From contig CAJXPQ010000002.1 in NCBI GenBank assembly GCA_913058265.1, forward strand, positions 62,001 through 126,000: DNA of 64,000 nt, written 5' to 3'. Positions 1 through 64,000 of this stretch are shown here, one piece after another (the stretch's first letter is position 1; every line of letters begins with the position of its first letter). The position numbers were made by a program, and so were the translations under genes. Source of the stretch: an uncultured Oligoflexia bacterium (GTDB taxonomy: Bacteria > Bdellovibrionota > Bacteriovoracia > Bacteriovoracales > Bacteriovoracaceae). The notes beneath the pieces are model-generated. The model was not told where the DNA came from and did no database searches. It saw only the letters and a list, made by a program, of their open reading frames with translations.

Positions 1-1
1 T

Positions 2-433
2 ATGGAAGCCAATAGTAAAAAAATTGATGAGTCGCTTGCTACGCGAATTGATAATATCATGAAGGAAGAACTTGATGAGTTAAACGAGTTATCACCAATT
101 GAATATAGAACAAGAGTATCTGTTGAAGAGGCGAATACTAGAAACTTAGAAAATTTGAATCGTGAACTAAGTGAACAAATTGATGCTAAAATTTCAGCGA
201 CACTTCAGTCTGAGCAATTAAAAATGCAAAAGCAAGAAAAACTGAGTGAAGATATTGCGGAAGTTGCTGTTGCAGTTGAGGCTAGCGAAGATGAAAAAGC
301 AAGTACATTAGTTGCAGATATCGTAACTGGTAAAATTGTTGATCAAATGATTGAAGAAGGAATTGCAAACGCTGAATTAGAAAAAGACCTTAAGGCAGAA
401 TTTTGTGATAAAGCAGATAATTGTTCAAAATAG
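2..433 (+). CDS. Charged helical protein, possibly 5'-truncated
   Basis: The reading frame opens with ATG at the second base of the window, so no ribosome binding site can be seen and the protein may extend upstream. The visible 143 residues are rich in Glu, Lys, Ala and Leu and look almost entirely alpha-helical, with two Cys close to the C-terminus (about residues 134 and 140). No signal peptide or membrane segment is visible in this part. I do not recognise a family. A strong intrinsic terminator follows 26 bases after the stop and is shared with the convergent yjdM gene. Confidence 0.6.
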   Translation: MEANSKKIDESLATRIDNIMKEELDELNELSPIEYRTRVSVEEANTRNLENLNRELSEQIDAKISATLQSEQLKMQKQEKLSEDIAEVAVAVEASEDEKASTLVADIVTGKIVDQMIEEGIANAELEKDLKAEFCDKADNCSK

Positions 434-459
434 TATTTATAAAGTTTTATTTTATATAG

Positions 460-486
460 AAAAAGCCTCACTAAATGAGGCTTTTT
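460..486. terminator. Bidirectional intrinsic terminator
   Basis: An 11-bp perfect stem (AAAAAGCCTCA with TGAGGCTTTTT) encloses the 5-base loop CTAAA. The A run on one side and the T run on the other let it serve both convergent genes. Confidence 0.9.
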
Positions 487-494
487 GTTTGAGG

Positions 495-848
495 CTATAC
501 CTTCTTAACATACTCTGACTTGAGTCCCATAGCACCGAAGCCATCTATTTTACAGCTGATATCATGACCATCACCAGAATCAGGATTAAGTTTTATATTC
601 TTAACCTTAGTTCCGACTTTAACTGCATTTGATGAACCCTTAATCTTTAAGTCCTTAATAACAGTGACAGTATCACCATCTTTAAGCTCATGCCCATTGG
701 CATCGCGAATAACATTGGCAGCAGCTTCTTCTGCAGTAAGCTCAGGGCTCCATTCAAAGGCGCATTCCGGGCAGATCCATAGACTACCGCTTGGGTAGGG
801 ATAAGGAGATTCACACTTTGGACATGGATGTTGTTCTTCTTCGGACAT
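495..848 (-). CDS. yjdM: YjdM/PhnA-family zinc-ribbon protein
   Basis: The 117-residue protein has the size and plan of E. coli YjdM (formerly PhnA). An N-terminal zinc ribbon uses Cys9, Cys12, Cys26 and Cys29. A small beta-rich domain follows, with the family signatures [20 protein letters not shown] and a GSS-type turn. The family was once linked to phosphonate use, but its biochemical role is not settled. The start has a clear AAGGAAG ribosome binding site. The gene is convergent with the one before it and shares its terminator. The family call is firm; the function is not. Confidence 0.9.
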
Positions 849-871
849 TGGTCTTCCTTATTTCACTCGGA

Positions 872-1576
872 TTAAATTTTATCGATAGATTTAGTAAGTG
901 GTATCTTTGCATGAAAGAATCTCACAACATCAGAGTACTCAACAAAGCCCCTATCTTTTCCACCTAAAAAGCTAAAGATAAGGCCAACCTCAAGCTCTCC
1001 TGGAGCACTTATAGTGACATCTTCATCTTCACAGATCTTAAGCTTCACTTTCATTAGATCATCGTGAGTAAGTGTACCCTGCTTTTGATCAGCAAAAACT
1101 TTTAGACGAGCAAGAGTTTGTGATCTTCTAATATCACTAACTTCAGTTCCACCTTTCTCAAATGTAAGGCCACAGTCATGAGCAACACCTCTCGCTTTAT
1201 GAAGCTTTGAAATATTCACGCTCATCATATTCGTAGTGCCTGGGTGAGTATTCTGGCCAGCAGAAACAAGCGTTGCAACGGCAGCACATTCAACCCATTT
1301 ACAGCCAAATTCTTTAGCCTTGGCGGCGATATTAAGAATAGAAATAATGATATCTGATTCTTTTGCTTGATTGATAGTATCTAATGTTCCTGAACGCTCA
1401 ATCAATCTCCAAAAAGGACATAGTATTTCTTTTTTCTCCACTCTTCGGCTTCCGTCATCGATACTTGGGTATTTCATTCTAAGTTCTTCACTTGTTGCGA
1501 AATCAGCAAGGGCAAAAGAGTTAAGAGATGAAAATGTTAAAAGAATAAAAAGAGTAAAGCTTAAAGAGTTTTTCAT
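872..1576 (-). CDS. Secreted protein, family not recognised
   Basis: A typical Sec signal peptide (MKNSLSFTLFILLTFSSLNS, cleavage near FALA, residues 22-25) is followed by about 210 mature residues. A Cys-Pro-Phe-Trp segment near residue 53, a Lys-Trp-Val-Glu-Cys motif and several scattered His are visible. The CPFW segment loosely recalls the haem-ligand region of family 2 haloperoxidases, but the match is too weak to claim. The gene lies 23 bases upstream of yjdM on the same strand, so the two are probably co-transcribed. The product is expected in the periplasm or outside the cell. Confidence 0.65.
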   Translation of the reverse strand: MKNSLSFTLFILLTFSSLNSFALADFATSEELRMKYPSIDDGSRRVEKKEILCPFWRLIERSGTLDTINQAKESDIIISILNIAAKAKEFGCKWVECAAVATLVSAGQNTHPGTTNMMSVNISKLHKARGVAHDCGLTFEKGGTEVSDIRRSQTLARLKVFADQKQGTLTHDDLMKVKLKICEDEDVTISAPGELEVGLIFSFLGGKDRGFVEYSDVVRFFHAKIPLTKSIDKI

Positions 1577-1692
1577 AATGGTCCAGTTTAGTTAAAATTT
1601 AAACCGAGATTAGCATTAATAGATGTGTTTAAGAAGCAATTATTATATACTTTTGTAAAGTCTTCAAAGTGAATTTAAAGGGTTAAACAACT

Positions 1693-2916
1693 ATGAACGT
1701 AAACGAAAAGTTTAAACTCCCTTGTGGTGCAAGTCTTCCAAATCGAATTGGCAAGTCGGCCATGAGCGAAAATATGGCAAAGCCAGTATTCTACCCAGGA
1801 AGAGAGTTTTATCAGGCTTACAAAACATGGATAGATGGTGGAACCGGACTTTGCATCTCTGGAAATGTCATGATCGATTCTAACCACTTGGGTGAAGCTA
1901 ATAATGTTGTGATCGAGAAAGGTCTCGATAATTTTAGTGAATTAAAAAGTTGGTCAAAAGCATCAGCAGACTCCGATTCTCATATATGGATTCAACTTAA
2001 TCATCCAGGTAAGCAATCTCCAAAGTTTCTAAATCCAAATCCAGTTGCACCATCTCAAATAAAATTAGCTCCGCCCCTTGATAATATGTTCAATGAGCCT
2101 AGAGAGCTAACGGAAGACGAGATCCTCGATACTATTGATCGTTACGCTTATGCGGCAAAGGTTGTTAAAGACTGTGGCTTTCAAGGAGTACAAATTCACG
2201 GTGCCCATGGTTACTTAGTAAGCCAATTTCTTTCTGGAACTCATAATCAACGAACGGATAAGTGGGGAGGAAGCATAGAGAATCGTATGAGATTTGTGGG
2301 CGAGGTCTATAAAAAGATGCGAGAGCTAGTTGGTGATTCTTTTCCAATAGGAATCAAGATGAACTCTGCCGATTTTAAGAAGGGAGGCTTCACACATGAA
2401 GAAGCAGTCTTCGTAGCAAAGTCTTTGTCCGACCTTGGAATTGATCTAATTGAAATCTCCGGTGGATCCTATGAAATACCAGTTATGACTGGGGCACCTA
2501 TTAAAGATAGTACTCAAAAGCGTGAAGCTTACTTTTTAGAGTATGCAACTGATATAAAGAAAGTCATCAAATGTCCTCTTATGGTTACGGGTGGCTTTCG
2601 AACAGGAAAGTTTATTCATGAAGCCTTACTTGAAGGCAATTTAGATATGATTGGCCTTGGTCGGGCACTATGCTTAAATCCGAGTTTCAGTAATCAGTTA
2701 TTAGCTGGTGAGAATGTTGAAAGTGAAGTTCAAAGACTAACCAGTGGATTTAAAATCATTGATGCCATATTTCCTCTGGAGATTATTTGGTATACAATGC
2801 AAATTCACCTTATGGGGGCGGGGAAATCGCCAAATCCGAAAGCTGGTGTCTATGGGGCTATTTTCCATTCAGCGATGGAAATAGGTATACAAAGTATTAA
2901 AAGAGTACGTTCTTAA
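1693..2916 (+). CDS. Old-yellow-enzyme family NADH:flavin oxidoreductase
   Basis: This is a 407-residue FMN-dependent TIM-barrel oxidoreductase. Family signatures visible are the QLNHPGKQSP segment, the GVQIHGAHGYLVSQFLSG active-site strand with the paired His-x-x-His, the following RTDKWGGSIENR motif, and a phosphate-binding VTGGFRTG near the end of the barrel. Members reduce activated C=C bonds or act as NADH oxidases; the substrate cannot be read from sequence. The C-terminus has about 50 residues beyond the barrel that look helical. AAAGGG 9-14 bases upstream supports the ATG. A DUF1330 gene follows after 16 bases and is probably in the same transcript. Confidence 0.9.
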   Translation: MNVNEKFKLPCGASLPNRIGKSAMSENMAKPVFYPGREFYQAYKTWIDGGTGLCISGNVMIDSNHLGEANNVVIEKGLDNFSELKSWSKASADSDSHIWIQLNHPGKQSPKFLNPNPVAPSQIKLAPPLDNMFNEPRELTEDEILDTIDRYAYAAKVVKDCGFQGVQIHGAHGYLVSQFLSGTHNQRTDKWGGSIENRMRFVGEVYKKMRELVGDSFPIGIKMNSADFKKGGFTHEEAVFVAKSLSDLGIDLIEISGGSYEIPVMTGAPIKDSTQKREAYFLEYATDIKKVIKCPLMVTGGFRTGKFIHEALLEGNLDMIGLGRALCLNPSFSNQLLAGENVESEVQRLTSGFKIIDAIFPLEIIWYTMQIHLMGAGKSPNPKAGVYGAIFHSAMEIGIQSIKRVRS

Positions 2917-2932
2917 TTTTAGGAGATTTATT

Positions 2933-3247
2933 ATGAATGATGTCCCCGTTTATATGGTTGTAAATTTAATAATCACAGATAAAGATGAATATAGAAAATA
3001 TGAAAAAGGATTCTTTGCGATTCTTAAAAAACATAAGGGAAGCTTTGTCACTTATGATGATAATCATATGACACTTGAAGGAACAGCTCCTAGAAGTGGA
3101 CGTATGATTATATTCAGTTTTCCTTCAGAACAGGCTGGAAGGGATTGGTTTGCAGATGCAGACTATCAGGCGTTATCAGAACATCGAAGAGCAGGAACAA
3201 AGATGGAGTTCCTTACAATGGTTCACGGATTACCACCAAGGGATTAA
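2933..3247 (+). CDS. DUF1330 family protein
   Basis: The 104-residue protein has the ferredoxin-like dimeric alpha/beta-barrel pattern of DUF1330: an N-terminal YMVVNLIITDKDEYRKYEKG, then the LEG turn, then a phenylalanine-rich strand and the WFADADYQALSEHR helix with its conserved Trp, Tyr and Arg. An AGGAG site sits 7 bases before the ATG. It follows the OYE-family gene closely, so both may act on the same small-molecule pathway. The family has no established reaction. Confidence 0.88.
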   Translation: MNDVPVYMVVNLIITDKDEYRKYEKGFFAILKKHKGSFVTYDDNHMTLEGTAPRSGRMIIFSFPSEQAGRDWFADADYQALSEHRRAGTKMEFLTMVHGLPPRD

Positions 3248-3255
3248 TTAAAAAC

Positions 3256-3972
3256 TTAGGGAAGAGCTGAAGAGATCTTAAACACTGGAAAGATTGTATC
3301 CACTTGCTTAGATATCGTCGTATCATCTGCGTATTCAGGTAAGCTTAAAGAGTTTCTTCTACAGTAGTCTTGGTAATATTCTTTTTTTGAAGGATGGTTT
3401 TCATTTACAGCATTTATCACATCAATATGACTTGGGGCAAGGCATTTGAGAATGATATTTATAAGATCTACTTGAGAAGTCAGATTAAGAGGAGAGTTAG
3501 CACTCTTGATTTCAGTCTTTCCTGATAAAGATTTTCCTGGGTGGCGATCATCACCATATAGTCCGCCAGCCCTGATTACGGTGCTGCTACCTCTGGCCAA
3601 AAGAAGTTCCTCACATTTTAGGAGAAGCTTTCCATTCTTAGTCATAGGTTCAGGCTTAGTTTGCTCTGTCACCTTACCACTTTGTCCATAAACAGATGTT
3701 GAACTAATAAAGATAATTTCTTGGCTGAAGTTACTTATAAACTGTTCAAATTTTTCAAATTTTTGAATTGATGTGGGTGTTAAGTTGAAAATAATGAGTT
3801 GTGAATTTAAAATCTCTTCGGGTATCTTTATATCATTGAAGTCAAAGAAGACTTCATTAAACTTTCCTTTTGGGCCTGAAAAGTAAGTACCTACGACTTT
3901 ATGTTCAAGTTCCACGAGTGAGTCATAAAGAGAGTTACCTAACCAGCCTAAAGCAATGATAGAAATTTTCAT
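3256..3972 (-). CDS. NAD(P)-binding epimerase/SDR-like protein
   Basis: This extended-SDR or YeeZ-like protein has 238 residues. The N-terminus reads MKISIIALGWLGNSLYDSL, a Rossmann GxxGxxG variant (G-W-L-G). A FISSTSVYGQSG segment corresponds to the usual catalytic Ser/Thr-Tyr region, and VIRAGGLYGDDRHPG is the family substrate-side loop. The protein is shorter than full epimerases, as YeeZ is. One base separates it from the upstream hydrolase gene on the same strand, so the two are translationally linked. Substrate unknown. Confidence 0.85.
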   Translation of the reverse strand: MKISIIALGWLGNSLYDSLVELEHKVVGTYFSGPKGKFNEVFFDFNDIKIPEEILNSQLIIFNLTPTSIQKFEKFEQFISNFSQEIIFISSTSVYGQSGKVTEQTKPEPMTKNGKLLLKCEELLLARGSSTVIRAGGLYGDDRHPGKSLSGKTEIKSANSPLNLTSQVDLINIILKCLAPSHIDVINAVNENHPSKKEYYQDYCRRNSLSLPEYADDTTISKQVDTIFPVFKISSALP

Positions 3973-3973
3973 T

Positions 3974-4789
3974 TTATGGCCTGGATAAAAAGTTTGCTAT
4001 CCATGAAGAACGACGACCATAAGTATAAATAATTCCTGGCTTGTGTCCAAATCTTGTTCTAACGACTCTCGTATTATTTGGATCAAAGAGGTTTATAAGT
4101 TCGTCTTGGTATTTTGGACGAATAACCGTATCACTATTTGTTTTAAAGAATAATAGCTTCTTATTTGCGTAGTTATCTTTAAAATTGATCGCTTCCACTG
4201 TTAAGTAGGTCTTGATCGCCTGAGCGTACTCATCGTTACTTTGAAAACCAAAGTATTCAAAACGCTTTTTTCTAAGTTGGCTCAACTCAGGTAATGTTGT
4301 TGTTGCCATAAGTTGAGATAAATTAGTCCCACTGGCAATGATTGCGGCCTTATCAATAAGATCAAATTTACCAACAGCAACTCCTGCATAGATACCACCT
4401 AAACTAGTACCTAAAATGCTTGAAGGCTTTTCAGAATACTTTAAAAAAGTCTCAACAGCATGAAGTCCTCTTAGTGTTCCTCTGTTGTGAACAGAGAGGT
4501 CTTCAACAGATGCTTCCATGTCATCAGTCCAGTTAACAAAGACAAATGCAGAAGTACCACGATTACATATTTTATTAGCATATTTCCCTTCAAGTAGGGA
4601 AACTCCACCAATTGGAGGCAGAATGATAACTTGTCTATCAGAGTCTCCCTTTGGAACAAAGGCCCTTATATGCAAAGAGAAGTCTTCACCATTTACAGGG
4701 TTTATAGATTTAAGATGAAGAACTGTTTGCTTACAAGCAAAAAGGGACGTGGAAACTAAGGCTGTGACTATTATAATTATTTTTTTCAT
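3974..4789 (-). CDS. Secreted alpha/beta hydrolase
   Basis: A signal peptide (about residues 1-19, ending SLFAC, which could also be a lipobox) precedes an alpha/beta-hydrolase domain. The nucleophile elbow is G-T-S-L-G-G near residue 129, preceded by the oxyanion-side VIILPPIGG strand. The late GHKPG segment can supply the catalytic His. The product should act in the periplasm or at the outer membrane as an esterase, lipase or amidase of unknown substrate. It is the first gene of a two-gene unit with the SDR-like gene, and it lies divergently next to a second exported hydrolase. Confidence 0.82.
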   Translation of the reverse strand: MKKIIIIVTALVSTSLFACKQTVLHLKSINPVNGEDFSLHIRAFVPKGDSDRQVIILPPIGGVSLLEGKYANKICNRGTSAFVFVNWTDDMEASVEDLSVHNRGTLRGLHAVETFLKYSEKPSSILGTSLGGIYAGVAVGKFDLIDKAAIIASGTNLSQLMATTTLPELSQLRKKRFEYFGFQSNDEYAQAIKTYLTVEAINFKDNYANKKLLFFKTNSDTVIRPKYQDELINLFDPNNTRVVRTRFGHKPGIIYTYGRRSSWIANFLSRP

Positions 4790-4933
4790 ATCTTCTTATA
4801 TCGTAAATGAATCTAAAATCAAGGCGTGTTTAACTTTAAGGTACTGATATTACCCTTGTTCTATGGACATTTTCTAGACAGCTCTACAACCCTTAGTTTT
4901 TTGTGCTATGAAATAAAAAACAAAGGAGTTTAT

Positions 4934-5857
4934 ATGAAATTTTTGTTAATTCTTATCACATTACCACTTTTAGCATTTGCTGATGGAAGTAGTCTGCTTG
5001 ATCGGGATACTGTTGTTAGTGATTTTGGAAACATTCGTTATCGAGCTCCGATAAACGATAATATTAACAAGAAGCCCATAGTACTTTTTCATGGAATATA
5101 TGGTGGAGCATCTCACAGAAGTTGGAGAGAATTAGTTCCTCTTCTGGATCAAGCAGGGGAAAGAGTCTATCTTATGGATCTACCTGGCGTAGGAGAAAGC
5201 GATAAACCAAAGAGATCTTATAGTCTTGCTGACATTGATACTTTTGTAGAGAACTTTCTAGTAGAAGTAGTCAAAGAGCGAGCAACAGTTGTTTCTGAAT
5301 CAATCCTAAGTAACGGTGTTTTAAAAATTAGCGCAAAAAGACCGGACTTAATCAGAAGAGCGATTGTTTTGAATCCCTCAGGAATATCGTCTTTAGTAGA
5401 CCCTCCAAGTGCCAGAGAGCAGGGCCTTTATGATAGACTCTATCAAAACGATAATGCGGCGATTGGATTCTACCAAAACCTATTAAACCCTAATTCTTTA
5501 AGATATTTTCTTGAGTTTGGTTATTTTGATGATGCAACGATTGATGAAAACCTAATAAAAGATTTCTTAGCTGTTAGGGATAATATTGATCAACGCTTTT
5601 TAACTTTGAGTTTTGTCGGTGGACAGCTTTACAGAAGCTTTGAAGAGTCTAGTGAAGGGGTATTTATACCGGTATTGGCAATCTTTGGAGCAGAGTATGA
5701 AGCTTTTCAGGATAATCCAATATCAACAGCAGCAGACTTTGAAGTTATTCGTCCATACTTTGACTATGTTGAGATTAAGGATAGTGGATCTTCAGTACAA
5801 AGAGAAAAGCCAGTAGATGTGGCAAAGAAGATTATTGATTTTGCAATTTTAGATTAG
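4934..5857 (+). CDS. Exported alpha/beta-hydrolase-fold protein
   Basis: The start chosen is the ATG at 4934, which has an AGGAG site and opens a signal peptide (MKFLLILITLPLLAFADG). The frame is also open upstream to 4826, but that part would bury the signal. The fold is clear from VLFHGIYGGASHRSWRELVP, the MDLPGVGESDKP loop and the RRAIVLNPSG strand. The nucleophile position reads V-V-S-E-S-I-L-S rather than G-x-S-x-G: a serine is present but both glycines are gone. The protein is 307 residues. It may be a divergent hydrolase or a non-catalytic family member. Confidence 0.8.
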   Translation: MKFLLILITLPLLAFADGSSLLDRDTVVSDFGNIRYRAPINDNINKKPIVLFHGIYGGASHRSWRELVPLLDQAGERVYLMDLPGVGESDKPKRSYSLADIDTFVENFLVEVVKERATVVSESILSNGVLKISAKRPDLIRRAIVLNPSGISSLVDPPSAREQGLYDRLYQNDNAAIGFYQNLLNPNSLRYFLEFGYFDDATIDENLIKDFLAVRDNIDQRFLTLSFVGGQLYRSFEESSEGVFIPVLAIFGAEYEAFQDNPISTAADFEVIRPYFDYVEIKDSGSSVQREKPVDVAKKIIDFAILD

Positions 5858-5866
5858 ATATAGTTG

Positions 5867-5890
5867 CGGGGAAGGTTTTCGCTTTCCCCG
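5867..5890. terminator. Weak hairpin between convergent genes
   Basis: CGGGGAA pairs with TTCCCCG across a 10-base interior that can add further wobble pairs. It lies just after the hydrolase stop and 7 bases from the end of the convergent gene. No T tract follows on either strand, so termination is only plausible. Confidence 0.45.
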
Positions 5891-5897
5891 TATTAAG

Positions 5898-6953
5898 TTA
5901 AAACTTTTTGGTGAAATTAAACTCGACTACTTCTTGATCAGTAACATACTCCTGTCTAACCCTAAAGCTCCAGCTTGTGTTCTTCATAAAGCGTGAGAAA
6001 GCATTCTTTCCCTTAACATCAAACTTACCCTTGAGTACAAAAGTATTATAATGTCCTGGTGTATCTGGAGTGGCAAAGCCGCCTGGATAGTTATAACCTC
6101 TAGGGTTAAAATCGTCAGAAATATAGTTATGTCTTGCCTCAAAAGTGACACTTTGTGGAAGGAACTTAAATAGTTTTCCTAATTCTGCTGCAAAACCAAC
6201 TGAGGCTTTAAGCTTATCAGTATCGACATCATAAAGAGCTTCAGTTAGAATTTTTAGAACGCTCTCAGTTGCATACTCTATTTCATAGTTTGATGCGAAT
6301 GAAATAAAATTTGTCCCATCATATTTTTCATATCCTAATTGCATAGTGTAGTTTTCAAAGACTTCTTTTTTCATTCGAATCTCAACATAGTCAAGATCCA
6401 GATCACGCTCCCAAATATTAGTTTTATCATTTTCGCCTAAAGCGCCGGCCGTGACTATAACTTCACCTAACTGATCAGTGTTGAGGATGACTCTTGCGCC
6501 GTCTATCCAGCCAGATGAGTCAAAGGCGGTAATAGACTTTAGTCCCTTATTTCTTTGAAGTGCACCAACTTGAAACTTTAGGTCTTGTGTGACTTGCTTC
6601 TGAGCATAGAGATTTCTTAGGCTAAAATTATCAATGACTTTATTTGCATCTGAGAATTCATTTTCTTTATTACTGTCATATAATCGATCAAAGCGAGAAT
6701 TAAATCGAGGACCATTACTTCCTACTCCTATTACTTCCCAGCCACCGTTAAGCTTTGCTCTTAGTTGGAGAGAAATATGTTTTTGCAGGAGAGTCTGATC
6801 TTTTTGAGTAATATATCTCAGCCTAGATGAGGAAGTACCTGAGACATCCCACTCTATAAGCTCGTCTTCGGCGTTCACTGAAGCGGTGAAGGGTGTTAGT
6901 GCAATTATCAAAAATGGAAGACTTCTCTTTATAAGCTCGTTTATCATGCTCAT
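5898..6953 (-). CDS. Outer-membrane beta-barrel (porin-like) protein
   Basis: The 351-residue protein has a signal peptide with cleavage near residue 28 (ASVNA). It then shows a run of amphipathic alternating strands such as FSLRNLYAQKQV, SVTFEARHNYIS and SFRVRQEYVTD. The C-terminus ends VVEFNFTKKF, a terminal-Phe signature for insertion by the BAM machinery. A G-Y-N-Y-P-G-G loop lies in the last third. The exact porin family is not recognised. Two start codons lie 6 bases apart (6953 and 6947); neither has a strong ribosome binding site. Confidence 0.75.
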   Translation of the reverse strand: MSMINELIKRSLPFLIIALTPFTASVNAEDELIEWDVSGTSSSRLRYITQKDQTLLQKHISLQLRAKLNGGWEVIGVGSNGPRFNSRFDRLYDSNKENEFSDANKVIDNFSLRNLYAQKQVTQDLKFQVGALQRNKGLKSITAFDSSGWIDGARVILNTDQLGEVIVTAGALGENDKTNIWERDLDLDYVEIRMKKEVFENYTMQLGYEKYDGTNFISFASNYEIEYATESVLKILTEALYDVDTDKLKASVGFAAELGKLFKFLPQSVTFEARHNYISDDFNPRGYNYPGGFATPDTPGHYNTFVLKGKFDVKGKNAFSRFMKNTSWSFRVRQEYVTDQEVVEFNFTKKF

Positions 6954-7135
6954 ATTTTAACGAATTTTAAGACTTAAATAGAGCCATAGTTATTAAGGGT
7001 GTAAAATCTATTATTTATGTCTAAAAATAAGACATTATTTTTTGTTAAGTCTCTGTCTAGCCACCTTATTACAGGGGGGCTCGATTTTTTTTTTGAATAA
7101 GCTAAGATTTATTAAGAATACTTAAGGAGGTTTTT

Positions 7136-8038
7136 ATGAAGGTACTATGCCTTTTATTGTCACTTACCATAACACAAGTTTTTGCGGCTGAAGCGCAGAA
7201 TATAAGGCTTGTTATTAATGATGGATTCAATAAAGAAGAAATAATGTTAGAGGGCGAGGTTAGAGGGATCTCTGTTATGGAGGATGTTCCTGTTGATGCC
7301 GCCACTGGTGAAAAGCCTACTAAGAAATTAATGCTTAGAGAAGCGATTAATAAGGATAGAGTTCCAGCGGTTGAATGGATTATTAATACTCAATACGGTA
7401 CCGCCCAAGTGAGATCAAACCTAACCAAGATACCAAATGATGATCTTGCAACAGAGTTTGAAATTCCAGCGGCGTCAGTAGAGGCGATTAGAATCTATGT
7501 TTCTTCTATAATTAATCGTAAACATGAAATTCGATTATTATTTGCTCCTTTGGAGTATGAAGCGAGCTTTGTTCCGGATGAAGATATTCTTTTTAATGGA
7601 GTTCAGTTTTTGGCCGGTAAGACAACCACAACTGGCTATAAATTTAACTCATACAGACTAAGTTATATCTATCACTTAAATCCAGATGGTAAAATGAGAT
7701 ACAGAATCGGTTTTACTGGTAAAATTAGAGATGCTTATACTCTTGTACGCCAAGGTGGTGTCGAAACAAAATATTCAAATGTAGGTTTTGTTCCGCTTCT
7801 TCACCTTGGAGTGAATATTATTCTAACAGATAAGATTTCATGGGATAATGAAGTTGAAGGTTCATGGGCACCACAGGGTTACGCAATAGACTTTAGAAGC
7901 TCAATTAATTATCAAATTTCTAAGAACTTTAGTATTAACACAGGTGTTGGTTATCTAGATGGTGGAGCTGAAAATGATAAGGTTAAGACCTTCTCAGATG
8001 TAGTCTTTGGATTTATAGGCATTAAACTAAAATTCTAG
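7136..8038 (+). CDS. Secreted, probable outer-membrane beta-barrel protein
   Basis: A very strong AAGGAGG site precedes the ATG. A signal peptide (MKVLCLLLSLTITQVFAAEA) leads a 300-residue protein. The N-terminal third contains acidic, mixed segments with a VDAATGEKP motif. The C-terminal half is made of alternating hydrophobic strands (FNSYRLSYIYHLN, GKMRYRIGFTGKI, IDFRSSINYQIS) and ends FIGIKLKF, a BAM-type terminal strand. The likely location is the outer membrane. No family was recognised. A 9-bp hairpin follows the stop. Confidence 0.7.
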   Translation: MKVLCLLLSLTITQVFAAEAQNIRLVINDGFNKEEIMLEGEVRGISVMEDVPVDAATGEKPTKKLMLREAINKDRVPAVEWIINTQYGTAQVRSNLTKIPNDDLATEFEIPAASVEAIRIYVSSIINRKHEIRLLFAPLEYEASFVPDEDILFNGVQFLAGKTTTTGYKFNSYRLSYIYHLNPDGKMRYRIGFTGKIRDAYTLVRQGGVETKYSNVGFVPLLHLGVNIILTDKISWDNEVEGSWAPQGYAIDFRSSINYQISKNFSINTGVGYLDGGAENDKVKTFSDVVFGFIGIKLKF

Positions 8039-8050
8039 TATATATTTTTT

Positions 8051-8073
8051 GGAGCTTAGTATCTCTAAGCTCC
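8051..8073. terminator. Perfect 9-bp hairpin after the beta-barrel gene
   Basis: GGAGCTTAG and CTAAGCTCC flank the 5-base loop TATCT, starting 13 bases after the stop codon. No downstream T tract is present on the + strand, so it may be a processing or stability element rather than a terminator. Confidence 0.45.
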
Positions 8074-8094
8074 AAATAGTGTTAAAATTTCTAA

Positions 8095-8934
8095 GTGACC
8101 AATTCAAAAAAACAATTAAACTATTTTATTACAGGTGTCTCTTCTGGCATTGGAGCTGAGCTTACTAGGCAGCTAGTCGACGATGGACATAATGTGTTCG
8201 GTACTGGAAGAAGAATTGCCGAGTTACTTGCTCTCCAAAGTGAGCTCATTACTTGTACTGGTAAATTTGACTTTGAGATTGGTGATGTTCTAGATAACGG
8301 TTTTTTAGAACAGGCAAAGATAAGGTTTGAGCAAAAATTTGGTGGAGAAATTGATGTTCTTATTCCAAATGCAGGCTATGTTTGTAGAGGGAATTTTACA
8401 GAACTGGGCGCAGCAGATTATAAGCATCAGCTAGATGTAAATCTTAATTCAGTTATAAGATTAGTTGATTTATTCATGGATAATATCAAATCAAACAAAG
8501 GACAAATAGTCTTCATGGGGAGCATGTTTGCCACAAGGTCCTTACCTGGCTTTAGCGCTTATACAATCTCAAAAGTGGGGATAAAGGCCTTGGCCGAGGG
8601 GCTTTTTTACGAGCTACAAGATAGTGGAGTCGCCGTTACATTAATAACACCTGGCTTTATTACAAGTGATATTCGTAATCGTGGTTCCAGAGGAATCTAC
8701 ACTCAACAGAAACTAGAGCAGACACCTCAATTCTTAGAGGTAGATACCAAGAAGGCAGTCTCCGTTATGTTAAAGGGGATTAAAAAGAAAAAACGTGAAC
8801 AGGTGGTAGGGTTCCATGCTGTCTTACTTATATTCATAATGAAGTACTTTCCCTTTCCCTTTATCTTTGATGGCTGCTATAGGCTTTATTTAAGCAAGCT
8901 TTCCAGATCAGCCGAATCATCTGAAAAACAATAG
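8095..8934 (+). CDS. Short-chain dehydrogenase/reductase
   Basis: This is a classical SDR of 279 residues. The cofactor loop is T-G-V-S-S-G-I-G near residues 14-21, NAGY follows the fourth strand, and the catalytic S-x13-YxxxK set is present as GSMFATRSLPGFSAYTISK. The C-terminal 40 residues are hydrophobic and basic (VLLIFIMKYFPFPFIF), as in membrane-associated SDRs acting on lipid-like substrates. The start is GTG at 8095; no ATG fits before the cofactor loop, and the ribosome binding site is poor. The substrate is unknown. Confidence 0.88.
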   Translation: MTNSKKQLNYFITGVSSGIGAELTRQLVDDGHNVFGTGRRIAELLALQSELITCTGKFDFEIGDVLDNGFLEQAKIRFEQKFGGEIDVLIPNAGYVCRGNFTELGAADYKHQLDVNLNSVIRLVDLFMDNIKSNKGQIVFMGSMFATRSLPGFSAYTISKVGIKALAEGLFYELQDSGVAVTLITPGFITSDIRNRGSRGIYTQQKLEQTPQFLEVDTKKAVSVMLKGIKKKKREQVVGFHAVLLIFIMKYFPFPFIFDGCYRLYLSKLSRSAESSEKQ

Positions 8935-9015
8935 AATCATTTACACACAAATAACTTAATTCTGACTTAATGTAGATTGTGTGACATAGTGCCCCGAAAT
9001 TATTATAGGATCATT

Positions 9016-10269
9016 ATGTCTGACTTTAAGTCATTAAATTTATTACCATCAATTCTAACTGAGATTGAGAGGAAGGGTTATATTAACCCTACTACTATCC
9101 AGTCCAAGAGTATTCCTGTGCTACTAAAGGGCAGCGACCTACTTGGTATTGCCCAAACAGGAACAGGAAAAACAGCTTCCTTTTCTTTGCCGATAATCGA
9201 TCGTCTTGGCAGGTTGAGTACAAGACCTGAACCTTTGCAGGTACGTGCACTAATCCTCGCACCCACAAGAGAACTAGCAACTCAGATTCATAAGAATATT
9301 TGCTCTTACTCAAAAGGTCTTAAAATTAACTCTGCAATTATTATTGGCGGGGTAAGAAAAGAAAATCAAATTGAAGAGTTAAAAGATGGGATGGATATTG
9401 TTGTTTCCACTCCAGGAAGGCTAATGGACTTAATGGGTGGTGGGCATATTAGATTCGATGAACTTGAAGTTTTTGTTCTTGATGAAGCTGATATGATGCT
9501 CGACTTCGGTTTCTACGAAGATGTTAAAACAATCTCAAGTAAATTACCTAAAGAGAGACAGACGGCTTTATTTTCTGCAACGATGCCAAGGCAAATAGAA
9601 GAGTTAGCAAAAAAACTATTGAATAATCCTGTAAAGGTTCAATCGGCCCCACAAAGCTCTACCATAAGTAAAATAGAACAATTAGTTTATTTTGTTGAAG
9701 AGAACGATAAATTAGCGCTTCTACAAATGTTGTTAGCTGATGAATCCATTCAACGAGTACTTGTTTTCTGTAAGGCCAAGTACGGTGTTATCAATGTAGT
9801 GGAAGATCTTGCTAAGAATGGTATCTCTCACGGTGAAATACATAGTAATAGAACACAAACTCAAAGAGATGAGGCGATCGCAGAATTTAGCGAAGGGAAA
9901 ATACGAGTTTTAGTTGCTACAGATATTGCTGCAAGAGGGATCGACGTCCTTGATGTGACTCACGTAATTAATTTTAACTTACCAGATGATGCAACCTACT
10001 ATGTTCACAGGATAGGAAGAACTGCTAGGGCCGGTAAAGACGGAGTGGCGATTTCTCTTTGTGGAGAGCGAGACTTGGCGCTACTTAGAAACGTACAAAG
10101 ACAAATTAAAAAAGATATACCAACTATACTAGATCATCCTTTTCATAAAGAATTTCCACCACTAAAAGTGAAGAAGAAAAGAGTCGGTTCAAGTGCTAGT
10201 TTCAGAGAAAGAAAGAGACCTTCTCAAGCAAAGAGGCGTGCTAAGAAAAAATTCTTAGAAAATTTATAA
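9016..10269 (+). CDS. DEAD-box ATP-dependent RNA helicase
   Basis: The 417-residue protein carries the full DEAD-box set: a Q motif (GYINPTTIQSKSIP), motif I AQTGTGKT at 46-53, PTRELA, STPGR, motif II DEAD at 156-159, SAT, and motif VI HRIGRTARAG at 331-340. The C-terminal tail is short, Lys/Arg-rich and disordered, as in RhlE-type helicases that act in ribosome assembly or mRNA turnover. ATG 9016 was chosen because AGGA lies 5 bases upstream; the frame is open to 8977 but without a site. An ABC-F gene follows 24 bases later. Confidence 0.95.
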   Translation: MSDFKSLNLLPSILTEIERKGYINPTTIQSKSIPVLLKGSDLLGIAQTGTGKTASFSLPIIDRLGRLSTRPEPLQVRALILAPTRELATQIHKNICSYSKGLKINSAIIIGGVRKENQIEELKDGMDIVVSTPGRLMDLMGGGHIRFDELEVFVLDEADMMLDFGFYEDVKTISSKLPKERQTALFSATMPRQIEELAKKLLNNPVKVQSAPQSSTISKIEQLVYFVEENDKLALLQMLLADESIQRVLVFCKAKYGVINVVEDLAKNGISHGEIHSNRTQTQRDEAIAEFSEGKIRVLVATDIAARGIDVLDVTHVINFNLPDDATYYVHRIGRTARAGKDGVAISLCGERDLALLRNVQRQIKKDIPTILDHPFHKEFPPLKVKKKRVGSSASFRERKRPSQAKRRAKKKFLENL

Positions 10270-10293
10270 AACAGATAATAAGACGGATGAATA

Positions 10294-11793
10294 GTGATTC
10301 AATTAAATAATATTTCAAAACATTTTGGCGTTCAAGTTCTTTTTGAAGACTTAGACTTAATGATAGGTAAGAGAGAGAGAATTGGCTTCGTAGGTCGTAA
10401 TGGTTCTGGTAAAACGACACTTTTCAAAATTATACTCGATGAAACGACTCCTGACTCTGGTGATGTTGTTATTCCTAAGGGATATAGAATTGGAACACTT
10501 GATCAGCACATTAAGTTTAGCAAACCTACAGTTCTAGAAGAATGTTGCCAAGTTTTGCCTGAAGATGAAGAGTATGATTGGTGGAAAGCAGAGAGAATCT
10601 TATTTGGTCTTGGCTTTTCTGAAGAGGATTTACAAAAAGATCCCTCTAGCTTTTCTGGTGGTTACCAAGTTCGTATAAACTTAACTAAGGCATTGGTTCA
10701 AAATCCTAATCTTCTTCTTTTGGATGAGCCAACAAACTATCTCGATATTGTCTCTCTAAGATGGCTACGAGGCTTTCTTAGGGCCTTTAAAGGGGAAGTG
10801 TTATTAATTACCCATGATAGAGACTTTATGGATTCAGTTGCCACTCATACAATGGGCTTATCACGAAAAAAGCTTAGAAAGTATAAAGGTAACACAAGTA
10901 AGTTCTATGAACAGACGAGTCTTAGCGATGAGATGTATGAACAAACTCGTATGAGTCAAGAAAAGAAGAAAAAAGAACTTCAAGGATTTGTAGATCGTTT
11001 TGGAGCTAAGGCTTCAAAGGCGGCACAGGCGCAGTCCCGTGCCAAACAAATTGAAAAAATGGGAACAATAGAAAAACTTGGCGCTGAGAATACTCTTGGC
11101 TTTCGCTTTCATTATAAAGAATGTCCTGGAAAAGTTATTCTAGAAACAAATGATCTGAGCTTTTCCTATACAGGCAAAGAAGAAGACGATTTATTCAAAA
11201 ACCTTTCAATCAGTATTGGTAGAGATGATCGTATTGGTATTATTGGAAAAAATGGTAAAGGTAAGTCGACTCTTCTTAATGTGATCGGAGGGGAGTTAAC
11301 AGCTAGAACCGGAAAAATAACGTCTCATCCTTCTATCTCTATCGGCCATTTTGGACAAACAAATATAGAAAGATTAAATGAGAATAAGACCATCATGACA
11401 GAGATCTCCGACTGTAACTCTGAGCTAGGAATGTCTCAAGTACGAAATATTTGTGGAACGATGATGTTTGCAGATGACCTTGCAAAGAAAAAAATATCTG
11501 TGCTCTCTGGTGGTGAAAAAAGTCGTGTTATGCTTGGGAAAATATTAGCTCATAAATCAAACATGCTTTTACTTGATGAGCCAACTAACCATCTCGATAT
11601 GGAATCAATTGAAACTCTAAGTGATGAGATTGTTCGTTTTCCTGGAGCCGTCATTCTTGTTACTCACTCTGAGTTACTCCTAAGGGCCGCAGTTAATAAA
11701 TTAATTATATTTCACCAAGGTAAGGCCGATTTCTTCGATGGAACCTATGATGAATTTCTTGAGAAAATTGGCTGGGAAAGTGAAGAAAATTAA
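10294..11793 (+). CDS. ABC-F family ATPase (ribosome-associated type)
   Basis: Two nucleotide-binding domains lie in one chain of 499 residues with no membrane segments. Walker A motifs are GRNGSGKT at 34-41 and GKNGKGKS at 318-325. The signature and Walker B pairs are FSGGYQVRINL with LLLLDEPTNYLD, and LSGGEKSRVML with LLLDEPTNHLD. The charged linker between the domains carries the ABC-F extension. ABC-F proteins act on the ribosomal E site. There is no long C-terminal coiled coil, so it is not a full Uup type. The start is GTG; an ATG a few bases earlier is out of frame. Confidence 0.93.
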   Translation: MIQLNNISKHFGVQVLFEDLDLMIGKRERIGFVGRNGSGKTTLFKIILDETTPDSGDVVIPKGYRIGTLDQHIKFSKPTVLEECCQVLPEDEEYDWWKAERILFGLGFSEEDLQKDPSSFSGGYQVRINLTKALVQNPNLLLLDEPTNYLDIVSLRWLRGFLRAFKGEVLLITHDRDFMDSVATHTMGLSRKKLRKYKGNTSKFYEQTSLSDEMYEQTRMSQEKKKKELQGFVDRFGAKASKAAQAQSRAKQIEKMGTIEKLGAENTLGFRFHYKECPGKVILETNDLSFSYTGKEEDDLFKNLSISIGRDDRIGIIGKNGKGKSTLLNVIGGELTARTGKITSHPSISIGHFGQTNIERLNENKTIMTEISDCNSELGMSQVRNICGTMMFADDLAKKKISVLSGGEKSRVMLGKILAHKSNMLLLDEPTNHLDMESIETLSDEIVRFPGAVILVTHSELLLRAAVNKLIIFHQGKADFFDGTYDEFLEKIGWESEEN

Positions 11794-12589
11794 TCTGCAG
11801 CAATAAGCCTTAATTATACGAGGTATCCGACAGTCTTACTCGGGTAGAGGGTGACATGACTCAATTGTTCATGCATTTGAAATTACTTTTGAAAATGAAG
11901 GGTTTCAAAGAACATGAAAAACCTTAAAACACGAAAAAGAGTACACCCTTATACCTTATAAAGGATGAGACACTTAAGAAGGTCATCCTTAAAAATGAAT
12001 ACAATAAAGACTAAAGCCTACTCGTAGAAATTAGACAATAAAACCCACAAAGTAACTCTCATTACTTAATTTAAAAAACAATTATTTGGCGCTGTATAAC
12101 TATCACATTTTTATGTTAAGACTAATTTTGTAGACCGTGAAAATAGAGTACGCATAATCTTGATGAGAATACTGACGAGAACCGGGGCCCACACTGAGCG
12201 GATGGAATCACCTGTATGACAACGGTTACTGGAGTTGAAAACGAAGGCCAGAAGACTCCAGCGGAAGGCTACAAACGACGATTTGAGAACGTCACGATAG
12301 ATTACTCGGTTAAAATTCAGTGGTCGCTACTCGAAACAGAGATGGGCGGCTAGCAGGTAATTGCTTTCTTATTTGGCAATGAGTATTGAATGGATACGAG
12401 TAGAGCTTTAGTCCCTTTAGAAAGTAATAATATCTCAGGCCAGGATCAGGTTGTTAATCCTTATTTTGCCCACTTTTTGGTGCAACTGTAAATTACTTAA
12501 GTTCCCGATATGTTAGGTCGATTAGGTTTATTAATAACCAACGTTTATAGTATTTAAAAAGCAGTTGCATTATGAATAGGGAGATATTG
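11794..12589. other. 0.8 kb interval with no recognisable gene
   Basis: No frame exceeds about 70 codons, and none shows a start with a ribosome binding site and a protein-like product. Two things stand out. An 8-bp hairpin (AAGGATGA with TCATCCTT) lies at 11962-11990. A patch at about 12165-12360 has clearly higher G+C than its surroundings and contains a CTGGAGT/ACTCCAG stem at 12229-12261. Translations of this patch are broken by stops in all three + frames. It could be a decayed gene or mobile element, or a structured RNA. I found no RNase P, tmRNA, 6S or SRP signatures. Confidence 0.5.
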
Positions 12590-12952
12590 ATGTGTTTAAA
12601 GTTTATTGTTTTTGCCTTAGTTTTTTTATCGTCTACATCTTTTGCTGAATCAAATATTGTAGATTTGTGTGAAAAAGATGAATACGCCCATGCCTATAAA
12701 AACCTCATTAAAGAATATATAAATGAAAGAAACACACTACTCGACGCCTTAAAGAAGCATAATTGTTTCCCAGATAGAGAGAATAAAAACTGCGCACACT
12801 CAGAAATAATTGCACCGACCGTATTTTTTCAAAAGAGGTATAAAAATATAAGAATGAAATATCAAATAGTAAATACTGAGTTCGGTGTTTGCTACCCATC
12901 ATTAGTTGGCATTGAAGATAGCCCCTTTAATAAACCTTTTCTAGCAAAATAA
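12590..12952 (+). CDS. Small secreted Cys-containing protein
   Basis: The ATG at 12590 was chosen because AGGGAG lies 6 bases upstream and it opens a good signal peptide (MCLKFIVFALVFLSSTSFAE). An ATG 18 bases earlier has no site. The mature part is about 100 residues and charged, with four Cys that could form two disulfides. It is unrecognised. Sixteen bases separate it from the large secreted Cys-rich protein, so the two probably form one operon and may work together at the cell surface. Confidence 0.7.
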   Translation: MCLKFIVFALVFLSSTSFAESNIVDLCEKDEYAHAYKNLIKEYINERNTLLDALKKHNCFPDRENKNCAHSEIIAPTVFFQKRYKNIRMKYQIVNTEFGVCYPSLVGIEDSPFNKPFLAK

Positions 12953-12968
12953 AAATGAAGGAAATATT

Positions 12969-15053
12969 ATGAAAAATTTTATGAAATTATTAATGTTACT
13001 AACTCTTTCTTTAAGTGTTAATGCATCTACATGGAGACTAGCAAACGACGTCAGCTGGCATAATAATGTTAACCGTTTTGGCTATGCTTGTCATGAGGTT
13101 TATAAGTTAGTAAGGATTTGTGCTGAGGAAGGTTTAGTTCCAACGAGTTGTCGACGAGATCCCAATGGTAGCCCTTTAGGCGATATTAAAACAGAATACA
13201 AATGTGGTGCTGAATCTGCTTCTGTTCAAAATATTGCAGCAAGATCAGAGTGTTCTTCTTATTATCAAAACGCTGTTAGTCCCTGTAGCATCTCAAGAGA
13301 GCAGTGGGAATCATCAGCCAGAAATTGTCTACCCCGAAGTGCAGCTGAATATAGAGCAGAGCATTGTCCTAATGGTTGTATAAATAATGCAACAGGATTA
13401 CCTATAAACAGTGGTCCACCGATGCAGTTACACTGGAACTCATGGACAAAATATGAACAAGAAACTTGGCGATCTTGTGTTGCAACAATACAGAATACAG
13501 AGAATTTCAATAGAGCGATCTTTAAGATTAGGAACAATCTAGATCCAGAGAATCGAGATCATCCTGATGGAAATAAAATCATCGTTGATGTTAAAACTAA
13601 ACGTTTTATTAAAAGAGAACTAACTGACTTAAACGGAGTTAAAAATACTCACTGGGTAATAGGTCATGAAAATGATGAAATGAAATTTGGACTTTCTGGA
13701 ATTAGAGGCCATAGAGCAAGCTATTGTTTTTATCGAGAGGGTGGTGTTTGTAGTTATTCTGAATTTCATCGAATTGGATATTCACGAGTTTGGGATAAGA
13801 CTATAACTACAACAGAGCCTTCGGATCGTTTTGATCAGCGCGGAAGAATAAGCACTGCTAGACTTACTACTGGAAAATATATATTTAAGGCAAGAAATGA
13901 TAGTACAGGTAGAGTTACGACAAAAAGTATTTACCTTATACATAGAGACGAAGTCATAGGCTCAGGCTGTACTCCTGTACTTGGAAGTTGGGAAGCTTAT
14001 AATGGACCTGAGTTTTCACCTCGTTTACCTAGTGGGGATAACCCACCAGCTTTTTATCAAAATAGTTGTGATTGTAAAGATAAAGCTGAAAGAGATACAT
14101 CAGGTCAAATGTGGCAGTGTAAAGGAGAGTCGATCAGTACAGATTCCGGTTCTGGCGAACCTCACTGTATGTACGTAGACGATGTAAATGGTGATTATAG
14201 AAACAGAGTAAGAAAATATTTAAGCAAAGGTGAATCTACCAGTAGAAAGATTCAGTTAAGTAGGGAAAACAATGTGATTATTCAATGTTCTAAACAGGAT
14301 GGATCAACTGGAGATAAAATAATTGCAGAATGGATGGAACACCAAATCACTTGTGAGGATTCAGGAGCGATAAAGCAAGTTGGATTACCTTTAGGCAGCG
14401 GGAGTAACATCATTGTTGATGAGTGTGGAGACTCAGCAGTAGAGCCATTAGAGGCTATTAATCAAAAACTTTGTACCTACTATCACTATCCTAATGGTCA
14501 AAGGGAATATGAAACAAAAAGTCTAGCAGCTGGAAGGACAACAACCCGTCATCTTAATAGTCGCTCTAGTGGGAGTTATACTAGTCAAACAATTATGTGT
14601 AGTGATGATGGTGATACTGATGGAGTTGGATCTGGTCTTAGTGAGGTCAGTAAAGAGACTATTTCAACAACCCGTCAGTCAAGTACTAGTGAAAGCGGAG
14701 GTTGTACAGTTAGAGAAGGAACTTTTTGTCCTGATAACGGAAGAGAAACAGAATTTTATCAATCAAGCTGTGGTACCGCACCTGCGGGTAACTGGGTAGC
14801 ACAGAGAAATAATATGTATCATCGCTACACAGGTAATACATGTGGTGCGGGACCAGCACCTGCTAGTTCGACTGGAGCGACAAGTTGCCAAGAGAAAAGA
14901 GGTACTTTTTGTCCGGCCAATGGTAGGAAGACTGAGTGGCTAAAGCCATGCAGTGGAACTCCTAGTGGTACAGGTTGGGTAACTCAACCAAGAGGTGTTT
15001 TTCACAGGTATACTGGAAGTACATGTAGTGGAGCCAGTACAAATGGAGGCTGA
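12969..15053 (+). CDS. Large secreted Cys-rich protein with two C-terminal repeats
   Basis: The product has 694 residues with a signal peptide (MKNFMKLLMLLTLSLSVNAS). More than 30 Cys are spread along the mature chain, which implies a disulfide-bonded extracellular protein. The C-terminus holds two copies of a module of about 50 residues with the pattern C-x-x-R-x-G-T-F-C-P-x-N-G-R-x-T-E, ending in (Y/F)HRYTGxTC, at about residues 577-628 and 637-690. A Ser/Thr/Gly-rich linker precedes them. Repeated Cys-rich tails of this kind are typical of surface or adhesive proteins, but I recognise no named family. It follows the small secreted protein in an apparent operon. Confidence 0.8.
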   Translation: MKNFMKLLMLLTLSLSVNASTWRLANDVSWHNNVNRFGYACHEVYKLVRICAEEGLVPTSCRRDPNGSPLGDIKTEYKCGAESASVQNIAARSECSSYYQNAVSPCSISREQWESSARNCLPRSAAEYRAEHCPNGCINNATGLPINSGPPMQLHWNSWTKYEQETWRSCVATIQNTENFNRAIFKIRNNLDPENRDHPDGNKIIVDVKTKRFIKRELTDLNGVKNTHWVIGHENDEMKFGLSGIRGHRASYCFYREGGVCSYSEFHRIGYSRVWDKTITTTEPSDRFDQRGRISTARLTTGKYIFKARNDSTGRVTTKSIYLIHRDEVIGSGCTPVLGSWEAYNGPEFSPRLPSGDNPPAFYQNSCDCKDKAERDTSGQMWQCKGESISTDSGSGEPHCMYVDDVNGDYRNRVRKYLSKGESTSRKIQLSRENNVIIQCSKQDGSTGDKIIAEWMEHQITCEDSGAIKQVGLPLGSGSNIIVDECGDSAVEPLEAINQKLCTYYHYPNGQREYETKSLAAGRTTTRHLNSRSSGSYTSQTIMCSDDGDTDGVGSGLSEVSKETISTTRQSSTSESGGCTVREGTFCPDNGRETEFYQSSCGTAPAGNWVAQRNNMYHRYTGNTCGAGPAPASSTGATSCQEKRGTFCPANGRKTEWLKPCSGTPSGTGWVTQPRGVFHRYTGSTCSGASTNGG
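14698..15042 (+). repeat. Two tandem Cys-rich modules inside a secreted protein
   Basis: The encoded copies share the spaced signature GTFCP-NGR-TE, a W-V core and HRYTG-TC. They differ in spacing by a few residues and are diverged at the DNA level, so this is an old internal duplication. Confidence 0.8.
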
Positions 15054-15122
15054 ACCGATGACAAAAGTACTACTTTTAGAGGTCGTTGATAGTGCTAACA
15101 AAAGAAAATAGATAATAAAGAC

Positions 15123-15165
15123 ATACTCTACAAGACTGATAATTAGAACTAGTCTTGTAGAGTAT
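15123..15165. repeat. 15-bp perfect inverted repeat (hairpin)
   Basis: ATACTCTACAAGACT and AGTCTTGTAGAGTAT enclose a 13-base loop, 70 bases after the stop of the Cys-rich protein gene. A T-rich stretch (TTATCTTTTATTC) follows 11 bases later. It may end transcription of that operon, or be a folded remnant of a small mobile element. Confidence 0.7.
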
Positions 15166-15263
15166 CTAGCATCAGTTATCTTTTATTCTGATCTTTATAT
15201 AAAAAAGTTAAAAAATCTTAGATACAAAAGCTTTCTATCCATGTTTTAGAGTGAGCCATATTT

Positions 15264-15616
15264 ATGAAATTCGTTTTATTTATTTCCGTTTTAATTACTA
15301 ATAATACTTTTGCGCAAATGAAGCCAAGCGACACTCTAGATTGCTTGGGGCGAATGGATTTACACTGTAACAAGAAACTTTAATTAAGAAAGTGTTTGTA
15401 ACCCCCTTTTCGAGTAGACACTTTTTCTAACGATAGGAGAAGTGGTACGCTCAAGGTTCTGAATATCGAACTTTCTTCCTTCAAAATCCACGTTTTAATG
15501 TTAATGAAATTAGAGAGTTATTAGCTTCCTAGCTTGAAGAATTACCGCAAAATGTGTTCTGCCACGCTGGCGGCAGAAAGTGTGGAACTGGAAGATTGGG
15601 ATTTACTCCAACATGA
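15264..15616 (+). pseudogene. Broken gene for a small secreted protein
   Basis: ATG 15264 opens a clean signal peptide (MKFVLFISVLITNNTFA) but the frame stops at TAA 15381. A different frame from 15437 to 15616 then reads as protein (EKWYAQGSEYRTFFLQNP, then NVFCHAGGRKCGTGRLG), interrupted by one in-frame TAG where CAG would fit. At least one frameshift and two stops therefore separate a secretion signal from a conserved-looking, Cys-containing C-terminal part. The signal peptide resembles that of the intact gene at 15648, but the downstream parts are not similar. Confidence 0.6.
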
Positions 15617-15647
15617 CATCACATCTAAAATTTGATATTATTTCACT

Positions 15648-16115
15648 ATGAAATATTTATTGCTTACATTTTCGATATTAATAGCCAGCAATACTTTTGC
15701 TTCTCCTTATATTGGGATGACTCGAAAACGTTTAAATGAAGTATTAAAAAGTAAGCCAGTCTCAAGTGGTTTGTTTGAAAAAAGTTTTGTTATACAAATA
15801 CGTATTATCAAAAGTAAGAACAAAGTTTTTTTAGTTAGTCTAAGTGATAATGCTACTGTCGTTGACTTTTTAGATGTTGATTTAAAACCAGATGAGAGGT
15901 TCTCCGATGGAGCATCTTTCAGATGTCACAATAATGGAAAATATGTAGTCGGGTTAATTCAAGACAAGCTTGCTAAAGAAAAAGGGTACTTTCCTGCTCA
16001 TAACGCATGGTCTATTAATAAAGTAGCTAAAAAATTTGAAACTGTTAAAGATATTTCTTCAGTAAAATGTGACTGGTTTCAAAATGGTGATGAGCCATTC
16101 CCAATAGAGAAATAA
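15648..16115 (+). CDS. Small secreted protein
   Basis: The product has 155 residues with a signal peptide (MKYLLLTFSILIASNTFA). The mature part begins SPYIGMTRKRLNEVLKS, a layout common in small periplasmic beta proteins where a G-M-(T/S) turn is followed by a helix. Two Cys near residues 102 and 146 could pair. No family is recognised. It stands alone after the broken secreted-protein gene. No strong ribosome binding site is visible, but the signal peptide supports the ATG. Confidence 0.65.
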   Translation: MKYLLLTFSILIASNTFASPYIGMTRKRLNEVLKSKPVSSGLFEKSFVIQIRIIKSKNKVFLVSLSDNATVVDFLDVDLKPDERFSDGASFRCHNNGKYVVGLIQDKLAKEKGYFPAHNAWSINKVAKKFETVKDISSVKCDWFQNGDEPFPIEK

Positions 16116-16245
16116 TCATCTTATTAAACTACTTTAAACCAACTGAAATATTTGGCATTCTTTCATAATGAGTTCGATTGCGTCCCCTAGACTATCTAAA
16201 TTTCCCAATCTCATCGAACCTAAAATCTCATGTAACTTACTAGAA

Positions 16246-16272
16246 ATAAAAAAGCCTTTCCGAAGAAAGGCT
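16246..16272 (-). terminator. Intrinsic terminator of the tRNA operon
   Basis: Read on the minus strand, AGCCTTTC and GAAAGGCT enclose a stable TTCG tetraloop, followed by TTTTTTA. It lies 16 bases past the tRNA-Glu CCA end. Confidence 0.93.
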
Positions 16273-16287
16273 CTTTTAATATAAAAA

Positions 16288-16365
16288 TGGTACTCCCAAG
16301 GGGATTCGAACCCCTGTTGCCGCCGTGAAAAGGCGGTGTCCTAGGCCAGGCTAGACGATGGGAGC
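16288..16365 (-). tRNA. tRNA-Glu (anticodon UUC)
   Basis: On the minus strand the acceptor stem GCTCCCA pairs with TGGGAGT, followed by A and an encoded CCA. The anticodon arm is CCGCC-TTTTCAC-GGCGG, giving anticodon TTC, and the T arm is CAGGGG-TTCGAAT-CCCCTT. The D loop is slightly longer than usual for tRNA-Glu. It is the second gene of a two-tRNA transcript. Confidence 0.95.
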
Positions 16366-16397
16366 ATATCTGGACTTACTTAGGACTTTAAAGAAAA

Positions 16398-16474
16398 TGG
16401 TGATTCCGCTGTGACTCGAACACAGGACCCTCTCCTTAAAAGGGAGATGCTCTAACCAACTGAGCTACGGAACC
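16398..16474 (-). tRNA. tRNA-Lys (anticodon UUU)
   Basis: On the minus strand the acceptor stem GGTTCCG pairs with CGGAATC, followed by A and CCA. The anticodon arm is TCTCC-CTTTTAA-GGAGA, giving anticodon TTT, and the T loop is TTCGAGT. It is the promoter-proximal tRNA of the pair. Its A37 is the known substrate site for the MtaB enzyme encoded divergently next to it. Confidence 0.95.
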
Positions 16475-16497
16475 AATTTCTTAAAATCGTGAAATCT

Positions 16498-16526
16498 AAT
16501 TTAATTCTTACGACTAATTCTGTCAA
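16498..16526 (-). promoter_or_regulatory. Sigma-70 promoter of the tRNA-Lys/Glu operon
   Basis: On the minus strand a consensus TTGACA is followed by a 17-base spacer and TAAATT (4 of 6 matches). The predicted transcript begins about 17 bases before mature tRNA-Lys. Confidence 0.75.
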
Positions 16527-16661
16527 TAATAAACTCTGAATATAATCAGGTTTTTTTATTCAAATGTAATTCTTTCAGTAAACAAAAATTACATAGAGGG
16601 ATAGCTTGTCATAAAACTTCTAATCAACTAGTTTAAGCCGACTAAAATTTTGAGGAAAATC

Positions 16662-17933
16662 ATGAGTAAAACAGTAGCTTTTCATACATTAGGATGTCGC
16701 TTAAACATGTCTGAGACGGGGCAAATAGCCCAAGGCTTTGTAGACAGGGGCTATAAGGTTGTCTCTTTTGGAGAGACAGCGGATGTCACTTTTTTAAATA
16801 CTTGTACTGTTACGGATGGGGCAGATTCTAGTTGTCGTAACCTGATCAGAAAGTCTTACAAAACAAGTCCCGAGGGCAAAGTTGTTGTTGCAGGTTGTTA
16901 TGCTCAGATGGAAGCTGAAAATATCAAGCGAATGCAAGGTGTTGACCTTATTTTGGGGACAAATGAGAAATATAAGGTTTTTGAATACCTAGACGAAGAT
17001 GAAGATATTCAAGTCAAAATAGATAAATCTACAGAGTTTTGGGGAGCCGCCACTACTGAGGCAGATTCTCACACCAGAGCTTTCTTAAAGATTCAAGACG
17101 GCTGTAACTATATATGTTCATTTTGTATCATTCCTTTTGCAAGAGGAAGATCTAGAACAATCACTGTTGCCAATGCAAAAATTGAAGCTGAAAAGCTCGT
17201 TCAAAATGGATTTAAAGAAATCGTTTTGACGGGAGTGAATATTGGAGAGTATGAAAGCACATCAGGTGAGAGGTTAGTTGATCTAGTTAAAGCTATTGCT
17301 GATGTTGATGGACTTAAGAGATTACGATTATCTTCAGTTGAGCCCAATACTATAACGAGGGAACTGTTGGAGACCTTGAAAGAGACTGGGATTTATCAGG
17401 ATCATTTTCATATACCGATGCAATCAGGCTGTGATGAGACATTAAAGTCTATGCGTAGAAAATATGATGTAGATTTTTATAAAAAGACTATTGCTATGGT
17501 TCGCGAGTATTTTCCAAATACTTCAATTGGAGCAGATATTATTATTGGCTACCCTGGAGAGACAGATCAGCAGTTTATGCAAACCTTCAATCTTCTTCGT
17601 GAGCTGCCAATAACTCATTTTCATGTATTTCCTTATTCTAAGAGAAAGAATACTACTGCGGCGAAGATGGATAATCATATTCAAGGTAGTTTAAAGAAAG
17701 AGCGCGTGAGAACGATTATAAGCCTAGGCGAAGAAAAGCTTATAGAAGCCTCAAAACAGTCTGTGGGATCGATTACTGAGGTGCTATTTGAGCGTGAAAA
17801 GGATGGCTTTTATCATGGACATACAAGTAATTACTTGAAGGTCAGGGTCAAATCAGATCAAAACTTAAAGAACGAAATTCGTACTGTGAGAGTGGCCGAA
17901 TATACAGGTACTTATCTAGTTGGAGAGCTGTAA
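16662..17933 (+). CDS. mtaB: tRNA (N6-threonylcarbamoyladenosine(37)-C2)-methylthiotransferase
   Basis: This radical-SAM methylthiotransferase converts t6A37 to ms2t6A37 in ANN-decoding tRNAs. An N-terminal UPF0004 domain has its cluster Cys in GCRLN (Cys12), the CTVT segment and GCYAQ. The radical-SAM triad is C148-x3-C152-x2-C155. A C-terminal TRAM-like region ends the 423-residue chain. The motif set and length fit MtaB/YqeV rather than MiaB or RimO. ATG 16662 has a GAGGAA site 4 bases upstream; the in-frame TTG at 16650 lacks one. It lies divergently beside tRNA-Lys(UUU), a substrate of the enzyme. Confidence 0.93.
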   Translation: MSKTVAFHTLGCRLNMSETGQIAQGFVDRGYKVVSFGETADVTFLNTCTVTDGADSSCRNLIRKSYKTSPEGKVVVAGCYAQMEAENIKRMQGVDLILGTNEKYKVFEYLDEDEDIQVKIDKSTEFWGAATTEADSHTRAFLKIQDGCNYICSFCIIPFARGRSRTITVANAKIEAEKLVQNGFKEIVLTGVNIGEYESTSGERLVDLVKAIADVDGLKRLRLSSVEPNTITRELLETLKETGIYQDHFHIPMQSGCDETLKSMRRKYDVDFYKKTIAMVREYFPNTSIGADIIIGYPGETDQQFMQTFNLLRELPITHFHVFPYSKRKNTTAAKMDNHIQGSLKKERVRTIISLGEEKLIEASKQSVGSITEVLFEREKDGFYHGHTSNYLKVRVKSDQNLKNEIRTVRVAEYTGTYLVGEL

Positions 17934-18005
17934 TCTAAGTAAGGTTCATTTTGTAAATACTTCAAGTTGCTAGCAGATTTTTCTAGAAGTGCTATAAGTC
18001 TCCTC

Positions 18006-18671
18006 ATGAAAAAATTAATCATTATTACTTACATCCTTAGTATCCTATTCAGTCTTACGACGATGGCCCAGGTTAGCTATGGTGATTGCCTGGCTGATCC
18101 TGGTAGTAAGGTCTACTCACAAGATGTTAACTTTACTGCTCCTTATCCAAAGGTTGTGAAGTTTAGTTGTGAGTATAAATGTTTAGGTAGCAAAGGTTAT
18201 GAATCGATTAGGGGGAATCATTCTGTAACTGTAAGAAATATATCTGACGATGCTAAACTTGTGGTTTGTCAGGGAGTAAAGGTTGAAAGGCGAGCCTGGG
18301 GATATGACTTTGCTGGAGTCGATCCTTTTTATAGTTACCAGGGTAGTGCTAAGAGCGTAAAAACTTGGGCATTTACTAGGGTAGATAGAGACAATGCAAG
18401 TGAGAAGGCACTCCTTTTAGAATTAAAAGATATGCTTTATCAGGTGGCCTCTGGCTATTTCGTTGCTGCAGGTTCCGGTACACAATTTAGTTTTTTTAGA
18501 GGTGCGGCAGTGGAGCTTTTAGAAGTTTCTGGGGAACTGCCAAACTCTACTAAAAAACTAGATGAATTGGTAGCAAAGTACCAAGGCTATGTATCAAAGA
18601 CGGGGGATGTCTCAAAGGATAAGCTCGTTAATGATGTATTAAAGTCAGCGGCGAAGTTTAGATTTAGATAA
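18006..18671 (+). CDS. Secreted protein, family not recognised
   Basis: The start chosen at 18006 opens a signal peptide (MKKLIIITYILSILFSLTTM, cleavage near MAQ). The open frame continues upstream to 17967 without a better site. The mature part of about 195 residues contains three Cys in its first half (GDCLADPG, FSCEYKC) plus a VVCQG, suggesting disulfides. The second half is helical. The gene lies 70 bases after mtaB and ends inside a strong shared terminator. No function can be assigned. Confidence 0.7.
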   Translation: MKKLIIITYILSILFSLTTMAQVSYGDCLADPGSKVYSQDVNFTAPYPKVVKFSCEYKCLGSKGYESIRGNHSVTVRNISDDAKLVVCQGVKVERRAWGYDFAGVDPFYSYQGSAKSVKTWAFTRVDRDNASEKALLLELKDMLYQVASGYFVAAGSGTQFSFFRGAAVELLEVSGELPNSTKKLDELVAKYQGYVSKTGDVSKDKLVNDVLKSAAKFRFR

Positions 18672-18700
18672 AAAAAAAGGAGCAAAAGCTCCTTTTTTTT
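18671..18700. terminator. Bidirectional intrinsic terminator
   Basis: AAAAAAAAGGAGC pairs perfectly with GCTCCTTTTTTTT around an AAAA loop. It overlaps the last base of the secreted-protein stop codon and abuts the purA stop codon, so it serves both convergent genes. Confidence 0.95.
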
Positions 18701-19975
18701 TTATTGAAAGTAATTTTTTCTAAAATGGATCTGGCTTCTTTCAGGTCCGTAAGCAAGAATCCCAACAGGAATATCAACAGCATCTTCAATAAGCTTTATA
18801 TAGTCATTAAGCTCAGTGGCATATTCACCGTCTTTTTTAAAGTCTTCTGTGAACGGAGGAATACTTTTATAAAGTGGAGTCGCCTTTGAAAGATCAAGTC
18901 CTGGGTAAGCACAGTCATATTCTTTTCCATCTATCTCGTATGCATAACAAACTTTAAGCTCTTCTAGTCCAGATAGGACATCTACCTTAGTAAGAGCTAG
19001 TGATGTGATAGAACTTGCTTTAACAGCATATTTTAGAATTGGAAGATCTAGCCAGCCACATCTTCTTCTTCTCCCTGTCGTAGCACCAAACTCGTGACCA
19101 ATCTTTTGAATGCGATCACCAATCTCTTCTGCAATTTCTGTTGGCATTGGGCCCTCACCAACTCTTGTTATATAGGCCTTAACAATTCCTAGCTTTTCAT
19201 TTACAACACCACTAGTGACTCCAGCTCCGGTATAAATACCCGCAGCTCCAGTTGAACTCGATGTTACGTATGGATATGATCCGTAATCAATATCAAGTAG
19301 AATTCCTTGAGCTCCCTCAAATAAGACTTTTTTCCCATCTTGAGTTGCTCTATCAATGAGAGAGAAAGTATCGCAAACATACTCTTTAAGAATTTGACCA
19401 TACTCATAGAGTCTAGCAGCTTCATCTTTTGCTGATGGATATTCTGCATTATAAACGTGCTCAAATAGGTAAGCTTTCTCTTCTAAAGCATGTGTCAGTT
19501 TTGTTTCTAGTATGTCTTTATCGAAAAGATCTTTAATTTTTATGGCACGTCTTGCAATTTTATCTTCGTAAGCAGGTCCAATTCCTTTTCCTGTTGTTCC
19601 GATCTTTACCTTTGATTGACCTTCGCGATTAGCATCAAGAATCTTATGGTAAGTAGTAATGACTGTGGCATTAAGTGAGATACGAAGTCTATCTGGAGTG
19701 ACTGTGATATTTTCTTTGACCATTGTTAATTCGGCCATAAAAGCTTCTGGTTCAAAAACAACTCCATGAGCAATAACTGAAATACATTTCTCATGAAGAA
19801 TTCCGGATGGGATTTGGTGAAGAACAATCTTTTTATCACCAACTATAATTGTATGACCGGCGTTATTTCCACCTTGAAAACGAACAACGTAATCTGCATG
19901 TTGTCCTAATAAATCAGTAATTTTTCCTTTACCTTCGTCTCCCCACTGGGCACCAATAATCGCTAAAGTATTCAT
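18701..19975 (-). CDS. purA: Adenylosuccinate synthetase
   Basis: It catalyses GTP-dependent conversion of IMP and aspartate to adenylosuccinate, the first step from IMP to AMP. The N-terminus GAQWGDEGKGK (residues 8-18) is the family GTP-binding loop with catalytic Asp13. VVRFQGGNNAGHT supplies the catalytic His, and the GTTGKGIGPAYEDK and GRRRRCGWLD segments are diagnostic. The length of 424 residues is normal. The start has a clear AGGAG. It is a stand-alone gene here, ending at a shared terminator. Confidence 0.98.
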   Translation of the reverse strand: MNTLAIIGAQWGDEGKGKITDLLGQHADYVVRFQGGNNAGHTIIVGDKKIVLHQIPSGILHEKCISVIAHGVVFEPEAFMAELTMVKENITVTPDRLRISLNATVITTYHKILDANREGQSKVKIGTTGKGIGPAYEDKIARRAIKIKDLFDKDILETKLTHALEEKAYLFEHVYNAEYPSAKDEAARLYEYGQILKEYVCDTFSLIDRATQDGKKVLFEGAQGILLDIDYGSYPYVTSSSTGAAGIYTGAGVTSGVVNEKLGIVKAYITRVGEGPMPTEIAEEIGDRIQKIGHEFGATTGRRRRCGWLDLPILKYAVKASSITSLALTKVDVLSGLEELKVCYAYEIDGKEYDCAYPGLDLSKATPLYKSIPPFTEDFKKDGEYATELNDYIKLIEDAVDIPVGILAYGPERSQIHFRKNYFQ

Positions 19976-20137
19976 GTTCTGTATCTCCTAGAATGTCTCC
20001 AAACATTTGAACCTTACAGGCAAATACAATGAATTAAAATCAAAAAAAACAATAGCTTAAAAGAAAAATATTATGCTGAATATGCTTTGTCAGAAGCTCT
20101 GGATTATGTTAGTTTAATAGAAATCCCAAGTATCGAT

Positions 20138-20695
20138 TCAGTCTTTTTTTACTTTTTCTAGCAGCTTTATACGTAGATCAAGAGCGCTTATCTTTTTGTC
20201 ATATTTAGAATTATTCTTATAAAGAACGATAAGATCTTGCTCGATTCTTTTTTCAAAGTTTGAGAATGTTGTCGAGAGGTGGTCATTATTTTTAAGCTCC
20301 ATCATGAGGTTTTCATTTTTGAGGATGAAACGTCTTAGGTGGGTGAAGGCCCTGATTATAAAGATGCCCATATCTGTGGACCTTTGAGATTTTAGGATGA
20401 ATGATAAAGCGAAACATCCTGGCTCTGTAAAAGCATAGGGACGATTTCTTTTAACGTAATTATCGATACTTGTGTTACCTATGGTCACAGATTGTGACCA
20501 TAGGGTATCTAACTCATCGGAATTTAGTTGAAACATAAAATCATCTGGGAAACGTTTAATATTTCTTTTAACCGCTTGATTCAGAGCTTTGAGTTCAACC
20601 CCATATAGTTTAGCTAAGTCACGATCGAGCATGACTTTTTGATCTCGAATGATGTGAATATTGTTGGTAATTGTAGTGAGGTTCCTATCGTTCAT
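20138..20695 (-). CDS. ORF6N-domain DNA-binding protein
   Basis: The first 100 residues are a classic ORF6N domain: IHIIRDQKVMLDRDLAKLYG, then KALNQAVKRNIKRFPDDFMF, then YAFTEPGCFALSFIL. ORF6N proteins are related to phage KilA-N and antirepressor proteins, and stand-alone copies occur in accessory regions. The C-terminal 70 residues are a charged coiled coil. The protein has 185 residues and an AAGGAG site. No phage structural or integrase genes lie nearby, so it is probably a domesticated or leftover regulator. Target DNA unknown. Confidence 0.88.
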   Translation of the reverse strand: MNDRNLTTITNNIHIIRDQKVMLDRDLAKLYGVELKALNQAVKRNIKRFPDDFMFQLNSDELDTLWSQSVTIGNTSIDNYVKRNRPYAFTEPGCFALSFILKSQRSTDMGIFIIRAFTHLRRFILKNENLMMELKNNDHLSTTFSNFEKRIEQDLIVLYKNNSKYDKKISALDLRIKLLEKVKKD

Positions 20696-20774
20696 TTACG
20701 CACTCCTTTTTAGAAGTCATAGATGTCTTATTTACAAATGAGTATTGATTAAAAATTTTAAGGACTTATTTTTC

Positions 20775-20804
20775 AAAAAAGAAAGGCCCTCTTTTCAGAG
20801 GACC
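20775..20804 (-). terminator. Intrinsic terminator after the orphan gene
   Basis: On the minus strand GGTCCTCT and AGAGGGCC form 8 pairs (one wobble) capped by a GAAA tetraloop, then TTTCTTTTTT. It separates the 114-residue gene from the ORF6N gene. Confidence 0.85.
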
Positions 20805-20820
20805 AGTTCTGGGAGAAAAT

Positions 20821-21165
20821 TTAGGCAATCGATCTCAATTCAAAATTACTTTGAAGAGAGTCAAGAGTTGATTGGAATTCGGATAGGGTGGGGAGCTCAC
20901 CAAAGTGAGTATTCTCAAAAGTATTCATGGCAATGAAATCATAAACTTCAATTTCAGTAGAAGCCTCTCGCTCTTTTTGAAAGCATCTCCAATTTGTTTT
21001 TCCTGATTTTTGAAAGTTCTCGAGTACACTTTTAACAAGTTCTTCTCTTGTTTTAACTCCAACTCCTACCATTCTTCCGGCGGAATTAAGTTCAAGGTAC
21101 CAAACCTTGTAGGCGTTTTTTTTCTCGGGATGCTTGTTAGGTTCTACACATACAGCTAAATACAT
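20821..21165 (-). CDS. Small cytosolic protein, not recognised
   Basis: A very strong AAGGAGG site lies 4 bases before the ATG of this 114-residue protein. There is no signal or membrane segment. It shows an alpha/beta pattern: a YLAVCVEP strand, a VWYLELNSAGRMVG hairpin, a KTREELVKSVLENFQKS helix, and an acidic helical C-terminus. It is an independent unit with its own terminator. The neighbouring ORF6N gene suggests an accessory island. No family was recognised and no function is proposed. Confidence 0.7.
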   Translation of the reverse strand: MYLAVCVEPNKHPEKKNAYKVWYLELNSAGRMVGVGVKTREELVKSVLENFQKSGKTNWRCFQKEREASTEIEVYDFIAMNTFENTHFGELPTLSEFQSTLDSLQSNFELRSIA

Positions 21166-21503
21166 ATATTCCTCCTTGTGTGTGGTCTTTAGGATTCCTT
21201 CCTAAAAAATATGTCGCTTACTGCTATTTAAATGGGCCTATTGTCCTTCCTAGACGTTATTTACGGCCTATTGCTCGCTTCCTGCACAGTCATCATATCC
21301 ACGTGCCCCTACGGATGCACGTTAAATCTACTAACACTTACTGGCCTCGAATTGAGAACATGTAAGAACTAAAAAGCTCAGTTTGACCCCAATTTTATGC
21401 GTGTTGAGCAAAGTCATTGAATTCTCTATGGGCGCTCTGAGTCGTTGTTCCGGTGCTAATTGCACCAGTTTAGGCCTATTCGATGAATCAATACTAATTT
21501 ACA
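21166..21503. other. 0.34 kb interval without a supported gene
   Basis: A 61-codon open frame on the + strand at 21180-21365 has no ribosome binding site and a low-complexity, His/Arg/Tyr-rich product, so I do not call it. A TTTAGGA-TTCCT-TCCTAAA hairpin at 21188-21206 lies in the upstream region of the 114-residue gene and could be its operator. A short GGTGC-TAATT-GCACC hairpin lies near 21455. The interval looks like the join between the accessory island and murJ. Confidence 0.4.
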
Positions 21504-23105
21504 ATGTTAAAAGAAGTTCTTAACCTGTTGAAGAGGTATAATTTGGGGCAAAATTTAATAGTTTTTCTTTCATCTTTAAAGATGGCAATAGCGACATTTT
21601 TTAGTCGAATCTTAGGACTTGTTCGTGAGCAGTTCATTGCTTACTTATTTGGAGCATCTGGATTTACGGATGCATTCTTAATTGCTTATCGTATTCCAAA
21701 TCTTTTACGTGATCTCTTTGCAGAAGGGGCATTCTCATCTGCATTTGTTCCTACCTTTGTCGCTGCTAATAATGTAAGCCAAGAGACGGCCAGAAAACTT
21801 TTATGGGCACTCTTTATTTTATTGGGAAGTATTACTTTATTTTTTACGGGACTCATTTTTATCTTTACACCCGAGCTCATTAATCTCTTTGCTCCAACAT
21901 TTATTGAAGTGCCAGAGAAGTATGAGATGACAGTATTGCTGACGCGAATTATGTCACCGTTTCTTTTCTTTGTTTCTATCGCAGCTCTTTTTATGGGAGT
22001 CTTAAATTCCTTGAAGATATTTTTTGTTCCAGCTTTTGCTCCGGCCTTTTTTAATATCACGATGATTTTATCCATGTTGATCTTCCCAAGTTATTTAATT
22101 AGTGAAGGATTAAATCCTATTTTATCTTTAGGAGTAGGTGTCTTTATTGGTGGACTTGTTCAGGCCTTTGTTCAGTTTCCTCTCATTATAAAAAATGGAT
22201 ATGGCCCCGTATGGCCGGGTAAACTTTTTTCAAAAGAAACAAAGAAGGTTATGACCTTACTTGGTCCTGGCCTTATTGGTTTTGCAGCGACTCAAATAAA
22301 CTTAGTGGTTACAACAATTATTGCTTCTTCAACTATTGTAGGTGCAGTGTCATGGCTAAGTTTTGCTTTTAGACTCTTTCAGTTACCAGTAGGAATTCTA
22401 AGTGTCTCAATTGGAAATTCTAATCTTATACATTTTAGTCGTGCCTGGAAGGCGGGAAAGGAAGAAGAGGCGAAAGGTTACCTTGAAGGCAGTTATTTTT
22501 TAAGCTTCATGTTAGTGATACCGGCGATGGTGGCACTGTATGTCTGCGCAGATGAAATGGTTAATGTTATTTTTGAGCGAGGTATGTTTACTAGTGAGTC
22601 AACGGTTATGACTGCAAAGGCATTAAAGTGGTATGCACTTGGTCTTCCTTTTTACTCTATCTATAAAATTTTTGTTCCTACTTTTTATTCTATTGATCGT
22701 CAGAAGATCCCCGTGATTTGCTCCATCCTAGGAATCATTTTTAATATAGTCTTTTGTTTATTACTTACACCGATTTATGGCTTTGAAATATTAGCGCTTG
22801 GAACCACTCTTTCCATTTTCTTAAATGCGACTATTCAGGGCATTATTTTGAGATCGGATCTTTCAATGAGAGTTAGTAGCTTTTTGAATGTGCGAATCTT
22901 TAAGCTTATTCTTAGTGGAGGAATTACCGCCTGGCTTGGGCTGACAATTAAAGCTCACGTGGATTTCCTAAGTATGGATCTCTTGTTTCGATGCGCCTAT
23001 TTGGGTGCTTATCTGGCGGGTATAGCATTTATTTACTTCACTCTCTGCGTTATCCTTGGTGAGAGGGCGTTAGTTAAGAAGGCTTTTGCCAGGTTTACGC
23101 GCTGA
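21504..23105 (+). CDS. murJ: Lipid II flippase MurJ
   Basis: This is a polytopic inner-membrane protein of 533 residues with about 14 hydrophobic segments. It moves lipid II across the membrane for peptidoglycan synthesis. The N-terminal signature TFFSRILGLVREQFIAYLFG, then TDAFLIAYRIPNLLRDLFAE and GAFSSAFVPTF, is diagnostic. The start could instead be ATG 21582, 26 codons inside; neither start has a clear site. It stands alone. Any accessory gain next to it has left the gene intact. Confidence 0.96.
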   Translation: MLKEVLNLLKRYNLGQNLIVFLSSLKMAIATFFSRILGLVREQFIAYLFGASGFTDAFLIAYRIPNLLRDLFAEGAFSSAFVPTFVAANNVSQETARKLLWALFILLGSITLFFTGLIFIFTPELINLFAPTFIEVPEKYEMTVLLTRIMSPFLFFVSIAALFMGVLNSLKIFFVPAFAPAFFNITMILSMLIFPSYLISEGLNPILSLGVGVFIGGLVQAFVQFPLIIKNGYGPVWPGKLFSKETKKVMTLLGPGLIGFAATQINLVVTTIIASSTIVGAVSWLSFAFRLFQLPVGILSVSIGNSNLIHFSRAWKAGKEEEAKGYLEGSYFLSFMLVIPAMVALYVCADEMVNVIFERGMFTSESTVMTAKALKWYALGLPFYSIYKIFVPTFYSIDRQKIPVICSILGIIFNIVFCLLLTPIYGFEILALGTTLSIFLNATIQGIILRSDLSMRVSSFLNVRIFKLILSGGITAWLGLTIKAHVDFLSMDLLFRCAYLGAYLAGIAFIYFTLCVILGERALVKKAFARFTR

Positions 23106-23206
23106 AAATAAGTATTCATTAAAATTTAACAAAAATTACTTGAGCTATTGATTTTTTCTGGGGTATGCTAGGCTCCTATCTATTATATATAATGAAAGGA
23201 CTAAAT

Positions 23207-23680
23207 ATGAGAACTGATTTTAACACACTAATTTCTCTGGCCACCCATACAATAAACCACCTTAAGCAAGATGATATTATCGATTATGCTGTTGAAAAAA
23301 GAGCTGATCTAATTGATGCACTAGCAACTGAGCTTGGTGTTAGCTTTTCTACTGATGAAGATATCAGAGATCAGGCGGTAGAAGAAGTAGAAGATAAGTT
23401 TGGATTAGATGAAGTTTCAGAAGATATTACAGAAACTGAAATGTTTAATCACGCTAGAAAAGAAATAATTAAATCATTCCAAGGTGAGAACCTTGGTGGA
23501 CTATATATGGTTGAATCACTTCACAACGTTGCAAAGAGAGTGAAGAACTTTCTTTTAAACTGTGATCTTGTTGAAGATGTTTTCAGTACAGATGAAGAAC
23601 TTATTGAGTTTCTAGTTCGTGAGATGAAAAAGTACAATCCAAAAAATGACAGAAGCCTTGAGCAACACGGATTCCAATAA
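23207..23680 (+). CDS. DUF507-like protein
   Basis: The product is a 157-residue acidic cytosolic protein. The start at 23207 has GAAAGGA upstream; the frame is open to 23165 without a site. The pattern of an N-terminal helix, then the KRADLIDALATELG segment and an alternating acidic middle, then a C-terminal YNPKNDRSLEQHG, resembles DUF507 proteins seen in other delta-type bacteria. The function is unknown. TTGAGC (23140) and TATGCT (23164) at 18-base spacing are a weak promoter candidate. A strong terminator follows. Confidence 0.6.
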   Translation: MRTDFNTLISLATHTINHLKQDDIIDYAVEKRADLIDALATELGVSFSTDEDIRDQAVEEVEDKFGLDEVSEDITETEMFNHARKEIIKSFQGENLGGLYMVESLHNVAKRVKNFLLNCDLVEDVFSTDEELIEFLVREMKKYNPKNDRSLEQHGFQ

Positions 23681-23710
23681 ATAATATTTATTAAATAATT
23701 ATAACTAGTT

Positions 23711-23737
23711 AAGGAGGCTTTAGCCTCCTTTTTTTTG
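23711..23737 (+). terminator. Intrinsic terminator
   Basis: AAGGAGGCT pairs with AGCCTCCTT around a very short loop (tip of the stem opens to give CTTTAG), followed by a run of T. It ends the DUF507-like transcript. Confidence 0.9.
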
Positions 23738-23867
23738 TTATTTCAATATCTTACCTAAAAACATTAAAGGTTTAACTCAATTACTCCGATGAAGGATTGC
23801 AAAGAAAAATCTGGCCCAATATTTAGTTTATTGGGTGGATAAAACTGAACTTAATATAGGTGTAATT

Positions 23868-25808
23868 ATGTTTAAGGGAATTAAAAAATTAACACTCTCA
23901 CTTCTTACTATAGGATTTGTGATCACTCCTGCTTATGAAGCACAGGCCGACTCCGACTTTGTTGGTGAAACCTTAGCTCAATGTAGAAGAGATGGGGGAG
24001 ATGTTAAGAAAGAACAAGTTGGTGATGTAGAAGAAGTAACTATTTCTGATACTGAAAAGAAAATTAAAACTTGTTATAAGGTTCTCTGTTATAGAGCAAC
24101 TGCAAATATCAGTGCAATCGATTTTGATAGTATAGATGATTTCTATGAGCAAATAACTGAAGCTGGTGCAGCAGTTATCGCCTTTGAACCTAAGGTTTGT
24201 AAGGAAGATACTGTCACTATTCAGTTGGGCCGAATCGGCGGACTTGATGATGTTCAAACTGACGGCGACGGCGATCTAGATGGTGGTGTCTCTGTAAGAT
24301 GGGACGGAGAAACTTATAATTGTGATGACACAAGTAATGCCATTGTTTGTTTAAGAAGAAATGGTATTGATATCGATTTTGACTATACTCTTGCATCAGG
24401 TGGAAGAGACGGTAGTGGTAGAAGAATTTATACTGTTAACCGTGGCGGTGGAAAAGTCGGCGGTGATGGTAGCATTAACGGTGGCGGTAACAGAGGCGGC
24501 GGTGTCGATATCTCTGTTGGCGGTGATATTGATTTAGATACTGATGGACGAGGAAACACAGGTTTCTACCGTTATTCATATAATGGTCGTGATCTTAGGT
24601 GTATGGTGGGACAAAGTGTTTCAGCTTGTCTAAAGGATCATGGTTATAGTGTTAATGGTGACTGGGATCGTGATAATTGTGTTCACTGTGGATATAGAAG
24701 TTATAGCTCACGTAGTAGTGGCGGATTCGGATCCGGCGATAGCTGGTCTGGAGTAATAAGTGCAACGGCAGAGCTAGCGGGAGCAATCCTTCCACCAGTT
24801 ATGGCGTATAAGGGGCAAAAGGCGTGGGCCAATGCTTACCTTGGATCAAATACTGCATGGGCCGGAGCAGCAGCTACAGGGTTTGAGCAATGTCAGATTA
24901 TGCAAACAGGTTATGTCGATGCGACATACAATCATATTACAGCAAATGAATTACCAGATAGAGAAGTCATGCCACCAGAATGTAATGGCTACCAATTAAA
25001 CGGATTTGCAGGAATGCAAGGCGGAGGTTGGGGGCAAAACGGCTATGGCGGCGGTGGTAACTCTTTTCTTGGAGCAGGTTATACGTCTCCATTTATGCAG
25101 GGCTTTCAAGGTCCTTATATTAACCAAGGTTATAATGCAGGAATTAATGTTACAGGTGGTGGAATCAACCCACTACTCGGCCTAGGACTTGGATTACTTG
25201 GCGGCGGTGGAGCTCAGTTTAACCTTGGACTTAATGCAGGTGGGGCCGTCAGCCCTTACGGCCAATTTGGAAGTCAATATGGACAGTTTGGAAATCAGTT
25301 CGGCGGACAGTTTGGAATTGGAAATCAGTTCGGAGGACAGTTTGGAAATCAGTTCGGCGGACAATTCGGTATCAATGCAGGTATAAATCCCTCTTGGCAA
25401 TACAATGCAGGTCCTTATGGAAACTCACAGTATAACCCATATTCTTATGCGGGTGGACAGGGTATGGTACCTCCATATAATCCATATGCTGGTTCATACT
25501 TTAATGCTACTGGTGGAGCAGGAAGTCAATTTGGTAACAATCAATTTGGTAATAATCAATTTGGTAACAATCAATTTGGTAACAACAGTGTGAATGGTCA
25601 AGGCTGGTGGCAGGCCCAACAGAGCTTACAACAAAACCAGCAGGCAGCATCAGTTGGATCACAATATCAGCAGCTAGCTCTACAAAATCAAGCGTATAAT
25701 GCAAATCGTAATATGTATTACGGATCTCAGGCTTATGGTGGCGCACCTTATGCCCCAGGGAATTTGGGTGGATCACTACAGTTTGGTTATAATTTGGGTT
25801 GGCAATAA
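23868..25808 (+). CDS. Secreted Gly/Asn/Gln-repeat protein
   Basis: The start chosen at 23868 has an AGG site and opens a signal peptide (MFKGIKKLTLSLLTIGFVIT, cleavage after EAQA). The mature chain of about 620 residues has a Cys-containing N-terminal half, with paired segments of the form Y-N-C-D-D/LRCMVG that look like two related small domains. A Gly-rich linker and a long low-complexity C-terminal half follow. The latter contains QFGNQFGG and QFGNN repeats. Such sequences are typical of surface filaments, matrix or slime proteins. No family was recognised. It is monocistronic with its own terminator. Confidence 0.78.
   Translation: MFKGIKKLTLSLLTIGFVITPAYEAQADSDFVGETLAQCRRDGGDVKKEQVGDVEEVTISDTEKKIKTCYKVLCYRATANISAIDFDSIDDFYEQITEAGAAVIAFEPKVCKEDTVTIQLGRIGGLDDVQTDGDGDLDGGVSVRWDGETYNCDDTSNAIVCLRRNGIDIDFDYTLASGGRDGSGRRIYTVNRGGGKVGGDGSINGGGNRGGGVDISVGGDIDLDTDGRGNTGFYRYSYNGRDLRCMVGQSVSACLKDHGYSVNGDWDRDNCVHCGYRSYSSRSSGGFGSGDSWSGVISATAELAGAILPPVMAYKGQKAWANAYLGSNTAWAGAAATGFEQCQIMQTGYVDATYNHITANELPDREVMPPECNGYQLNGFAGMQGGGWGQNGYGGGGNSFLGAGYTSPFMQGFQGPYINQGYNAGINVTGGGINPLLGLGLGLLGGGGAQFNLGLNAGGAVSPYGQFGSQYGQFGNQFGGQFGIGNQFGGQFGNQFGGQFGINAGINPSWQYNAGPYGNSQYNPYSYAGGQGMVPPYNPYAGSYFNATGGAGSQFGNNQFGNNQFGNNQFGNNSVNGQGWWQAQQSLQQNQQAASVGSQYQQLALQNQAYNANRNMYYGSQAYGGAPYAPGNLGGSLQFGYNLGWQ
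25263..25370 (+). repeat. Imperfect QFG-type coding repeat
   Basis: Units of about 24 bases encoding Q-F-G-N-Q-F-G-G recur with small changes. The close DNA-level match of the units points to recent slippage or unequal exchange. Confidence 0.85.
25527..25586 (+). repeat. Four tandem 15-bp repeats (QFGNN)
   Basis: Four consecutive 15-base units, CAATTTGGTAACAAT with single changes in units 2 and 4, encode Q-F-G-N-N four times. Near identity makes this a likely site of copy-number variation. Confidence 0.95.
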
Positions 25809-25833
25809 CAATAAATAAGAAAACAAATAGACG

Positions 25834-25865
25834 AAAAAAAAGGAAGCTTAAAGCTTCCTTTTTTT
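25834..25865. terminator. Bidirectional intrinsic terminator
   Basis: An A8 run, GGAAGCT, a 3-base loop, AGCTTCC and a T run form a symmetric hairpin between the convergent repeat-protein gene and the zinc-ribbon gene. Confidence 0.93.
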
Positions 25866-25866
25866 A

Positions 25867-26277
25867 TTATTTACCGTGAACTAGTAGTTTTACTTCGTGT
25901 TGAAAGAGAACTTCAATTTTGTCATCAATCAGAGTTTGAACAATTCCTGGCCCAAATTTCTTGTGATCAATCATATCTCCAACTATAAACGTAGACTTTA
26001 TAGAGTATGAAATAGCTTGTCCGCTTGCTTTGCCGATTAATGTCGTCCAAAGTTCACCAACAGAAACAGATCTTTTGCTCTTTCTAGTTGAAGCTGTTTT
26101 AACTTTCTTTGTTTTTGATGCAGGGTCTTTATACATATGTGTCGCGTCACAAGTATTACACTGAACTTTCCCAAGAGTGTTTGCATCCTTCATAGATACG
26201 ATAATGTGCCCTAGAGAGAGCTTACACTTACCACAGTAAGAGAGTACTTCTTTTCCAGCTGAAAATGATTCTGACAT
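25867..26277 (-). CDS. Zinc-ribbon protein with CarD/Tudor-like C-terminal segment
   Basis: The 136-residue protein has an N-terminal four-Cys zinc ribbon (CGKC at 15-18 and CNTC at 40-43), a basic linker (KTKKVKTASTRKSKR), and a C-terminal segment of the form VGDMIDHKKFGPGIVQTL. The G-D-x-(V/I)-x-H-x-x-F-G-x-G pattern is shared with small beta-barrel modules of CarD and the UvrD/PcrA C-terminus that bind RNA polymerase. A transcription- or nucleic-acid-linked role is an inference. It lies divergently upstream of uvrC. Confidence 0.72.
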   Translation of the reverse strand: MSESFSAGKEVLSYCGKCKLSLGHIIVSMKDANTLGKVQCNTCDATHMYKDPASKTKKVKTASTRKSKRSVSVGELWTTLIGKASGQAISYSIKSTFIVGDMIDHKKFGPGIVQTLIDDKIEVLFQHEVKLLVHGK

Positions 26278-26359
26278 TGTATTCCTTTATTTATTTTTTT
26301 AATCACAATATTTTGCGATATACTGAGGCTGATTAGGACAAAAGACATGAGGATCATTT

Positions 26360-28300
26360 TTGCCAGATAATAAAACCAAAGATATTGTACCCAATGAGGA
26401 AGCAAAGGTAAAGAGAAGTGGGAGCAAAATACGCAAGGAAGAGCTTCTAGATCAGGCCAAAAGCCTACCAAAACTGCCAGGTTGTTACTTGATGCAAGGT
26501 AAAAACGGTGAAATCCTCTATGTAGGTAAGGCAAAGAATCTCAAAAACAGGGTCACGAGCTATTTTAATACTTCCGCCAAGACACCTAAAACGCAAATTC
26601 TTGTGGGGCATATTTATACATTTGAATTCATGATTACTCACTCAGATGCTGAGTCATTTGTCTTAGAGAATAATCTGATCAAAAAGCATAAGCCTAAATA
26701 CAATATTAGGCTCAAAGACGATAAAACTTATCCATACGTTCAGGTGAATTTTAAGCATGAATTCCCAAGACTAGAGTATGTCAGAAGACCAAAGAGAAAG
26801 AAGCACTTAGAGCTTTATGGACCCTATCCTTATGGTTCAAATATATCTGCCGTTTTAAAAACTCTAGCAAAAGCCTACCAACTTAGAGATTGTTCTGATC
26901 ACGAGTTTAAGACGAGAACAAAGCCTTGCCTCCTTTATCAAATGAAACAATGTACGGCACCTTGCGTGGGAAAAATATCTGCAGAAGACTATCAAAAAGA
27001 TTTAAGGCTCAGTTTAGGCTTATTAAAAAGTAAGAAGCACGCAACTAAAAGTTTGCAATCTTTAACCGAACTTATGATGAGGAATGCAGAGGATGAGCAT
27101 TTTGAAAAAGCGGCCATGTTAAGAGATTATATTGAAGAGTTAGATACATTTTGTATGGAGTCGTTTGAACAAAGTGTAGAAAACTTAGATGAAAATAATA
27201 TTGATATTATTGCTTATCATAAAGGGTCAGAGGAACTAGATATTTCCATCTACATTATGAGGCGCGGAAACCTTGTGGGGCATAAGAACTTTCACTTCTT
27301 AGTTGATGATCTTTTAGATGAGGTCGAGACAGAAGTGATGCAGGCTTTATTGCAATACTACAGTCAAAGTAATGATATACTCCCAGAGAAAATCATTACC
27401 ATGTTTGATAAAGAGAATATATTAAAATTTGAACAAGCACTACTAGATATACTAGGAGAGGGTTTAAGACTAAAGGTATATTCTAAGAATAAAAAATATG
27501 AAAGCTTACTTCTCTCCACTCTTAAACATGCATCAGAAACTCAGCGTTTAAGACTAAAACATGAGAACTCAGTTTTTATTGGACTGAATAAACTTAAATC
27601 TCTGTTAAAGCTTAAAGATCGTCCTAAGACCTTAGAGTGTTATGATATTGCTGTTTGGCAGGGAAAATCTCCCACGGCCTCTCAGATTGTGTTCTACGAA
27701 GGGAAGCCAGATAAAGTGCAATATCGTCATTACCATATGACGGAATTACCTGAAGGAAATAATGACTTTGCCATGATGAGAGAAGTCTTTGAGCGAAGAT
27801 TAAAATATGGGAACTTTCCAGATGTCTTTATCGTCGATGGTGGTAAGCAGCAGGTTAATACAGTTTTAAAAGTTTTTGAAGAGTTTGATGTTACAGTGCC
27901 TGTCGTTGGGATTGCAAAGGCCAAAGATATTAAGGCCGGAGGTTTCAGAACAGCTGAATATCACTACTCGGAAGAGAGGCTTGTTATACCTAATCGTGCC
28001 AATCCTTATGTATTAAACAAATGCTCTTCTTTAATGAAAATCGTTGTAGGGATGCGAGATGAAGCCCATAGGTTCTCTAGACGCTTACACCATAATGCAG
28101 AAAAGAAGAGAGTCATTACCTCTTGGATTGATGAAGTGAAAGGATTGAATCCAGAGATTAGAAAACAAATTAAGCGTTTAAATATTTATTCTAGAGATGA
28201 CTTAAAAGAAATGTCTGAAAATGAAATTGCAGAAGTTCTTGAGCTTAACTCAAAGCATGCAAGTTTAGTTTGTACTTACTTACATGCCGAAGAGAATTAA
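26360..28300 (+). CDS. uvrC: UvrABC excinuclease subunit C
   Basis: This is the dual-incision nuclease of nucleotide excision repair, 646 residues. The N-terminal GIY-YIG domain (LPGCYLMQGKNGEILYVGKA) makes the 3' cut. A UVR motif (DEHFEKAAMLRDYIEEL) binds UvrB. The RNase H-like half shows ECYDIAVWQGK, VFIVDGGKQQ and MRDEAHRFSRR, and a helix-hairpin-helix tail (IRKQIKRLNIYSRDDLKEMS) ends it. The start is TTG with a GAGGA site; no in-frame ATG precedes the first domain. The 3' end overlaps the convergent zinc-ribbon gene by 4 bases. Confidence 0.96.
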   Translation: MPDNKTKDIVPNEEAKVKRSGSKIRKEELLDQAKSLPKLPGCYLMQGKNGEILYVGKAKNLKNRVTSYFNTSAKTPKTQILVGHIYTFEFMITHSDAESFVLENNLIKKHKPKYNIRLKDDKTYPYVQVNFKHEFPRLEYVRRPKRKKHLELYGPYPYGSNISAVLKTLAKAYQLRDCSDHEFKTRTKPCLLYQMKQCTAPCVGKISAEDYQKDLRLSLGLLKSKKHATKSLQSLTELMMRNAEDEHFEKAAMLRDYIEELDTFCMESFEQSVENLDENNIDIIAYHKGSEELDISIYIMRRGNLVGHKNFHFLVDDLLDEVETEVMQALLQYYSQSNDILPEKIITMFDKENILKFEQALLDILGEGLRLKVYSKNKKYESLLLSTLKHASETQRLRLKHENSVFIGLNKLKSLLKLKDRPKTLECYDIAVWQGKSPTASQIVFYEGKPDKVQYRHYHMTELPEGNNDFAMMREVFERRLKYGNFPDVFIVDGGKQQVNTVLKVFEEFDVTVPVVGIAKAKDIKAGGFRTAEYHYSEERLVIPNRANPYVLNKCSSLMKIVVGMRDEAHRFSRRLHHNAEKKRVITSWIDEVKGLNPEIRKQIKRLNIYSRDDLKEMSENEIAEVLELNSKHASLVCTYLHAEEN

Positions 28301-28509
28301 TTTAACGCGTGGATAATTTTTCTTGTACCGGATCCACAATCGATACACCGAGCGGTCTCTTGCACTAAAAGATTCTTGTAGTCTGGCAGGTGACTCAAAA
28401 GTAACTTGGAACCGCAAACTTTACAGTTTCCCATTATTTTTTGAACATTATCTGCTGAACCCCAATATTCTTCGTAGCGCTCGAACCTGAAATCAACTTC
28501 TTTAGACAT
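28297..28509 (-). CDS. Small zinc-ribbon protein
   Basis: The 70-residue protein has two CxxC pairs (CKVC near residue 29 and CIDC near residue 54) that can hold one zinc. The start has a GAGGGAGG site. It is convergent with uvrC and overlaps it by 4 bases. The first 27 residues are charged and aromatic (FRFERYEEYWG). The short length limits certainty, but the ribosome binding site and the paired Cys support it as a real gene. Role unknown. Confidence 0.65.
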   Translation of the reverse strand: MSKEVDFRFERYEEYWGSADNVQKIMGNCKVCGSKLLLSHLPDYKNLLVQETARCIDCGSGTRKIIHALN

Positions 28510-28622
28510 GAGCTGTGCCCTCCCTCAAAAGATTAGTTACTTAACTCTTCGGGGCGTGAGCAGACTCACTTAAAATATATTTTTTACTAGGAAATTAGTG
28601 ACCCATTTGTTACTTGATAAGC

Positions 28623-29492
28623 ATGGAAATAATGTACAAAAATGCCTTGCGACGCAGCAGAGAGATGGCCCAAGATCAGTCCCAACAATTTGGAGTTAGA
28701 TGGAGCTATAAAGAATTTGAAAGCATCCCAGTGGATCCTAAGACTATTGAAGTTAAAACGAAGCAGATCTCTGAAGTAACTGAGAAGGCAAGAGTACTTG
28801 ACCAACTTCATCGATTCGGTGAGAAGGCTTTAGAGACAGCTGATTCAGTGCAATTGGATGGTGGAGAGTTAGTTAAAAAGGTAGGCCTTTCACTATCAGA
28901 TGGGGACTCTGTTGTTACGGAAATAGAGTTCGGAAAACTAACACCCAAGCAAATTGAAAGTACGTACAAGGAACAATCAATTGCTGCTATTGATATTGGA
29001 TGTAAAATTAAGAAAATAGATTCACTAGATAAAATAAAAGTCTTCTTTGTAACAGACAGTAATTATCTCCACGAAGAAAGAGATGAAGAGGGACTAAGTG
29101 ATTTAAATACCTATTTTGACCTGGATGTCTCCAATTTATTCGGAAGAATGATTTCTGCTATGAAACTAGGTCAGAATGACTACGCAATTTCTTCCATTGC
29201 TTTAAATGACACTGATATCAATGATACTGTATTTTCAGAGATTTACTCTCTAAGGCCATCACTAGTCATGACTTTAGGGGCAAAAGCAACTGACAGCTTC
29301 TTAAAACGATCAGAAAGGCTTAAGGACATTCATGGGAAGTTTTTTGATTTGAAGTTATTAGCAAAAGATGAAAAACCTCTAGACCTCAAACTTATGCCCT
29401 TATTTTCTCCAAAGCTCTTGCAAACTGCGCCTAATATGAAAAAGACGGCCTGGAGTGATATGCAAGCAGCGATGAAATTCTTAGAATCATAA
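28623..29492 (+). CDS. Degenerate uracil-DNA-glycosylase-like protein
   Basis: The C-terminal 160 residues follow the family 4/5 uracil-DNA glycosylase outline: an FFVTDSN strand, a GLSDLNTYFD loop, LFGRMISAMKLG, a LRPSLVMTLGAKATDSFL strand-helix, the IHGKFF turn, and a final PLFSPKLLQTAPNMKKTAW corresponding to the H-P-x-x-L-L segment (His lost). Cluster cysteines of family 4 are absent. The N-terminal 120 residues have no match. This suggests a non-catalytic or retargeted relative. The start is uncertain: TTG 28614, ATG 28623 and ATG 28632 all lack a site. Confidence 0.7.
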   Translation: MEIMYKNALRRSREMAQDQSQQFGVRWSYKEFESIPVDPKTIEVKTKQISEVTEKARVLDQLHRFGEKALETADSVQLDGGELVKKVGLSLSDGDSVVTEIEFGKLTPKQIESTYKEQSIAAIDIGCKIKKIDSLDKIKVFFVTDSNYLHEERDEEGLSDLNTYFDLDVSNLFGRMISAMKLGQNDYAISSIALNDTDINDTVFSEIYSLRPSLVMTLGAKATDSFLKRSERLKDIHGKFFDLKLLAKDEKPLDLKLMPLFSPKLLQTAPNMKKTAWSDMQAAMKFLES

Positions 29493-29553
29493 GAATCGTT
29501 GTAATTTTAAACATTTATCACTAAAATAGAAGAAATGTTCCAAGGAAGGGAAA

Positions 29554-30705
29554 TTGATAAGAACTCTAGGATTGATTCTTTTTCTATTACTAGGCTTAGT
29601 ACAGGCCCAGGCCACTGTCATACCGAAAATTAAAGTTCGAATTGGTGAGTCAAAACAAAATGTTTCTGTATCAGGTTTTGATCTTGAGCGACTTTTATGG
29701 CCTAAAAACTCAAAAAAATATTTTCCAGGTACTAAGAAAATTTCATTTAATTGTAAGTCTAAGCAAAAACTAACAGGATTAAAGAAACCAATTAGACTGG
29801 CAACGATCAAGTCTCATACAGGCTTACTTAACTGGGATAATGAACGCTTTAAGGGCTCTGTGCACATTCAGACAGCTGAGAAGAATGATGGCTGCGATAT
29901 TATAAATGAATTATCTATAGAGGACTATCTTACGACTTTGCTGCCCAAAGAAATGAGCTCTTCATGGCCAATTGAGGCACTTAAAGCTCAGGCAGTTGCG
30001 GCTAGAACTTATGCATATTTTAAAATTCAATCTAAACAAGTATCAAGGACTATGGGCTTTCAAACTAATTATGACTTAGAGAGTTCGGAGAAGCATCAAG
30101 TGAATGGTTCATATTTTGATGCTACAGAAGAAACTATCTTGGCCACGAGACAGACTAATGGTGAAGTTCTGACTTTATTTAATAATAAAGTGACCCCTGC
30201 GTTCTATCACTCGAAGTGTGGTGGCAAGACCCTTAGACCAGACCAAGTTTGGAGGAATTTTATTCAGGGATACTCTTCAGTCAATTGTCCTTTTTGTCAT
30301 AAGCATGGAACTAAAAACTGGAAGAGAGCAATTCCTTCAAAAAAATGGAATGGGCATGTTCAAAATATATTAGCAAAAATGAACACAACTAAAACAGCAA
30401 AGAGTTATGAATTTTTGTACTTGAAAGACTCCAAACTGAATTCAAGCATCAAGTTCTACATGGATAGTCAGTTCAAATCACTCAAGAAGTCTAGACTAAG
30501 ATCTGCCCTTGGAAGAAAGAAACTACCTTCAAATAACTTTCATTTGAAAGAAAAAAATAATAAAATGATCATAGAGGGATCTGGGTATGGACATGGTGTC
30601 GGTATGTGTCAGTTTGGAGCTAAAGAAATGGCATTACAGGGACAAACTTACAAACAAATACTGGCACACTATTTTCCTGAATTAAAACTACAAAAGATAT
30701 ATTAA
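29554..30705 (+). CDS. SpoIID/LytB-domain secreted protein
   Basis: The start is TTG with an AAGGAAGGG site and a signal peptide (MIRTLGLILFLLLGLVQAQA). Of 383 residues, the middle is a SpoIID domain: SIEDYLTTLLPKEMSSSWP, ALKAQAVAARTYAYFK, YHSKCGGKT, and the C-terminal GYGHGVGMCQFGAKEMA. SpoIID proteins are lytic enzymes or amidase enhancers that cut glycan strands stripped of peptides. The next gene, 6 bases downstream, is an N-acetylmuramoyl-L-alanine amidase, the known functional partner. Two Cys pairs may form disulfides in the periplasm. Confidence 0.93.
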   Translation: MIRTLGLILFLLLGLVQAQATVIPKIKVRIGESKQNVSVSGFDLERLLWPKNSKKYFPGTKKISFNCKSKQKLTGLKKPIRLATIKSHTGLLNWDNERFKGSVHIQTAEKNDGCDIINELSIEDYLTTLLPKEMSSSWPIEALKAQAVAARTYAYFKIQSKQVSRTMGFQTNYDLESSEKHQVNGSYFDATEETILATRQTNGEVLTLFNNKVTPAFYHSKCGGKTLRPDQVWRNFIQGYSSVNCPFCHKHGTKNWKRAIPSKKWNGHVQNILAKMNTTKTAKSYEFLYLKDSKLNSSIKFYMDSQFKSLKKSRLRSALGRKKLPSNNFHLKEKNNKMIIEGSGYGHGVGMCQFGAKEMALQGQTYKQILAHYFPELKLQKIY

Positions 30706-30711
30706 TAATTT

Positions 30712-31482
30712 ATGTTAAAAATTACGACGTTACTATTTTCATTACTGTTAAGTGAGTGCTCATTCTCATTTGTGGTACTTATTGATCCTGGGCACGGTGG
30801 AACTGAGCATGGAGCCACGACAAAAGTGACAAGAAAAAATAGTAAAGGAAAGTACTATACTCGAACAGTGTATGAGAAAGATTTTGCCTTGATTCTTGCT
30901 AAGAAAGTGAAGAAGCACTTACAAGCTAAGCACAGTACGTATCTTACTCGCAGTTTTGACCGAACAGTGACATTGGAAAAACGAGCTGAAATGGCAGAGA
31001 CAGTTAAGGCGGATATTTTTATATCCATCCATTTTAACTCTTCGACCGAAAAGAAGTCTCATGGGTTTGAAACATACTACTTAGATAATCATGATGATGT
31101 GGCCATAAAAAAAGTAGAGATGATAGAGAATGAAAACCTTAAGGGAAAAGATAAAGTCGTAAACCAAATTCTTATTGATCTCGTCATAGATAAAACAGTT
31201 GTCTCATCAAAAAAATTAGCAAAGATGGTTCATAAGAATATCTCAAAAAAAATATCCAAGAAGTTTCAAATGACAGATAGGGGTGTTAAGCCAGGCTTAT
31301 TTTATGTTCTGGCGCTTTCAAAGAGGCCAGGTATTTTAATTGAAGCAGGTTTTATCTCAAATCCTAATGAAGTGAAAAAGCTCAGCTCTCCAAACTACTT
31401 AGATAATTATGCTAAAGGTATCGCTATCGGAATTTCTAAATTTATTGAGAGCCGACCTAAGAGAGGCCTTCCCTTATTTTAG
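30712..31482 (+). CDS. N-acetylmuramoyl-L-alanine amidase (Amidase_3)
   Basis: This exported zinc amidase cleaves the stem peptide from MurNAc. It has 256 residues with a signal peptide. Zinc ligands are His28 in DPGHGG, Glu55 in YEKDF, and His107 in SIHFN; the catalytic Glu sits in GILIEAGFISNP. There is no AMIN or SPOR domain. It forms a two-gene unit with the SpoIID-like gene 6 bases upstream, so the pair probably strips peptides and then cuts the bare glycan. Confidence 0.95.
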   Translation: MLKITTLLFSLLLSECSFSFVVLIDPGHGGTEHGATTKVTRKNSKGKYYTRTVYEKDFALILAKKVKKHLQAKHSTYLTRSFDRTVTLEKRAEMAETVKADIFISIHFNSSTEKKSHGFETYYLDNHDDVAIKKVEMIENENLKGKDKVVNQILIDLVIDKTVVSSKKLAKMVHKNISKKISKKFQMTDRGVKPGLFYVLALSKRPGILIEAGFISNPNEVKKLSSPNYLDNYAKGIAIGISKFIESRPKRGLPLF

Positions 31483-31554
31483 AAAAAAAATGCGCAAGAT
31501 GAGTTAAGTCTTGCGCAATTTGAGAGAGAGTACTTTAGCACTTTCGTGCCGCGT
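31483..31554 (-). ncRNA. Candidate small RNA of about 70 nt
   Basis: On the minus strand the interval between two + genes holds a full small transcription unit. It begins 7 bases after a promoter-like pair, forms a GCAC-GAAA-GTGC hairpin (31538-31549), and ends in a 9-bp hairpin (TGCGCAAGA with TCTTGCGCA, 31491-31517) followed by eight T. The T run lies only on the minus-strand side, so the hairpin is oriented for a minus transcript and not for the amidase gene. There is no open frame of note inside. Confidence 0.55.
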
Positions 31555-31560
31555 AGGTAA

Positions 31561-31588
31561 ATATTAACACATTGCGGTGTGCTCTCAA
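31561..31588 (-). promoter_or_regulatory. Promoter candidate of the small RNA
   Basis: On the minus strand TTGAGA (5 of 6 to consensus) is followed by 16 bases and TAATAT (4 of 6). It points toward the oriented terminator at 31483-31517. Confidence 0.5.
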
Positions 31589-31691
31589 GTTGATTTCACT
31601 TTTCATGTAAAAACTACAAAGAGCTAGATTTTCCGTCCCTTTTAATTTTTTGATTTTCGAATATCATTATGTATAAGTGGCGGATATTACA

Positions 31692-32633
31692 ATGAAGAAG
31701 TTCAAAGTAGCAAAATTATTTCAAGAAGAAGATACTAAGTTTTTACTTGGATGTGCATTTAAATTTAGCACTGTTTACTTGCTAATGGCGCTTCTCATTT
31801 ATTACATTATTTGGGTAATTCTGTCTGTAAACAGTATCTATTTTGAAACACTCGACTTTGGTATTAGCCAGGATTTACGAGCGGCCTTCTTAGACTCTTC
31901 AATGAAAATAATCTTTGATAGGATTCTCTACTTCCTGGGATTTTATATTCTATTATTTCTTGCTGGGCTCTACTTGGGAAAACTCTTGCTTAGACCTTTT
32001 GATATCATTGCCAAATACTCCGAGGGAAGAACTAATGATCAAAAGATAGAATTTAACCCTGATACCTTTTCAGATTATAAGTTTTTGACACGTTTTGGAG
32101 AATTCTTTTTTCGGTACCTAGCGGAAAGTGAAAAGACAAAGAAGCTAGCACCAAATACTGTTCCACCAAGCTTCGCAAAGATAAGAACTCCACCATTTGA
32201 AAGAGTTTTCTTTTTTCACTTCATCTTATTAATTATTATTCTAGCGATAATTACTGGCTATTTTATGGGCTACTTCGTTGCAGGGATAAGAGATCAATTA
32301 TTAGAGCATTCTATTAATACCTTCAGCAGCAGTAAAAAAATATCAACTCAATTCTTTAGTAATCAATTCTATATCTTTGACAGTATTATTCTTATGTCGG
32401 TATTAGGAATCTTTGTCAGCTATATTTCTCTTAGTTTGCATTTATACTCTAAAGTATCAGGAGGGATATTTGCATTCTTCCTTACTATGAGATCTTTTAT
32501 GAAAGGAAACCATTCTGCTCGGGTACACTTCGTTGGCTTTCCTCATTTACGCTCATATGGAAGATTGTTTAACAAATACTTAGATAAGGTTGAAAGAGAG
32601 TGTGAAAAATCAGATAATGATGTAAAATCTTAA
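31692..32633 (+). CDS. Inner-membrane protein with four segments
   Basis: The start at ATG 31692 is preceded by GGCGGA; GTG 31677 in frame is possible. The 313 residues hold four hydrophobic segments: near residues 24-46, 74-98, 172-200 and 230-255. A soluble loop lies between the second and third (about residues 100-170) and a basic tail at the end. The layout of paired membrane hairpins, with a short loop like a HAMP-adjacent helix (LRPFDIIAKYSEGRTND), recalls receptor N-termini, but no signalling domain follows. Unrecognised. It lies just upstream of the DsbA-like lipoprotein. Confidence 0.75.
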   Translation: MKKFKVAKLFQEEDTKFLLGCAFKFSTVYLLMALLIYYIIWVILSVNSIYFETLDFGISQDLRAAFLDSSMKIIFDRILYFLGFYILLFLAGLYLGKLLLRPFDIIAKYSEGRTNDQKIEFNPDTFSDYKFLTRFGEFFFRYLAESEKTKKLAPNTVPPSFAKIRTPPFERVFFFHFILLIIILAIITGYFMGYFVAGIRDQLLEHSINTFSSSKKISTQFFSNQFYIFDSIILMSVLGIFVSYISLSLHLYSKVSGGIFAFFLTMRSFMKGNHSARVHFVGFPHLRSYGRLFNKYLDKVERECEKSDNDVKS

Positions 32634-32673
32634 AATAAAAATCTAAATAAGGTAAAACAAAAGGATAAAAAGT

Positions 32674-33456
32674 ATGTTTAAAACGTTAATTTCACTGTTA
32701 GTTGTAGGATCTCTTTTCATTGCTTGTACGAATGAAAAACAAGTAGGAGAGATGCTTAAGAAAAATCCAGAAATCTTAACAGATGCTATCAAAGAAAATC
32801 CTGTTGCATTTATTGACGCTCTAAATGAAGCCGTAAAAGCTGCTCAAGGGACTCAAAAAGAAAGACAGGAGCAAGCTGAGAAGAAAAAGTTAGAAGATAG
32901 CTTTAATAATCCAATGGTTCCAACAATTAGGGACAATGATGTAATCGCAGGGACTCCAGGGGCCCCAATTACACTTGTTGAGTACTCTGACTTTGAGTGT
33001 CCATTCTGTGAAAGAGGATATAAGACTGTTATAGATTTACTGAAGAAGTACGAAGGGAAAATTCAGTTTGTTTATAAGCACTTACCACTAAGTTTTCACG
33101 CAAATGCAATGCCAGCAGCTCAGTACATGGAAGCAATTAGAGTTCAGTCCCAAGAGAAAGCAGGAAAATTTCATGATGAGATCTTTGAGAACTTCAGTAA
33201 AGTTAAACAAGGTGAAAAGTTTTTTAGATTTATTGCTAAGAAGCTAAATGTTGATATGAAAAAGCTTCAAGCTGATCTAAGTTCAGACACTGTAAAGAAC
33301 AGAATTGCAGAAGATCTTGCAGAAGCAAAAAAATATGGGTTCCAAGGAACTCCAGGTTTTCTTATTAATGGAATACCTGTAAAGGGCGCTTATCCAGCTT
33401 CACACTTTGCAACTATCATTGAAGAGTTAAAGAAAAGAGGAAAGTTAAGCTTATAA
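32674..33456 (+). CDS. DsbA-family thioredoxin-fold lipoprotein
   Basis: The signal ends LFIAC with Cys18 as probable lipid-anchored residue. A helical, Gln/Lys-rich segment (about 20-85) precedes the thioredoxin-like domain. The active site is C109-P-F-C112 in SDFECPFCERG, and the cis-Pro loop is GFQGTPGFLINGIPVKGAYP. The protein has 260 residues. It should act as a thiol oxidase or isomerase at the outer face of the inner membrane or on the outer membrane. This fits a genome whose secreted proteins are Cys-rich. AAAGGAT supports the ATG. Confidence 0.93.
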   Translation: MFKTLISLLVVGSLFIACTNEKQVGEMLKKNPEILTDAIKENPVAFIDALNEAVKAAQGTQKERQEQAEKKKLEDSFNNPMVPTIRDNDVIAGTPGAPITLVEYSDFECPFCERGYKTVIDLLKKYEGKIQFVYKHLPLSFHANAMPAAQYMEAIRVQSQEKAGKFHDEIFENFSKVKQGEKFFRFIAKKLNVDMKKLQADLSSDTVKNRIAEDLAEAKKYGFQGTPGFLINGIPVKGAYPASHFATIIEELKKRGKLSL

Positions 33457-33478
33457 AGTAAATGAGATTATTGGTTGA

Positions 33479-33508
33479 AAGGGGGACTCTATTGAGTCCC
33501 TTTTTTTT
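33479..33508 (+). terminator. Intrinsic terminator
   Basis: GGGACTC and GAGTCCC enclose TATT, followed by eight T. It ends the DsbA-like transcript. Confidence 0.93.
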
Positions 33509-33670
33509 ATTAATGTAAAAAAATCCTCTGGCAACCTCCTTTATAAATTATTTTAGACGTTTTATAAAAAATTACTATTTTTCCAAAAAAGGTAAAAAAC
33601 ATTTGCCATATATAAAATTAAAAGTAAGAATTTCTCTATAGTATTACTAACATTACATTTAGGAGTTATC

Positions 33671-33949
33671 ATGAACAGAAAAGAGCTTGTAGAAGCAATC
33701 TTAAGTAACAAAACTTTAAATCACATTTCTAAAAAAGATGGAGATCATTTCGTAAACACTCTTCTTGATACAGTAAGAAAAGCTGTTAAAAAAGGTGACG
33801 ACGTTTCTCTAGTAGGATTTGGAACATTCACTAAAACTAGAAGAGCTGCTAGAACTGGTGTTAACCCAGCGACTGGTGAAAAGATCAAAATCAAAGCTAA
33901 GACTCTTCCTAAGTTTCGTCCAGGAAAAGCTTGGAAAGAAATGTTCTAA
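33671..33949 (+). CDS. HU-family DNA-binding protein
   Basis: The 92-residue histone-like protein bends and compacts DNA as a dimer. It shows the full HU layout: an MNRKELVEAIL helix, a DTVRKAVKKGDDVSLVGFGT core, the (T/R)RAARTGVNPATGEKIKI DNA-binding arm with the intercalating Pro, and KFRPGKAWKEMF at the end. AGGAG lies 5 bases upstream. It stands alone behind a very AT-rich upstream region of about 200 bases and ends with its own terminator, as expected for a highly expressed gene. Confidence 0.96.
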   Translation: MNRKELVEAILSNKTLNHISKKDGDHFVNTLLDTVRKAVKKGDDVSLVGFGTFTKTRRAARTGVNPATGEKIKIKAKTLPKFRPGKAWKEMF

Positions 33950-33979
33950 TTTTGCTTTAGGCAATTATTAAACATATTA

Positions 33980-34004
33980 GGGAGGTCTTTGGCCTCCCTT
34001 TTTT
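33980..34004 (+). terminator. Intrinsic terminator after the HU gene
   Basis: GGGAGG and CCTCCC with a short loop, followed by six T. Confidence 0.9.
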
Positions 34005-34016
34005 ATTGGAGTTTTT

Positions 34017-34448
34017 ATGATGATTGAAAAATACTTTATATTGGCTATGTTTATTCAGGCAATATTCCCTGTGTTTATACTCTTAAAGATGCTTCCTATG
34101 CGTCTCAAGGCATTAAAGCGAGGAGATATTTCGGCAAAGTACTTTAAATCCTATCAATCGCCAGACAAAGAAGTACCAAAAGAACTTGTTATCATTTCTA
34201 GGCATTATGGTAATTTATTCGAAATGCCTATGCTGTTTTTAATACTGGGAACCTTATTGATTAGTTTGCAGTTGGTATCAGTTTCATTTTTAATCGCAGC
34301 ATGGATTTATGTTTTCCTTAGATTAATACATACATTTATTCATTTAGGTTCAAATCGAATCATGCAACGGTTAACAATATTTGGATTGAGCTGTTTCGTC
34401 TTGCTGGGAATGTGGATTGCTTTCATCGGCAAAATTTTCCTTGTTTAG
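34017..34448 (+). CDS. MAPEG-family membrane protein
   Basis: The 143-residue protein has four hydrophobic segments. The MAPEG signatures are present: SRHYGNLFEMPMLFLILGTLL (helix 2, with its conserved N-x-x-E) and FLRLIHTFIHLGSNRI (helix 3). Bacterial MAPEG proteins are glutathione-transferase-like or of unknown role. TGGAG precedes two consecutive ATG codons at 34017 and 34020. It is a single gene between the HU terminator and the flagellar promoter. Confidence 0.88.
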   Translation: MMIEKYFILAMFIQAIFPVFILLKMLPMRLKALKRGDISAKYFKSYQSPDKEVPKELVIISRHYGNLFEMPMLFLILGTLLISLQLVSVSFLIAAWIYVFLRLIHTFIHLGSNRIMQRLTIFGLSCFVLLGMWIAFIGKIFLV

Positions 34449-34479
34449 GCTAAAATTGTGTACCTGAACATTTTACAAT

Positions 34480-34493
34480 GTCATATATATGAC
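34480..34493. promoter_or_regulatory. 14-bp perfect palindrome upstream of the flagellar promoter
   Basis: GTCATATATATGAC lies about 60 bases before the -35 box of the fliL promoter. Perfect dyad symmetry and placement make it a candidate site for an activator, not proven. Confidence 0.4.
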
Positions 34494-34553
34494 GTTTCTA
34501 AGGGGGTAGGTGAAGATTTGTAGGCAATATGTTCCAAACTTTGATACATCTAC

Positions 34554-34582
34554 TTGATTCCAAAGATTTTAAGCGCTATAAT
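34554..34582 (+). promoter_or_regulatory. Sigma-70-type promoter of the flagellar operon
   Basis: TTGATT, a 17-base spacer and a perfect TATAAT lie 60 bases before the fliL start. Its sigma-70 form suggests that the operon, including fliA, is read by the housekeeping polymerase. I see no clear sigma-54 GG-N10-GC element here. Confidence 0.75.
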
Positions 34583-34641
34583 TTTGACATAACCAATTGA
34601 AAGGATTTCAGTTGGAGTCCAATATAACAGGAGTTAGTTAA

Positions 34642-35202
34642 ATGGCCGAAGAAGGCACAGAAGAAGTCGGACAACAAGCAGCTGCAAAGCCGCCCAAAGA
34701 TTCTTCAGGAAAAAATCCATTAGTCGCAATTTTATTAATAGTTAATATGGCATGCTTAGGTGCTGTAGCATTTATGCAGTTCAAATTTATGGAAATGGAA
34801 AAAAGTAGACCGGATCTTACAACTCTTTTAAAAGAAATGAATGCGGATAATAATTCTGAGCTAGATACAGAGCTTCCTCCAACAGAATCAATTTCAAAAG
34901 AGAACTTAGTTGATCTTGCAACATTCACAGTAAACTTGGCCCAAGGTGACGGTCCAAGAAGATACGTTAGACTTAACGCCGTGTTAAAGATGAGTGCAGA
35001 TTCTGAGCTGTCTGAGATTGAAGCGAGAAAACCTCAGATAAGAGATACGATCATTGGGATTTTAAATTCGAAAAGACCAGAGGATATATTGAAGAGAGAT
35101 GGTAAGCTTTATTTAAAGCAGGAAGTTAAGTCAGCAATCAATTCTTTTTTAATAGATGGAAAAGTGGTTGATGTATTTTATGTTGGATTTCAAATTAACT
35201 AA
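34642..35202 (+). CDS. fliL: Flagellar stator-associated protein FliL
   Basis: FliL is a single-pass inner-membrane protein that surrounds the stator ring and supports torque. The 186 residues have a cytosolic acidic/Pro-rich N-terminus, one membrane segment (NPLVAILLIVNMACLGAVAF, about 29-48), and a periplasmic stomatin-like domain. The family core is VDLATFTVNLAQGDGPRRYVRL, followed by RDTIIGILNSKRPEDIL. It is the first gene after the operon promoter, with an AGGAG site. fliM follows after 82 bases. Confidence 0.95.
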   Translation: MAEEGTEEVGQQAAAKPPKDSSGKNPLVAILLIVNMACLGAVAFMQFKFMEMEKSRPDLTTLLKEMNADNNSELDTELPPTESISKENLVDLATFTVNLAQGDGPRRYVRLNAVLKMSADSELSEIEARKPQIRDTIIGILNSKRPEDILKRDGKLYLKQEVKSAINSFLIDGKVVDVFYVGFQIN

Positions 35203-35284
35203 CAACAATTAGTTAATTAAGTAATAGAGACAAAAGAGTGAGGTTTGCAGGAAGCGAACCTAGAAAGACCCAGGAGGGGACAAA

Positions 35285-36280
35285 ATGGCACAGGTTTTAA
35301 GTCAAGATGAAGTCGATGCTTTACTTAGTGCGGTCAACGATGACGCAGATACTGAGCTGGATTCAGGGTTTGATGATGACTTTGATGATGATGATGATTC
35401 CGAGAATATTCAACCATACGACCTAACAAACCAAGATAGAGTAATCCGTGGGCGAATGCCTATCCTTGAAATTATATATGAAAGATTCATTAGATCATTC
35501 AGAGTTTCTCTTTCTAATAGTTTAAGAAAAATTTCAACTATCTCAATGATATCAACTGACCTTTTAAAGTTTGGTGAGTTTGTTAACACTCTGCCGATTC
35601 CAAGTTGTATGTGCATCATGCGATTCAATGAGTTGCGTGGGCCAGCTCTTTTGGTATTTGAGTCAAAGCTTGCATATGCCATTATCGACTCATACTTTGG
35701 TGGAACAGATAGACCCTTTACAAAAATTGAAGGAAAAGAATTTACGTCGATAGAACTTTCTTTTATGAAGAGAGTTATGGATATGGCAATTGATGATCTT
35801 GAGGATGCTTGGCAACCAGTTCATAAAATTGATGCTCAGTATGTAAGAACTGAAATTAATCCGCAGTTTGTTGGTGTTGTCCCTCCAAGTGACGTTATTA
35901 TCACGACTACCTTTGAGGTTGAGTTCGAATCTGCCTCTGGAACAATTATGGTCGTTATTCCTTATTCAACAATTGAACCTATTAAACAAAAACTAAGTTC
36001 TAGTTACCAGTCTGAAAACGATACTGTAGATAGCTTGTGGACTCAGGCGATGAACGAGCATGTGAATGAGGCAACAGCGTCTGCAATTGTAAAGCTCGGA
36101 GATACTGAAATGACTGTTGGTGATTTAGTTAGCTTACAGCCAGGAGATATTATTCCTTTGAGCCAAGAGGTTTCTGGAGAGTTAGGTATTGAGGTTGAAG
36201 GAGTTAAAAAGCTTCAATGTCTTGCAGGTGAATACAAAGGTAATCGTGCCGTACAAATTACAAAAAGAATGGATAAGTAA
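35285..36280 (+). CDS. fliM: Flagellar motor switch protein FliM
   Basis: FliM is the C-ring protein that binds CheY-P and sets rotation sense. The N-terminus MAQVLSQDEVDALLSAV is the CheY-binding segment. A highly acidic linker of Asp repeats follows (about residues 17-40), then the middle domain with LEIIYERFIRSFRVSLSNSL and the GG motif YFGGTDRPF. The C-terminal SpoA domain ends the 331 residues. AGGAGGGG precedes the ATG. It sits 14 bases from fliN, its C-ring partner. Confidence 0.97.
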   Translation: MAQVLSQDEVDALLSAVNDDADTELDSGFDDDFDDDDDSENIQPYDLTNQDRVIRGRMPILEIIYERFIRSFRVSLSNSLRKISTISMISTDLLKFGEFVNTLPIPSCMCIMRFNELRGPALLVFESKLAYAIIDSYFGGTDRPFTKIEGKEFTSIELSFMKRVMDMAIDDLEDAWQPVHKIDAQYVRTEINPQFVGVVPPSDVIITTTFEVEFESASGTIMVVIPYSTIEPIKQKLSSSYQSENDTVDSLWTQAMNEHVNEATASAIVKLGDTEMTVGDLVSLQPGDIIPLSQEVSGELGIEVEGVKKLQCLAGEYKGNRAVQITKRMDK

Positions 36281-36294
36281 TAAAGGAAAGAGCA

Positions 36295-36669
36295 ATGGAT
36301 GAGAACTCAGAAGACAATGTTGTAGAAATGAACCAAGATCAAAAAGATGCGATCACAACTCTGGCCGATACTATTCAGACTGGAGATGAAGCTCTAAATA
36401 AGCTAAAGGTTCAAAACTTAGATTTTATATTAGATATACCTCTAAAGGTAAGTGTTGAGTTGGGACGTGCTCAAGTTGTTATTAAGGATTTATTACAACT
36501 TGGACAAGGTTCGGTTCTTGAACTAGATAAGTTAGCAGGGGAGCCGTTAGAGGTTCTTGTAAACGGAAAGCTAGTTGCAAGAGGTGAAGTTGTTGTTGTT
36601 AACGAAAAATTTGGTATCAGGTTGACCGATATTATCAGTCCTCTTGAGAGAATTGAAACATTAAAATAA
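36295..36669 (+). CDS. fliN: Flagellar motor switch protein FliN
   Basis: The 124-residue C-ring protein consists of an acidic N-terminal 45 residues and a SpoA domain: FILDIPLKVSVELGRAQVVI, LLQLGQGSVLELDKLAGEPL, VLVNGKLVARGEVVVV and FGIRLTDIISPLERI. It forms the lower part of the rotor with FliM and docks export cargo complexes. AAAGGAAAG lies upstream. It is tightly packed between fliM and fliO. Confidence 0.97.
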   Translation: MDENSEDNVVEMNQDQKDAITTLADTIQTGDEALNKLKVQNLDFILDIPLKVSVELGRAQVVIKDLLQLGQGSVLELDKLAGEPLEVLVNGKLVARGEVVVVNEKFGIRLTDIISPLERIETLK

Positions 36670-36682
36670 ATAAGGAAATAGT

Positions 36683-37807
36683 ATGAGAAACTATTTAAGA
36701 ACAATTTTAATTTTAGCTTTCACTTTTAGTCTAGCAGCTCAGGGCTCTGTAACTATTGAGAAGTTAAACTTCAAGAAAGGATCTAAAACAGGAATGCTTT
36801 CTGTTGAGTTTAAAGGAAATCTTAAAGATTACCCAGAGCTAAGTATTAATGGAAAATCTATTCAGGTTCTTATTCCAAACGCTAAAGTTTCAAAACCTAT
36901 TGAGAAATCAATAAGTTTCTCATCAACTTTAAAAGATACACAGCTAAGAGCTTATCAATCAACAAAAAGCTCTTCAAAAATCAAAGTTCTTCTTCCATTC
37001 AATATAGAAAAAATGAAAGATAAAGTGAGTTTAACGATTAGAGATAATCGGATTGAGTTAACATTTCCTAGAAAAGTTATGCCTTTGAAAGTCGCTCCTA
37101 AGTTTGGATCAATTCTTAAGAAAACGAAAAAGAAAAGTGTGAAAAAAGATTTCCTTGATGAAGCCTATTTAAATAGTTTGTTAAAGATAGATAAAAAGAA
37201 AACAGTTAAAAAAGAGGCTTCAGTAGCAGTAAAGAAAAAATCTAAAGATATTATGAAAGATAAGGTCTCAATGAGTATGGCAGCAGCAAAAACGCCATCT
37301 AAGAAAGATAACTTCTCTCTCATGGAGTATGGTGGGAAGTTTGTTGCTTTCCTCGGTCTTGTTCTACTTTTATTCTACGGACTAGTTACATTAATGAAAA
37401 AAGGATTTATTAAAAAAGGAAAACTAGGGTTCTTAAACAATGCCGAGCAAGTTTCAGTCCTAAATCAGACATTTATAGGACCTAAGAAAAGCTTAATGCT
37501 AGTTAAAGCACATAATCAGGTTTTCCTTGTGAGTAATACAGAAGCAGGTATTCATGCAATCTCTGAAATTAAAGATGTTGCAGGTTTATTAAAAGGTGAA
37601 GAAAAAAGTCTAACAGGACATAATTTTGATACCAACTTAGGAACAGCAGATAGTGACACTCTTCTTGAAAGTAGAATTAAAGTTAAAGACGATATTTCAC
37701 TTTCCAATCAGGCATCATCTTTGTCTGACTATGGAAATGTTAAAGAAAAAGTAAAATTTTCAGATCAGTTAAAGAAAAAAGTAAAAGGGCTTAAGCCTCT
37801 TCAATAA
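36683..37807 (+). CDS. fliO: Flagellar biosynthesis protein FliO, long form
   Basis: FliO helps FliP assemble into the export gate. The C-terminal part carries the FliO domain: one membrane segment (FVAFLGLVLLLFYGLVTLM, about 222-240) followed by FLNNAEQVSVLNQTFIGPKK and VFLVSNTEAG. Unusually, 374 residues are present rather than about 120-150. A signal peptide (MRNYLRTILILAFTFSLAAQ) and a beta-rich, Lys-rich N-terminal region of about 200 residues come first. That region recalls AMIN-type peptidoglycan-binding domains but was not confirmed. Gene order fixes the identity. Confidence 0.88.
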   Translation: MRNYLRTILILAFTFSLAAQGSVTIEKLNFKKGSKTGMLSVEFKGNLKDYPELSINGKSIQVLIPNAKVSKPIEKSISFSSTLKDTQLRAYQSTKSSSKIKVLLPFNIEKMKDKVSLTIRDNRIELTFPRKVMPLKVAPKFGSILKKTKKKSVKKDFLDEAYLNSLLKIDKKKTVKKEASVAVKKKSKDIMKDKVSMSMAAAKTPSKKDNFSLMEYGGKFVAFLGLVLLLFYGLVTLMKKGFIKKGKLGFLNNAEQVSVLNQTFIGPKKSLMLVKAHNQVFLVSNTEAGIHAISEIKDVAGLLKGEEKSLTGHNFDTNLGTADSDTLLESRIKVKDDISLSNQASSLSDYGNVKEKVKFSDQLKKKVKGLKPLQ

Positions 37808-37815
37808 GGAAGTAA

Positions 37816-38571
37816 ATGAATATTAAAAAGTTAAATTTAAAATTTATGATTTCAAGTTTACTTCTCCTTATCTCTGGAAATGTATTCGCTCAAGCTTCTA
37901 ATATGAACCTACCTGGGCTAAGTGTTAATTTTGGTCAAGGAACAGATCTTGTCGATACAATGCAAGTGCTAATTCTTTTTACACTTTTATCTCTTGCTCC
38001 AGCATTCATTATTCTCTGTACATCATTTACAAGAATTATTGTTGTTCTCTCTTTTATGAGACAGGCGATTGGTACTCAGAGTATGCCACCAAATCAGCTA
38101 CTCGTTGGATTGGCCTTATTCCTTTCAATGTTTGTCATGATGCCTACCGGTAAGAATATTTACGAAAAATCTATCACTCCTTACATGAACAAAACGATCA
38201 ATACTTCGCAGGCCATTGCTGGAATCGAAGTTGAGCTTCGTGCTTTCATGCAAGGACAAGTTCGTAAAGCAGATATTGGACTATTCTATGATGTTACTGG
38301 AGAACCAGCACCCAATGATATTAATGATGTGCCAATTCATTTTTTAATTCCAGCCTTTATTATCTCGGAATTAAAGACCGCCTTTCAAATTGGCTTTTTA
38401 CTTTATATACCATTTCTAATTCTAGATATGGTCGTGGCATCTGTACTTATGGCGATGGGGATGATGATGCTTCCGCCAGTTATTATATCGATGCCTTTTA
38501 AACTATTATTATTTGTTCTGGTTGATGGTTGGCAGCTAGTAACAGGTTCTATTTTAAGATCATTTAATTAG
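37816..38571 (+). CDS. fliP: Flagellar export gate protein FliP
   Basis: FliP forms the core of the type III export gate in the basal body. The 251 residues start with a cleavable signal (MNIKKLNLKFMISSLLLLIS, ending VFAQA). They then show TLLSLAPAFIILCTSFTRII, FMRQAIGTQSMPPNQLLVGL and the late IPFLILDMVVASVLMAMGMM segment, all diagnostic. Four membrane segments follow the signal. It is encoded 8 bases after fliO and 17 bases before fliQ, in the usual order. Confidence 0.98.
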   Translation: MNIKKLNLKFMISSLLLLISGNVFAQASNMNLPGLSVNFGQGTDLVDTMQVLILFTLLSLAPAFIILCTSFTRIIVVLSFMRQAIGTQSMPPNQLLVGLALFLSMFVMMPTGKNIYEKSITPYMNKTINTSQAIAGIEVELRAFMQGQVRKADIGLFYDVTGEPAPNDINDVPIHFLIPAFIISELKTAFQIGFLLYIPFLILDMVVASVLMAMGMMMLPPVIISMPFKLLLFVLVDGWQLVTGSILRSFN

Positions 38572-38588
38572 AAGAGAAGGAGTCTCTC

Positions 38589-38864
38589 ATGGATCATGGA
38601 TTTGTTATTGAAATTACGAATCGAGCAGTAAAGGTTACAATGATGCTAGCAGCTCCTATGTTGCTTGGTGCACTTGTTATGGGTATTATCATTTCATTGT
38701 TTCAGGCTGTTACGCAAATCAACGAGCAAACACTTTCTTTTATTCCAAAGATACTAGTAATTGTTATGGCGCTGGTGTTTTTGAGTCCATGGATGATGGA
38801 GACAATGACATCATTTACACGTGACTTATATACAAGTATTCCATCGGTGGTAATGGAAAGATGA
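38589..38864 (+). CDS. fliQ: Flagellar export gate protein FliQ
   Basis: The product has 91 residues with two membrane hairpin helices. The family core reads PMLLGALVMGIIISLFQAVT, then QINEQTLSFIPKI. It packs around the FliP-FliR ring of the export gate. AAGGAG precedes the start. The stop codon overlaps the fliR start in an ATGA, giving translational coupling. Confidence 0.97.
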   Translation: MDHGFVIEITNRAVKVTMMLAAPMLLGALVMGIIISLFQAVTQINEQTLSFIPKILVIVMALVFLSPWMMETMTSFTRDLYTSIPSVVMER

Positions 38865-39640
38865 TAAATGTAAGTATTGTAGATTTACCTTTAGTTATAG
38901 CATTCTGGCTAACTTTTACGAGGTGGGTAGCAGTACTTTTTCAACTTCCAATATTTGATAATACAAGTATTCCAGTAACGGCAAAAGTTTTAACGAGCTT
39001 ACTTATTTCATACGCTTTCTTTCCGATGGTTAAAACACATATGTTAAATGAAGTTTTAACTGTTGGTGCAGAGCATTTTTGGTATCTAACAATCTTCCAT
39101 ACGATCGTAGGATTACTTATTGGATTTCTTGTTAAGTCCATCATGCAAACATTTATTGCTGCCGGAAGTATCATGACTCAACAAATCGGATTTGCTTCGA
39201 TTAGTTATTTTGATCCGACTTTTGTTTCAAGAATTGGTCCTTTTGAAAAAATTATTCAATGGACCATTCTCATCATGATCATTTCTACCGGGGCTCTATT
39301 GCCCATGTTTAAAGGGGTTGTAAACTCTTTCTTTAGTATAAGTGCTGTCAGCATTGGGAAAATGGCAACTATCCCTATTTTTTACCAAGACTTCTTTAAG
39401 GGAGTCTTTGAGGCAGCATTTTTATTAGCAACACCTATCCTTTTTACAAACTTAATTTTAAATATGGTTATGGGTATCATTGCTAGGACGGTTCCTCAAA
39501 TGAATATTTTAATGGTTAGTTTTGTTGTTAATATTGGTATTGGACTAATTGTATTTTTCGCCATCTCTGATGAATTTTTTCATGTGGCATATAAAATGTA
39601 CGTAGATAGGTTGGGCGATTGGTTCCAATTTGTTATATAG
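38861..39640 (+). CDS. fliR: Flagellar export gate protein FliR
   Basis: FliR completes the FliP5-Q4-R1 export gate and contacts FlhB. It has 259 residues with about six hydrophobic segments. Family patterns include TFTRWVAVLFQLPIFDNTSI, LLIGFLVKSIMQTFIAAGSI and FASISYFDPTF. It overlaps fliQ by 4 bases and lies 11 bases before flhB, its direct partner, which is fused to FliR in some bacteria. Confidence 0.97.
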   Translation: MINVSIVDLPLVIAFWLTFTRWVAVLFQLPIFDNTSIPVTAKVLTSLLISYAFFPMVKTHMLNEVLTVGAEHFWYLTIFHTIVGLLIGFLVKSIMQTFIAAGSIMTQQIGFASISYFDPTFVSRIGPFEKIIQWTILIMIISTGALLPMFKGVVNSFFSISAVSIGKMATIPIFYQDFFKGVFEAAFLLATPILFTNLILNMVMGIIARTVPQMNILMVSFVVNIGIGLIVFFAISDEFFHVAYKMYVDRLGDWFQFVI

Positions 39641-39651
39641 GAGAGTAGTTA

Positions 39652-40728
39652 ATGTCCTCAGATGATTCTGGCGAAAAAACAGAAGAACCCACCCAGCATC
39701 GTATAGACGAAGCTCGTAAGAAAGGTGATGTTTCCTCGTCTAAGGAGCTGAACAGTGTTCTGATTTTATCGGGTGTCTTTTCTGTTTTAATCCTATCATC
39801 ACTATATATCTTCGAAGTAATGTCTGAATATATTGGATGGTTGTATACATTAGATATGAGACAAGCATTTACCAAAGAATTAGGAACAGAAATATTTAAA
39901 GAGTCCTTTTATGCTATTGGAAAAAGTATCGCTCCAGTATTCGTCACGTCGATGCTTCTTGGTTTCTTGTCGCAGGTGATGCAAATAGGATTTCTGTATT
40001 CTCCTGAAGCATTACAATTGAAGTTTGAGCGAGTAAATCCACTGGCTGGATTCAAAAGATTATTTTCTAAAAAATCTGTGGGTGAAGCTGTTAAGGGAAT
40101 GTTTAAATTCTCTGTTATCATGTGTATCACTTACTTTATTTTATCTCAAAATATTACAAGCTTTATTGGATTCCTTCATGTTGAGCCTGCTGAGGCACTA
40201 AGTTATGGTGAAACCTTTGCATTTAAACTTGCTGGTGCCATTTTGATGGGGCTGATGCTTGTTGCTATAGCTGACTTCTTTTGGGAGAAGTACACGTACA
40301 CAGAAAAGCTTAGAATGACGAAGCAACAAGTAAAAGAAGAGAATAAACAAAAAGAGGGTAATCCCGAAATAAAGCAAAAAATACGTGCAATTCAGAGGGA
40401 AATGGCCTCTAAAAGAATGCTTGCAGATGTTCCAAAAGCAGATGTAATTATTACAAACCCTACCCATATAAGCGTCGTTGTAAGGTATGATGGTTTAACG
40501 ATGGTTGCCCCTCAAGTCATTGGGAAAGGTCAAGATCATATTGCCATGAAAATTCGCGAAATTGCTAAAGAACACAATATTCCAATTATCGAAAATGTAC
40601 CTTTAGCGCGAGCACTATTTAAGACAGTTAAGGTTGGAGAAGGCGTTCCAAGATCACTATATAAGGCAGTCGCAGAGATTCTAGCCTTTGTTTTTAAATT
40701 AAAGAAAAAAAGAAAAGCATTAAATTAA
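39652..40728 (+). CDS. flhB: Flagellar export switch protein FlhB
   Basis: FlhB sets export specificity from rod-hook to filament substrates by self-cleavage. The N-terminal GEKTEEPTQHRIDEARKKGD motif and four membrane segments are followed by the cytosolic domain. The autocleavage site NPTH is at 269-272, the same numbering as in Salmonella, inside DVIITNPTHISVVVRYD. The length of 358 residues is normal. AGGAG lies upstream, and flhA starts 9 bases after the stop. Confidence 0.98.
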   Translation: MSSDDSGEKTEEPTQHRIDEARKKGDVSSSKELNSVLILSGVFSVLILSSLYIFEVMSEYIGWLYTLDMRQAFTKELGTEIFKESFYAIGKSIAPVFVTSMLLGFLSQVMQIGFLYSPEALQLKFERVNPLAGFKRLFSKKSVGEAVKGMFKFSVIMCITYFILSQNITSFIGFLHVEPAEALSYGETFAFKLAGAILMGLMLVAIADFFWEKYTYTEKLRMTKQQVKEENKQKEGNPEIKQKIRAIQREMASKRMLADVPKADVIITNPTHISVVVRYDGLTMVAPQVIGKGQDHIAMKIREIAKEHNIPIIENVPLARALFKTVKVGEGVPRSLYKAVAEILAFVFKLKKKRKALN

Positions 40729-40737
40729 GGATGATTT

Positions 40738-42798
40738 ATGTTTAGTAAGATATTTAAAAGTAACCCTGATATTTTTGTAGCCTTAGGCTTAATCCTTATC
40801 TTGGGTGTTATGATTGTACCTGTTGCTCCTTGGGCGATGGATTTACTTATTGCTTTAAGCCTTAGTGCTTCAATCATCATCTTGTTACTTAGTGTTTATA
40901 TCAAGAAGCCGTTAGACTTTTCTACTTTTCCAGCAGTCTTATTAGTTATTACATTATTCCGATTATCACTAAACGTGGCTTCAACTAAGAATATTCTTCT
41001 ACGTGGTGCTGCTGAAGGTGGTGGAGCTGCCGGTGATATAATCAAAGGTTTTGGAGAATATATTGTTTCAGGTAATTTTGCTGTCGGAATTATCATGTTC
41101 ATCATTTTTGTTATCATTAACTTTATCGTCATTACCAAAGGTGCTGGTAGGGTTGCAGAGGTTGCAGCAAGATTTACATTAGATGCAATGCCTGGAAAGC
41201 AAATGGCGATTGATGCCGATTTAAATGCAGGACTTATAAATGAATCTCAGGCGAAACTGAGACGTGAAGAAGTAGCTCAAGAAGCAGACTTTTACGGGTC
41301 TATGGACGGTGCAAGTAAGTTCGTTCGAGGGGATGCAATAGCCGGTATTTTAATTACGGCGATTAATATTATAGGCGGGATTATTGTTGGAGTTGCACAA
41401 GGTGGTATGGAGTTTGGTGCCGCAACGGAGACGTTTACACTTTTAACTGTTGGTGATGGTTTAATTGCTCAGATTCCAGCCATTGTTATCTCTACGGCTG
41501 CCGGTATTATCGCCACAAGAAATACAAATGATACAGGTCTATCAGAACAACTGACAAAGCAATTTTCATTTAATACCAAAGCTCTTTATATAACAGCTGG
41601 GATTCTATTCTTATTTGCTCTCATTCCTGGTTTTCCAGTCTTTCCGTTTGTTGCCATCTCTGCAATGATTGCTTTTGCAGCTTTTAGAATTGATAAAGGT
41701 AAGGAAGCGGAAGAAGCGAAAGGTAAGAAAGATGCTATTGATGAGAAAAAGGGTACCACTGATAACCTTGAGGAACTTCTTGCTCTTGAGATGGTTGAAC
41801 TTGAGGTTGGATATGGCCTCGTTAATATTGTAGATAGTGATCAAAATGGAGATCTTCTTGAACGAATATCTCATATTAGAAAACAGTTTGTGACAGATTG
41901 GGGGATTATAATTCCATCAATTCGTATCCGAGATAACCTCGAACTAAAGCCGGGTGGATACTCGCTTAAGATCAAAGGGATTGAAGTGGCCGAGGCTGAA
42001 CTTTTGCCAGATCACTTCCTTGCTATGGATCCAGGAACAGTTGTTGAGGAAATTGATGGTATCGCAACTAAAGAGCCAGTCTTTGGGCTTGATGCTGTAT
42101 GGATAAATGAAGAGTTGAAGGACGATGCTCAATATAACGGCTATACCGTAGTAGATCTCTCAACTGTTATGGCAACTCATATCACTGAGCTACTTAAGTC
42201 AAACCTTTCAGAGATGTTTGGACGTCAAGAACTTGCTCACGTACTTGATAACTTTAAGCAGGAATATCCAAAAGTTGTTGATGATTTAATCCCTGAAATC
42301 TTACCACTTGGCAGTGTGTTAAAAGTACTGCAAAATCTACTTAGGGAAGGTGTTCCTGTAAGAGATTTAAGAACGATTCTTGAATCCCTTGCTGAGCATG
42401 GTACAATGTTAAAGGACACTGATACTCTGACAGAAATGGCAAGAGAGTCATTGTACAGAACAATTACAGAGAGAGTTAAAAGTGATCAAGGAGACATCCC
42501 ACTGTTCACACTTGATCGTGGAATTGAAGAGTCATTGGCGCAAAATATTATTCAAACAGAAAAAGGTCAGGAGCTTTCATTGGATCCAAAATTAACTCAA
42601 ACTATTCTTGCAAGTTTGAATGAAAGGATTGAAGAGGCAACAAATATGGGTGAGAAAATGATTGTCTTATGTTCTCCAGTAGTACGAAGACACTTCAAAA
42701 GACTTACAGAAAAATTTATTCCGAACTTAATTGTGGTTAGCCATAATGAGTTAAGCCCGGAAGTGAACATAAGGTCCCTTGGGACCGTGAGGGTATAA
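40738..42798 (+). CDS. flhA: Flagellar export protein FlhA
   Basis: FlhA forms the nonameric ring of the export apparatus and binds chaperone-cargo complexes. It has 686 residues: eight membrane segments in the first half with the FHIPEP-type region (TLDAMPGKQMAIDADLNAGL, READFYGSMDGASKFVRGDA in a variant form), a charged linker near 320-345, and the C-terminal cytosolic domain with DNLELKPGGYSLKIKG and VIDHLSEML-like helices. Three bases separate it from flhF. AAGGATG precedes the start. Confidence 0.98.
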   Translation: MFSKIFKSNPDIFVALGLILILGVMIVPVAPWAMDLLIALSLSASIIILLLSVYIKKPLDFSTFPAVLLVITLFRLSLNVASTKNILLRGAAEGGGAAGDIIKGFGEYIVSGNFAVGIIMFIIFVIINFIVITKGAGRVAEVAARFTLDAMPGKQMAIDADLNAGLINESQAKLRREEVAQEADFYGSMDGASKFVRGDAIAGILITAINIIGGIIVGVAQGGMEFGAATETFTLLTVGDGLIAQIPAIVISTAAGIIATRNTNDTGLSEQLTKQFSFNTKALYITAGILFLFALIPGFPVFPFVAISAMIAFAAFRIDKGKEAEEAKGKKDAIDEKKGTTDNLEELLALEMVELEVGYGLVNIVDSDQNGDLLERISHIRKQFVTDWGIIIPSIRIRDNLELKPGGYSLKIKGIEVAEAELLPDHFLAMDPGTVVEEIDGIATKEPVFGLDAVWINEELKDDAQYNGYTVVDLSTVMATHITELLKSNLSEMFGRQELAHVLDNFKQEYPKVVDDLIPEILPLGSVLKVLQNLLREGVPVRDLRTILESLAEHGTMLKDTDTLTEMARESLYRTITERVKSDQGDIPLFTLDRGIEESLAQNIIQTEKGQELSLDPKLTQTILASLNERIEEATNMGEKMIVLCSPVVRRHFKRLTEKFIPNLIVVSHNELSPEVNIRSLGTVRV

Positions 42799-42801
42799 TA
42801 T

Positions 42802-44283
42802 ATGTTTGTAAAAAAATTCGAAGGTGACACATTAGATGCAGCACTTCAACAGGTCAAAAGAGAATTAGGACCTGATGCTATTATTCTTAAGACGGTAACG
42901 AATAAAGGTCTGAAAGGTGCTTTTAAGAAGAATCGTATCGAGATTACAGCAGCAATTTCTGAACAGAGTTATGAGAAGAAAGCAAGGGTTGATCACGTTA
43001 TGACTAGTCCACAACAGGAAGAGTTTTATCAAGCTCCTGCATCTCGCGTAAATAATATGATTAATAATTATGATGATCATAGGACAGGGCAATCTCAACG
43101 AAATGAGGCTTCAACCCAAACAGCTAGCTATGGTAATATGGGATTAAATAAAGTTGTTAACTCTGTTGCAAAGGCATCAACAAAATTAAAAAATTCTTTA
43201 GATGATTTTTTAACACTTGAAGAGGATCCTAAGGGTACTACTGCTAGCGGATCTCTTGATTCTTTCTTACAAGAAGCACCTCAAAAACAAGCAGCGACTC
43301 AACAACATAATAATCTAAATGAAGAAAGTCACTATGCTCAAGAATCAAAAACGGAAATGTTGATTGAGCAAGAGAGAATGCATAATGACGAAATTTCTTC
43401 TGAAATGAAACATGAAATAAAAAGTCAAAGACATCAAATTGAACTACTAGAACAAAAGCTTTTTGAGATCTCTGAGAGGATGACTCATAGGGGTGATGAT
43501 AGTGAACCTTTAGGAATCAAAGGGCTAAGAACAACTCTTAGATCTTTAGAGCTAAGTGAAAAAATAGTTCAGAAAATTATTAAAAAAGCAGTTTTCGAAT
43601 TAACAAAGGAAGACCTTGATGATGCCGATCTTGTTTATGACTTTGCCCTCCGTGAGATAAATGGCCTTGTGAATACAGATATGCCACTATTTTCATCTGT
43701 CGATACTGATGAGTCTCCAGTGGTAACAGCTCTGATTTCAGAGAACCCTTCAGGTCAAACATCTATGGCATTAAAGCTAGCTGTACTGCAAGAAGACGTT
43801 AAAGTCATTAGATTCAGAATGAATCCAAATGATGTTGATTCAGCAGATTTTACTACAAAAGTATTTAAGCTTGATGTAACAACTGTATCAACACTTGCTC
43901 ATTTGATGAGTGAGGCGAGAAAGGCCTTGGCAGATAGAAAGTCACTGATCTTAGATTTGAAATTAAGCTTTACTGACAATATTGAGTCAAAGAAATTTAT
44001 TGAGACCCTAAAACGCTCATTTGATCAATTAGAAATTTTGGTAACAATTTCGGGAATACATTCAGAATTATACAATAGAAAAATTCTTGCCAAGTATAAT
44101 TCATTTTCTAATGGTGCTATAATTTCTTATATCGATCAATGTTTGAGCTTTGGATCATTGTTGAATGTGCATGCTGAATATAATGATTTACCACTGAAGT
44201 TTTATGGAACAGGTCCAACAGTACCTGATGATATAGAAGCAGCAACGGCCGAAAGGATTTTGGCCGGAATGTTTGAATTGTAG
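42802..44283 (+). CDS. flhF: FlhF-like protein lacking GTPase motifs
   Basis: FlhF is normally an SRP-type GTPase that places the polar flagellum. The N-terminal B domain (MFVKKFEGDTLDAALQQVKR, ELGPDAIILKT) is conserved. A long Gln/Asn/Glu linker (about 60-225) and an N-domain helix bundle follow. In the G domain, the P-loop position reads SENPSGQTS (313-321), with Gln319 replacing the essential Lys. The DTYR, DTAGR and TKLDE motifs are also lost, but the closing VPDDIEAATAERILAGMFE is retained. It cannot bind and hydrolyse GTP in the usual way. Gene order (flhA-flhF-flhG-fliA) fixes its identity. Confidence 0.9.
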   Translation: MFVKKFEGDTLDAALQQVKRELGPDAIILKTVTNKGLKGAFKKNRIEITAAISEQSYEKKARVDHVMTSPQQEEFYQAPASRVNNMINNYDDHRTGQSQRNEASTQTASYGNMGLNKVVNSVAKASTKLKNSLDDFLTLEEDPKGTTASGSLDSFLQEAPQKQAATQQHNNLNEESHYAQESKTEMLIEQERMHNDEISSEMKHEIKSQRHQIELLEQKLFEISERMTHRGDDSEPLGIKGLRTTLRSLELSEKIVQKIIKKAVFELTKEDLDDADLVYDFALREINGLVNTDMPLFSSVDTDESPVVTALISENPSGQTSMALKLAVLQEDVKVIRFRMNPNDVDSADFTTKVFKLDVTTVSTLAHLMSEARKALADRKSLILDLKLSFTDNIESKKFIETLKRSFDQLEILVTISGIHSELYNRKILAKYNSFSNGAIISYIDQCLSFGSLLNVHAEYNDLPLKFYGTGPTVPDDIEAATAERILAGMFEL

Positions 44284-44343
44284 TTAAAACAAGTTGAGTT
44301 GAGCGTTCCAATAGGATGTTGGAATTAGAAAAACAGGAAGTTT

Positions 44344-45246
44344 ATGAGCAAGACAAGTGAATGGTTAGTTTCATTTAATTCGAATTATCAAAAGCACATT
44401 GAAGGAATTATTTCTGAGAGAAAAAAATCTCGTCGTGAAATGATGACGATCTCAGTGACAGGTGGCAAGGGCGGAGTTGGAAAAACATCTGTCTCTCTAA
44501 AAATAGCAAAGGATCTAGCAGACTCTGGAGCAAAAGTTCTCCTTATTGACTGTGACTATAATCTCTCAAATACAGCGATTAAACTTGGTTTACCAATACA
44601 AAATACATTCTATTCTTTAGTTACTGCCGAAAAGCAGTTTGACGAGTGCTTGTATAAAGATGGAAGTTTTCACTTGCTTTCAGCATGTAATGGAAGTCTG
44701 GATCTATTTGATTCACAATTTAAATTAGAAGAACTTATTATTGATGTCGTGAATGAGCATGGGCACGAGTACGATTATATTGTTTTAGACTGTCCTGCAG
44801 GATTGCAGAGAGAGTCTATAACATTGAATGCCTACTGTGATAAGCGAGTTGTTGTTGTTACTCCAGATAGATCCTCCATAACGGACTCATACTCCTTAAT
44901 GAAAGTTCTAGCTATGAAATTTGGTATTAAAGAGAATCATCTTTTAGTAAATATGACGAGTTCAAAATCTCAATACAATAGAGTCGTAAAAACACTGAGT
45001 GAAACAGTTGAGAACTTTCTTGGTTGTAGAACTCAAATCCTCGGAGGGATTCCTCGTTTAAATGTATCTGCAAGCGAATTTGATAGTACATTTTTAAACC
45101 TAGGCAAAAATGACCACCAGAAAATCTTTCTTAAAGTGATAAGTAAGCTTACCGAAGAGTTAGGCAGTCCAAAGATTGAAGAAGTCGTATTGACTCCTAA
45201 ATCTCATGGGCATTGTGAACAAGAAGTTCAAATTTTTAACGCTTAA
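44344..45246 (+). CDS. flhG: MinD/ParA-like ATPase FlhG
   Basis: FlhG (FleN, YlxH) limits flagellar number and works with FlhF. The deviant Walker A GGKGGVGKTS (40-49) is intact, as are the VLLIDCDYNLSN switch segment and the DYIVLDCPAG Walker B region. The 39 residues before the P-loop do not contain the DQAxxLR-type activator motif by which FlhG stimulates FlhF GTPase. An amphipathic membrane-targeting helix is not obvious at the C-terminus either. It has 300 residues with AGGAAG upstream. It pairs with a GTPase-dead FlhF. Confidence 0.93.
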   Translation: MSKTSEWLVSFNSNYQKHIEGIISERKKSRREMMTISVTGGKGGVGKTSVSLKIAKDLADSGAKVLLIDCDYNLSNTAIKLGLPIQNTFYSLVTAEKQFDECLYKDGSFHLLSACNGSLDLFDSQFKLEELIIDVVNEHGHEYDYIVLDCPAGLQRESITLNAYCDKRVVVVTPDRSSITDSYSLMKVLAMKFGIKENHLLVNMTSSKSQYNRVVKTLSETVENFLGCRTQILGGIPRLNVSASEFDSTFLNLGKNDHQKIFLKVISKLTEELGSPKIEEVVLTPKSHGHCEQEVQIFNA

Positions 45247-45258
45247 GGAGAAAGCTCA

Positions 45259-46044
45259 ATGTCGTCACTTACTGCCAAACTTAGAAATTTAAAAGATTAC
45301 AGATGTACAGTAGATCAACAGGTTAAAGATGAAATAATTGTTGAGTACGCACCTCTAGTACGATTTATTGCTCAAAAAATAGCTTCTAGGCTACCAGCAA
45401 ATATTGAGTTAGATGACCTTATCTCTTGTGGAGTTATTGGTTTAATGGATGCGATCCAAAAATTTGATCCAACGAGAGATAATAAATTTAAAACTTATGC
45501 AGAGTTCAGAATTAGAGGGGCCATCCTTGATGAGCTTAGATCTCAAGACTGGGTTCCAAGATCTGTAAGGGAAAAAACAAAACAATTAGAGAGAGCTTAT
45601 ACAAAGTTAGAAAGAAATTTAGGTCGCCCTGCATCTGATGATGAAATGTGTGCTGAGCTTGATTGTAACCTAACTGATTTTCACGAAATGCTAAATAAAT
45701 CAAAATCCGTTTCTCTTTTAAATATTGATGACTCAGCGACTTTTAGTCGAGGAGACAAGAAGCTAATGATGGGACTACTTGAGCATAGACGCTCGTCAAA
45801 TCCTTTCTCAGCGGTCAATTACAAAAGAGCTCAAGATATTATTAGAGATGGAATTAAGGCTTTGCCAGAGAAGCAAAGACTTGTACTCTCACTTTATTAC
45901 TTTGAAGATCTAAATCTCAAAGAAATTGGTCAAGTATTGGATGTTACTGAGTCGAGAGTTTCACAGCTTCATACCCAGGCAATCTTAAAATTAAAAGCTA
46001 AGCTCAAAAATGACTTTGATTCACATGAAGACCTAGCTATGTAA
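45259..46044 (+). CDS. fliA: Flagellar sigma factor FliA (sigma-28)
   Basis: The 261-residue group 3 sigma factor drives late flagellar and chemotaxis genes. Region 2 contains LDDLISCGVIGLMDAIQKFD, then FKTYAEFRIRGAILDELRSQ and DWVPRSVREK, the FliA/WhiG signature. Region 4 is LPEKQRLVLSLYYFEDLNLK with the DNA-binding helix VTESRVSQLHTQAI. It is the last gene of the operon, 12 bases after flhG, with AAGGAG upstream. Its anti-sigma FlgM is not in the window. Confidence 0.97.
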   Translation: MSSLTAKLRNLKDYRCTVDQQVKDEIIVEYAPLVRFIAQKIASRLPANIELDDLISCGVIGLMDAIQKFDPTRDNKFKTYAEFRIRGAILDELRSQDWVPRSVREKTKQLERAYTKLERNLGRPASDDEMCAELDCNLTDFHEMLNKSKSVSLLNIDDSATFSRGDKKLMMGLLEHRRSSNPFSAVNYKRAQDIIRDGIKALPEKQRLVLSLYYFEDLNLKEIGQVLDVTESRVSQLHTQAILKLKAKLKNDFDSHEDLAM

Positions 46045-46061
46045 TTTTTCGAGTATTCTGA

Positions 46062-46105
46062 TAGCGTTTGTCAGGCATTTCAGCTAAAGCAAACGCTAGT
46101 CATTT
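46062..46105 (+). terminator. Candidate terminator of the flagellar operon
   Basis: TAGCGTTTG and CAAACGCTA form a 9-bp stem with a 19-base loop, followed by GTCATTTTT. The long loop and broken T tract lower confidence. Confidence 0.5.
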
Positions 46106-46203
46106 TTATCTACATCCTTTACAACTCAACTGAATTCATTAGATAATATCTTCGGGTAGCTTACCTTGAATGGCACAGGATCGTGTTATTAGTGGAGATT
46201 AGG

Positions 46204-48555
46204 ATGATTGAAAACATTTCAAAAAAAATCACTCAATTTTATCAAATTTCATTAGTCGTTATTATGCTCTCAACTCTTGGAGTTGTTCTATACTTTTGGA
46301 AATTAGGTTTTATTGATGGAAGTAGAGGAAATGACTTACATAAGAGTAGTTATATCTTAGAGACTTATGATAAAAAACGTATTTTTAATGAAGTAAAAAC
46401 ATTGATCCGCGATGAAAACCCAAAACTATCAATTAAGCGTATTAAAGAGATGGAAAGTGACTTTGAAAAAGTTCACAGTCAGGTTGATATTCCTGAATAT
46501 GAAGCTCTTAAAATCAATTTACAAAGTTTGAAAAATGGGGCTGCAGCTCTAATCACATACCCGAAAGTTTCTAAAGTTCAAAAAGTCTTTAATAACAAAA
46601 TGATGAACTTCTATGAATATGTGAAGCAGAATAACTGGAGAACACTAACACGAATGAGTGATCGTATTTTCTCTCAGACAAGAGGACATATAAATATAGA
46701 TAAAATTGATCTCTTAGCAAAAAACATAAACCGTGATTTTAATTCCATGATTAAGATTACAGAGAACTCAATACTATCAAGAAAAGATAAAGCAGAAGTC
46801 GTTGTAAGAATTAAGAACCTTCAAATCGAAATTAAGATGCTTGGAAAATACGCAGCTGGCAGAACAGCTTTCTATCGGAATTATACTGATACTAACGAAG
46901 CTATTAAGTCTTGGGTTGCTGGGGTTGCTCCAGAGTTAACACTCCAAAAAATACAGGTAGAACAAATTGGACGTTATTACGTCATGGGATTGCTGGGAAT
47001 CTTTTCAATAGTGTTTGGTGCCTTCCTTGGAAGTTTTGTATGGAATAAATGGTCATTAAAAAAGTCTCAATCTGACATTGAATCAGTTATTGAAAATCTT
47101 ATAAGTCACAATATCATTGAAAAAGAAACACTTGAAGCAGGAGTCTTCTCTAAAAATTTTGAGAGTTTTACTCGTAATATGACTTCATACTTTCATAAAA
47201 GAATGAGCTTTGGCAGTATTTTTCAAGATGCTATGCCATTCTCTTCAATTTTATTAGACAATAATTTAAAGGTTCTTTGGGCCAACAAACAATTCTGTGA
47301 AGATTGGTTGATTTCAAATGATGAAATCAATAAAGAATATATGAGTTGGGACTTCCTGAATAAACTAACGAATATTGGTAACGATGACCCAGTACTTGAA
47401 GCCTTAAAGCATAATGTGGCAGGAATTTATCAAGTACAAATTAAGCCAAACGATAAGGCACCTGCAAGGCCATTTGAGATGTTTGTCGCTCCAGTTAAGC
47501 AGCATGGAGAATCTCGAATTATGCTATTCTTTTACGACTTAACTAATTTGGAAGAAACCATTCAGGATCAAGCGAAAAGTTTGTTAACTCCAATTAAGAA
47601 AAGTTTAAACTTAATGGAAAGTGGTCAACTTACAAGAAGTGAAGATTTGGAGCAAGAGTTTGGTATATCAGGAACTCTTGATATTTATAACCGATTTATA
47701 GAACTTAATGAAAAGGTTAGAAATGATAACCAACGCTTAATTGATAAAGTTGAAATGCTCTACAACTCCATAGAGGTTTTAGAGGACCTTGTTGCCAACT
47801 TGGAAGGTGGACTTGTTGAAGGTATGAATCTTAATAAAACTAAAGTGCAATCACTAAAAGTCTTTAAAGATTCTGTCATTGGAATGTCTCAATTATCCAA
47901 AAATTTAAATCAGTCTATGCTTAAAGGTAGAGAGCTCATTGACGTGAATAAAACGACTGTTTTTGGAAGTGCTCAAAAAATTGTAGAGATGAAGAGTCTT
48001 ACTACTGAGATGATGGGAACATTGCCAAGATTTAATAAAGTTAAAGAAGAAATAAAAGAAGCTAAGTCTCACTTTCAAGATTCTAAATCGAAAATGGGAC
48101 ATGAGTTGGCTCAAATGACACTATTTATGAAAAGAATAAATGAGCCAAACGGCGTTGAGAAGGTTGGAAGAACTTTTTCTCGTTTCTCACAAACTTTCGG
48201 AGATGTGGCGGAGTATGCAAATCAATTAGATAAAAAGATATCTCACTTAGAGCTGATTATTAGTAAAGCGCAGTTGGTATTTAACTCTTCTCATGAGCGC
48301 TTGACCCAGCTTGAAATCAGTAAGGAAAAGTCTCAAATTATCGCTTGTGATGAATTCTCAAAAAGCTCAGCAGATCTTATGGTAAACAGCACTAAAAGTA
48401 TTGAGAAGCTTGAGACGGAAATTGTTTCAAGTTTGAAGGATATCTTTGGCGCTACAAAAGCCAGCATTTCTGTTAACTCTGAGCTACTTAAGGGTCTCCC
48501 TAAATCTGACCCTTCGAACGAATCAAGAACAGAGGGTGATAGGCACGTAGGCTAG
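46204..48555 (+). CDS. Membrane PAS/coiled-coil protein next to the flagellar operon
   Basis: ATG 46204 has GGAG 6 bases upstream; the frame extends to 46183 without a site. Of 783 residues, membrane segments near 13-35 and 257-280 frame an extracytoplasmic helical sensor domain of about 220 residues. A PAS-like domain follows (about 336-445: SILLDNNLKVLWANKQFCED), then a long coiled coil to the end. The arrangement is that of a chemoreceptor or histidine kinase. However, neither the conserved receptor hairpin tip nor HisKA/ATPase motifs are present, so the output is unknown. Position suggests a motility or chemotaxis link. Confidence 0.75.
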   Translation: MIENISKKITQFYQISLVVIMLSTLGVVLYFWKLGFIDGSRGNDLHKSSYILETYDKKRIFNEVKTLIRDENPKLSIKRIKEMESDFEKVHSQVDIPEYEALKINLQSLKNGAAALITYPKVSKVQKVFNNKMMNFYEYVKQNNWRTLTRMSDRIFSQTRGHINIDKIDLLAKNINRDFNSMIKITENSILSRKDKAEVVVRIKNLQIEIKMLGKYAAGRTAFYRNYTDTNEAIKSWVAGVAPELTLQKIQVEQIGRYYVMGLLGIFSIVFGAFLGSFVWNKWSLKKSQSDIESVIENLISHNIIEKETLEAGVFSKNFESFTRNMTSYFHKRMSFGSIFQDAMPFSSILLDNNLKVLWANKQFCEDWLISNDEINKEYMSWDFLNKLTNIGNDDPVLEALKHNVAGIYQVQIKPNDKAPARPFEMFVAPVKQHGESRIMLFFYDLTNLEETIQDQAKSLLTPIKKSLNLMESGQLTRSEDLEQEFGISGTLDIYNRFIELNEKVRNDNQRLIDKVEMLYNSIEVLEDLVANLEGGLVEGMNLNKTKVQSLKVFKDSVIGMSQLSKNLNQSMLKGRELIDVNKTTVFGSAQKIVEMKSLTTEMMGTLPRFNKVKEEIKEAKSHFQDSKSKMGHELAQMTLFMKRINEPNGVEKVGRTFSRFSQTFGDVAEYANQLDKKISHLELIISKAQLVFNSSHERLTQLEISKEKSQIIACDEFSKSSADLMVNSTKSIEKLETEIVSSLKDIFGATKASISVNSELLKGLPKSDPSNESRTEGDRHVG

Positions 48556-48611
48556 ACTACCTCTATTATGATATGATTATGTTCTTATAATCTAAGCTAA
48601 ATCATAGACAG

Positions 48612-48639
48612 TTGATAATTTGTTTGGTATTGCTATAAT
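48612..48639 (+). promoter_or_regulatory. Sigma-70 promoter of feoAB
   Basis: TTGATA, a 16-base spacer and a perfect TATAAT. The predicted start near 48646 leaves only 5 bases before the first possible ATG (48651) and so favours ATG 48666 for feoA. I do not see a convincing Fur box. Confidence 0.7.
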
Positions 48640-48665
48640 AAGTTCTACATATGAAACAGGTTATT

Positions 48666-48899
48666 ATGAAGCTAGATAAGGTGTTAATATCACAAGATTA
48701 TGAAGTTCAGAGCTTAGAGATACCTGAACTGGAAAGAGGTCGCTTCTTTAAGCTTGGTGTTTATCCAGGCGCGATCATTACCTTAGAGCGTAAAGCCCCC
48801 ATTTTTTCTGATCCTCTAATCTTTAATGTTGAAGGCTCAAAAATCATTATGACTAAATTTGAAGCTTCCCATATTGAAGTTAAAGCATTGGAGTCATAA
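48666..48899 (+). CDS. feoA: Ferrous iron transport protein FeoA
   Basis: FeoA is a small SH3-like cytosolic partner of the FeoB iron channel. The start at 48666 was preferred because of the promoter position and an AGG 6 bases upstream; ATG 48651 is in frame. The 77 residues show the family plan: IPELERGRFFKLGVYPGAII, then TLERKAPIFSDPLIFNVEGS, then the last strand. It ends directly before the feoB ATG, so the two genes are translationally coupled. Confidence 0.9.
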   Translation: MKLDKVLISQDYEVQSLEIPELERGRFFKLGVYPGAIITLERKAPIFSDPLIFNVEGSKIIMTKFEASHIEVKALES

Positions 48900-50753
48900 A
48901 TGTTTGTTGGATTAATTGGCCTACCTAACTCTGGAAAATCAGCTCTATTTAATGCTCTTACAGGGAATAACCAACGTATTGCAAACTTTCCAGGAATTAC
49001 TGTTGAGAAGAGACTTGGAAGCTTTAAGTCTGATGAATTAGATTTAAATATAGTCGATTTACCCGGAGTTTATACTCTTGATGCCACATCACTTGATGAA
49101 AAAGTCACACGTGATTACATTTTTGAAAAAGTGAAAGAAGAGCAGGCAGATGTATTCGTTCTTGTTGTTGATACGACAAATTTAAAAAAATCATTATATC
49201 TCGCCTTACAGTTAAAAGAGATTGGACAAAAATTTGTTGTGGCGATGAATATGTACGATCAGTCTCAAAGAAGAGGGCAAGTTCTTAACCTTAAAAAGCT
49301 TTCAATTGCTTTGGGAGGAGTTGAAGTTTTTCCAACCGTTGCAGTAAAGAAAGAAGGCATCGGGGAGATGATTTCTGCGATTAAAATAGAATCAGAAAAA
49401 GAGTTTTCTCCGAAAACATTTTCAAAGACATATCAAAAAGAAATTAAAGAACCCAAATACATAAAAGAGAAATTCAATGAAGTTGATAAGATACTAGCTG
49501 AAGTTGTTGAGGAAAAAATCTCTCAAGATAAATTCAGTCAGAAAGTTGATAGTATTGTTTTACACCCAATACTTGGCCCCATTTTATTGATAGCGATTCT
49601 TGTTCTTATATTTCAATTATTATTCGCGTGGTCAGACCCTTTTATGGGAGCTATTGAGGGGCTATTCGAAATGGCCGGAGGATTTGTCACTAATAATCTT
49701 GCTGACGGTTATTTGAAAAGTTTAATTGTCGATGGAATTATTGCTGGTGTCGGTGGCATTATGATCTTCCTGCCTCATATTGTTTTCTTATTTATTATTA
49801 TTAATTTCCTTGAAGATATTGGGTACCTTGGTAGGGCAGCATTTCTGCTCGATTATATTATGAGAAGACTTGGCTTGCCTGGTAAAGCGGTAGTACCTCT
49901 CTTATCATCTCATGCATGTGCAATTCCTGGAATTATGTCTGCCCGTATAATAGAGAATCCGTTTCAGAGATTGGTCACAATGATGATCTCCCCACTTACA
50001 ACTTGCTCAGCAAGGCTACCTGTTTATACATTACTTATTGGAGTGATTATTCCAGATGAATATCTGTTTGGCTTCTTAGGCATGCAAGGTCTTACACTCT
50101 TTGGACTGTATATGTTTGGAATGATTTCAGCTTTTGTAGTGGCTTTTATAGCTAAGAAAGCTTTTGCTCCAACATCGCCAAGCTACTTACTAATGGAGCT
50201 TCCTCCTTACCGGATACCAAGTGGTATTTTAATTTTAAGAAGTGCTTTTCAGAAGGGATGGATTTTCGTTAAGAAGGCGGGGACAGTCATTCTTGTCCTT
50301 TCTGTTATTATTTGGGGCTTAGTCACTTTCCCTGGAGCTCCGGCCGATGCAGACAAAGCAGATATTCATTATTCTTATGCTGCAAGTGTCGGAAGAACAT
50401 TTGAGCCGATTTTTAGACCTCTAGGATTTGACTGGAAGATAACAACCGCCTTAATTCCTAGTTTTGCTGCGAGAGAGGTGTTGGTTGCGGCGATGGGAAC
50501 AGTTTATGCTCTTGATAGCTCTGATACTGAAGATGAGGGCTTTATAACTGATTTGTCACAGATTCTAAAAAATGAGTATTCTTTAGGAACTTTAATGGCA
50601 CTACTTATTTGGTTTGTATTTTCTCCTCAATGTATCGCAACCTTTGGAGTTTTGAGAAAAGAAACAAATAGCTATAAGATGCCCATTATATTTGGTGCTT
50701 ATACACTTGTGATGGCCTATGTTTTTGCATGGATTGCAAAGCTAATTTTTTAA
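48900..50753 (+). CDS. feoB: Ferrous iron transporter FeoB
   Basis: This is a GTP-gated Fe2+ uptake protein of the inner membrane. The G domain at the N-terminus shows GLPNSGKS at 7-14, the FPGITVEKR switch, DLPG and NMYD. The membrane half contains the two gate repeats with Cys (SSHACAIPGIMSAR and LTTCSARLPVYTLL) and about eight hydrophobic segments. At 617 residues it is shorter than E. coli FeoB (773) but within the family range. It abuts feoA and ends without gap against the convergent DUF4442 gene. Confidence 0.98.
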   Translation: MFVGLIGLPNSGKSALFNALTGNNQRIANFPGITVEKRLGSFKSDELDLNIVDLPGVYTLDATSLDEKVTRDYIFEKVKEEQADVFVLVVDTTNLKKSLYLALQLKEIGQKFVVAMNMYDQSQRRGQVLNLKKLSIALGGVEVFPTVAVKKEGIGEMISAIKIESEKEFSPKTFSKTYQKEIKEPKYIKEKFNEVDKILAEVVEEKISQDKFSQKVDSIVLHPILGPILLIAILVLIFQLLFAWSDPFMGAIEGLFEMAGGFVTNNLADGYLKSLIVDGIIAGVGGIMIFLPHIVFLFIIINFLEDIGYLGRAAFLLDYIMRRLGLPGKAVVPLLSSHACAIPGIMSARIIENPFQRLVTMMISPLTTCSARLPVYTLLIGVIIPDEYLFGFLGMQGLTLFGLYMFGMISAFVVAFIAKKAFAPTSPSYLLMELPPYRIPSGILILRSAFQKGWIFVKKAGTVILVLSVIIWGLVTFPGAPADADKADIHYSYAASVGRTFEPIFRPLGFDWKITTALIPSFAAREVLVAAMGTVYALDSSDTEDEGFITDLSQILKNEYSLGTLMALLIWFVFSPQCIATFGVLRKETNSYKMPIIFGAYTLVMAYVFAWIAKLIF

Positions 50754-51269
50754 TTACTTATACGAAACTTTATCCCAGTGTTTTAATTGCCAGGTTGTTT
50801 GAATAACCGCGATAACTTCTTCATCAAGATTTTTTATATTAGTAACAATTATTATTTCTGACTTATCGCCTTCACTGAGTTCTTTTCGAACTCGATATAA
50901 CTCCTTGTGATCAATTTCAACTTCACCTGTGACAGCATTTTTACTTTGCTTAAAGTAGTCGGCCTCAAGCTTTTTCATAATAAATCTATATTTAGATACA
51001 CCTACATGCTTAACAAGGCTTAATCCTGCTGGATATTCACCTAGGGTTGCAGTGGCACATGCATGAATTCCACCAAGATGATTTTTATTTTTTCGAATAC
51101 CTGGTAGTTTTAGTATAGTTCTATCGTGACTTAGTTCAACGAACTGAAACTTATGGGGCAAGTTAAAGGGGATACCCGAGTTAAAAAGTTTTTCTAGCGC
51201 TTTAAGAGCAACTTTGCTTTCACTACTGGTAAGGAGTTTATCTATCAGGTTCATTATATTTTTCTTCAT
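50754..51269 (-). CDS. DUF4442 hotdog-fold thioesterase-like protein
   Basis: The 171-residue protein has an N-terminal helical segment followed by a hotdog fold: FQFVELSHDRTILKLPGIRK, the NKNHLGGIHACATATLGEYP central helix, and C-terminal strands DKSEIIIVTNIKNLDEEVIA. The N-H-x-G-G-x-H-A pattern is typical of DUF4442/YiiD-type acyl-CoA thioesterase relatives. The substrate is unknown. The gene is a single unit, convergent with feoB with no intervening base. Confidence 0.85.
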   Translation of the reverse strand: MKKNIMNLIDKLLTSSESKVALKALEKLFNSGIPFNLPHKFQFVELSHDRTILKLPGIRKNKNHLGGIHACATATLGEYPAGLSLVKHVGVSKYRFIMKKLEADYFKQSKNAVTGEVEIDHKELYRVRKELSEGDKSEIIIVTNIKNLDEEVIAVIQTTWQLKHWDKVSYK

Positions 51270-51385
51270 AGTGTATTTATCGGATTAAAATAAAAAAACT
51301 CAATCTGTTAGAGGAAGTTTGTTTCCACTTGGTTATCCGTATGATCTACTGATAGACACTATATAAAGAAACAAAGGAATGTTTT

Positions 51386-52579
51386 ATGAAAAAATTATGG
51401 ATGATGGTTTTAAGTGTGGCCGTTCTATCAACAGGAGCTTTTGCAAAAGAGATTTATGTAACAATTGGATCTGATGCAATTGATATGTCTCAAAAGTCGT
51501 TAATGACTGCAAATGCAATTGCAACTTCAAGCGAAATTACAGTTCTTAAGATTAATGAAAAAGATATTGAAAAACTTTCGCATTTAATGCATGTAAATTT
51601 TAATCGTTGTGGGGGATTTATCGTTCACGACTCTGAGCAAGAAGCGATTGCTGTATTAAATAATAATGCCGTTAGAAAAACAGCAAAAAGTCTAAACTTC
51701 TTAAACTATACAATCACCGAAGGTGAGAGAGTTCAGAATATGATTTCTAGGGTTAATGAATTTAAGATGAGAGATATGATCTTAAAATTATCTAGCTTTA
51801 ATAATAGATACTATAAGTCTCAATCTGGAGTTGATTCACAAGCTTATGTTAAGTCGACTTGGGAAGCTATCGCTGCCGGAAGAACTGATGCTAAGGTTGA
51901 ATACTTTATGCATTCAGCATGGCCACAACCATCAGTTGTTATGACGGTTGAGGGAAGCACTATGAAGGATGAGATCCTTGTTATTGGTGGGCATGCAGAC
52001 TCGATTGCTGGTTTTTGGGGAAGAGAGAGAGCAAGAGCTCCTGGAGCTGACGATAATGCTTCTGGTATTGCAACAATTACTGAAATCATGAGAGTTATGA
52101 TGGAAACTGGTTACAAGCCACAAAGAACTGTAAAGTTTATGGCATATGCAGCAGAAGAAGTTGGTCTAAAAGGATCAAAAGCAATAGCTGATCAGTACAA
52201 AGCTCAAGGGAAGAATGTGGTCGGTGTAGTTCAATTCGATATGACAAACCACAAAGGTACGAAGAATCTTGATATCGTATTTATGAAAGATTTTACAAAT
52301 GAAGCTCAAACAAAATTCATGGGTTCTTTGATTGATACATACGTAACAGGTGTATCATGGGGATATTCTAAGTGTGGTTACGGTTGTTCGGATCACGCTT
52401 CTTGGCATAATGTAGGTTACCCTGCAAGTATGCCATTTGAATCAACTATGGGTGATATTAACGGTAAAATCCATACAAAAAATGATACTATTGATGCTGT
52501 AGGCTCTCAAGATACTGCTGACCATGCTGAAAAGTTTGCAAGACTTGGTGTAGCTTATTTAGTTGAGATGGGAAAGTAG
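51386..52579 (+). CDS. Secreted M28-family aminopeptidase
   Basis: This exported di-zinc aminopeptidase has 397 residues. The signal peptide is MKKLWMMVLSVAVLSTGAFA. The metal ligands of the Vibrio leucyl aminopeptidase are all present: His203 (GGHADS), Asp222 (GADDN), Glu257-Glu258 (AEEVG, catalytic and ligand), Asp285 (QFDM) and His363 (KIHTKND). A pair CGYGC near 331 matches the disulfide of that enzyme. The N-terminal 130 residues form a propeptide-like region. It would release N-terminal hydrophobic residues, useful for feeding on external or prey protein. AAAGGA lies upstream. The helicase gene follows 7 bases later. Confidence 0.95.
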   Translation: MKKLWMMVLSVAVLSTGAFAKEIYVTIGSDAIDMSQKSLMTANAIATSSEITVLKINEKDIEKLSHLMHVNFNRCGGFIVHDSEQEAIAVLNNNAVRKTAKSLNFLNYTITEGERVQNMISRVNEFKMRDMILKLSSFNNRYYKSQSGVDSQAYVKSTWEAIAAGRTDAKVEYFMHSAWPQPSVVMTVEGSTMKDEILVIGGHADSIAGFWGRERARAPGADDNASGIATITEIMRVMMETGYKPQRTVKFMAYAAEEVGLKGSKAIADQYKAQGKNVVGVVQFDMTNHKGTKNLDIVFMKDFTNEAQTKFMGSLIDTYVTGVSWGYSKCGYGCSDHASWHNVGYPASMPFESTMGDINGKIHTKNDTIDAVGSQDTADHAEKFARLGVAYLVEMGK

Positions 52580-52586
52580 AGAATAA

Positions 52587-55292
52587 TTGAATTTAGATAA
52601 CTTATTTGTTGAGATTGAAGAAAACCTAAGTGCATCATACCAAGTTTATGCGAAAAATAACTTGGATGAGGGCGAGGGGGTTCTCCGATCTGAGCAAGAA
52701 GCAAAAGCGATTTTAAAAACTTTTGAATACATAGCCCTTAAAGCTAGAGAGTTAATCGCAGACCATCCGGCACTAGAATATCTTTTTGAAAAACAATATG
52801 GAAAATTTAATTATGTGTTTTCTAGAGAACATATAGTCGATACTTGTTTCTTAGGTGACTATATTTTCTATGATAAGGAAGAGTTTCCTCTGCCAGATGA
52901 TATGGTGGTGACTGATGAGATCTTAGTGAATTATCAGGCATCATTTTATGATTGGGTTAAAGATAAAAAAAGTAAACATATTGATACACAAGACCTTGTA
53001 CTCAATCGAATTGACCTTGAAACAAAGCAGTCCAATCTTACTTGTAGTTGTCTCAAGTGCGTTGCTGATTATCGTGCAAAGATCAGAGACTATGCCTATG
53101 AATTACAAAAGAAATTAATAGATGATTCTTTATTACAACTTGAGGAATTAATTGTAGAAGAGAAAATTTCTTATATAAGTGATTATGTTTCTAAGCTTAA
53201 GAAACGAATGGAGCGTAATACGGCCCAAGTTCGTTTTAGACTCAAACGTGCATCTCTGAATAAATTAGATCAAGATGTAAAAAGTTACTTTAAAGCTTAT
53301 CTCGGATCTCAATCAGAGCTAGGTATTGTTTATAAGCAAAGACTTATAAGCTTTTTTACTGGAATCCTTACTGATCAAGGTAATAACGCTGACCTAATTA
53401 CTGACAATGAATATGAGCGATTCTTTACTCAGATTGGTATCGGAATTTGGAAAGCTCCTCACTCACTTCAGAGAGAATTTGAAAAGCTAGTGAAGTCTGT
53501 GTTGGCATTCAAGAGGAAAGATATCTCTGCGACTATTTTGAGAGATTATCTGGGACAATTCTGGATTCACTCAGAGGCTAGAAGAAAAACGAGAAAGATT
53601 ATATATCATATGGGGCCTACGAACTCTGGTAAAACATATAACGCTATTGAAGCTTTATCTAAAGCAGATAACGGATGTTACTTAGCACCTCTGAGATTAC
53701 TTGCTAGTGAGCTTTACGACACTTTAAATACCAAAGGTTGTAAGACCACCTTGCTTACTGGAGAAGAAGTTGTTGAGACTGCTGGGGCGACCCATTTTTC
53801 TTCAACAATTGAGATGGCCAAACTAAACCAAGAATTTGAATGTGTTGTTATCGATGAGATTCAAATGATCACCGACACGCAACGTGGTTGGGCGTGGACG
53901 AGAGCACTTGTTAACGTTAATGCTAATGAAGTTCACTTATGTGGAGATCATTCTGTTTTAGATCTTGTGAAAAAAATTTTAGAACTTACAGGGGATACTT
54001 TAGAAATTAATGAGTATGAGCGTAAGACAACACTAACAGTTATGGATCGCCCTATTAAACTTGTCGATCTTGAAAAAAATGATGCTCTTATAGTCTTTTC
54101 TAGAAGAAATGCTTTGAAATATAAACGAGACTTAGAGAATTTAAACTTTAAAGTTTCAATTGTTTATGGACGCTTAAGCCCTGAAGTAAGAAGAGAGCAG
54201 GCCAGAAAGTTTGATGAAGGTGAAACCGATATCATGGTTTCCACTGATGCAATTGCTATGGGAATGAATCTTCCAGTAAAAAGAATTGTTTTCTCAGCAG
54301 TAGCAAAATTCTGGGATAGTAAAGAATTTCCACTCTCAGACTCTGAGATTAAGCAGATTGCTGGTCGAGCAGGAAGATATAAGCTTTTCCCAGAGGGCTT
54401 TGTTACTACTCTTCAGAAAGTCGAGGACGGCGTCGAAACAGTTCGAACGGCAATAAATCATAAGTTAGAACAAAAAACATTGGCGATGGTCGGCCCCGAT
54501 TTAGATATTTTTAGATCTGTAAATATGGCACTTGAAGAAAGTAATTTGAAAACATTGAGCTTATCAGAATTCCTTCGTCTCTTTAATACAATGTCATTTG
54601 AGAAGCCATTTTACTGTGTTGACCTGAAGGAGATGATTGAGTTAGCTGAAACTGTCGAAGAAGCTGATTCTATGGATGTTCTTAGTGATTCTGAGATATT
54701 TGGTTTTGCATGTGCTCCAGTTAATCAAGGTTTATTAGAGCATGTCCAGTACTATGTATGGATTCTAAATCATTATGTTGGATCAAAGTCGATTCTTAAT
54801 GAAGATATTGATGCAGAATCGGACGATATTGATTACCTAGAGACTGCAATTAAATGTGTTGAACTTTATCAATGGCTTGCAAGGCATTTTGATAATAACA
54901 ATTTTATGTTTGAAGAAGATAAACTTCTCTATAATAAAACTAAGGCCATTGAAAGACTAAATGAATTATTATCTGCTAAAACAACGAAAAAGTGCTCTTC
55001 ATGTGGATGTAAGTTAGACGACGAATCCAAATTTAATATATGTGAGACTTGCTTTAGTCAAGGGAGATCAAGACGTCATCCTTCAAGAGGTGGACCTCGA
55101 GATCGTAAAGCTGGCGCTGGCGCTGGCTCTGGCTCTGGTGGAGGTGCAAACCGTAGAGGTGGATCTTCTGGTGGAAAAAAGAAGTTTAGCAAAAAGAAAG
55201 ATTCCAATCGAAGCAGTGAACCGAAACGGAGTTCGTCTTCAAAAAAATCTAAAAAGCCTAAAAATAAAGCAGCAGCTTTTCTTAAAGGCTAG
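52587..55292 (+). CDS. Suv3-type DExH RNA helicase
   Basis: The product has 901 residues. The helicase core matches mitochondrial Suv3 and its bacterial relatives: Walker A GPTNSGKT at 343-350, APLRLLASELYDTL, motif II DEIQ at 423-426, GRLSPEVRREQARKF, STDAIAMGMNLP and motif VI QIAGRAGRY near 590. A long helical N-terminal region (1-330) has a CSCLKC pair. C-terminal to the core are a Suv3-C-like segment, a four-Cys zinc ribbon (CSSCGC, CETC) and a Gly/Ser/Lys-rich disordered tail. In mitochondria Suv3 feeds an RNA degradosome. The start is TTG with a weak site, 7 bases after the aminopeptidase gene. Confidence 0.9.
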   Translation: MNLDNLFVEIEENLSASYQVYAKNNLDEGEGVLRSEQEAKAILKTFEYIALKARELIADHPALEYLFEKQYGKFNYVFSREHIVDTCFLGDYIFYDKEEFPLPDDMVVTDEILVNYQASFYDWVKDKKSKHIDTQDLVLNRIDLETKQSNLTCSCLKCVADYRAKIRDYAYELQKKLIDDSLLQLEELIVEEKISYISDYVSKLKKRMERNTAQVRFRLKRASLNKLDQDVKSYFKAYLGSQSELGIVYKQRLISFFTGILTDQGNNADLITDNEYERFFTQIGIGIWKAPHSLQREFEKLVKSVLAFKRKDISATILRDYLGQFWIHSEARRKTRKIIYHMGPTNSGKTYNAIEALSKADNGCYLAPLRLLASELYDTLNTKGCKTTLLTGEEVVETAGATHFSSTIEMAKLNQEFECVVIDEIQMITDTQRGWAWTRALVNVNANEVHLCGDHSVLDLVKKILELTGDTLEINEYERKTTLTVMDRPIKLVDLEKNDALIVFSRRNALKYKRDLENLNFKVSIVYGRLSPEVRREQARKFDEGETDIMVSTDAIAMGMNLPVKRIVFSAVAKFWDSKEFPLSDSEIKQIAGRAGRYKLFPEGFVTTLQKVEDGVETVRTAINHKLEQKTLAMVGPDLDIFRSVNMALEESNLKTLSLSEFLRLFNTMSFEKPFYCVDLKEMIELAETVEEADSMDVLSDSEIFGFACAPVNQGLLEHVQYYVWILNHYVGSKSILNEDIDAESDDIDYLETAIKCVELYQWLARHFDNNNFMFEEDKLLYNKTKAIERLNELLSAKTTKKCSSCGCKLDDESKFNICETCFSQGRSRRHPSRGGPRDRKAGAGAGSGSGGGANRRGGSSGGKKKFSKKKDSNRSSEPKRSSSSKKSKKPKNKAAAFLKG

Positions 55293-56824
55293 CTTCTTAC
55301 CATATATTTAGCACTACAGTATCTTGCCTTTAAAAACTGCATACTAAACTTTAATTCACCATCTCGTAGTGCGTTTATAAACTTCATGACTTTATCAGTA
55401 TATTTCTTCGGCTTTATCCACCCTTGAACTGAAGAGTAATAGAGTGCACCACCAGCACCAACGGCTATTAGAAGTGGTCTTGCCATAGGTACTCCGGCTA
55501 TTTCAAGTCCAACACCTGTAACGGCAAAAAATGACAACAATGTTGCCCTTGACCGTGACCAATTTTCTATTTTTACTAGAGATGCATGTGAGCCCTCATG
55601 AATAGTATAACTCTTAAATTTACCCGTTTTATCTAGCACTTTTCGAATTTCTTCTTTAAGTGCTTGGGGATTTTCAACTTGGATCTTTCCTACCTTTAAT
55701 GCATCTTGTAGCTCTTCAATCTTTTGATACTTACGTACTTGAATGGCAATGTCTCCTGGACCTTGGGCAATCATTCCCATAACTGAGCCCATAAGAATAT
55801 CACCAGTCAGACCCATTATCGTTGAGGTACCACCGATACCAGCAACAGCTTGAGGTATCTTAATTGCGGTTGCTGTGAAGGCAACCTCAGTAACCCACCA
55901 TTTAAAATACTCTTCAGCAGACTTAAGTCTTGATAAAATTTTTGTAAACTTACCAGCTTGTTTCTTCTGAGCCATTTTAGTTTCAGCTATGGCCATAGGC
56001 TCAAAGAGTGTTGGGTTTTTTTCATAAAGGGATGGATATTTTTCGCGAAAGAATTCTTTGTTTCTACTTAACGACTCTGTAAAGGTTTCAGGATTCATCT
56101 TAAAAGATGCTCTTACTTTTTTTGCGAAGTAATTATCTGATTCAAGTAACCATGTTGCCCATTTTCCACTGGTTAGAAAAGACCCATAAGAGTTACTATA
56201 GTAAGTAATTGCACCTGAAGCTAAACCTGGCCACAATGCAACTGAGGCTGACATCGAAGCAGATAGGCCTTCCATATAGTAAAGTCCTGCAAACGTACCG
56301 GCCATAGTAGATGAGAATCTTATTAGGGTCCAGAACTTTCTTCCATCAAGGAGTGATGCAGGATACCTTTTGAACTTTTTATTTTTTTTAATTTTAGAAG
56401 TATAATCAGCAAAATCAGGAACCTGATTATAATGTACTTTCTTGTCCTGAAGTTTAAACTGAGTAAGAAAATTATCTAGATCTCTTGAGCCTTTTAAAGT
56501 ACTCGTTTCATTACTTACAGCGATGACTTCAGTCTTAAAATTAGGATCGAGTCTTTTATCATCATCAAGTATTTCTTTAATATGTCTAAGTCTAGCTTTG
56601 GACTTTTCAGACCCATCGTATTCGCCAAAAAATATTTCAATAGCGACGGCTTTGTTTGGATCTGGATTTTCTTCGTACTGAGGAACCATATGGAGGTAGC
56701 CAATATCATTATGCAGATCTGCGCCAGGTTTTAAAAATTTATTTAAATCTAGGTACTGGGACCTGTCGGCCAGAGCAGTAAAACTGAAAAATAAGATGTA
56801 AGCTACTGATAATATATACTTCAT
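55289..56824 (-). CDS. Exported/membrane protein, family not recognised
   Basis: The product has 511 residues with a signal peptide (MKYILSVAYILFFSFTALAD). An alpha/beta N-terminal region (about 25-165) contains a VAIEIFFGEYDGS strand and a charged KIKKNKKFKRYP segment. Several hydrophobic stretches follow (SSTMAGTFAGLYYMEGLS, SVALWPGLASGAITYY, ATLLSFFAVTGVGLEIAGVP, PLLIAVGAGGALYY), suggesting two or three membrane hairpins. The central part is helical. AGGAG precedes the start. Its 3' end overlaps the Suv3-type gene by 4 bases in a tail-to-tail layout. No function is proposed. Confidence 0.75.
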   Translation of the reverse strand: MKYILSVAYILFFSFTALADRSQYLDLNKFLKPGADLHNDIGYLHMVPQYEENPDPNKAVAIEIFFGEYDGSEKSKARLRHIKEILDDDKRLDPNFKTEVIAVSNETSTLKGSRDLDNFLTQFKLQDKKVHYNQVPDFADYTSKIKKNKKFKRYPASLLDGRKFWTLIRFSSTMAGTFAGLYYMEGLSASMSASVALWPGLASGAITYYSNSYGSFLTSGKWATWLLESDNYFAKKVRASFKMNPETFTESLSRNKEFFREKYPSLYEKNPTLFEPMAIAETKMAQKKQAGKFTKILSRLKSAEEYFKWWVTEVAFTATAIKIPQAVAGIGGTSTIMGLTGDILMGSVMGMIAQGPGDIAIQVRKYQKIEELQDALKVGKIQVENPQALKEEIRKVLDKTGKFKSYTIHEGSHASLVKIENWSRSRATLLSFFAVTGVGLEIAGVPMARPLLIAVGAGGALYYSSVQGWIKPKKYTDKVMKFINALRDGELKFSMQFLKARYCSAKYMVRS

Positions 56825-56922
56825 TCGTGAATTCTCCTCTCTGTATTATCGGATTAAACTGGTGGAACTTTACTTATAAATGGTTGTCGTTAAAGAATAA
56901 AAAGCTTATATATTAGGGACTT

Positions 56923-57738
56923 ATGAAGCTATCAGAGTTAACAAACGAAATTGTATTTGAAGGGAGTCTAGACTCTAAGCTTATCCAGTTTGGTAAGGTC
57001 GACTTTGATGAGTTCAATCCTATTAGTATCCCAAAACTACCTCAAAGAAATGCAAGCATAAAATTTTCAGAGAAAAGTTTGAGATTTCCTCGTGGACACT
57101 TTCATGAAGATGAAAAGAAGGCGATTGCACTCCATAGTTTTGCAAACCATGAGTTACTTGCTATTGAAATGATGGCAGCTGCTTTAAGCCTTTATCCTCA
57201 TCATACAGATGAATTAAGAAGATTTAAACTTGGAGTTATTAGTTCTCTTAAAGATGAGCAAAAGCATTTTCGACTCTATGTTAAACAATTAAATAAGTTA
57301 GGCTATGAGTTTGGTGACTTTCCACTTAATGATTTCTTTTGGAGTCAAATGGATAGCTTAAAGACACCCTCGCAATACTTAGCAGTAATGGCGCTTACAT
57401 TTGAAGCGGCAAATTTGGACTTTGCTCATTTCTATAAACATATATTTTTAGAGCTAGGCGAGACTGAAATAGCGAATGTGTTAGATATTGTTCTTGAGGA
57501 TGAAATTAGTCATGTTAATCTTGGAGTGACTTATCTTAATAAGTGGCGGGCAGACAAATCTTTGTGGGATTATTATCAAATGAGTTTACCTTGGCCACTT
57601 ACTCCTGCTAGATCAAAGGGAAAGCATTTTATTGAACATGTTCGATTAAAAGCAAGAATGGATACAGAGTTTATTCAAAAACTTAAAAACTATGATGATG
57701 ACTTTAGCATTACTAAAAGAAAAGAATGGAAGAAGTAG
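56923..57738 (+). CDS. DUF455 ferritin-like di-iron protein
   Basis: The 271-residue protein is a four-helix ferritin-like bundle with a complete di-iron ligand set: Glu77 (HE in SFANHELLAIEMM), Glu112 with His115 (DEQKH), Glu161 (LTFEAANLDF) and Glu194 with His197 (DEISH). This is the E-ExxH-E-ExxH pattern of DUF455, which groups with MiaE-like oxygenases. An oxidative reaction on an unknown substrate is likely. The stop codon lies 10 bases inside the next gene, an ATP-grasp-like protein, so the two are translationally coupled. Confidence 0.88.
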   Translation: MKLSELTNEIVFEGSLDSKLIQFGKVDFDEFNPISIPKLPQRNASIKFSEKSLRFPRGHFHEDEKKAIALHSFANHELLAIEMMAAALSLYPHHTDELRRFKLGVISSLKDEQKHFRLYVKQLNKLGYEFGDFPLNDFFWSQMDSLKTPSQYLAVMALTFEAANLDFAHFYKHIFLELGETEIANVLDIVLEDEISHVNLGVTYLNKWRADKSLWDYYQMSLPWPLTPARSKGKHFIEHVRLKARMDTEFIQKLKNYDDDFSITKRKEWKK

Positions 57739-58727
57739 CATATTTATTTAATGGTGATTTTGAGAAAGTTTTATTTTCTAAAAAACAGAAAATAATGGCA
57801 TCTTCTAAAGAGACTCAAGAGTTTGAGTCATTTATTGCTTACCTTGACCCACACAAACATATTTTTACAACAAAAAAAGAATCGATTTCATTTTTAGAAA
57901 ACTTTTCATTGATAACAGGAGAGTCTTATCTTACCTGTAACAAAGCAAAGGAAATCATTCCATGGTGTAGTGACTATGGAAACGTAGAGACTTTACTTTT
58001 TTTACAAGACAAAGTTCAGACTATAAAATTTTTAAAAGAAAACAAGCTGATTGAGCATCATGCAGAAATTCTGTCTCCTGGTGATGTGTTGAAAGAAGAT
58101 TTTCTTTACAAGGACCCCTATTCACTCAGTGGTATGGGACACTATAGCTATCCTTTGCATGAAAAACGTATCCAAAAATTATTACGTATAAATAATCCAA
58201 TTATTGAAGAAGAACTATTAAATCGAACTGAAGATTTCTCGCATTTAATTGATCATAATAAAGTTGTTTGTAAGTATATTAATTATGTCGATGATTATTT
58301 TCAATATAAAGGCACTTATATCACTGATGATTTTGAATGGGAGAGTAGTCTTGATGAAAGAATGAAGTCGGCACTAGCTTTAATTTTAAATTATACAAGT
58401 AAGCATAGTGGACCAATGTCGATTGATGGATTTTTATTTGAAAAAGATGGCATTAAAAGTATTCATCCATGTTGTGAAATTAATGCACGAAAAACGATGG
58501 GATACTTTGCTTACCATTTTAAAGAGAGATATTATCCCGACTTTAAGCACTTTAAGATTCTTTTACACCGAAATTCGAGGCAAATTAATTCCTATGAATA
58601 TTTTAAAGATAAAAACGTTAATCTTTTATCTCCATTAGATAATCGCTTCTATGTATTTTCTTTAGCGGTTAAATCAAGTGAAGAAATGAAAAATATGGAA
58701 TATGAACTATTTTCGACTTTCTTTTAG
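57726..58727 (+). CDS. ATP-grasp-like ligase
   Basis: The product has 333 residues. ATP-grasp features are visible: a flexible lysine-glycine loop Y-K129-D-P-Y-S-L-S-G-M-G, an acidic adenine-side strand NPIIEEELL (159-165), and the metal/phosphate segment SIDGFLFEKDG followed by C-E251-I-N253-A-R255-K-T-M-G. The first 90 residues are a Rossmann-like preATP-grasp region. It overlaps the DUF455 gene by 13 bases and should act on the same compound. Such enzymes join a carboxylate to an amine using ATP. The substrate is unknown. The 3' end overlaps the convergent aldolase gene by 21 bases. Confidence 0.75.
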   Translation: MEEVAYLFNGDFEKVLFSKKQKIMASSKETQEFESFIAYLDPHKHIFTTKKESISFLENFSLITGESYLTCNKAKEIIPWCSDYGNVETLLFLQDKVQTIKFLKENKLIEHHAEILSPGDVLKEDFLYKDPYSLSGMGHYSYPLHEKRIQKLLRINNPIIEEELLNRTEDFSHLIDHNKVVCKYINYVDDYFQYKGTYITDDFEWESSLDERMKSALALILNYTSKHSGPMSIDGFLFEKDGIKSIHPCCEINARKTMGYFAYHFKERYYPDFKHFKILLHRNSRQINSYEYFKDKNVNLLSPLDNRFYVFSLAVKSSEEMKNMEYELFSTFF

Positions 58728-59324
58728 AGTTTCGAGTATAATACGGCCGGCTTCCTCGGCAGTTGCTCCATATGAGATAACTCCATCTTGATGCCCGGCC
58801 ATTACAAATATCCCTGACTGCTTTGACCCAATACAGACTTTTGCTTCTTCTGCCATCTCGTGTGTTCCATAATCAACAGATTCAGAAGTTCTCTCAAATT
58901 TATTATCTAACATATATTGCCAGAGTGATTCACTATGTATGTGAAAAATATATTTAATCTGCGGACAGCTTGAATAGATTGCAAAGTGAGTTAGAGACTC
59001 GCTTGAAGGGGCGATTGGGCCCAGCGCATCTAATGACATTTTCTCCAGGTTACATTTAGTGATTTTTGTATACTGAGTTCCGTCTAAGTTTGGATGCTTA
59101 CCCGTTTGAGTGCCGGTAATAATAAATTCATTGTCCCCACTAACAACTCTTCTTGATAAATTACCAAAACCAACCTTTTCTGTCGGGTACTCACCAATTA
59201 GGTTCATCTTAAAAAGAATTACGCGCCACTTCTCAACATCAATATAGAGCTTCTCGTCTAGAGCACTAGACTTTTTTAAGTTAAATTTGAACTTGATAAC
59301 ACCTTCACTTGGGATATCTGCCAT
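58707..59324 (-). CDS. Class II aldolase/adducin-family protein
   Basis: The 205-residue protein has the fold of zinc-dependent class II aldolases. GNLS at 54-57 and PSSES at 106-110 are the phosphate-side loops, and His128 and His130 (HIHS) with the later His178 (GHQDG) give three metal ligands. An acidic residue (about Glu109) can act as base. Family members process sugar phosphates or methylthioribulose phosphate. It is convergent with the ATP-grasp-like gene and divergent from the stalk protein. Confidence 0.88.
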   Translation of the reverse strand: MADIPSEGVIKFKFNLKKSSALDEKLYIDVEKWRVILFKMNLIGEYPTEKVGFGNLSRRVVSGDNEFIITGTQTGKHPNLDGTQYTKITKCNLEKMSLDALGPIAPSSESLTHFAIYSSCPQIKYIFHIHSESLWQYMLDNKFERTSESVDYGTHEMAEEAKVCIGSKQSGIFVMAGHQDGVISYGATAEEAGRIILETLKESRK

Positions 59325-59422
59325 AATAAATCCTTGAAATCTTTGAAAACAGTTTCGGAAAATGAAAAAGCTGTTTATAATATTATAGAGATTAACTTTA
59401 TTAATAACAAGTATCTAAAACT

Positions 59423-59435
59423 GGAGTAATTTATT
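59423..59435 (+). promoter_or_regulatory. Ribosome binding site and AUU start
   Basis: GGAG at 59423-59426, a 6-base spacer, then ATT at 59433-59435. An in-frame TAA at 59427 lies just before it, and no ATG, GTG or TTG occurs in this frame until 59754. The -10-like TATAAT at 59376-59381 lies about 45 bases upstream of the site. Confidence 0.6.
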
Positions 59436-60815
59436 TCTGATAAAGATGATGAATCAGATATTCTTGATGATGACCTAGGCCATGAGCAGAGTCTTGAAGA
59501 TAGTCTCGGACTAACTGAATCTACGGAATCATCTGATGATGTTGACCTAGAGGTATATGAGTCTACTGGAACTCTAAATGAAGGTGAACTAGACGAACTT
59601 GAATCCCTAGAGAATGATGAGCACTTAGATGTTGAGGCGGATATTAGCGAAGAGTTATTAGCTGATGAAGAGGAAGAATTCGAAGATGAATTTGATGAAG
59701 AACTTGATGCAGAAGATTCTCCAAAACAAAGTATTAAAGATAAAATAAATCTCATGATTTCTGATTTGAAAACTAAGATCGCTGGTCTTGGAAAAAAGAA
59801 GAAAACTACCAGTGATAAAGTAGTCGAAGAAAGTGAAGACGAAGAATATGAAGAATATGATGGTGATGAACTTGAAGACAGTCTTGAGACTGCTAATTCA
59901 AATGGTGAAGTCGTTTCAGAAAAACCAGAGAGTACACTAACTAAAGTTCTAAAAGAACGAGTCCCTGGATTAGCAAAAATACTTAAAGGTAAAGGATCAA
60001 AGGCTCCCAAAAGTCCAGACTTAGAAGAGCCTACAGAAGTTCAAGATGGTGATATAGAAATAGAGGGTACTAAGCCTAAAAGAAAATTTGAGATAAAAAT
60101 TATACATATAATCGTTGTCATTGGGTTAGCAGCAATATTAATTTTACCAGATGAAGAACCAGCAGTGACAGAAGAGGAACCTGATCCGACAACTAAAACG
60201 GCTACAGAAAACCCTCTAGATCTACCAGATAAAGAATCAGCGGAACAACCAGTGGAGCAACCAGTGGAGCAACCAGCGGAAGAACTAGTTGAGCAACCAG
60301 TTGAACAGCCAGTGGAGCAACCAGTGGAGCAACCAGCGGAAGAACTAGTTGAACAACCAGTTGAACTGCTAGTGGAGCAACCAGTCGAGCAACCAGCTCA
60401 AGAACCTGCGGAAGAACCAGTTGAAGACAGTGGTCTTGTTGAAAAAGAAATTCCAGTAGAAATGATTCAACCAGATATTTCAAGTGAGATGACGAAGAAG
60501 CTTTTATCAGAACTCGAAGTTAAGCTAAAAGAAGAAATCAAGGATCAGGAAGTATTGGCAGTGTCGAAACCTACATCAGCTCCTACGTATGAAGCAGCAG
60601 GAAAAAGTTTAGTTTACAATTGTATTGATAAGCATTGGGCTTGTGTGGATATAGATAGTTATACAAAATGTCGTGAAAACTATTCTTGGAATAAGTCTCA
60701 AAGTTTACCACTACAATGTTATCCATTTGCAGTACTTGATTCAAGCTATGACTGTGTAACAGTTCAGCAAGAAAAGATTGATACTATAGGTGATTCAAGC
60801 TTTTGTGGTAATTAG
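59433..60815 (+). CDS. Acidic single-pass protein with P-E-Q repeat stalk, AUU start
   Basis: The reading frame is open from 59433, 107 codons before its first ATG at 59754, and the upstream part has the same coding character. Of 460 residues, a very acidic cytosolic part (1-220) contains a Lys-rich patch (LGKKKKTTSDK). One membrane helix follows (about 222-239, IIHIIVVIGLAAILIL). An outside stalk of V-E-Q-P repeats and a coiled segment come next. The last 70 residues form a head with six Cys. This is a cell-surface or periplasm-spanning layout like TonB or gliding-type proteins; no family was recognised. Confidence 0.72.
   Translation: MSDKDDESDILDDDLGHEQSLEDSLGLTESTESSDDVDLEVYESTGTLNEGELDELESLENDEHLDVEADISEELLADEEEEFEDEFDEELDAEDSPKQSIKDKINLMISDLKTKIAGLGKKKKTTSDKVVEESEDEEYEEYDGDELEDSLETANSNGEVVSEKPESTLTKVLKERVPGLAKILKGKGSKAPKSPDLEEPTEVQDGDIEIEGTKPKRKFEIKIIHIIVVIGLAAILILPDEEPAVTEEEPDPTTKTATENPLDLPDKESAEQPVEQPVEQPAEELVEQPVEQPVEQPVEQPAEELVEQPVELLVEQPVEQPAQEPAEEPVEDSGLVEKEIPVEMIQPDISSEMTKKLLSELEVKLKEEIKDQEVLAVSKPTSAPTYEAAGKSLVYNCIDKHWACVDIDSYTKCRENYSWNKSQSLPLQCYPFAVLDSSYDCVTVQQEKIDTIGDSSFCGN
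60241..60423 (+). repeat. Three 60-bp tandem repeats encoding V-E-Q-P units
   Basis: Three head-to-tail units of exactly 60 bases start at 60241, 60301 and 60361. Units 1 and 2 differ at only a few positions and unit 3 is more diverged. Each unit encodes 20 residues of the type EQPVEQPVEQPAEELVEQPV. The similarity favours copy-number change. Confidence 0.93.
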
Positions 60816-60818
60816 AGC

Positions 60819-61487
60819 TTATGCAGCAGTTTGGTGTTGCTCTTCTTTAAATCTTTTTACAAAGTATTGAACTAATTCTGGATCAAACTGTGTTCCTGAA
60901 CCTTTAATAAGACTATGTAGTGCTACATCGAAGCTCAATCCTTTTTGATATATCCGACTTGATGTCATTGTATCAAAAGAATCAGCTATAAATAATATGC
61001 GAGAAAATAACGGTATCGATTCTCCACTTAAACCATTCGGGTAACCTTTGCCGTCAAATCTTTCATGGTGATGTTTTACAAACTCAGCTAAATCTTTAAG
61101 TTGATCAAAGTTTTTAAGAATTTGTGAGGAAAGAAGTGGATGTTTTCTAATGATGAAATACTCTTCCTCATTTAATCGGCTAGGTTTAGTTAAGATATAT
61201 TCAGGAATCTCTATTTTTCCAATATCATGATACATTGCTGTTAGTCTAAGTTTAGAAAGTTCAATTTGAGACAACCCAAGCTCTTCTCCGATCATTAAAG
61301 AAAAATCACAAACTCGCTGAGCATGTGCTAGTGAGTAGTTATCCTTAGAGTTAACAGCTTTAAGAATAGTAGATAAAGCAATTTCACTTGCTTGAGCAGA
61401 TTGAACCGATAAGTCTTCAATCTTCTTTTCCATCTGTACAATTGTATTTGACTGGGAAACTTCAGTATTACTATTTCTATTGCTCAT
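60819..61487 (-). CDS. HD-GYP cyclic-di-GMP phosphodiesterase
   Basis: The product has 222 residues: a short coiled N-terminus and then a complete HD-GYP domain. Metal and signature residues are visible: His55 (SLAHAQRV), the HD pair at 87-88 in YHDIGKIEIP, His116 (RKHPLLSS), His140 and His141 before E142, and the GYP triad at 148-150 in DGKGYPNGLSGESIP. There is no receiver or sensor domain, so activity may be set by partners. It would break down cyclic di-GMP, which controls motility in this type of cell. It is convergent with the stalk protein gene. Confidence 0.95.
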   Translation of the reverse strand: MSNRNSNTEVSQSNTIVQMEKKIEDLSVQSAQASEIALSTILKAVNSKDNYSLAHAQRVCDFSLMIGEELGLSQIELSKLRLTAMYHDIGKIEIPEYILTKPSRLNEEEYFIIRKHPLLSSQILKNFDQLKDLAEFVKHHHERFDGKGYPNGLSGESIPLFSRILFIADSFDTMTSSRIYQKGLSFDVALHSLIKGSGTQFDPELVQYFVKRFKEEQHQTAA

Positions 61488-61563
61488 TTATTTACCTCAT
61501 AGTTGATACAAATAGCTTCTCGGTTGTTTTAACTGAAAATAAAATGTAAAATAGATTGAATGT

Positions 61564-61577
61564 TTACATAGATGTAA
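61564..61577. promoter_or_regulatory. 14-bp dyad upstream of the PP2C-like gene
   Basis: TTACAT, AG and ATGTAA form an inverted repeat between the divergent HD-GYP gene and the PP2C-like gene. Placement suits an operator for one or both; no regulator is identified. Confidence 0.35.
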
Positions 61578-61600
61578 CGTACTGATTTTAGGAGTTTTTC

Positions 61601-62713
61601 TTGATAGTTATAGATGAAAATACAGCTGTTGTGTCTTGGTTGAACCAATTAGAGCGCAAAGATGAGTTTGGATATGTCAGGCTTGATATTGATACTTTTG
61701 AAGTTGCAGGCGGCCTAGATACTGAACTTATATTAATTGAAGATGTGGTTTACTTGCAAATGAGTAAAGTTCTTTTGGATAAGTTGAGTCTCTGTGCGGG
61801 CGTTATAATATTTAAAAGTTCTGATGCTCCTCTTGTAAATTACCTTCGTAATATTTTATCTGTCATTGATAGTAAAATGAATCAAGAGTTGGTCATTAAT
61901 CAAATTTTATTTTTTGAAAATCAGTTTAGAGTTAATAATATTCTGAAATCACAGTTAATAACTATTAATAAAGAATTAATTGAAATTGGTGGTGGCGTAG
62001 AGTCCCAAATCGTAAGAATAAAAAAGGCTTATGAACAAAATGTACCCAAAAGACTCTCAGAGTTTAAGGGGGTAAATATACTTTCAAAGTATGCCGCCGG
62101 CGAAAATATGGGGGGCGAATTTTTTGATATGTTCTCTACAGAGAATAAAATATTTTTATTAATGAGTTCAACAAGTTCATATCTAGCGTCAAGCAGTATC
62201 TTACAGTGCTTTGCTGAGATGAAAAGTAGCGGAGATATTTCTAAGAAATCTGAGCTTCAAACTCTAGAGAGTATTAGGGCCGAAGTTGTAAACATGAATC
62301 ACGGAAAGAGTAAGGAAATTGAAGTTCAAATCGCAACTTGTATTCTTGACTTGCAGACGCTAAAGATCTCTGGGCATATCCTTGGAAACTTTCAATTTTT
62401 AAGTTCAAATACAGAGCATAATAAGAATTACTCGAATCCAATAACATCAGATCTAGAAGATGCTTATTTCGAAGCTCAAATCGTAAGAGGAGAGCGAATT
62501 TTATTTAACTCACCAGGATTTATTCATAATTGGAATAGTATTGAGTCTAATTTTTTATTAGAAGAGTTAGTTCTTAATAGAAAACTTCGCTCTTTAGACA
62601 TTCTAGATGAGGCTTTTTTTAATTTGAAGAAAAACTCAACTACCGAGTTTCTTCCTTATGATGCATCAGCAGTTTTGTTGGAGGTAAAAGATAATGTTAT
62701 GTTACAAGTTTAA
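61601..62713 (+). CDS. Degenerate SpoIIE/PP2C-like protein
   Basis: The start is TTG with AGGAG 6 bases upstream. The 370 residues begin with an N-terminal domain of about 130, possibly receiver-like (KVLLDKLSLCAGVIIFKSSD). A linker helix and a PP2C/SpoIIE-like domain follow. The conserved opening GGDFYD is present as GGEFFDMF near residue 172, but the following metal motif G-D-V-x-G-H-G is replaced by M-S-S-T-S-S-Y. The acidic closing strands are not obvious. A catalytic role is doubtful; it could be a binding partner in an anti-sigma switch. A TTACAT-AG-ATGTAA dyad lies 24 bases upstream. Confidence 0.65.
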   Translation: MIVIDENTAVVSWLNQLERKDEFGYVRLDIDTFEVAGGLDTELILIEDVVYLQMSKVLLDKLSLCAGVIIFKSSDAPLVNYLRNILSVIDSKMNQELVINQILFFENQFRVNNILKSQLITINKELIEIGGGVESQIVRIKKAYEQNVPKRLSEFKGVNILSKYAAGENMGGEFFDMFSTENKIFLLMSSTSSYLASSSILQCFAEMKSSGDISKKSELQTLESIRAEVVNMNHGKSKEIEVQIATCILDLQTLKISGHILGNFQFLSSNTEHNKNYSNPITSDLEDAYFEAQIVRGERILFNSPGFIHNWNSIESNFLLEELVLNRKLRSLDILDEAFFNLKKNSTTEFLPYDASAVLLEVKDNVMLQV

Positions 62714-63386
62714 TTTATTTATTATGTTGTTATTAATCTCAGCAAGCTCTATTGGGAGTGATGAAAAATTCACATCTGAACAATGTCTTAAGGCACAGCT
62801 TGAAACTAATATTATTCATTCTGGAAAACTTTTTGGGCTCATTAAGAGTGACTTAAAGATATCAAAAGGTGAATGTATCATAAAAGTTACATACAAAAAT
62901 ATACTTGAAACAAAGTGGATTGTTGATGTTTGTCGAGAGCCGATTCATGTCAAGGTTACCTCCAAAGGAAGCCAGGATGTTTATAAAAGGGTTAAGGAGT
63001 GTGATGCTGGAAACCCTACTGACTTTTGTACGCATTGGAATGAGTTGAGTAATGTTCTTCAAGACCACGGACTTATCTTTGCCAGTGGTGAAAGAGAAAA
63101 TATAACGACCTCACATGGTAAAACATATTGTACTTACCTACTTCTAAAGAAGCATCTCGGAAAAGGTATCTTATTCTCAAAATATGATGTTCCTGGTAGT
63201 ATTTTTGAAGACGACCTTGTTTCAGACGAGAGTTGTGATTTACCCGAGTCTAAAAAATTAGTGCCAGTAAATTCCAATATGAGTACTAAGAACAATTTTG
63301 TTCAATCTGATCAGAATAGTTCCGTCGACAAAGTTGAAGCGATTGAACAAACAGCTGATAAGCTAGTTGAGGAAGCTAAGTTTTAG
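62694..63386 (+). CDS. Secreted Cys-containing protein
   Basis: A GGAGG site lies 9 bases before the ATG. A signal peptide (MLCYKFNLFIMLLLISASSI, ending GSDE) leads to about 205 mature residues. Several Cys are paired along the chain (EQCLKAQ, KGECIIK, DVCREP, KECDAGNPTDFC, KTYCTY, ESCDLP). The last 50 residues are acidic and low in structure. It overlaps the PP2C-like gene by 20 bases, so the two are co-expressed. Not recognised. Confidence 0.72.
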   Translation: MLCYKFNLFIMLLLISASSIGSDEKFTSEQCLKAQLETNIIHSGKLFGLIKSDLKISKGECIIKVTYKNILETKWIVDVCREPIHVKVTSKGSQDVYKRVKECDAGNPTDFCTHWNELSNVLQDHGLIFASGERENITTSHGKTYCTYLLLKKHLGKGILFSKYDVPGSIFEDDLVSDESCDLPESKKLVPVNSNMSTKNNFVQSDQNSSVDKVEAIEQTADKLVEEAKF

Positions 63387-63424
63387 CCTTTACAGTAACT
63401 GGTACACTTTTACATATTTATAGT

Positions 63425-63459
63425 AAACCCTTTAAAGTTATTTAAACCTTAAAGGGTTT
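63425..63459 (+). promoter_or_regulatory. Hairpin covering the ribosome binding site
   Basis: AAACCCTTTAA pairs perfectly (11 bp) with TTAAAGGGTTT around a 13-base loop, ending 3 bases before the ATG at 63463. The right arm holds the AAAGGG ribosome binding site, so the stem could block translation, or end the upstream transcript. Confidence 0.6.
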
Positions 63460-63462
63460 ATT

Positions 63463-63927
63463 ATGAGAAAGCTGTCTGTTTTTTTGACACTTGTTCTATT
63501 ATCATCTTTCAGCACTTTTGTCTTCGCAGATAATGTATGCCAAGAAGTTGAGTTGCGTGAGTACCAAAAACCAAATTGGAGAGAGAGTCTCAGTGATGGT
63601 CTTAAAGGTGAGCTCGTAAGGCAAATAGATAGAAGGGACGACCTGTTTGAAAGACTAAGCCCAGAGATAGAGTATGGGGTTAATCAATATATCGACCTTG
63701 AGCTTCAGTTTAATCGATCAGTAAAAGATAATTTACCCAAATTAAACTCTGAATGTATGACAGGAGATGATCTTTTTTCAACTAAAGTTCAGAACAGATT
63801 ACAGCTTGAGATTAATGCTAATGTTGAAGGGGAGTTTTTGTTCTCTGAGGGAGTGGCCGGTCTACATTTAGTCCACTCTACTAATAACTATGGCATTAAG
63901 TCTGAGAGTGGGTGTGATATATTTTAA
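63463..63927 (+). CDS. Small secreted protein
   Basis: The product has 154 residues with a signal peptide (MRKLSVFLTLVLLSSFSTFV, cleavage near FADN). The mature part is charged and helical in the middle (RRDDLFERLSPEIEYGV) and has three Cys (NVCQE, SECMT, SGCDI). The C-terminal third is beta-like. The start lies directly after a hairpin that covers its ribosome binding site. The gene is complete within the window. No family recognised. Confidence 0.72.
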   Translation: MRKLSVFLTLVLLSSFSTFVFADNVCQEVELREYQKPNWRESLSDGLKGELVRQIDRRDDLFERLSPEIEYGVNQYIDLELQFNRSVKDNLPKLNSECMTGDDLFSTKVQNRLQLEINANVEGEFLFSEGVAGLHLVHSTNNYGIKSESGCDIF

Positions 63928-64000
63928 ATACTTAATTGATAGAAAAAATAAGAGAGGCTCCACATTTTATACCGCCGCTTGTAGTGGAAAAGATAAAACT

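Follow-up and report, generated by a model that had tools for sequence, protein, structure and literature searches.

The window, a stretch of 64,000 nt from an uncultured Oligoflexia bacterium, carries flagellar genes in the order fliL-fliM-fliN-fliO-fliP-fliQ-fliR-flhB-flhA-flhF-flhG-fliA, located at positions 34642 (fliL), 35285 (fliM), 36295 (fliN), 36683 (fliO), 37816 (fliP), 38589 (fliQ, assigned by position and size), 38861 (fliR), 39652 (flhB), 40738 (flhA), 42802 (flhF), 44344 (flhG) and 45259 (fliA). The gene studied here, flhF (42802..44283, forward strand), is an uninterrupted ORF of 493 codons. It starts 3 nt past the end of flhA (40738..42798, forward strand; TIGR01398, 877 bits) and ends 60 nt before flhG (44344..45246, forward strand), which encodes a MinD-type ATPase of 300 aa with an intact Walker A motif; the fliA sigma factor gene follows (45259..46044, forward strand; TIGR02479, 271 bits). 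The initial annotation described an intact flhF within a complete flagellar operon. The gene is indeed intact and lies in an operon between flhA and flhG; the operon is of the export/switch type and is not complete, as fliG, for example, is located on another contig. The large protein encoded after fliA (46183-48555) has weak PAS similarity; its counterpart at the same place in a flagellum-less genus of the family, g33, is 27% identical.

The 493-aa product is not easily recognized as FlhF. A Pfam search detected no domain, and the NCBI equivalog model for FlhF, TIGR03499, gave 63.2 bits, under its cut-off of 174.15. Profile and structure comparisons did identify it. A profile of the family sequences (the family is Bacteriovoracaceae/Halobacteriovoraceae, predatory bacteria) aligned by hhalign with canonical FlhF of the same phylum over 439 columns (probability 100, E=1e-40). 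Against PDB, the best match of the family profile was Bacillus subtilis FlhF (2px0), and the structure of the FliG-interacting domain (FID), 9en1, was matched as well. Foldseek, run with the AF2 model, placed GDP-bound FlhF of Shewanella putrefaciens first (8r9r, E=6e-13), and 2px3 was also detected (E=2e-11). Matches to influenza hemagglutinin in the profile search (residues 177-287) were dismissed as coiled-helix artefacts. By gene position, by the domain order FID/B-linker-N-G and by the NG fold, the product is an orthologue of FlhF by descent.

The same genome has no second canonical FlhF, the finding that would have undercut the initial annotation: TIGR03499 had no match above cut-off in the genome, and only two ORFs outside flhF have full-scoring domains of SRP54-type GTPases. 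From their lengths and scores these two were taken as FtsY and Ffh, separate members of the SRP GTPase superfamily that share the NG fold. Sequencing error or a frameshift was rejected because the frame is intact and 92 relatives are in the same state.

The domains of the protein follow one another as in canonical FlhF (all coordinates are on the forward strand). Residues 1-54 (42802..42963) are the N-terminal FID of the B domain, aligned with 9en1 (residues 3-56 of the structure, E=0.001); its residues are strongly conserved in the family and common to canonical FlhF, and it is the best conserved part of the protein. A poorly conserved, disordered linker (residues 103-181, 43108..43344; pLDDT below 50) is followed by a long helix (residues 182-232, 43345..43497; AF2 model), the N domain (residues 237-299, 43510..43698; AF2 model and hhalign) and the pseudo-G domain (residues 306-493, 43717..44280), whose assignment draws on the AF2 fold, on Foldseek matches to FlhF and other SRP GTPases and on dN/dS. 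The AF2 model has an overall pLDDT of 77, rising to about 90 across most of the NG domain. In this model and in the Foldseek comparison the SRP-type NG fold is present, and the model keeps the geometry of a P-loop: a strand (308-313), a loop and a helix (319-329).

GTPase motifs in the family

Family FlhF were collected by an alignment-based scan of genome contigs; a scan with a single protein matched nothing. We aligned 93 non-redundant family sequences, including those of the cultured isolates H. marinus 36_234_T64, Bacteriovorax BSW11_IV and DB6_IX, with 37 FlhF from 21 other families of the phylum; most of the sequences compared come from metagenome bins. The TIGR03499 cut-off was reached by none of 97 family genomes, versus 110 genomes elsewhere in the phylum.

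The pseudo-P-loop is SENPSGQTS (residues 313-321, 43738..43764, forward strand), with Ser in place of the first Gly and Gln in place of Lys. Both substitutions (S313 and Q319) are found in all 93 family members, an invariance far greater than chance would give; all 37 proteins of the other families have Gly and Lys at these positions and keep the motif G-x4-G-K-T. Two comparisons, hhalign with canonical FlhF of the phylum and profile alignment with 2px0, set Q319 on the P-loop Lys, and the pattern GxxxxGK[ST] occurs in 0 of 93 family sequences scanned from residue 151 onward (37 of 37 in sister families). A misalignment concealing the Lys elsewhere is thus ruled out, and the earlier reading of the P-loop holds for the whole family. 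The Ser/Thr at position 320 is kept in 89 of the 93.

Other motifs are lost in part. The G2 region, DTxR with its arginine finger, has no conserved motif at residues 334-351 (the pattern appears in a single family sequence of 93). The G3 remnant, D385-L-K387 (43954..43962, forward strand), has kept its Asp (92/93) and lost the Gly of DxxG (present in 1/93). In the G4 remnant S442-Y-I-D445-Q-C447 (44125..44142, forward strand), which replaces TKLDE, the Asp is retained in 92 of 93 sequences and Ser/Thr in 85, Lys at position 443 survives in two, and Cys at 447 is gained in 89. The G5 element and closing segment, GTGPTVPDD (residues 469-477, 44206..44232, forward strand), is largely kept according to both hhalign and the family alignment: GTG (469-471) is found in most members, and the fourth position of the consensus Gx(G/S)(K/E/Q) is Glu in 33 and Pro in 32 of the 93. 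These counts show that the phosphate-binding and catalytic half of the site is lost and the nucleoside half is kept. The initial annotation had every GTPase motif eroded; this is accurate for the P-loop Lys and Gly, G2, the G3 Gly and the G4 Lys, and too broad for D385, D445, Ser/Thr320 and G5. Its statement that the B domain and the closing VPDD segment are retained agrees with the 9en1 match and with the conservation of these residues.

Two charged positions distinguish the family. An acidic residue at P-loop position 314 occurs in 88 of the 93 family proteins, and position 387, two past the G3 Asp, is basic (K/R387) in 90; neither charge occurs in any of the 37 sister proteins. K/R387 therefore appears together with the change of Lys to Gln. 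Both charges are present in 87 sequences, both are absent in two, and four are mixed (Fisher p=0.007, with phylogeny ignored).

This pattern allows a reading in which a guanine nucleotide (GDP, GTP, ppGpp or similar) continues to be bound by the G4 Asp, G5, Ser/Thr320 and the G3 Asp, with K/R387 replacing the P-loop Lys. Relocation of a lysine of this kind is known from WNK kinases. We consider it the main rival to loss of binding, though an unlikely one. The near-invariance of D385, D445 and S/T320, the retention of G5 and the restriction of K/R387 to the family all speak for it, as do mutants of Vibrio FlhF: the kept positions are those at which substitutions (T306A, D439A) abolish flagella, while substitution of the P-loop Lys (K305A) does not (PMC6092412). 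On the other hand, the acidic residue at 314 would repel phosphate, the first P-loop Gly is Ser without exception, and the tendency of 314 and 387 to be lost together is explained at least as well by a salt bridge within the protein that occupies the phosphate site.

Selection and origin

In 13 pairs of closely related family members the G domain has a dN/dS between 0.005 and 0.067, which indicates strong purifying selection. A quick ML tree built without the P-loop columns sets the family on one side of a branch (SH-aLRT 100), and a single change between K and Q suffices on the tree; long branches were flagged, which leaves placement inside the tree unsure. The pseudo-GTPase state probably arose once, before the family diversified.

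The low score against the FlhF model (63 bits at a cut-off of 174) and the missing Pfam domain could also be expected of a gene that is decaying and dispensable in this lineage. This is extremely improbable and is refuted by sequence data: the pseudo-G domain has a dN/dS of about 0.005-0.07, far below 1, the ORF is open in every member fetched, and Q319 and S313 are invariant. Moreover, the five further family genomes in which no FlhF gene was found also have no FlhA, which points to a missing locus or contig; as G029 among them has FliG and FliM, its lack of FlhF is probably an assembly gap. A genome of the same genus as the source organism, G001, has two pseudo-FlhF genes (C1:215374 and C20:46013; L047 and L033), which its contamination estimate of 9% may explain.

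FlhG and the flagellum-less genus g33

The FlhG encoded next to flhF has an intact Walker A motif, GKGGVGKT (44464..44487, forward strand). At its N terminus, where the enhancer helix DQAxxLR is expected, it has SEWLVSF (44356..44376, forward strand). DQAxxLR was found in none of 79 family FlhG, and 78 of the 79 have at this place a WL motif (W-L-x-S or a close variant); the N-terminal stretch with this family-wide motif (44344-44460) may constitute a new docking helix. The Gln of DQAxxLR is a co-catalyst of GTP hydrolysis by FlhF (PMC12826062). The motif is present in FlhG of sister families f7, f9, f20 and f25. Strict coupling between loss of the P-loop and loss of DQAxxLR is ruled out by f3, f6, f11, f14, f18, f21-f24 and f26-f28, in which FlhF keeps GKT and FlhG has no DQAxxLR; the enhancer helix is thus lost more widely than the P-loop. 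Pseudomonas FleN, the FlhG of that genus, also has no DQAxxLR (PMC12713375). Since the helix is absent alongside canonical FlhF as well, its loss alone does not signal a dead FlhF; it is a consistent sign and no proof.

Genus g33 is represented by three genomes (G035, G120 and G165; 94-99% complete) in which no FlhA, FliG or FliM was found. All the same, g33 keeps a pseudo-FlhF of 351-384 aa with GQ(T/S)S. The locus matches that of the window minus the flagellar genes: DsbA (44% identical), a 170-aa ORF, pseudo-FlhF, FliA (65%) and a membrane protein (27%). Pseudo-FlhF adjoins fliA, and no flhG is adjacent. The 170-aa ORF, new relative to the window, lies upstream of flhF with an overlap of 4 nt; a FliM remnant was ruled out (profile probability 0.1). 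The compact part of the locus (170-aa ORF, pseudo-FlhF, FliA) spans L202:8026-10547, L203:7935-10336 and L204:7233-9742; the 170-aa proteins share 25-67% identity with the first one and have no family match. Between G035 and G165 the G-domain dN/dS is 0.024, again indicating purifying selection.

Either FlhF has a flagellum-independent role in the family or it acquired one in g33. As g33 keeps pseudo-FlhF in the absence of FlhA, FliG and FliM, flagellar placement is probably not its sole role, and a partner outside the flagellum probably exists. In a stronger version, pseudo-FlhF would work chiefly outside the flagellum, as a polar or regulatory factor together with FliA, and something else would place the flagella of the family. 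The g33 locus, with its selected G domain, is what recommends this version, which we regard as improbable: in the flagellated members read flhG comes after flhF, the window's flhF belongs to the export operon, no part of the protein is better conserved than the FliG-binding FID, and FlhG has a co-conserved N-terminal motif. Genome G000 encodes, besides canonical FliG (C7), three more proteins with a FliG_C domain (C2:284755, C6:3976 and C10:56561; L205-L207), two of them only about 150 aa long, and a second FliM-like protein (C8:71926).

FlhF as scaffold or switch

FlhF is normally a GTP-powered switch that decides the site of the flagellum. Whether GTP binding, GTP hydrolysis or neither is needed for a polar flagellum is debated, as mutants disagree between species. 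The canonical proteins (B. subtilis 2px0/3syn, S. putrefaciens 8r9r, Vibrio, Pseudomonas) and the pseudo-FlhF described here share the domain order, the NG fold, the gene order flhA-flhF-flhG-fliA, the FliG-binding N terminus, the VPDD(I/L) end and the Asp residues of G3 and G4. Pseudo-FlhF differs from them in having lost the P-loop Lys and first Gly, the G2 DTxR, the G3 Gly and the G4 Lys, in its new invariant Ser and Gln and its new acidic 314/basic 387 pair, and in being accompanied by an FlhG that has no DQAxxLR.

Residues of the GTP site are lost, yet the protein is carefully conserved in that form, which suggests that it is probably a scaffold rather than a switch. Judged from its motifs, the protein has almost certainly lost GTP hydrolysis and has likely lost nucleotide binding too. 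Good support for a catalytically dead FlhF retained as a scaffold comes from the invariant Gln and Ser of the P-loop, the strong purifying selection, the loss of the G2 Arg region and the loss of DQAxxLR. Our best explanation, which we hold to be probable, is that FlhF of this family is a conserved pseudo-GTPase scaffold fixed in one state, with release and number control exerted by FlhG.

Such a protein would hydrolyse no GTP and would probably lack the head-to-tail homodimer that canonical FlhF forms with Mg-GTP. S. putrefaciens FlhF contacts FliG through its FID and the pole landmark HubP through its NG domain; hydrolysis triggered by FlhG is proposed to permit C-ring assembly (PMC11236974). 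By analogy, FliG, and with it the flagellum's FliF/FliG seed, would be held by the N terminus of pseudo-FlhF and a polar anchor by its pseudo-G domain; both ends of the tether would be kept and the middle fixed in one state. A model of the FimV core (the FimV/HubP landmark) had no match in the genome, nor in any of the controls. Release and number control would shift to FlhG, which has an intact ATPase site and whose helix, with the conserved WL motif in place of the catalytic DQAxxLR, is expected to serve purely for docking to the pseudo-G domain. The 314/387 pair may fill the vacant phosphate site. The pseudo-G domain probably has a non-flagellar partner as well, because g33 keeps the gene next to fliA with no flhA, fliG, fliM or adjacent flhG. 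That all of this holds at once, i.e. that a nucleotide-free FlhF runs polar placement, docks the WL-motif helix of FlhG and has a second, flagellum-independent partner, is a tentative proposition with the odds against it.

Placement of the flagellum by pseudo-FlhF is plausible, as published isolates of Halobacteriovorax have a single polar flagellum (PMC5760749, PMC12724312); evidence of polar flagellation comes from these isolates rather than from the source organism of the window. GTPase-dead mutants offer the closest parallel: FlhF R334A of V. alginolyticus still places flagella (PMC6092412). In this mutant and in R251G of Pseudomonas aeruginosa hydrolysis is lost, as it almost certainly is in the family. 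Both were engineered by changing the G2 Arg alone and presumably still bind GTP; the family's loss arose in nature, is shared by all its members and extends to the phosphate-binding loop. In Vibrio, GTP binding rather than hydrolysis is reported to be important, and several binding-site mutants of FlhF fail (PMC6092412). The family's S/T320 and D445 would correspond to Vibrio T306 and D439, positions placed by motif rather than by direct alignment to the Vibrio sequence; their retention counts against the scaffold, and residual nucleotide binding would fit it, just as the kept nucleoside-side elements (the G4 Asp and G5) tell against a nucleotide-free state. The initial annotation had proposed a nucleotide-independent scaffold. 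The scaffold part is well supported; nucleotide independence is less so, because the site has kept its guanine-side anchors as well as the Ser/Thr and Asp on the Mg side, and K/R387 is new. Pseudomonas, where FleN/FlhG is likewise a MinD-type ATPase adjoining flhF with no catalytic enhancer motif (PMC12713375), keeps a canonical FlhF GTPase; the family combines an almost certainly dead FlhF with a new conserved motif in FlhG.

Our literature search, which mostly covered sources outside subscription journals, returned no report of a natural pseudo-GTPase FlhF. The family thus presents a natural experiment: it has lost the phosphate site and the co-catalyst supplied by FlhG, published isolates are polarly flagellated, and the protein is under strong selection. 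The question 'scaffold or switch' can here be put to a direct test, and genus g33, which has no flagellum, offers a route to the other partner of the G domain.
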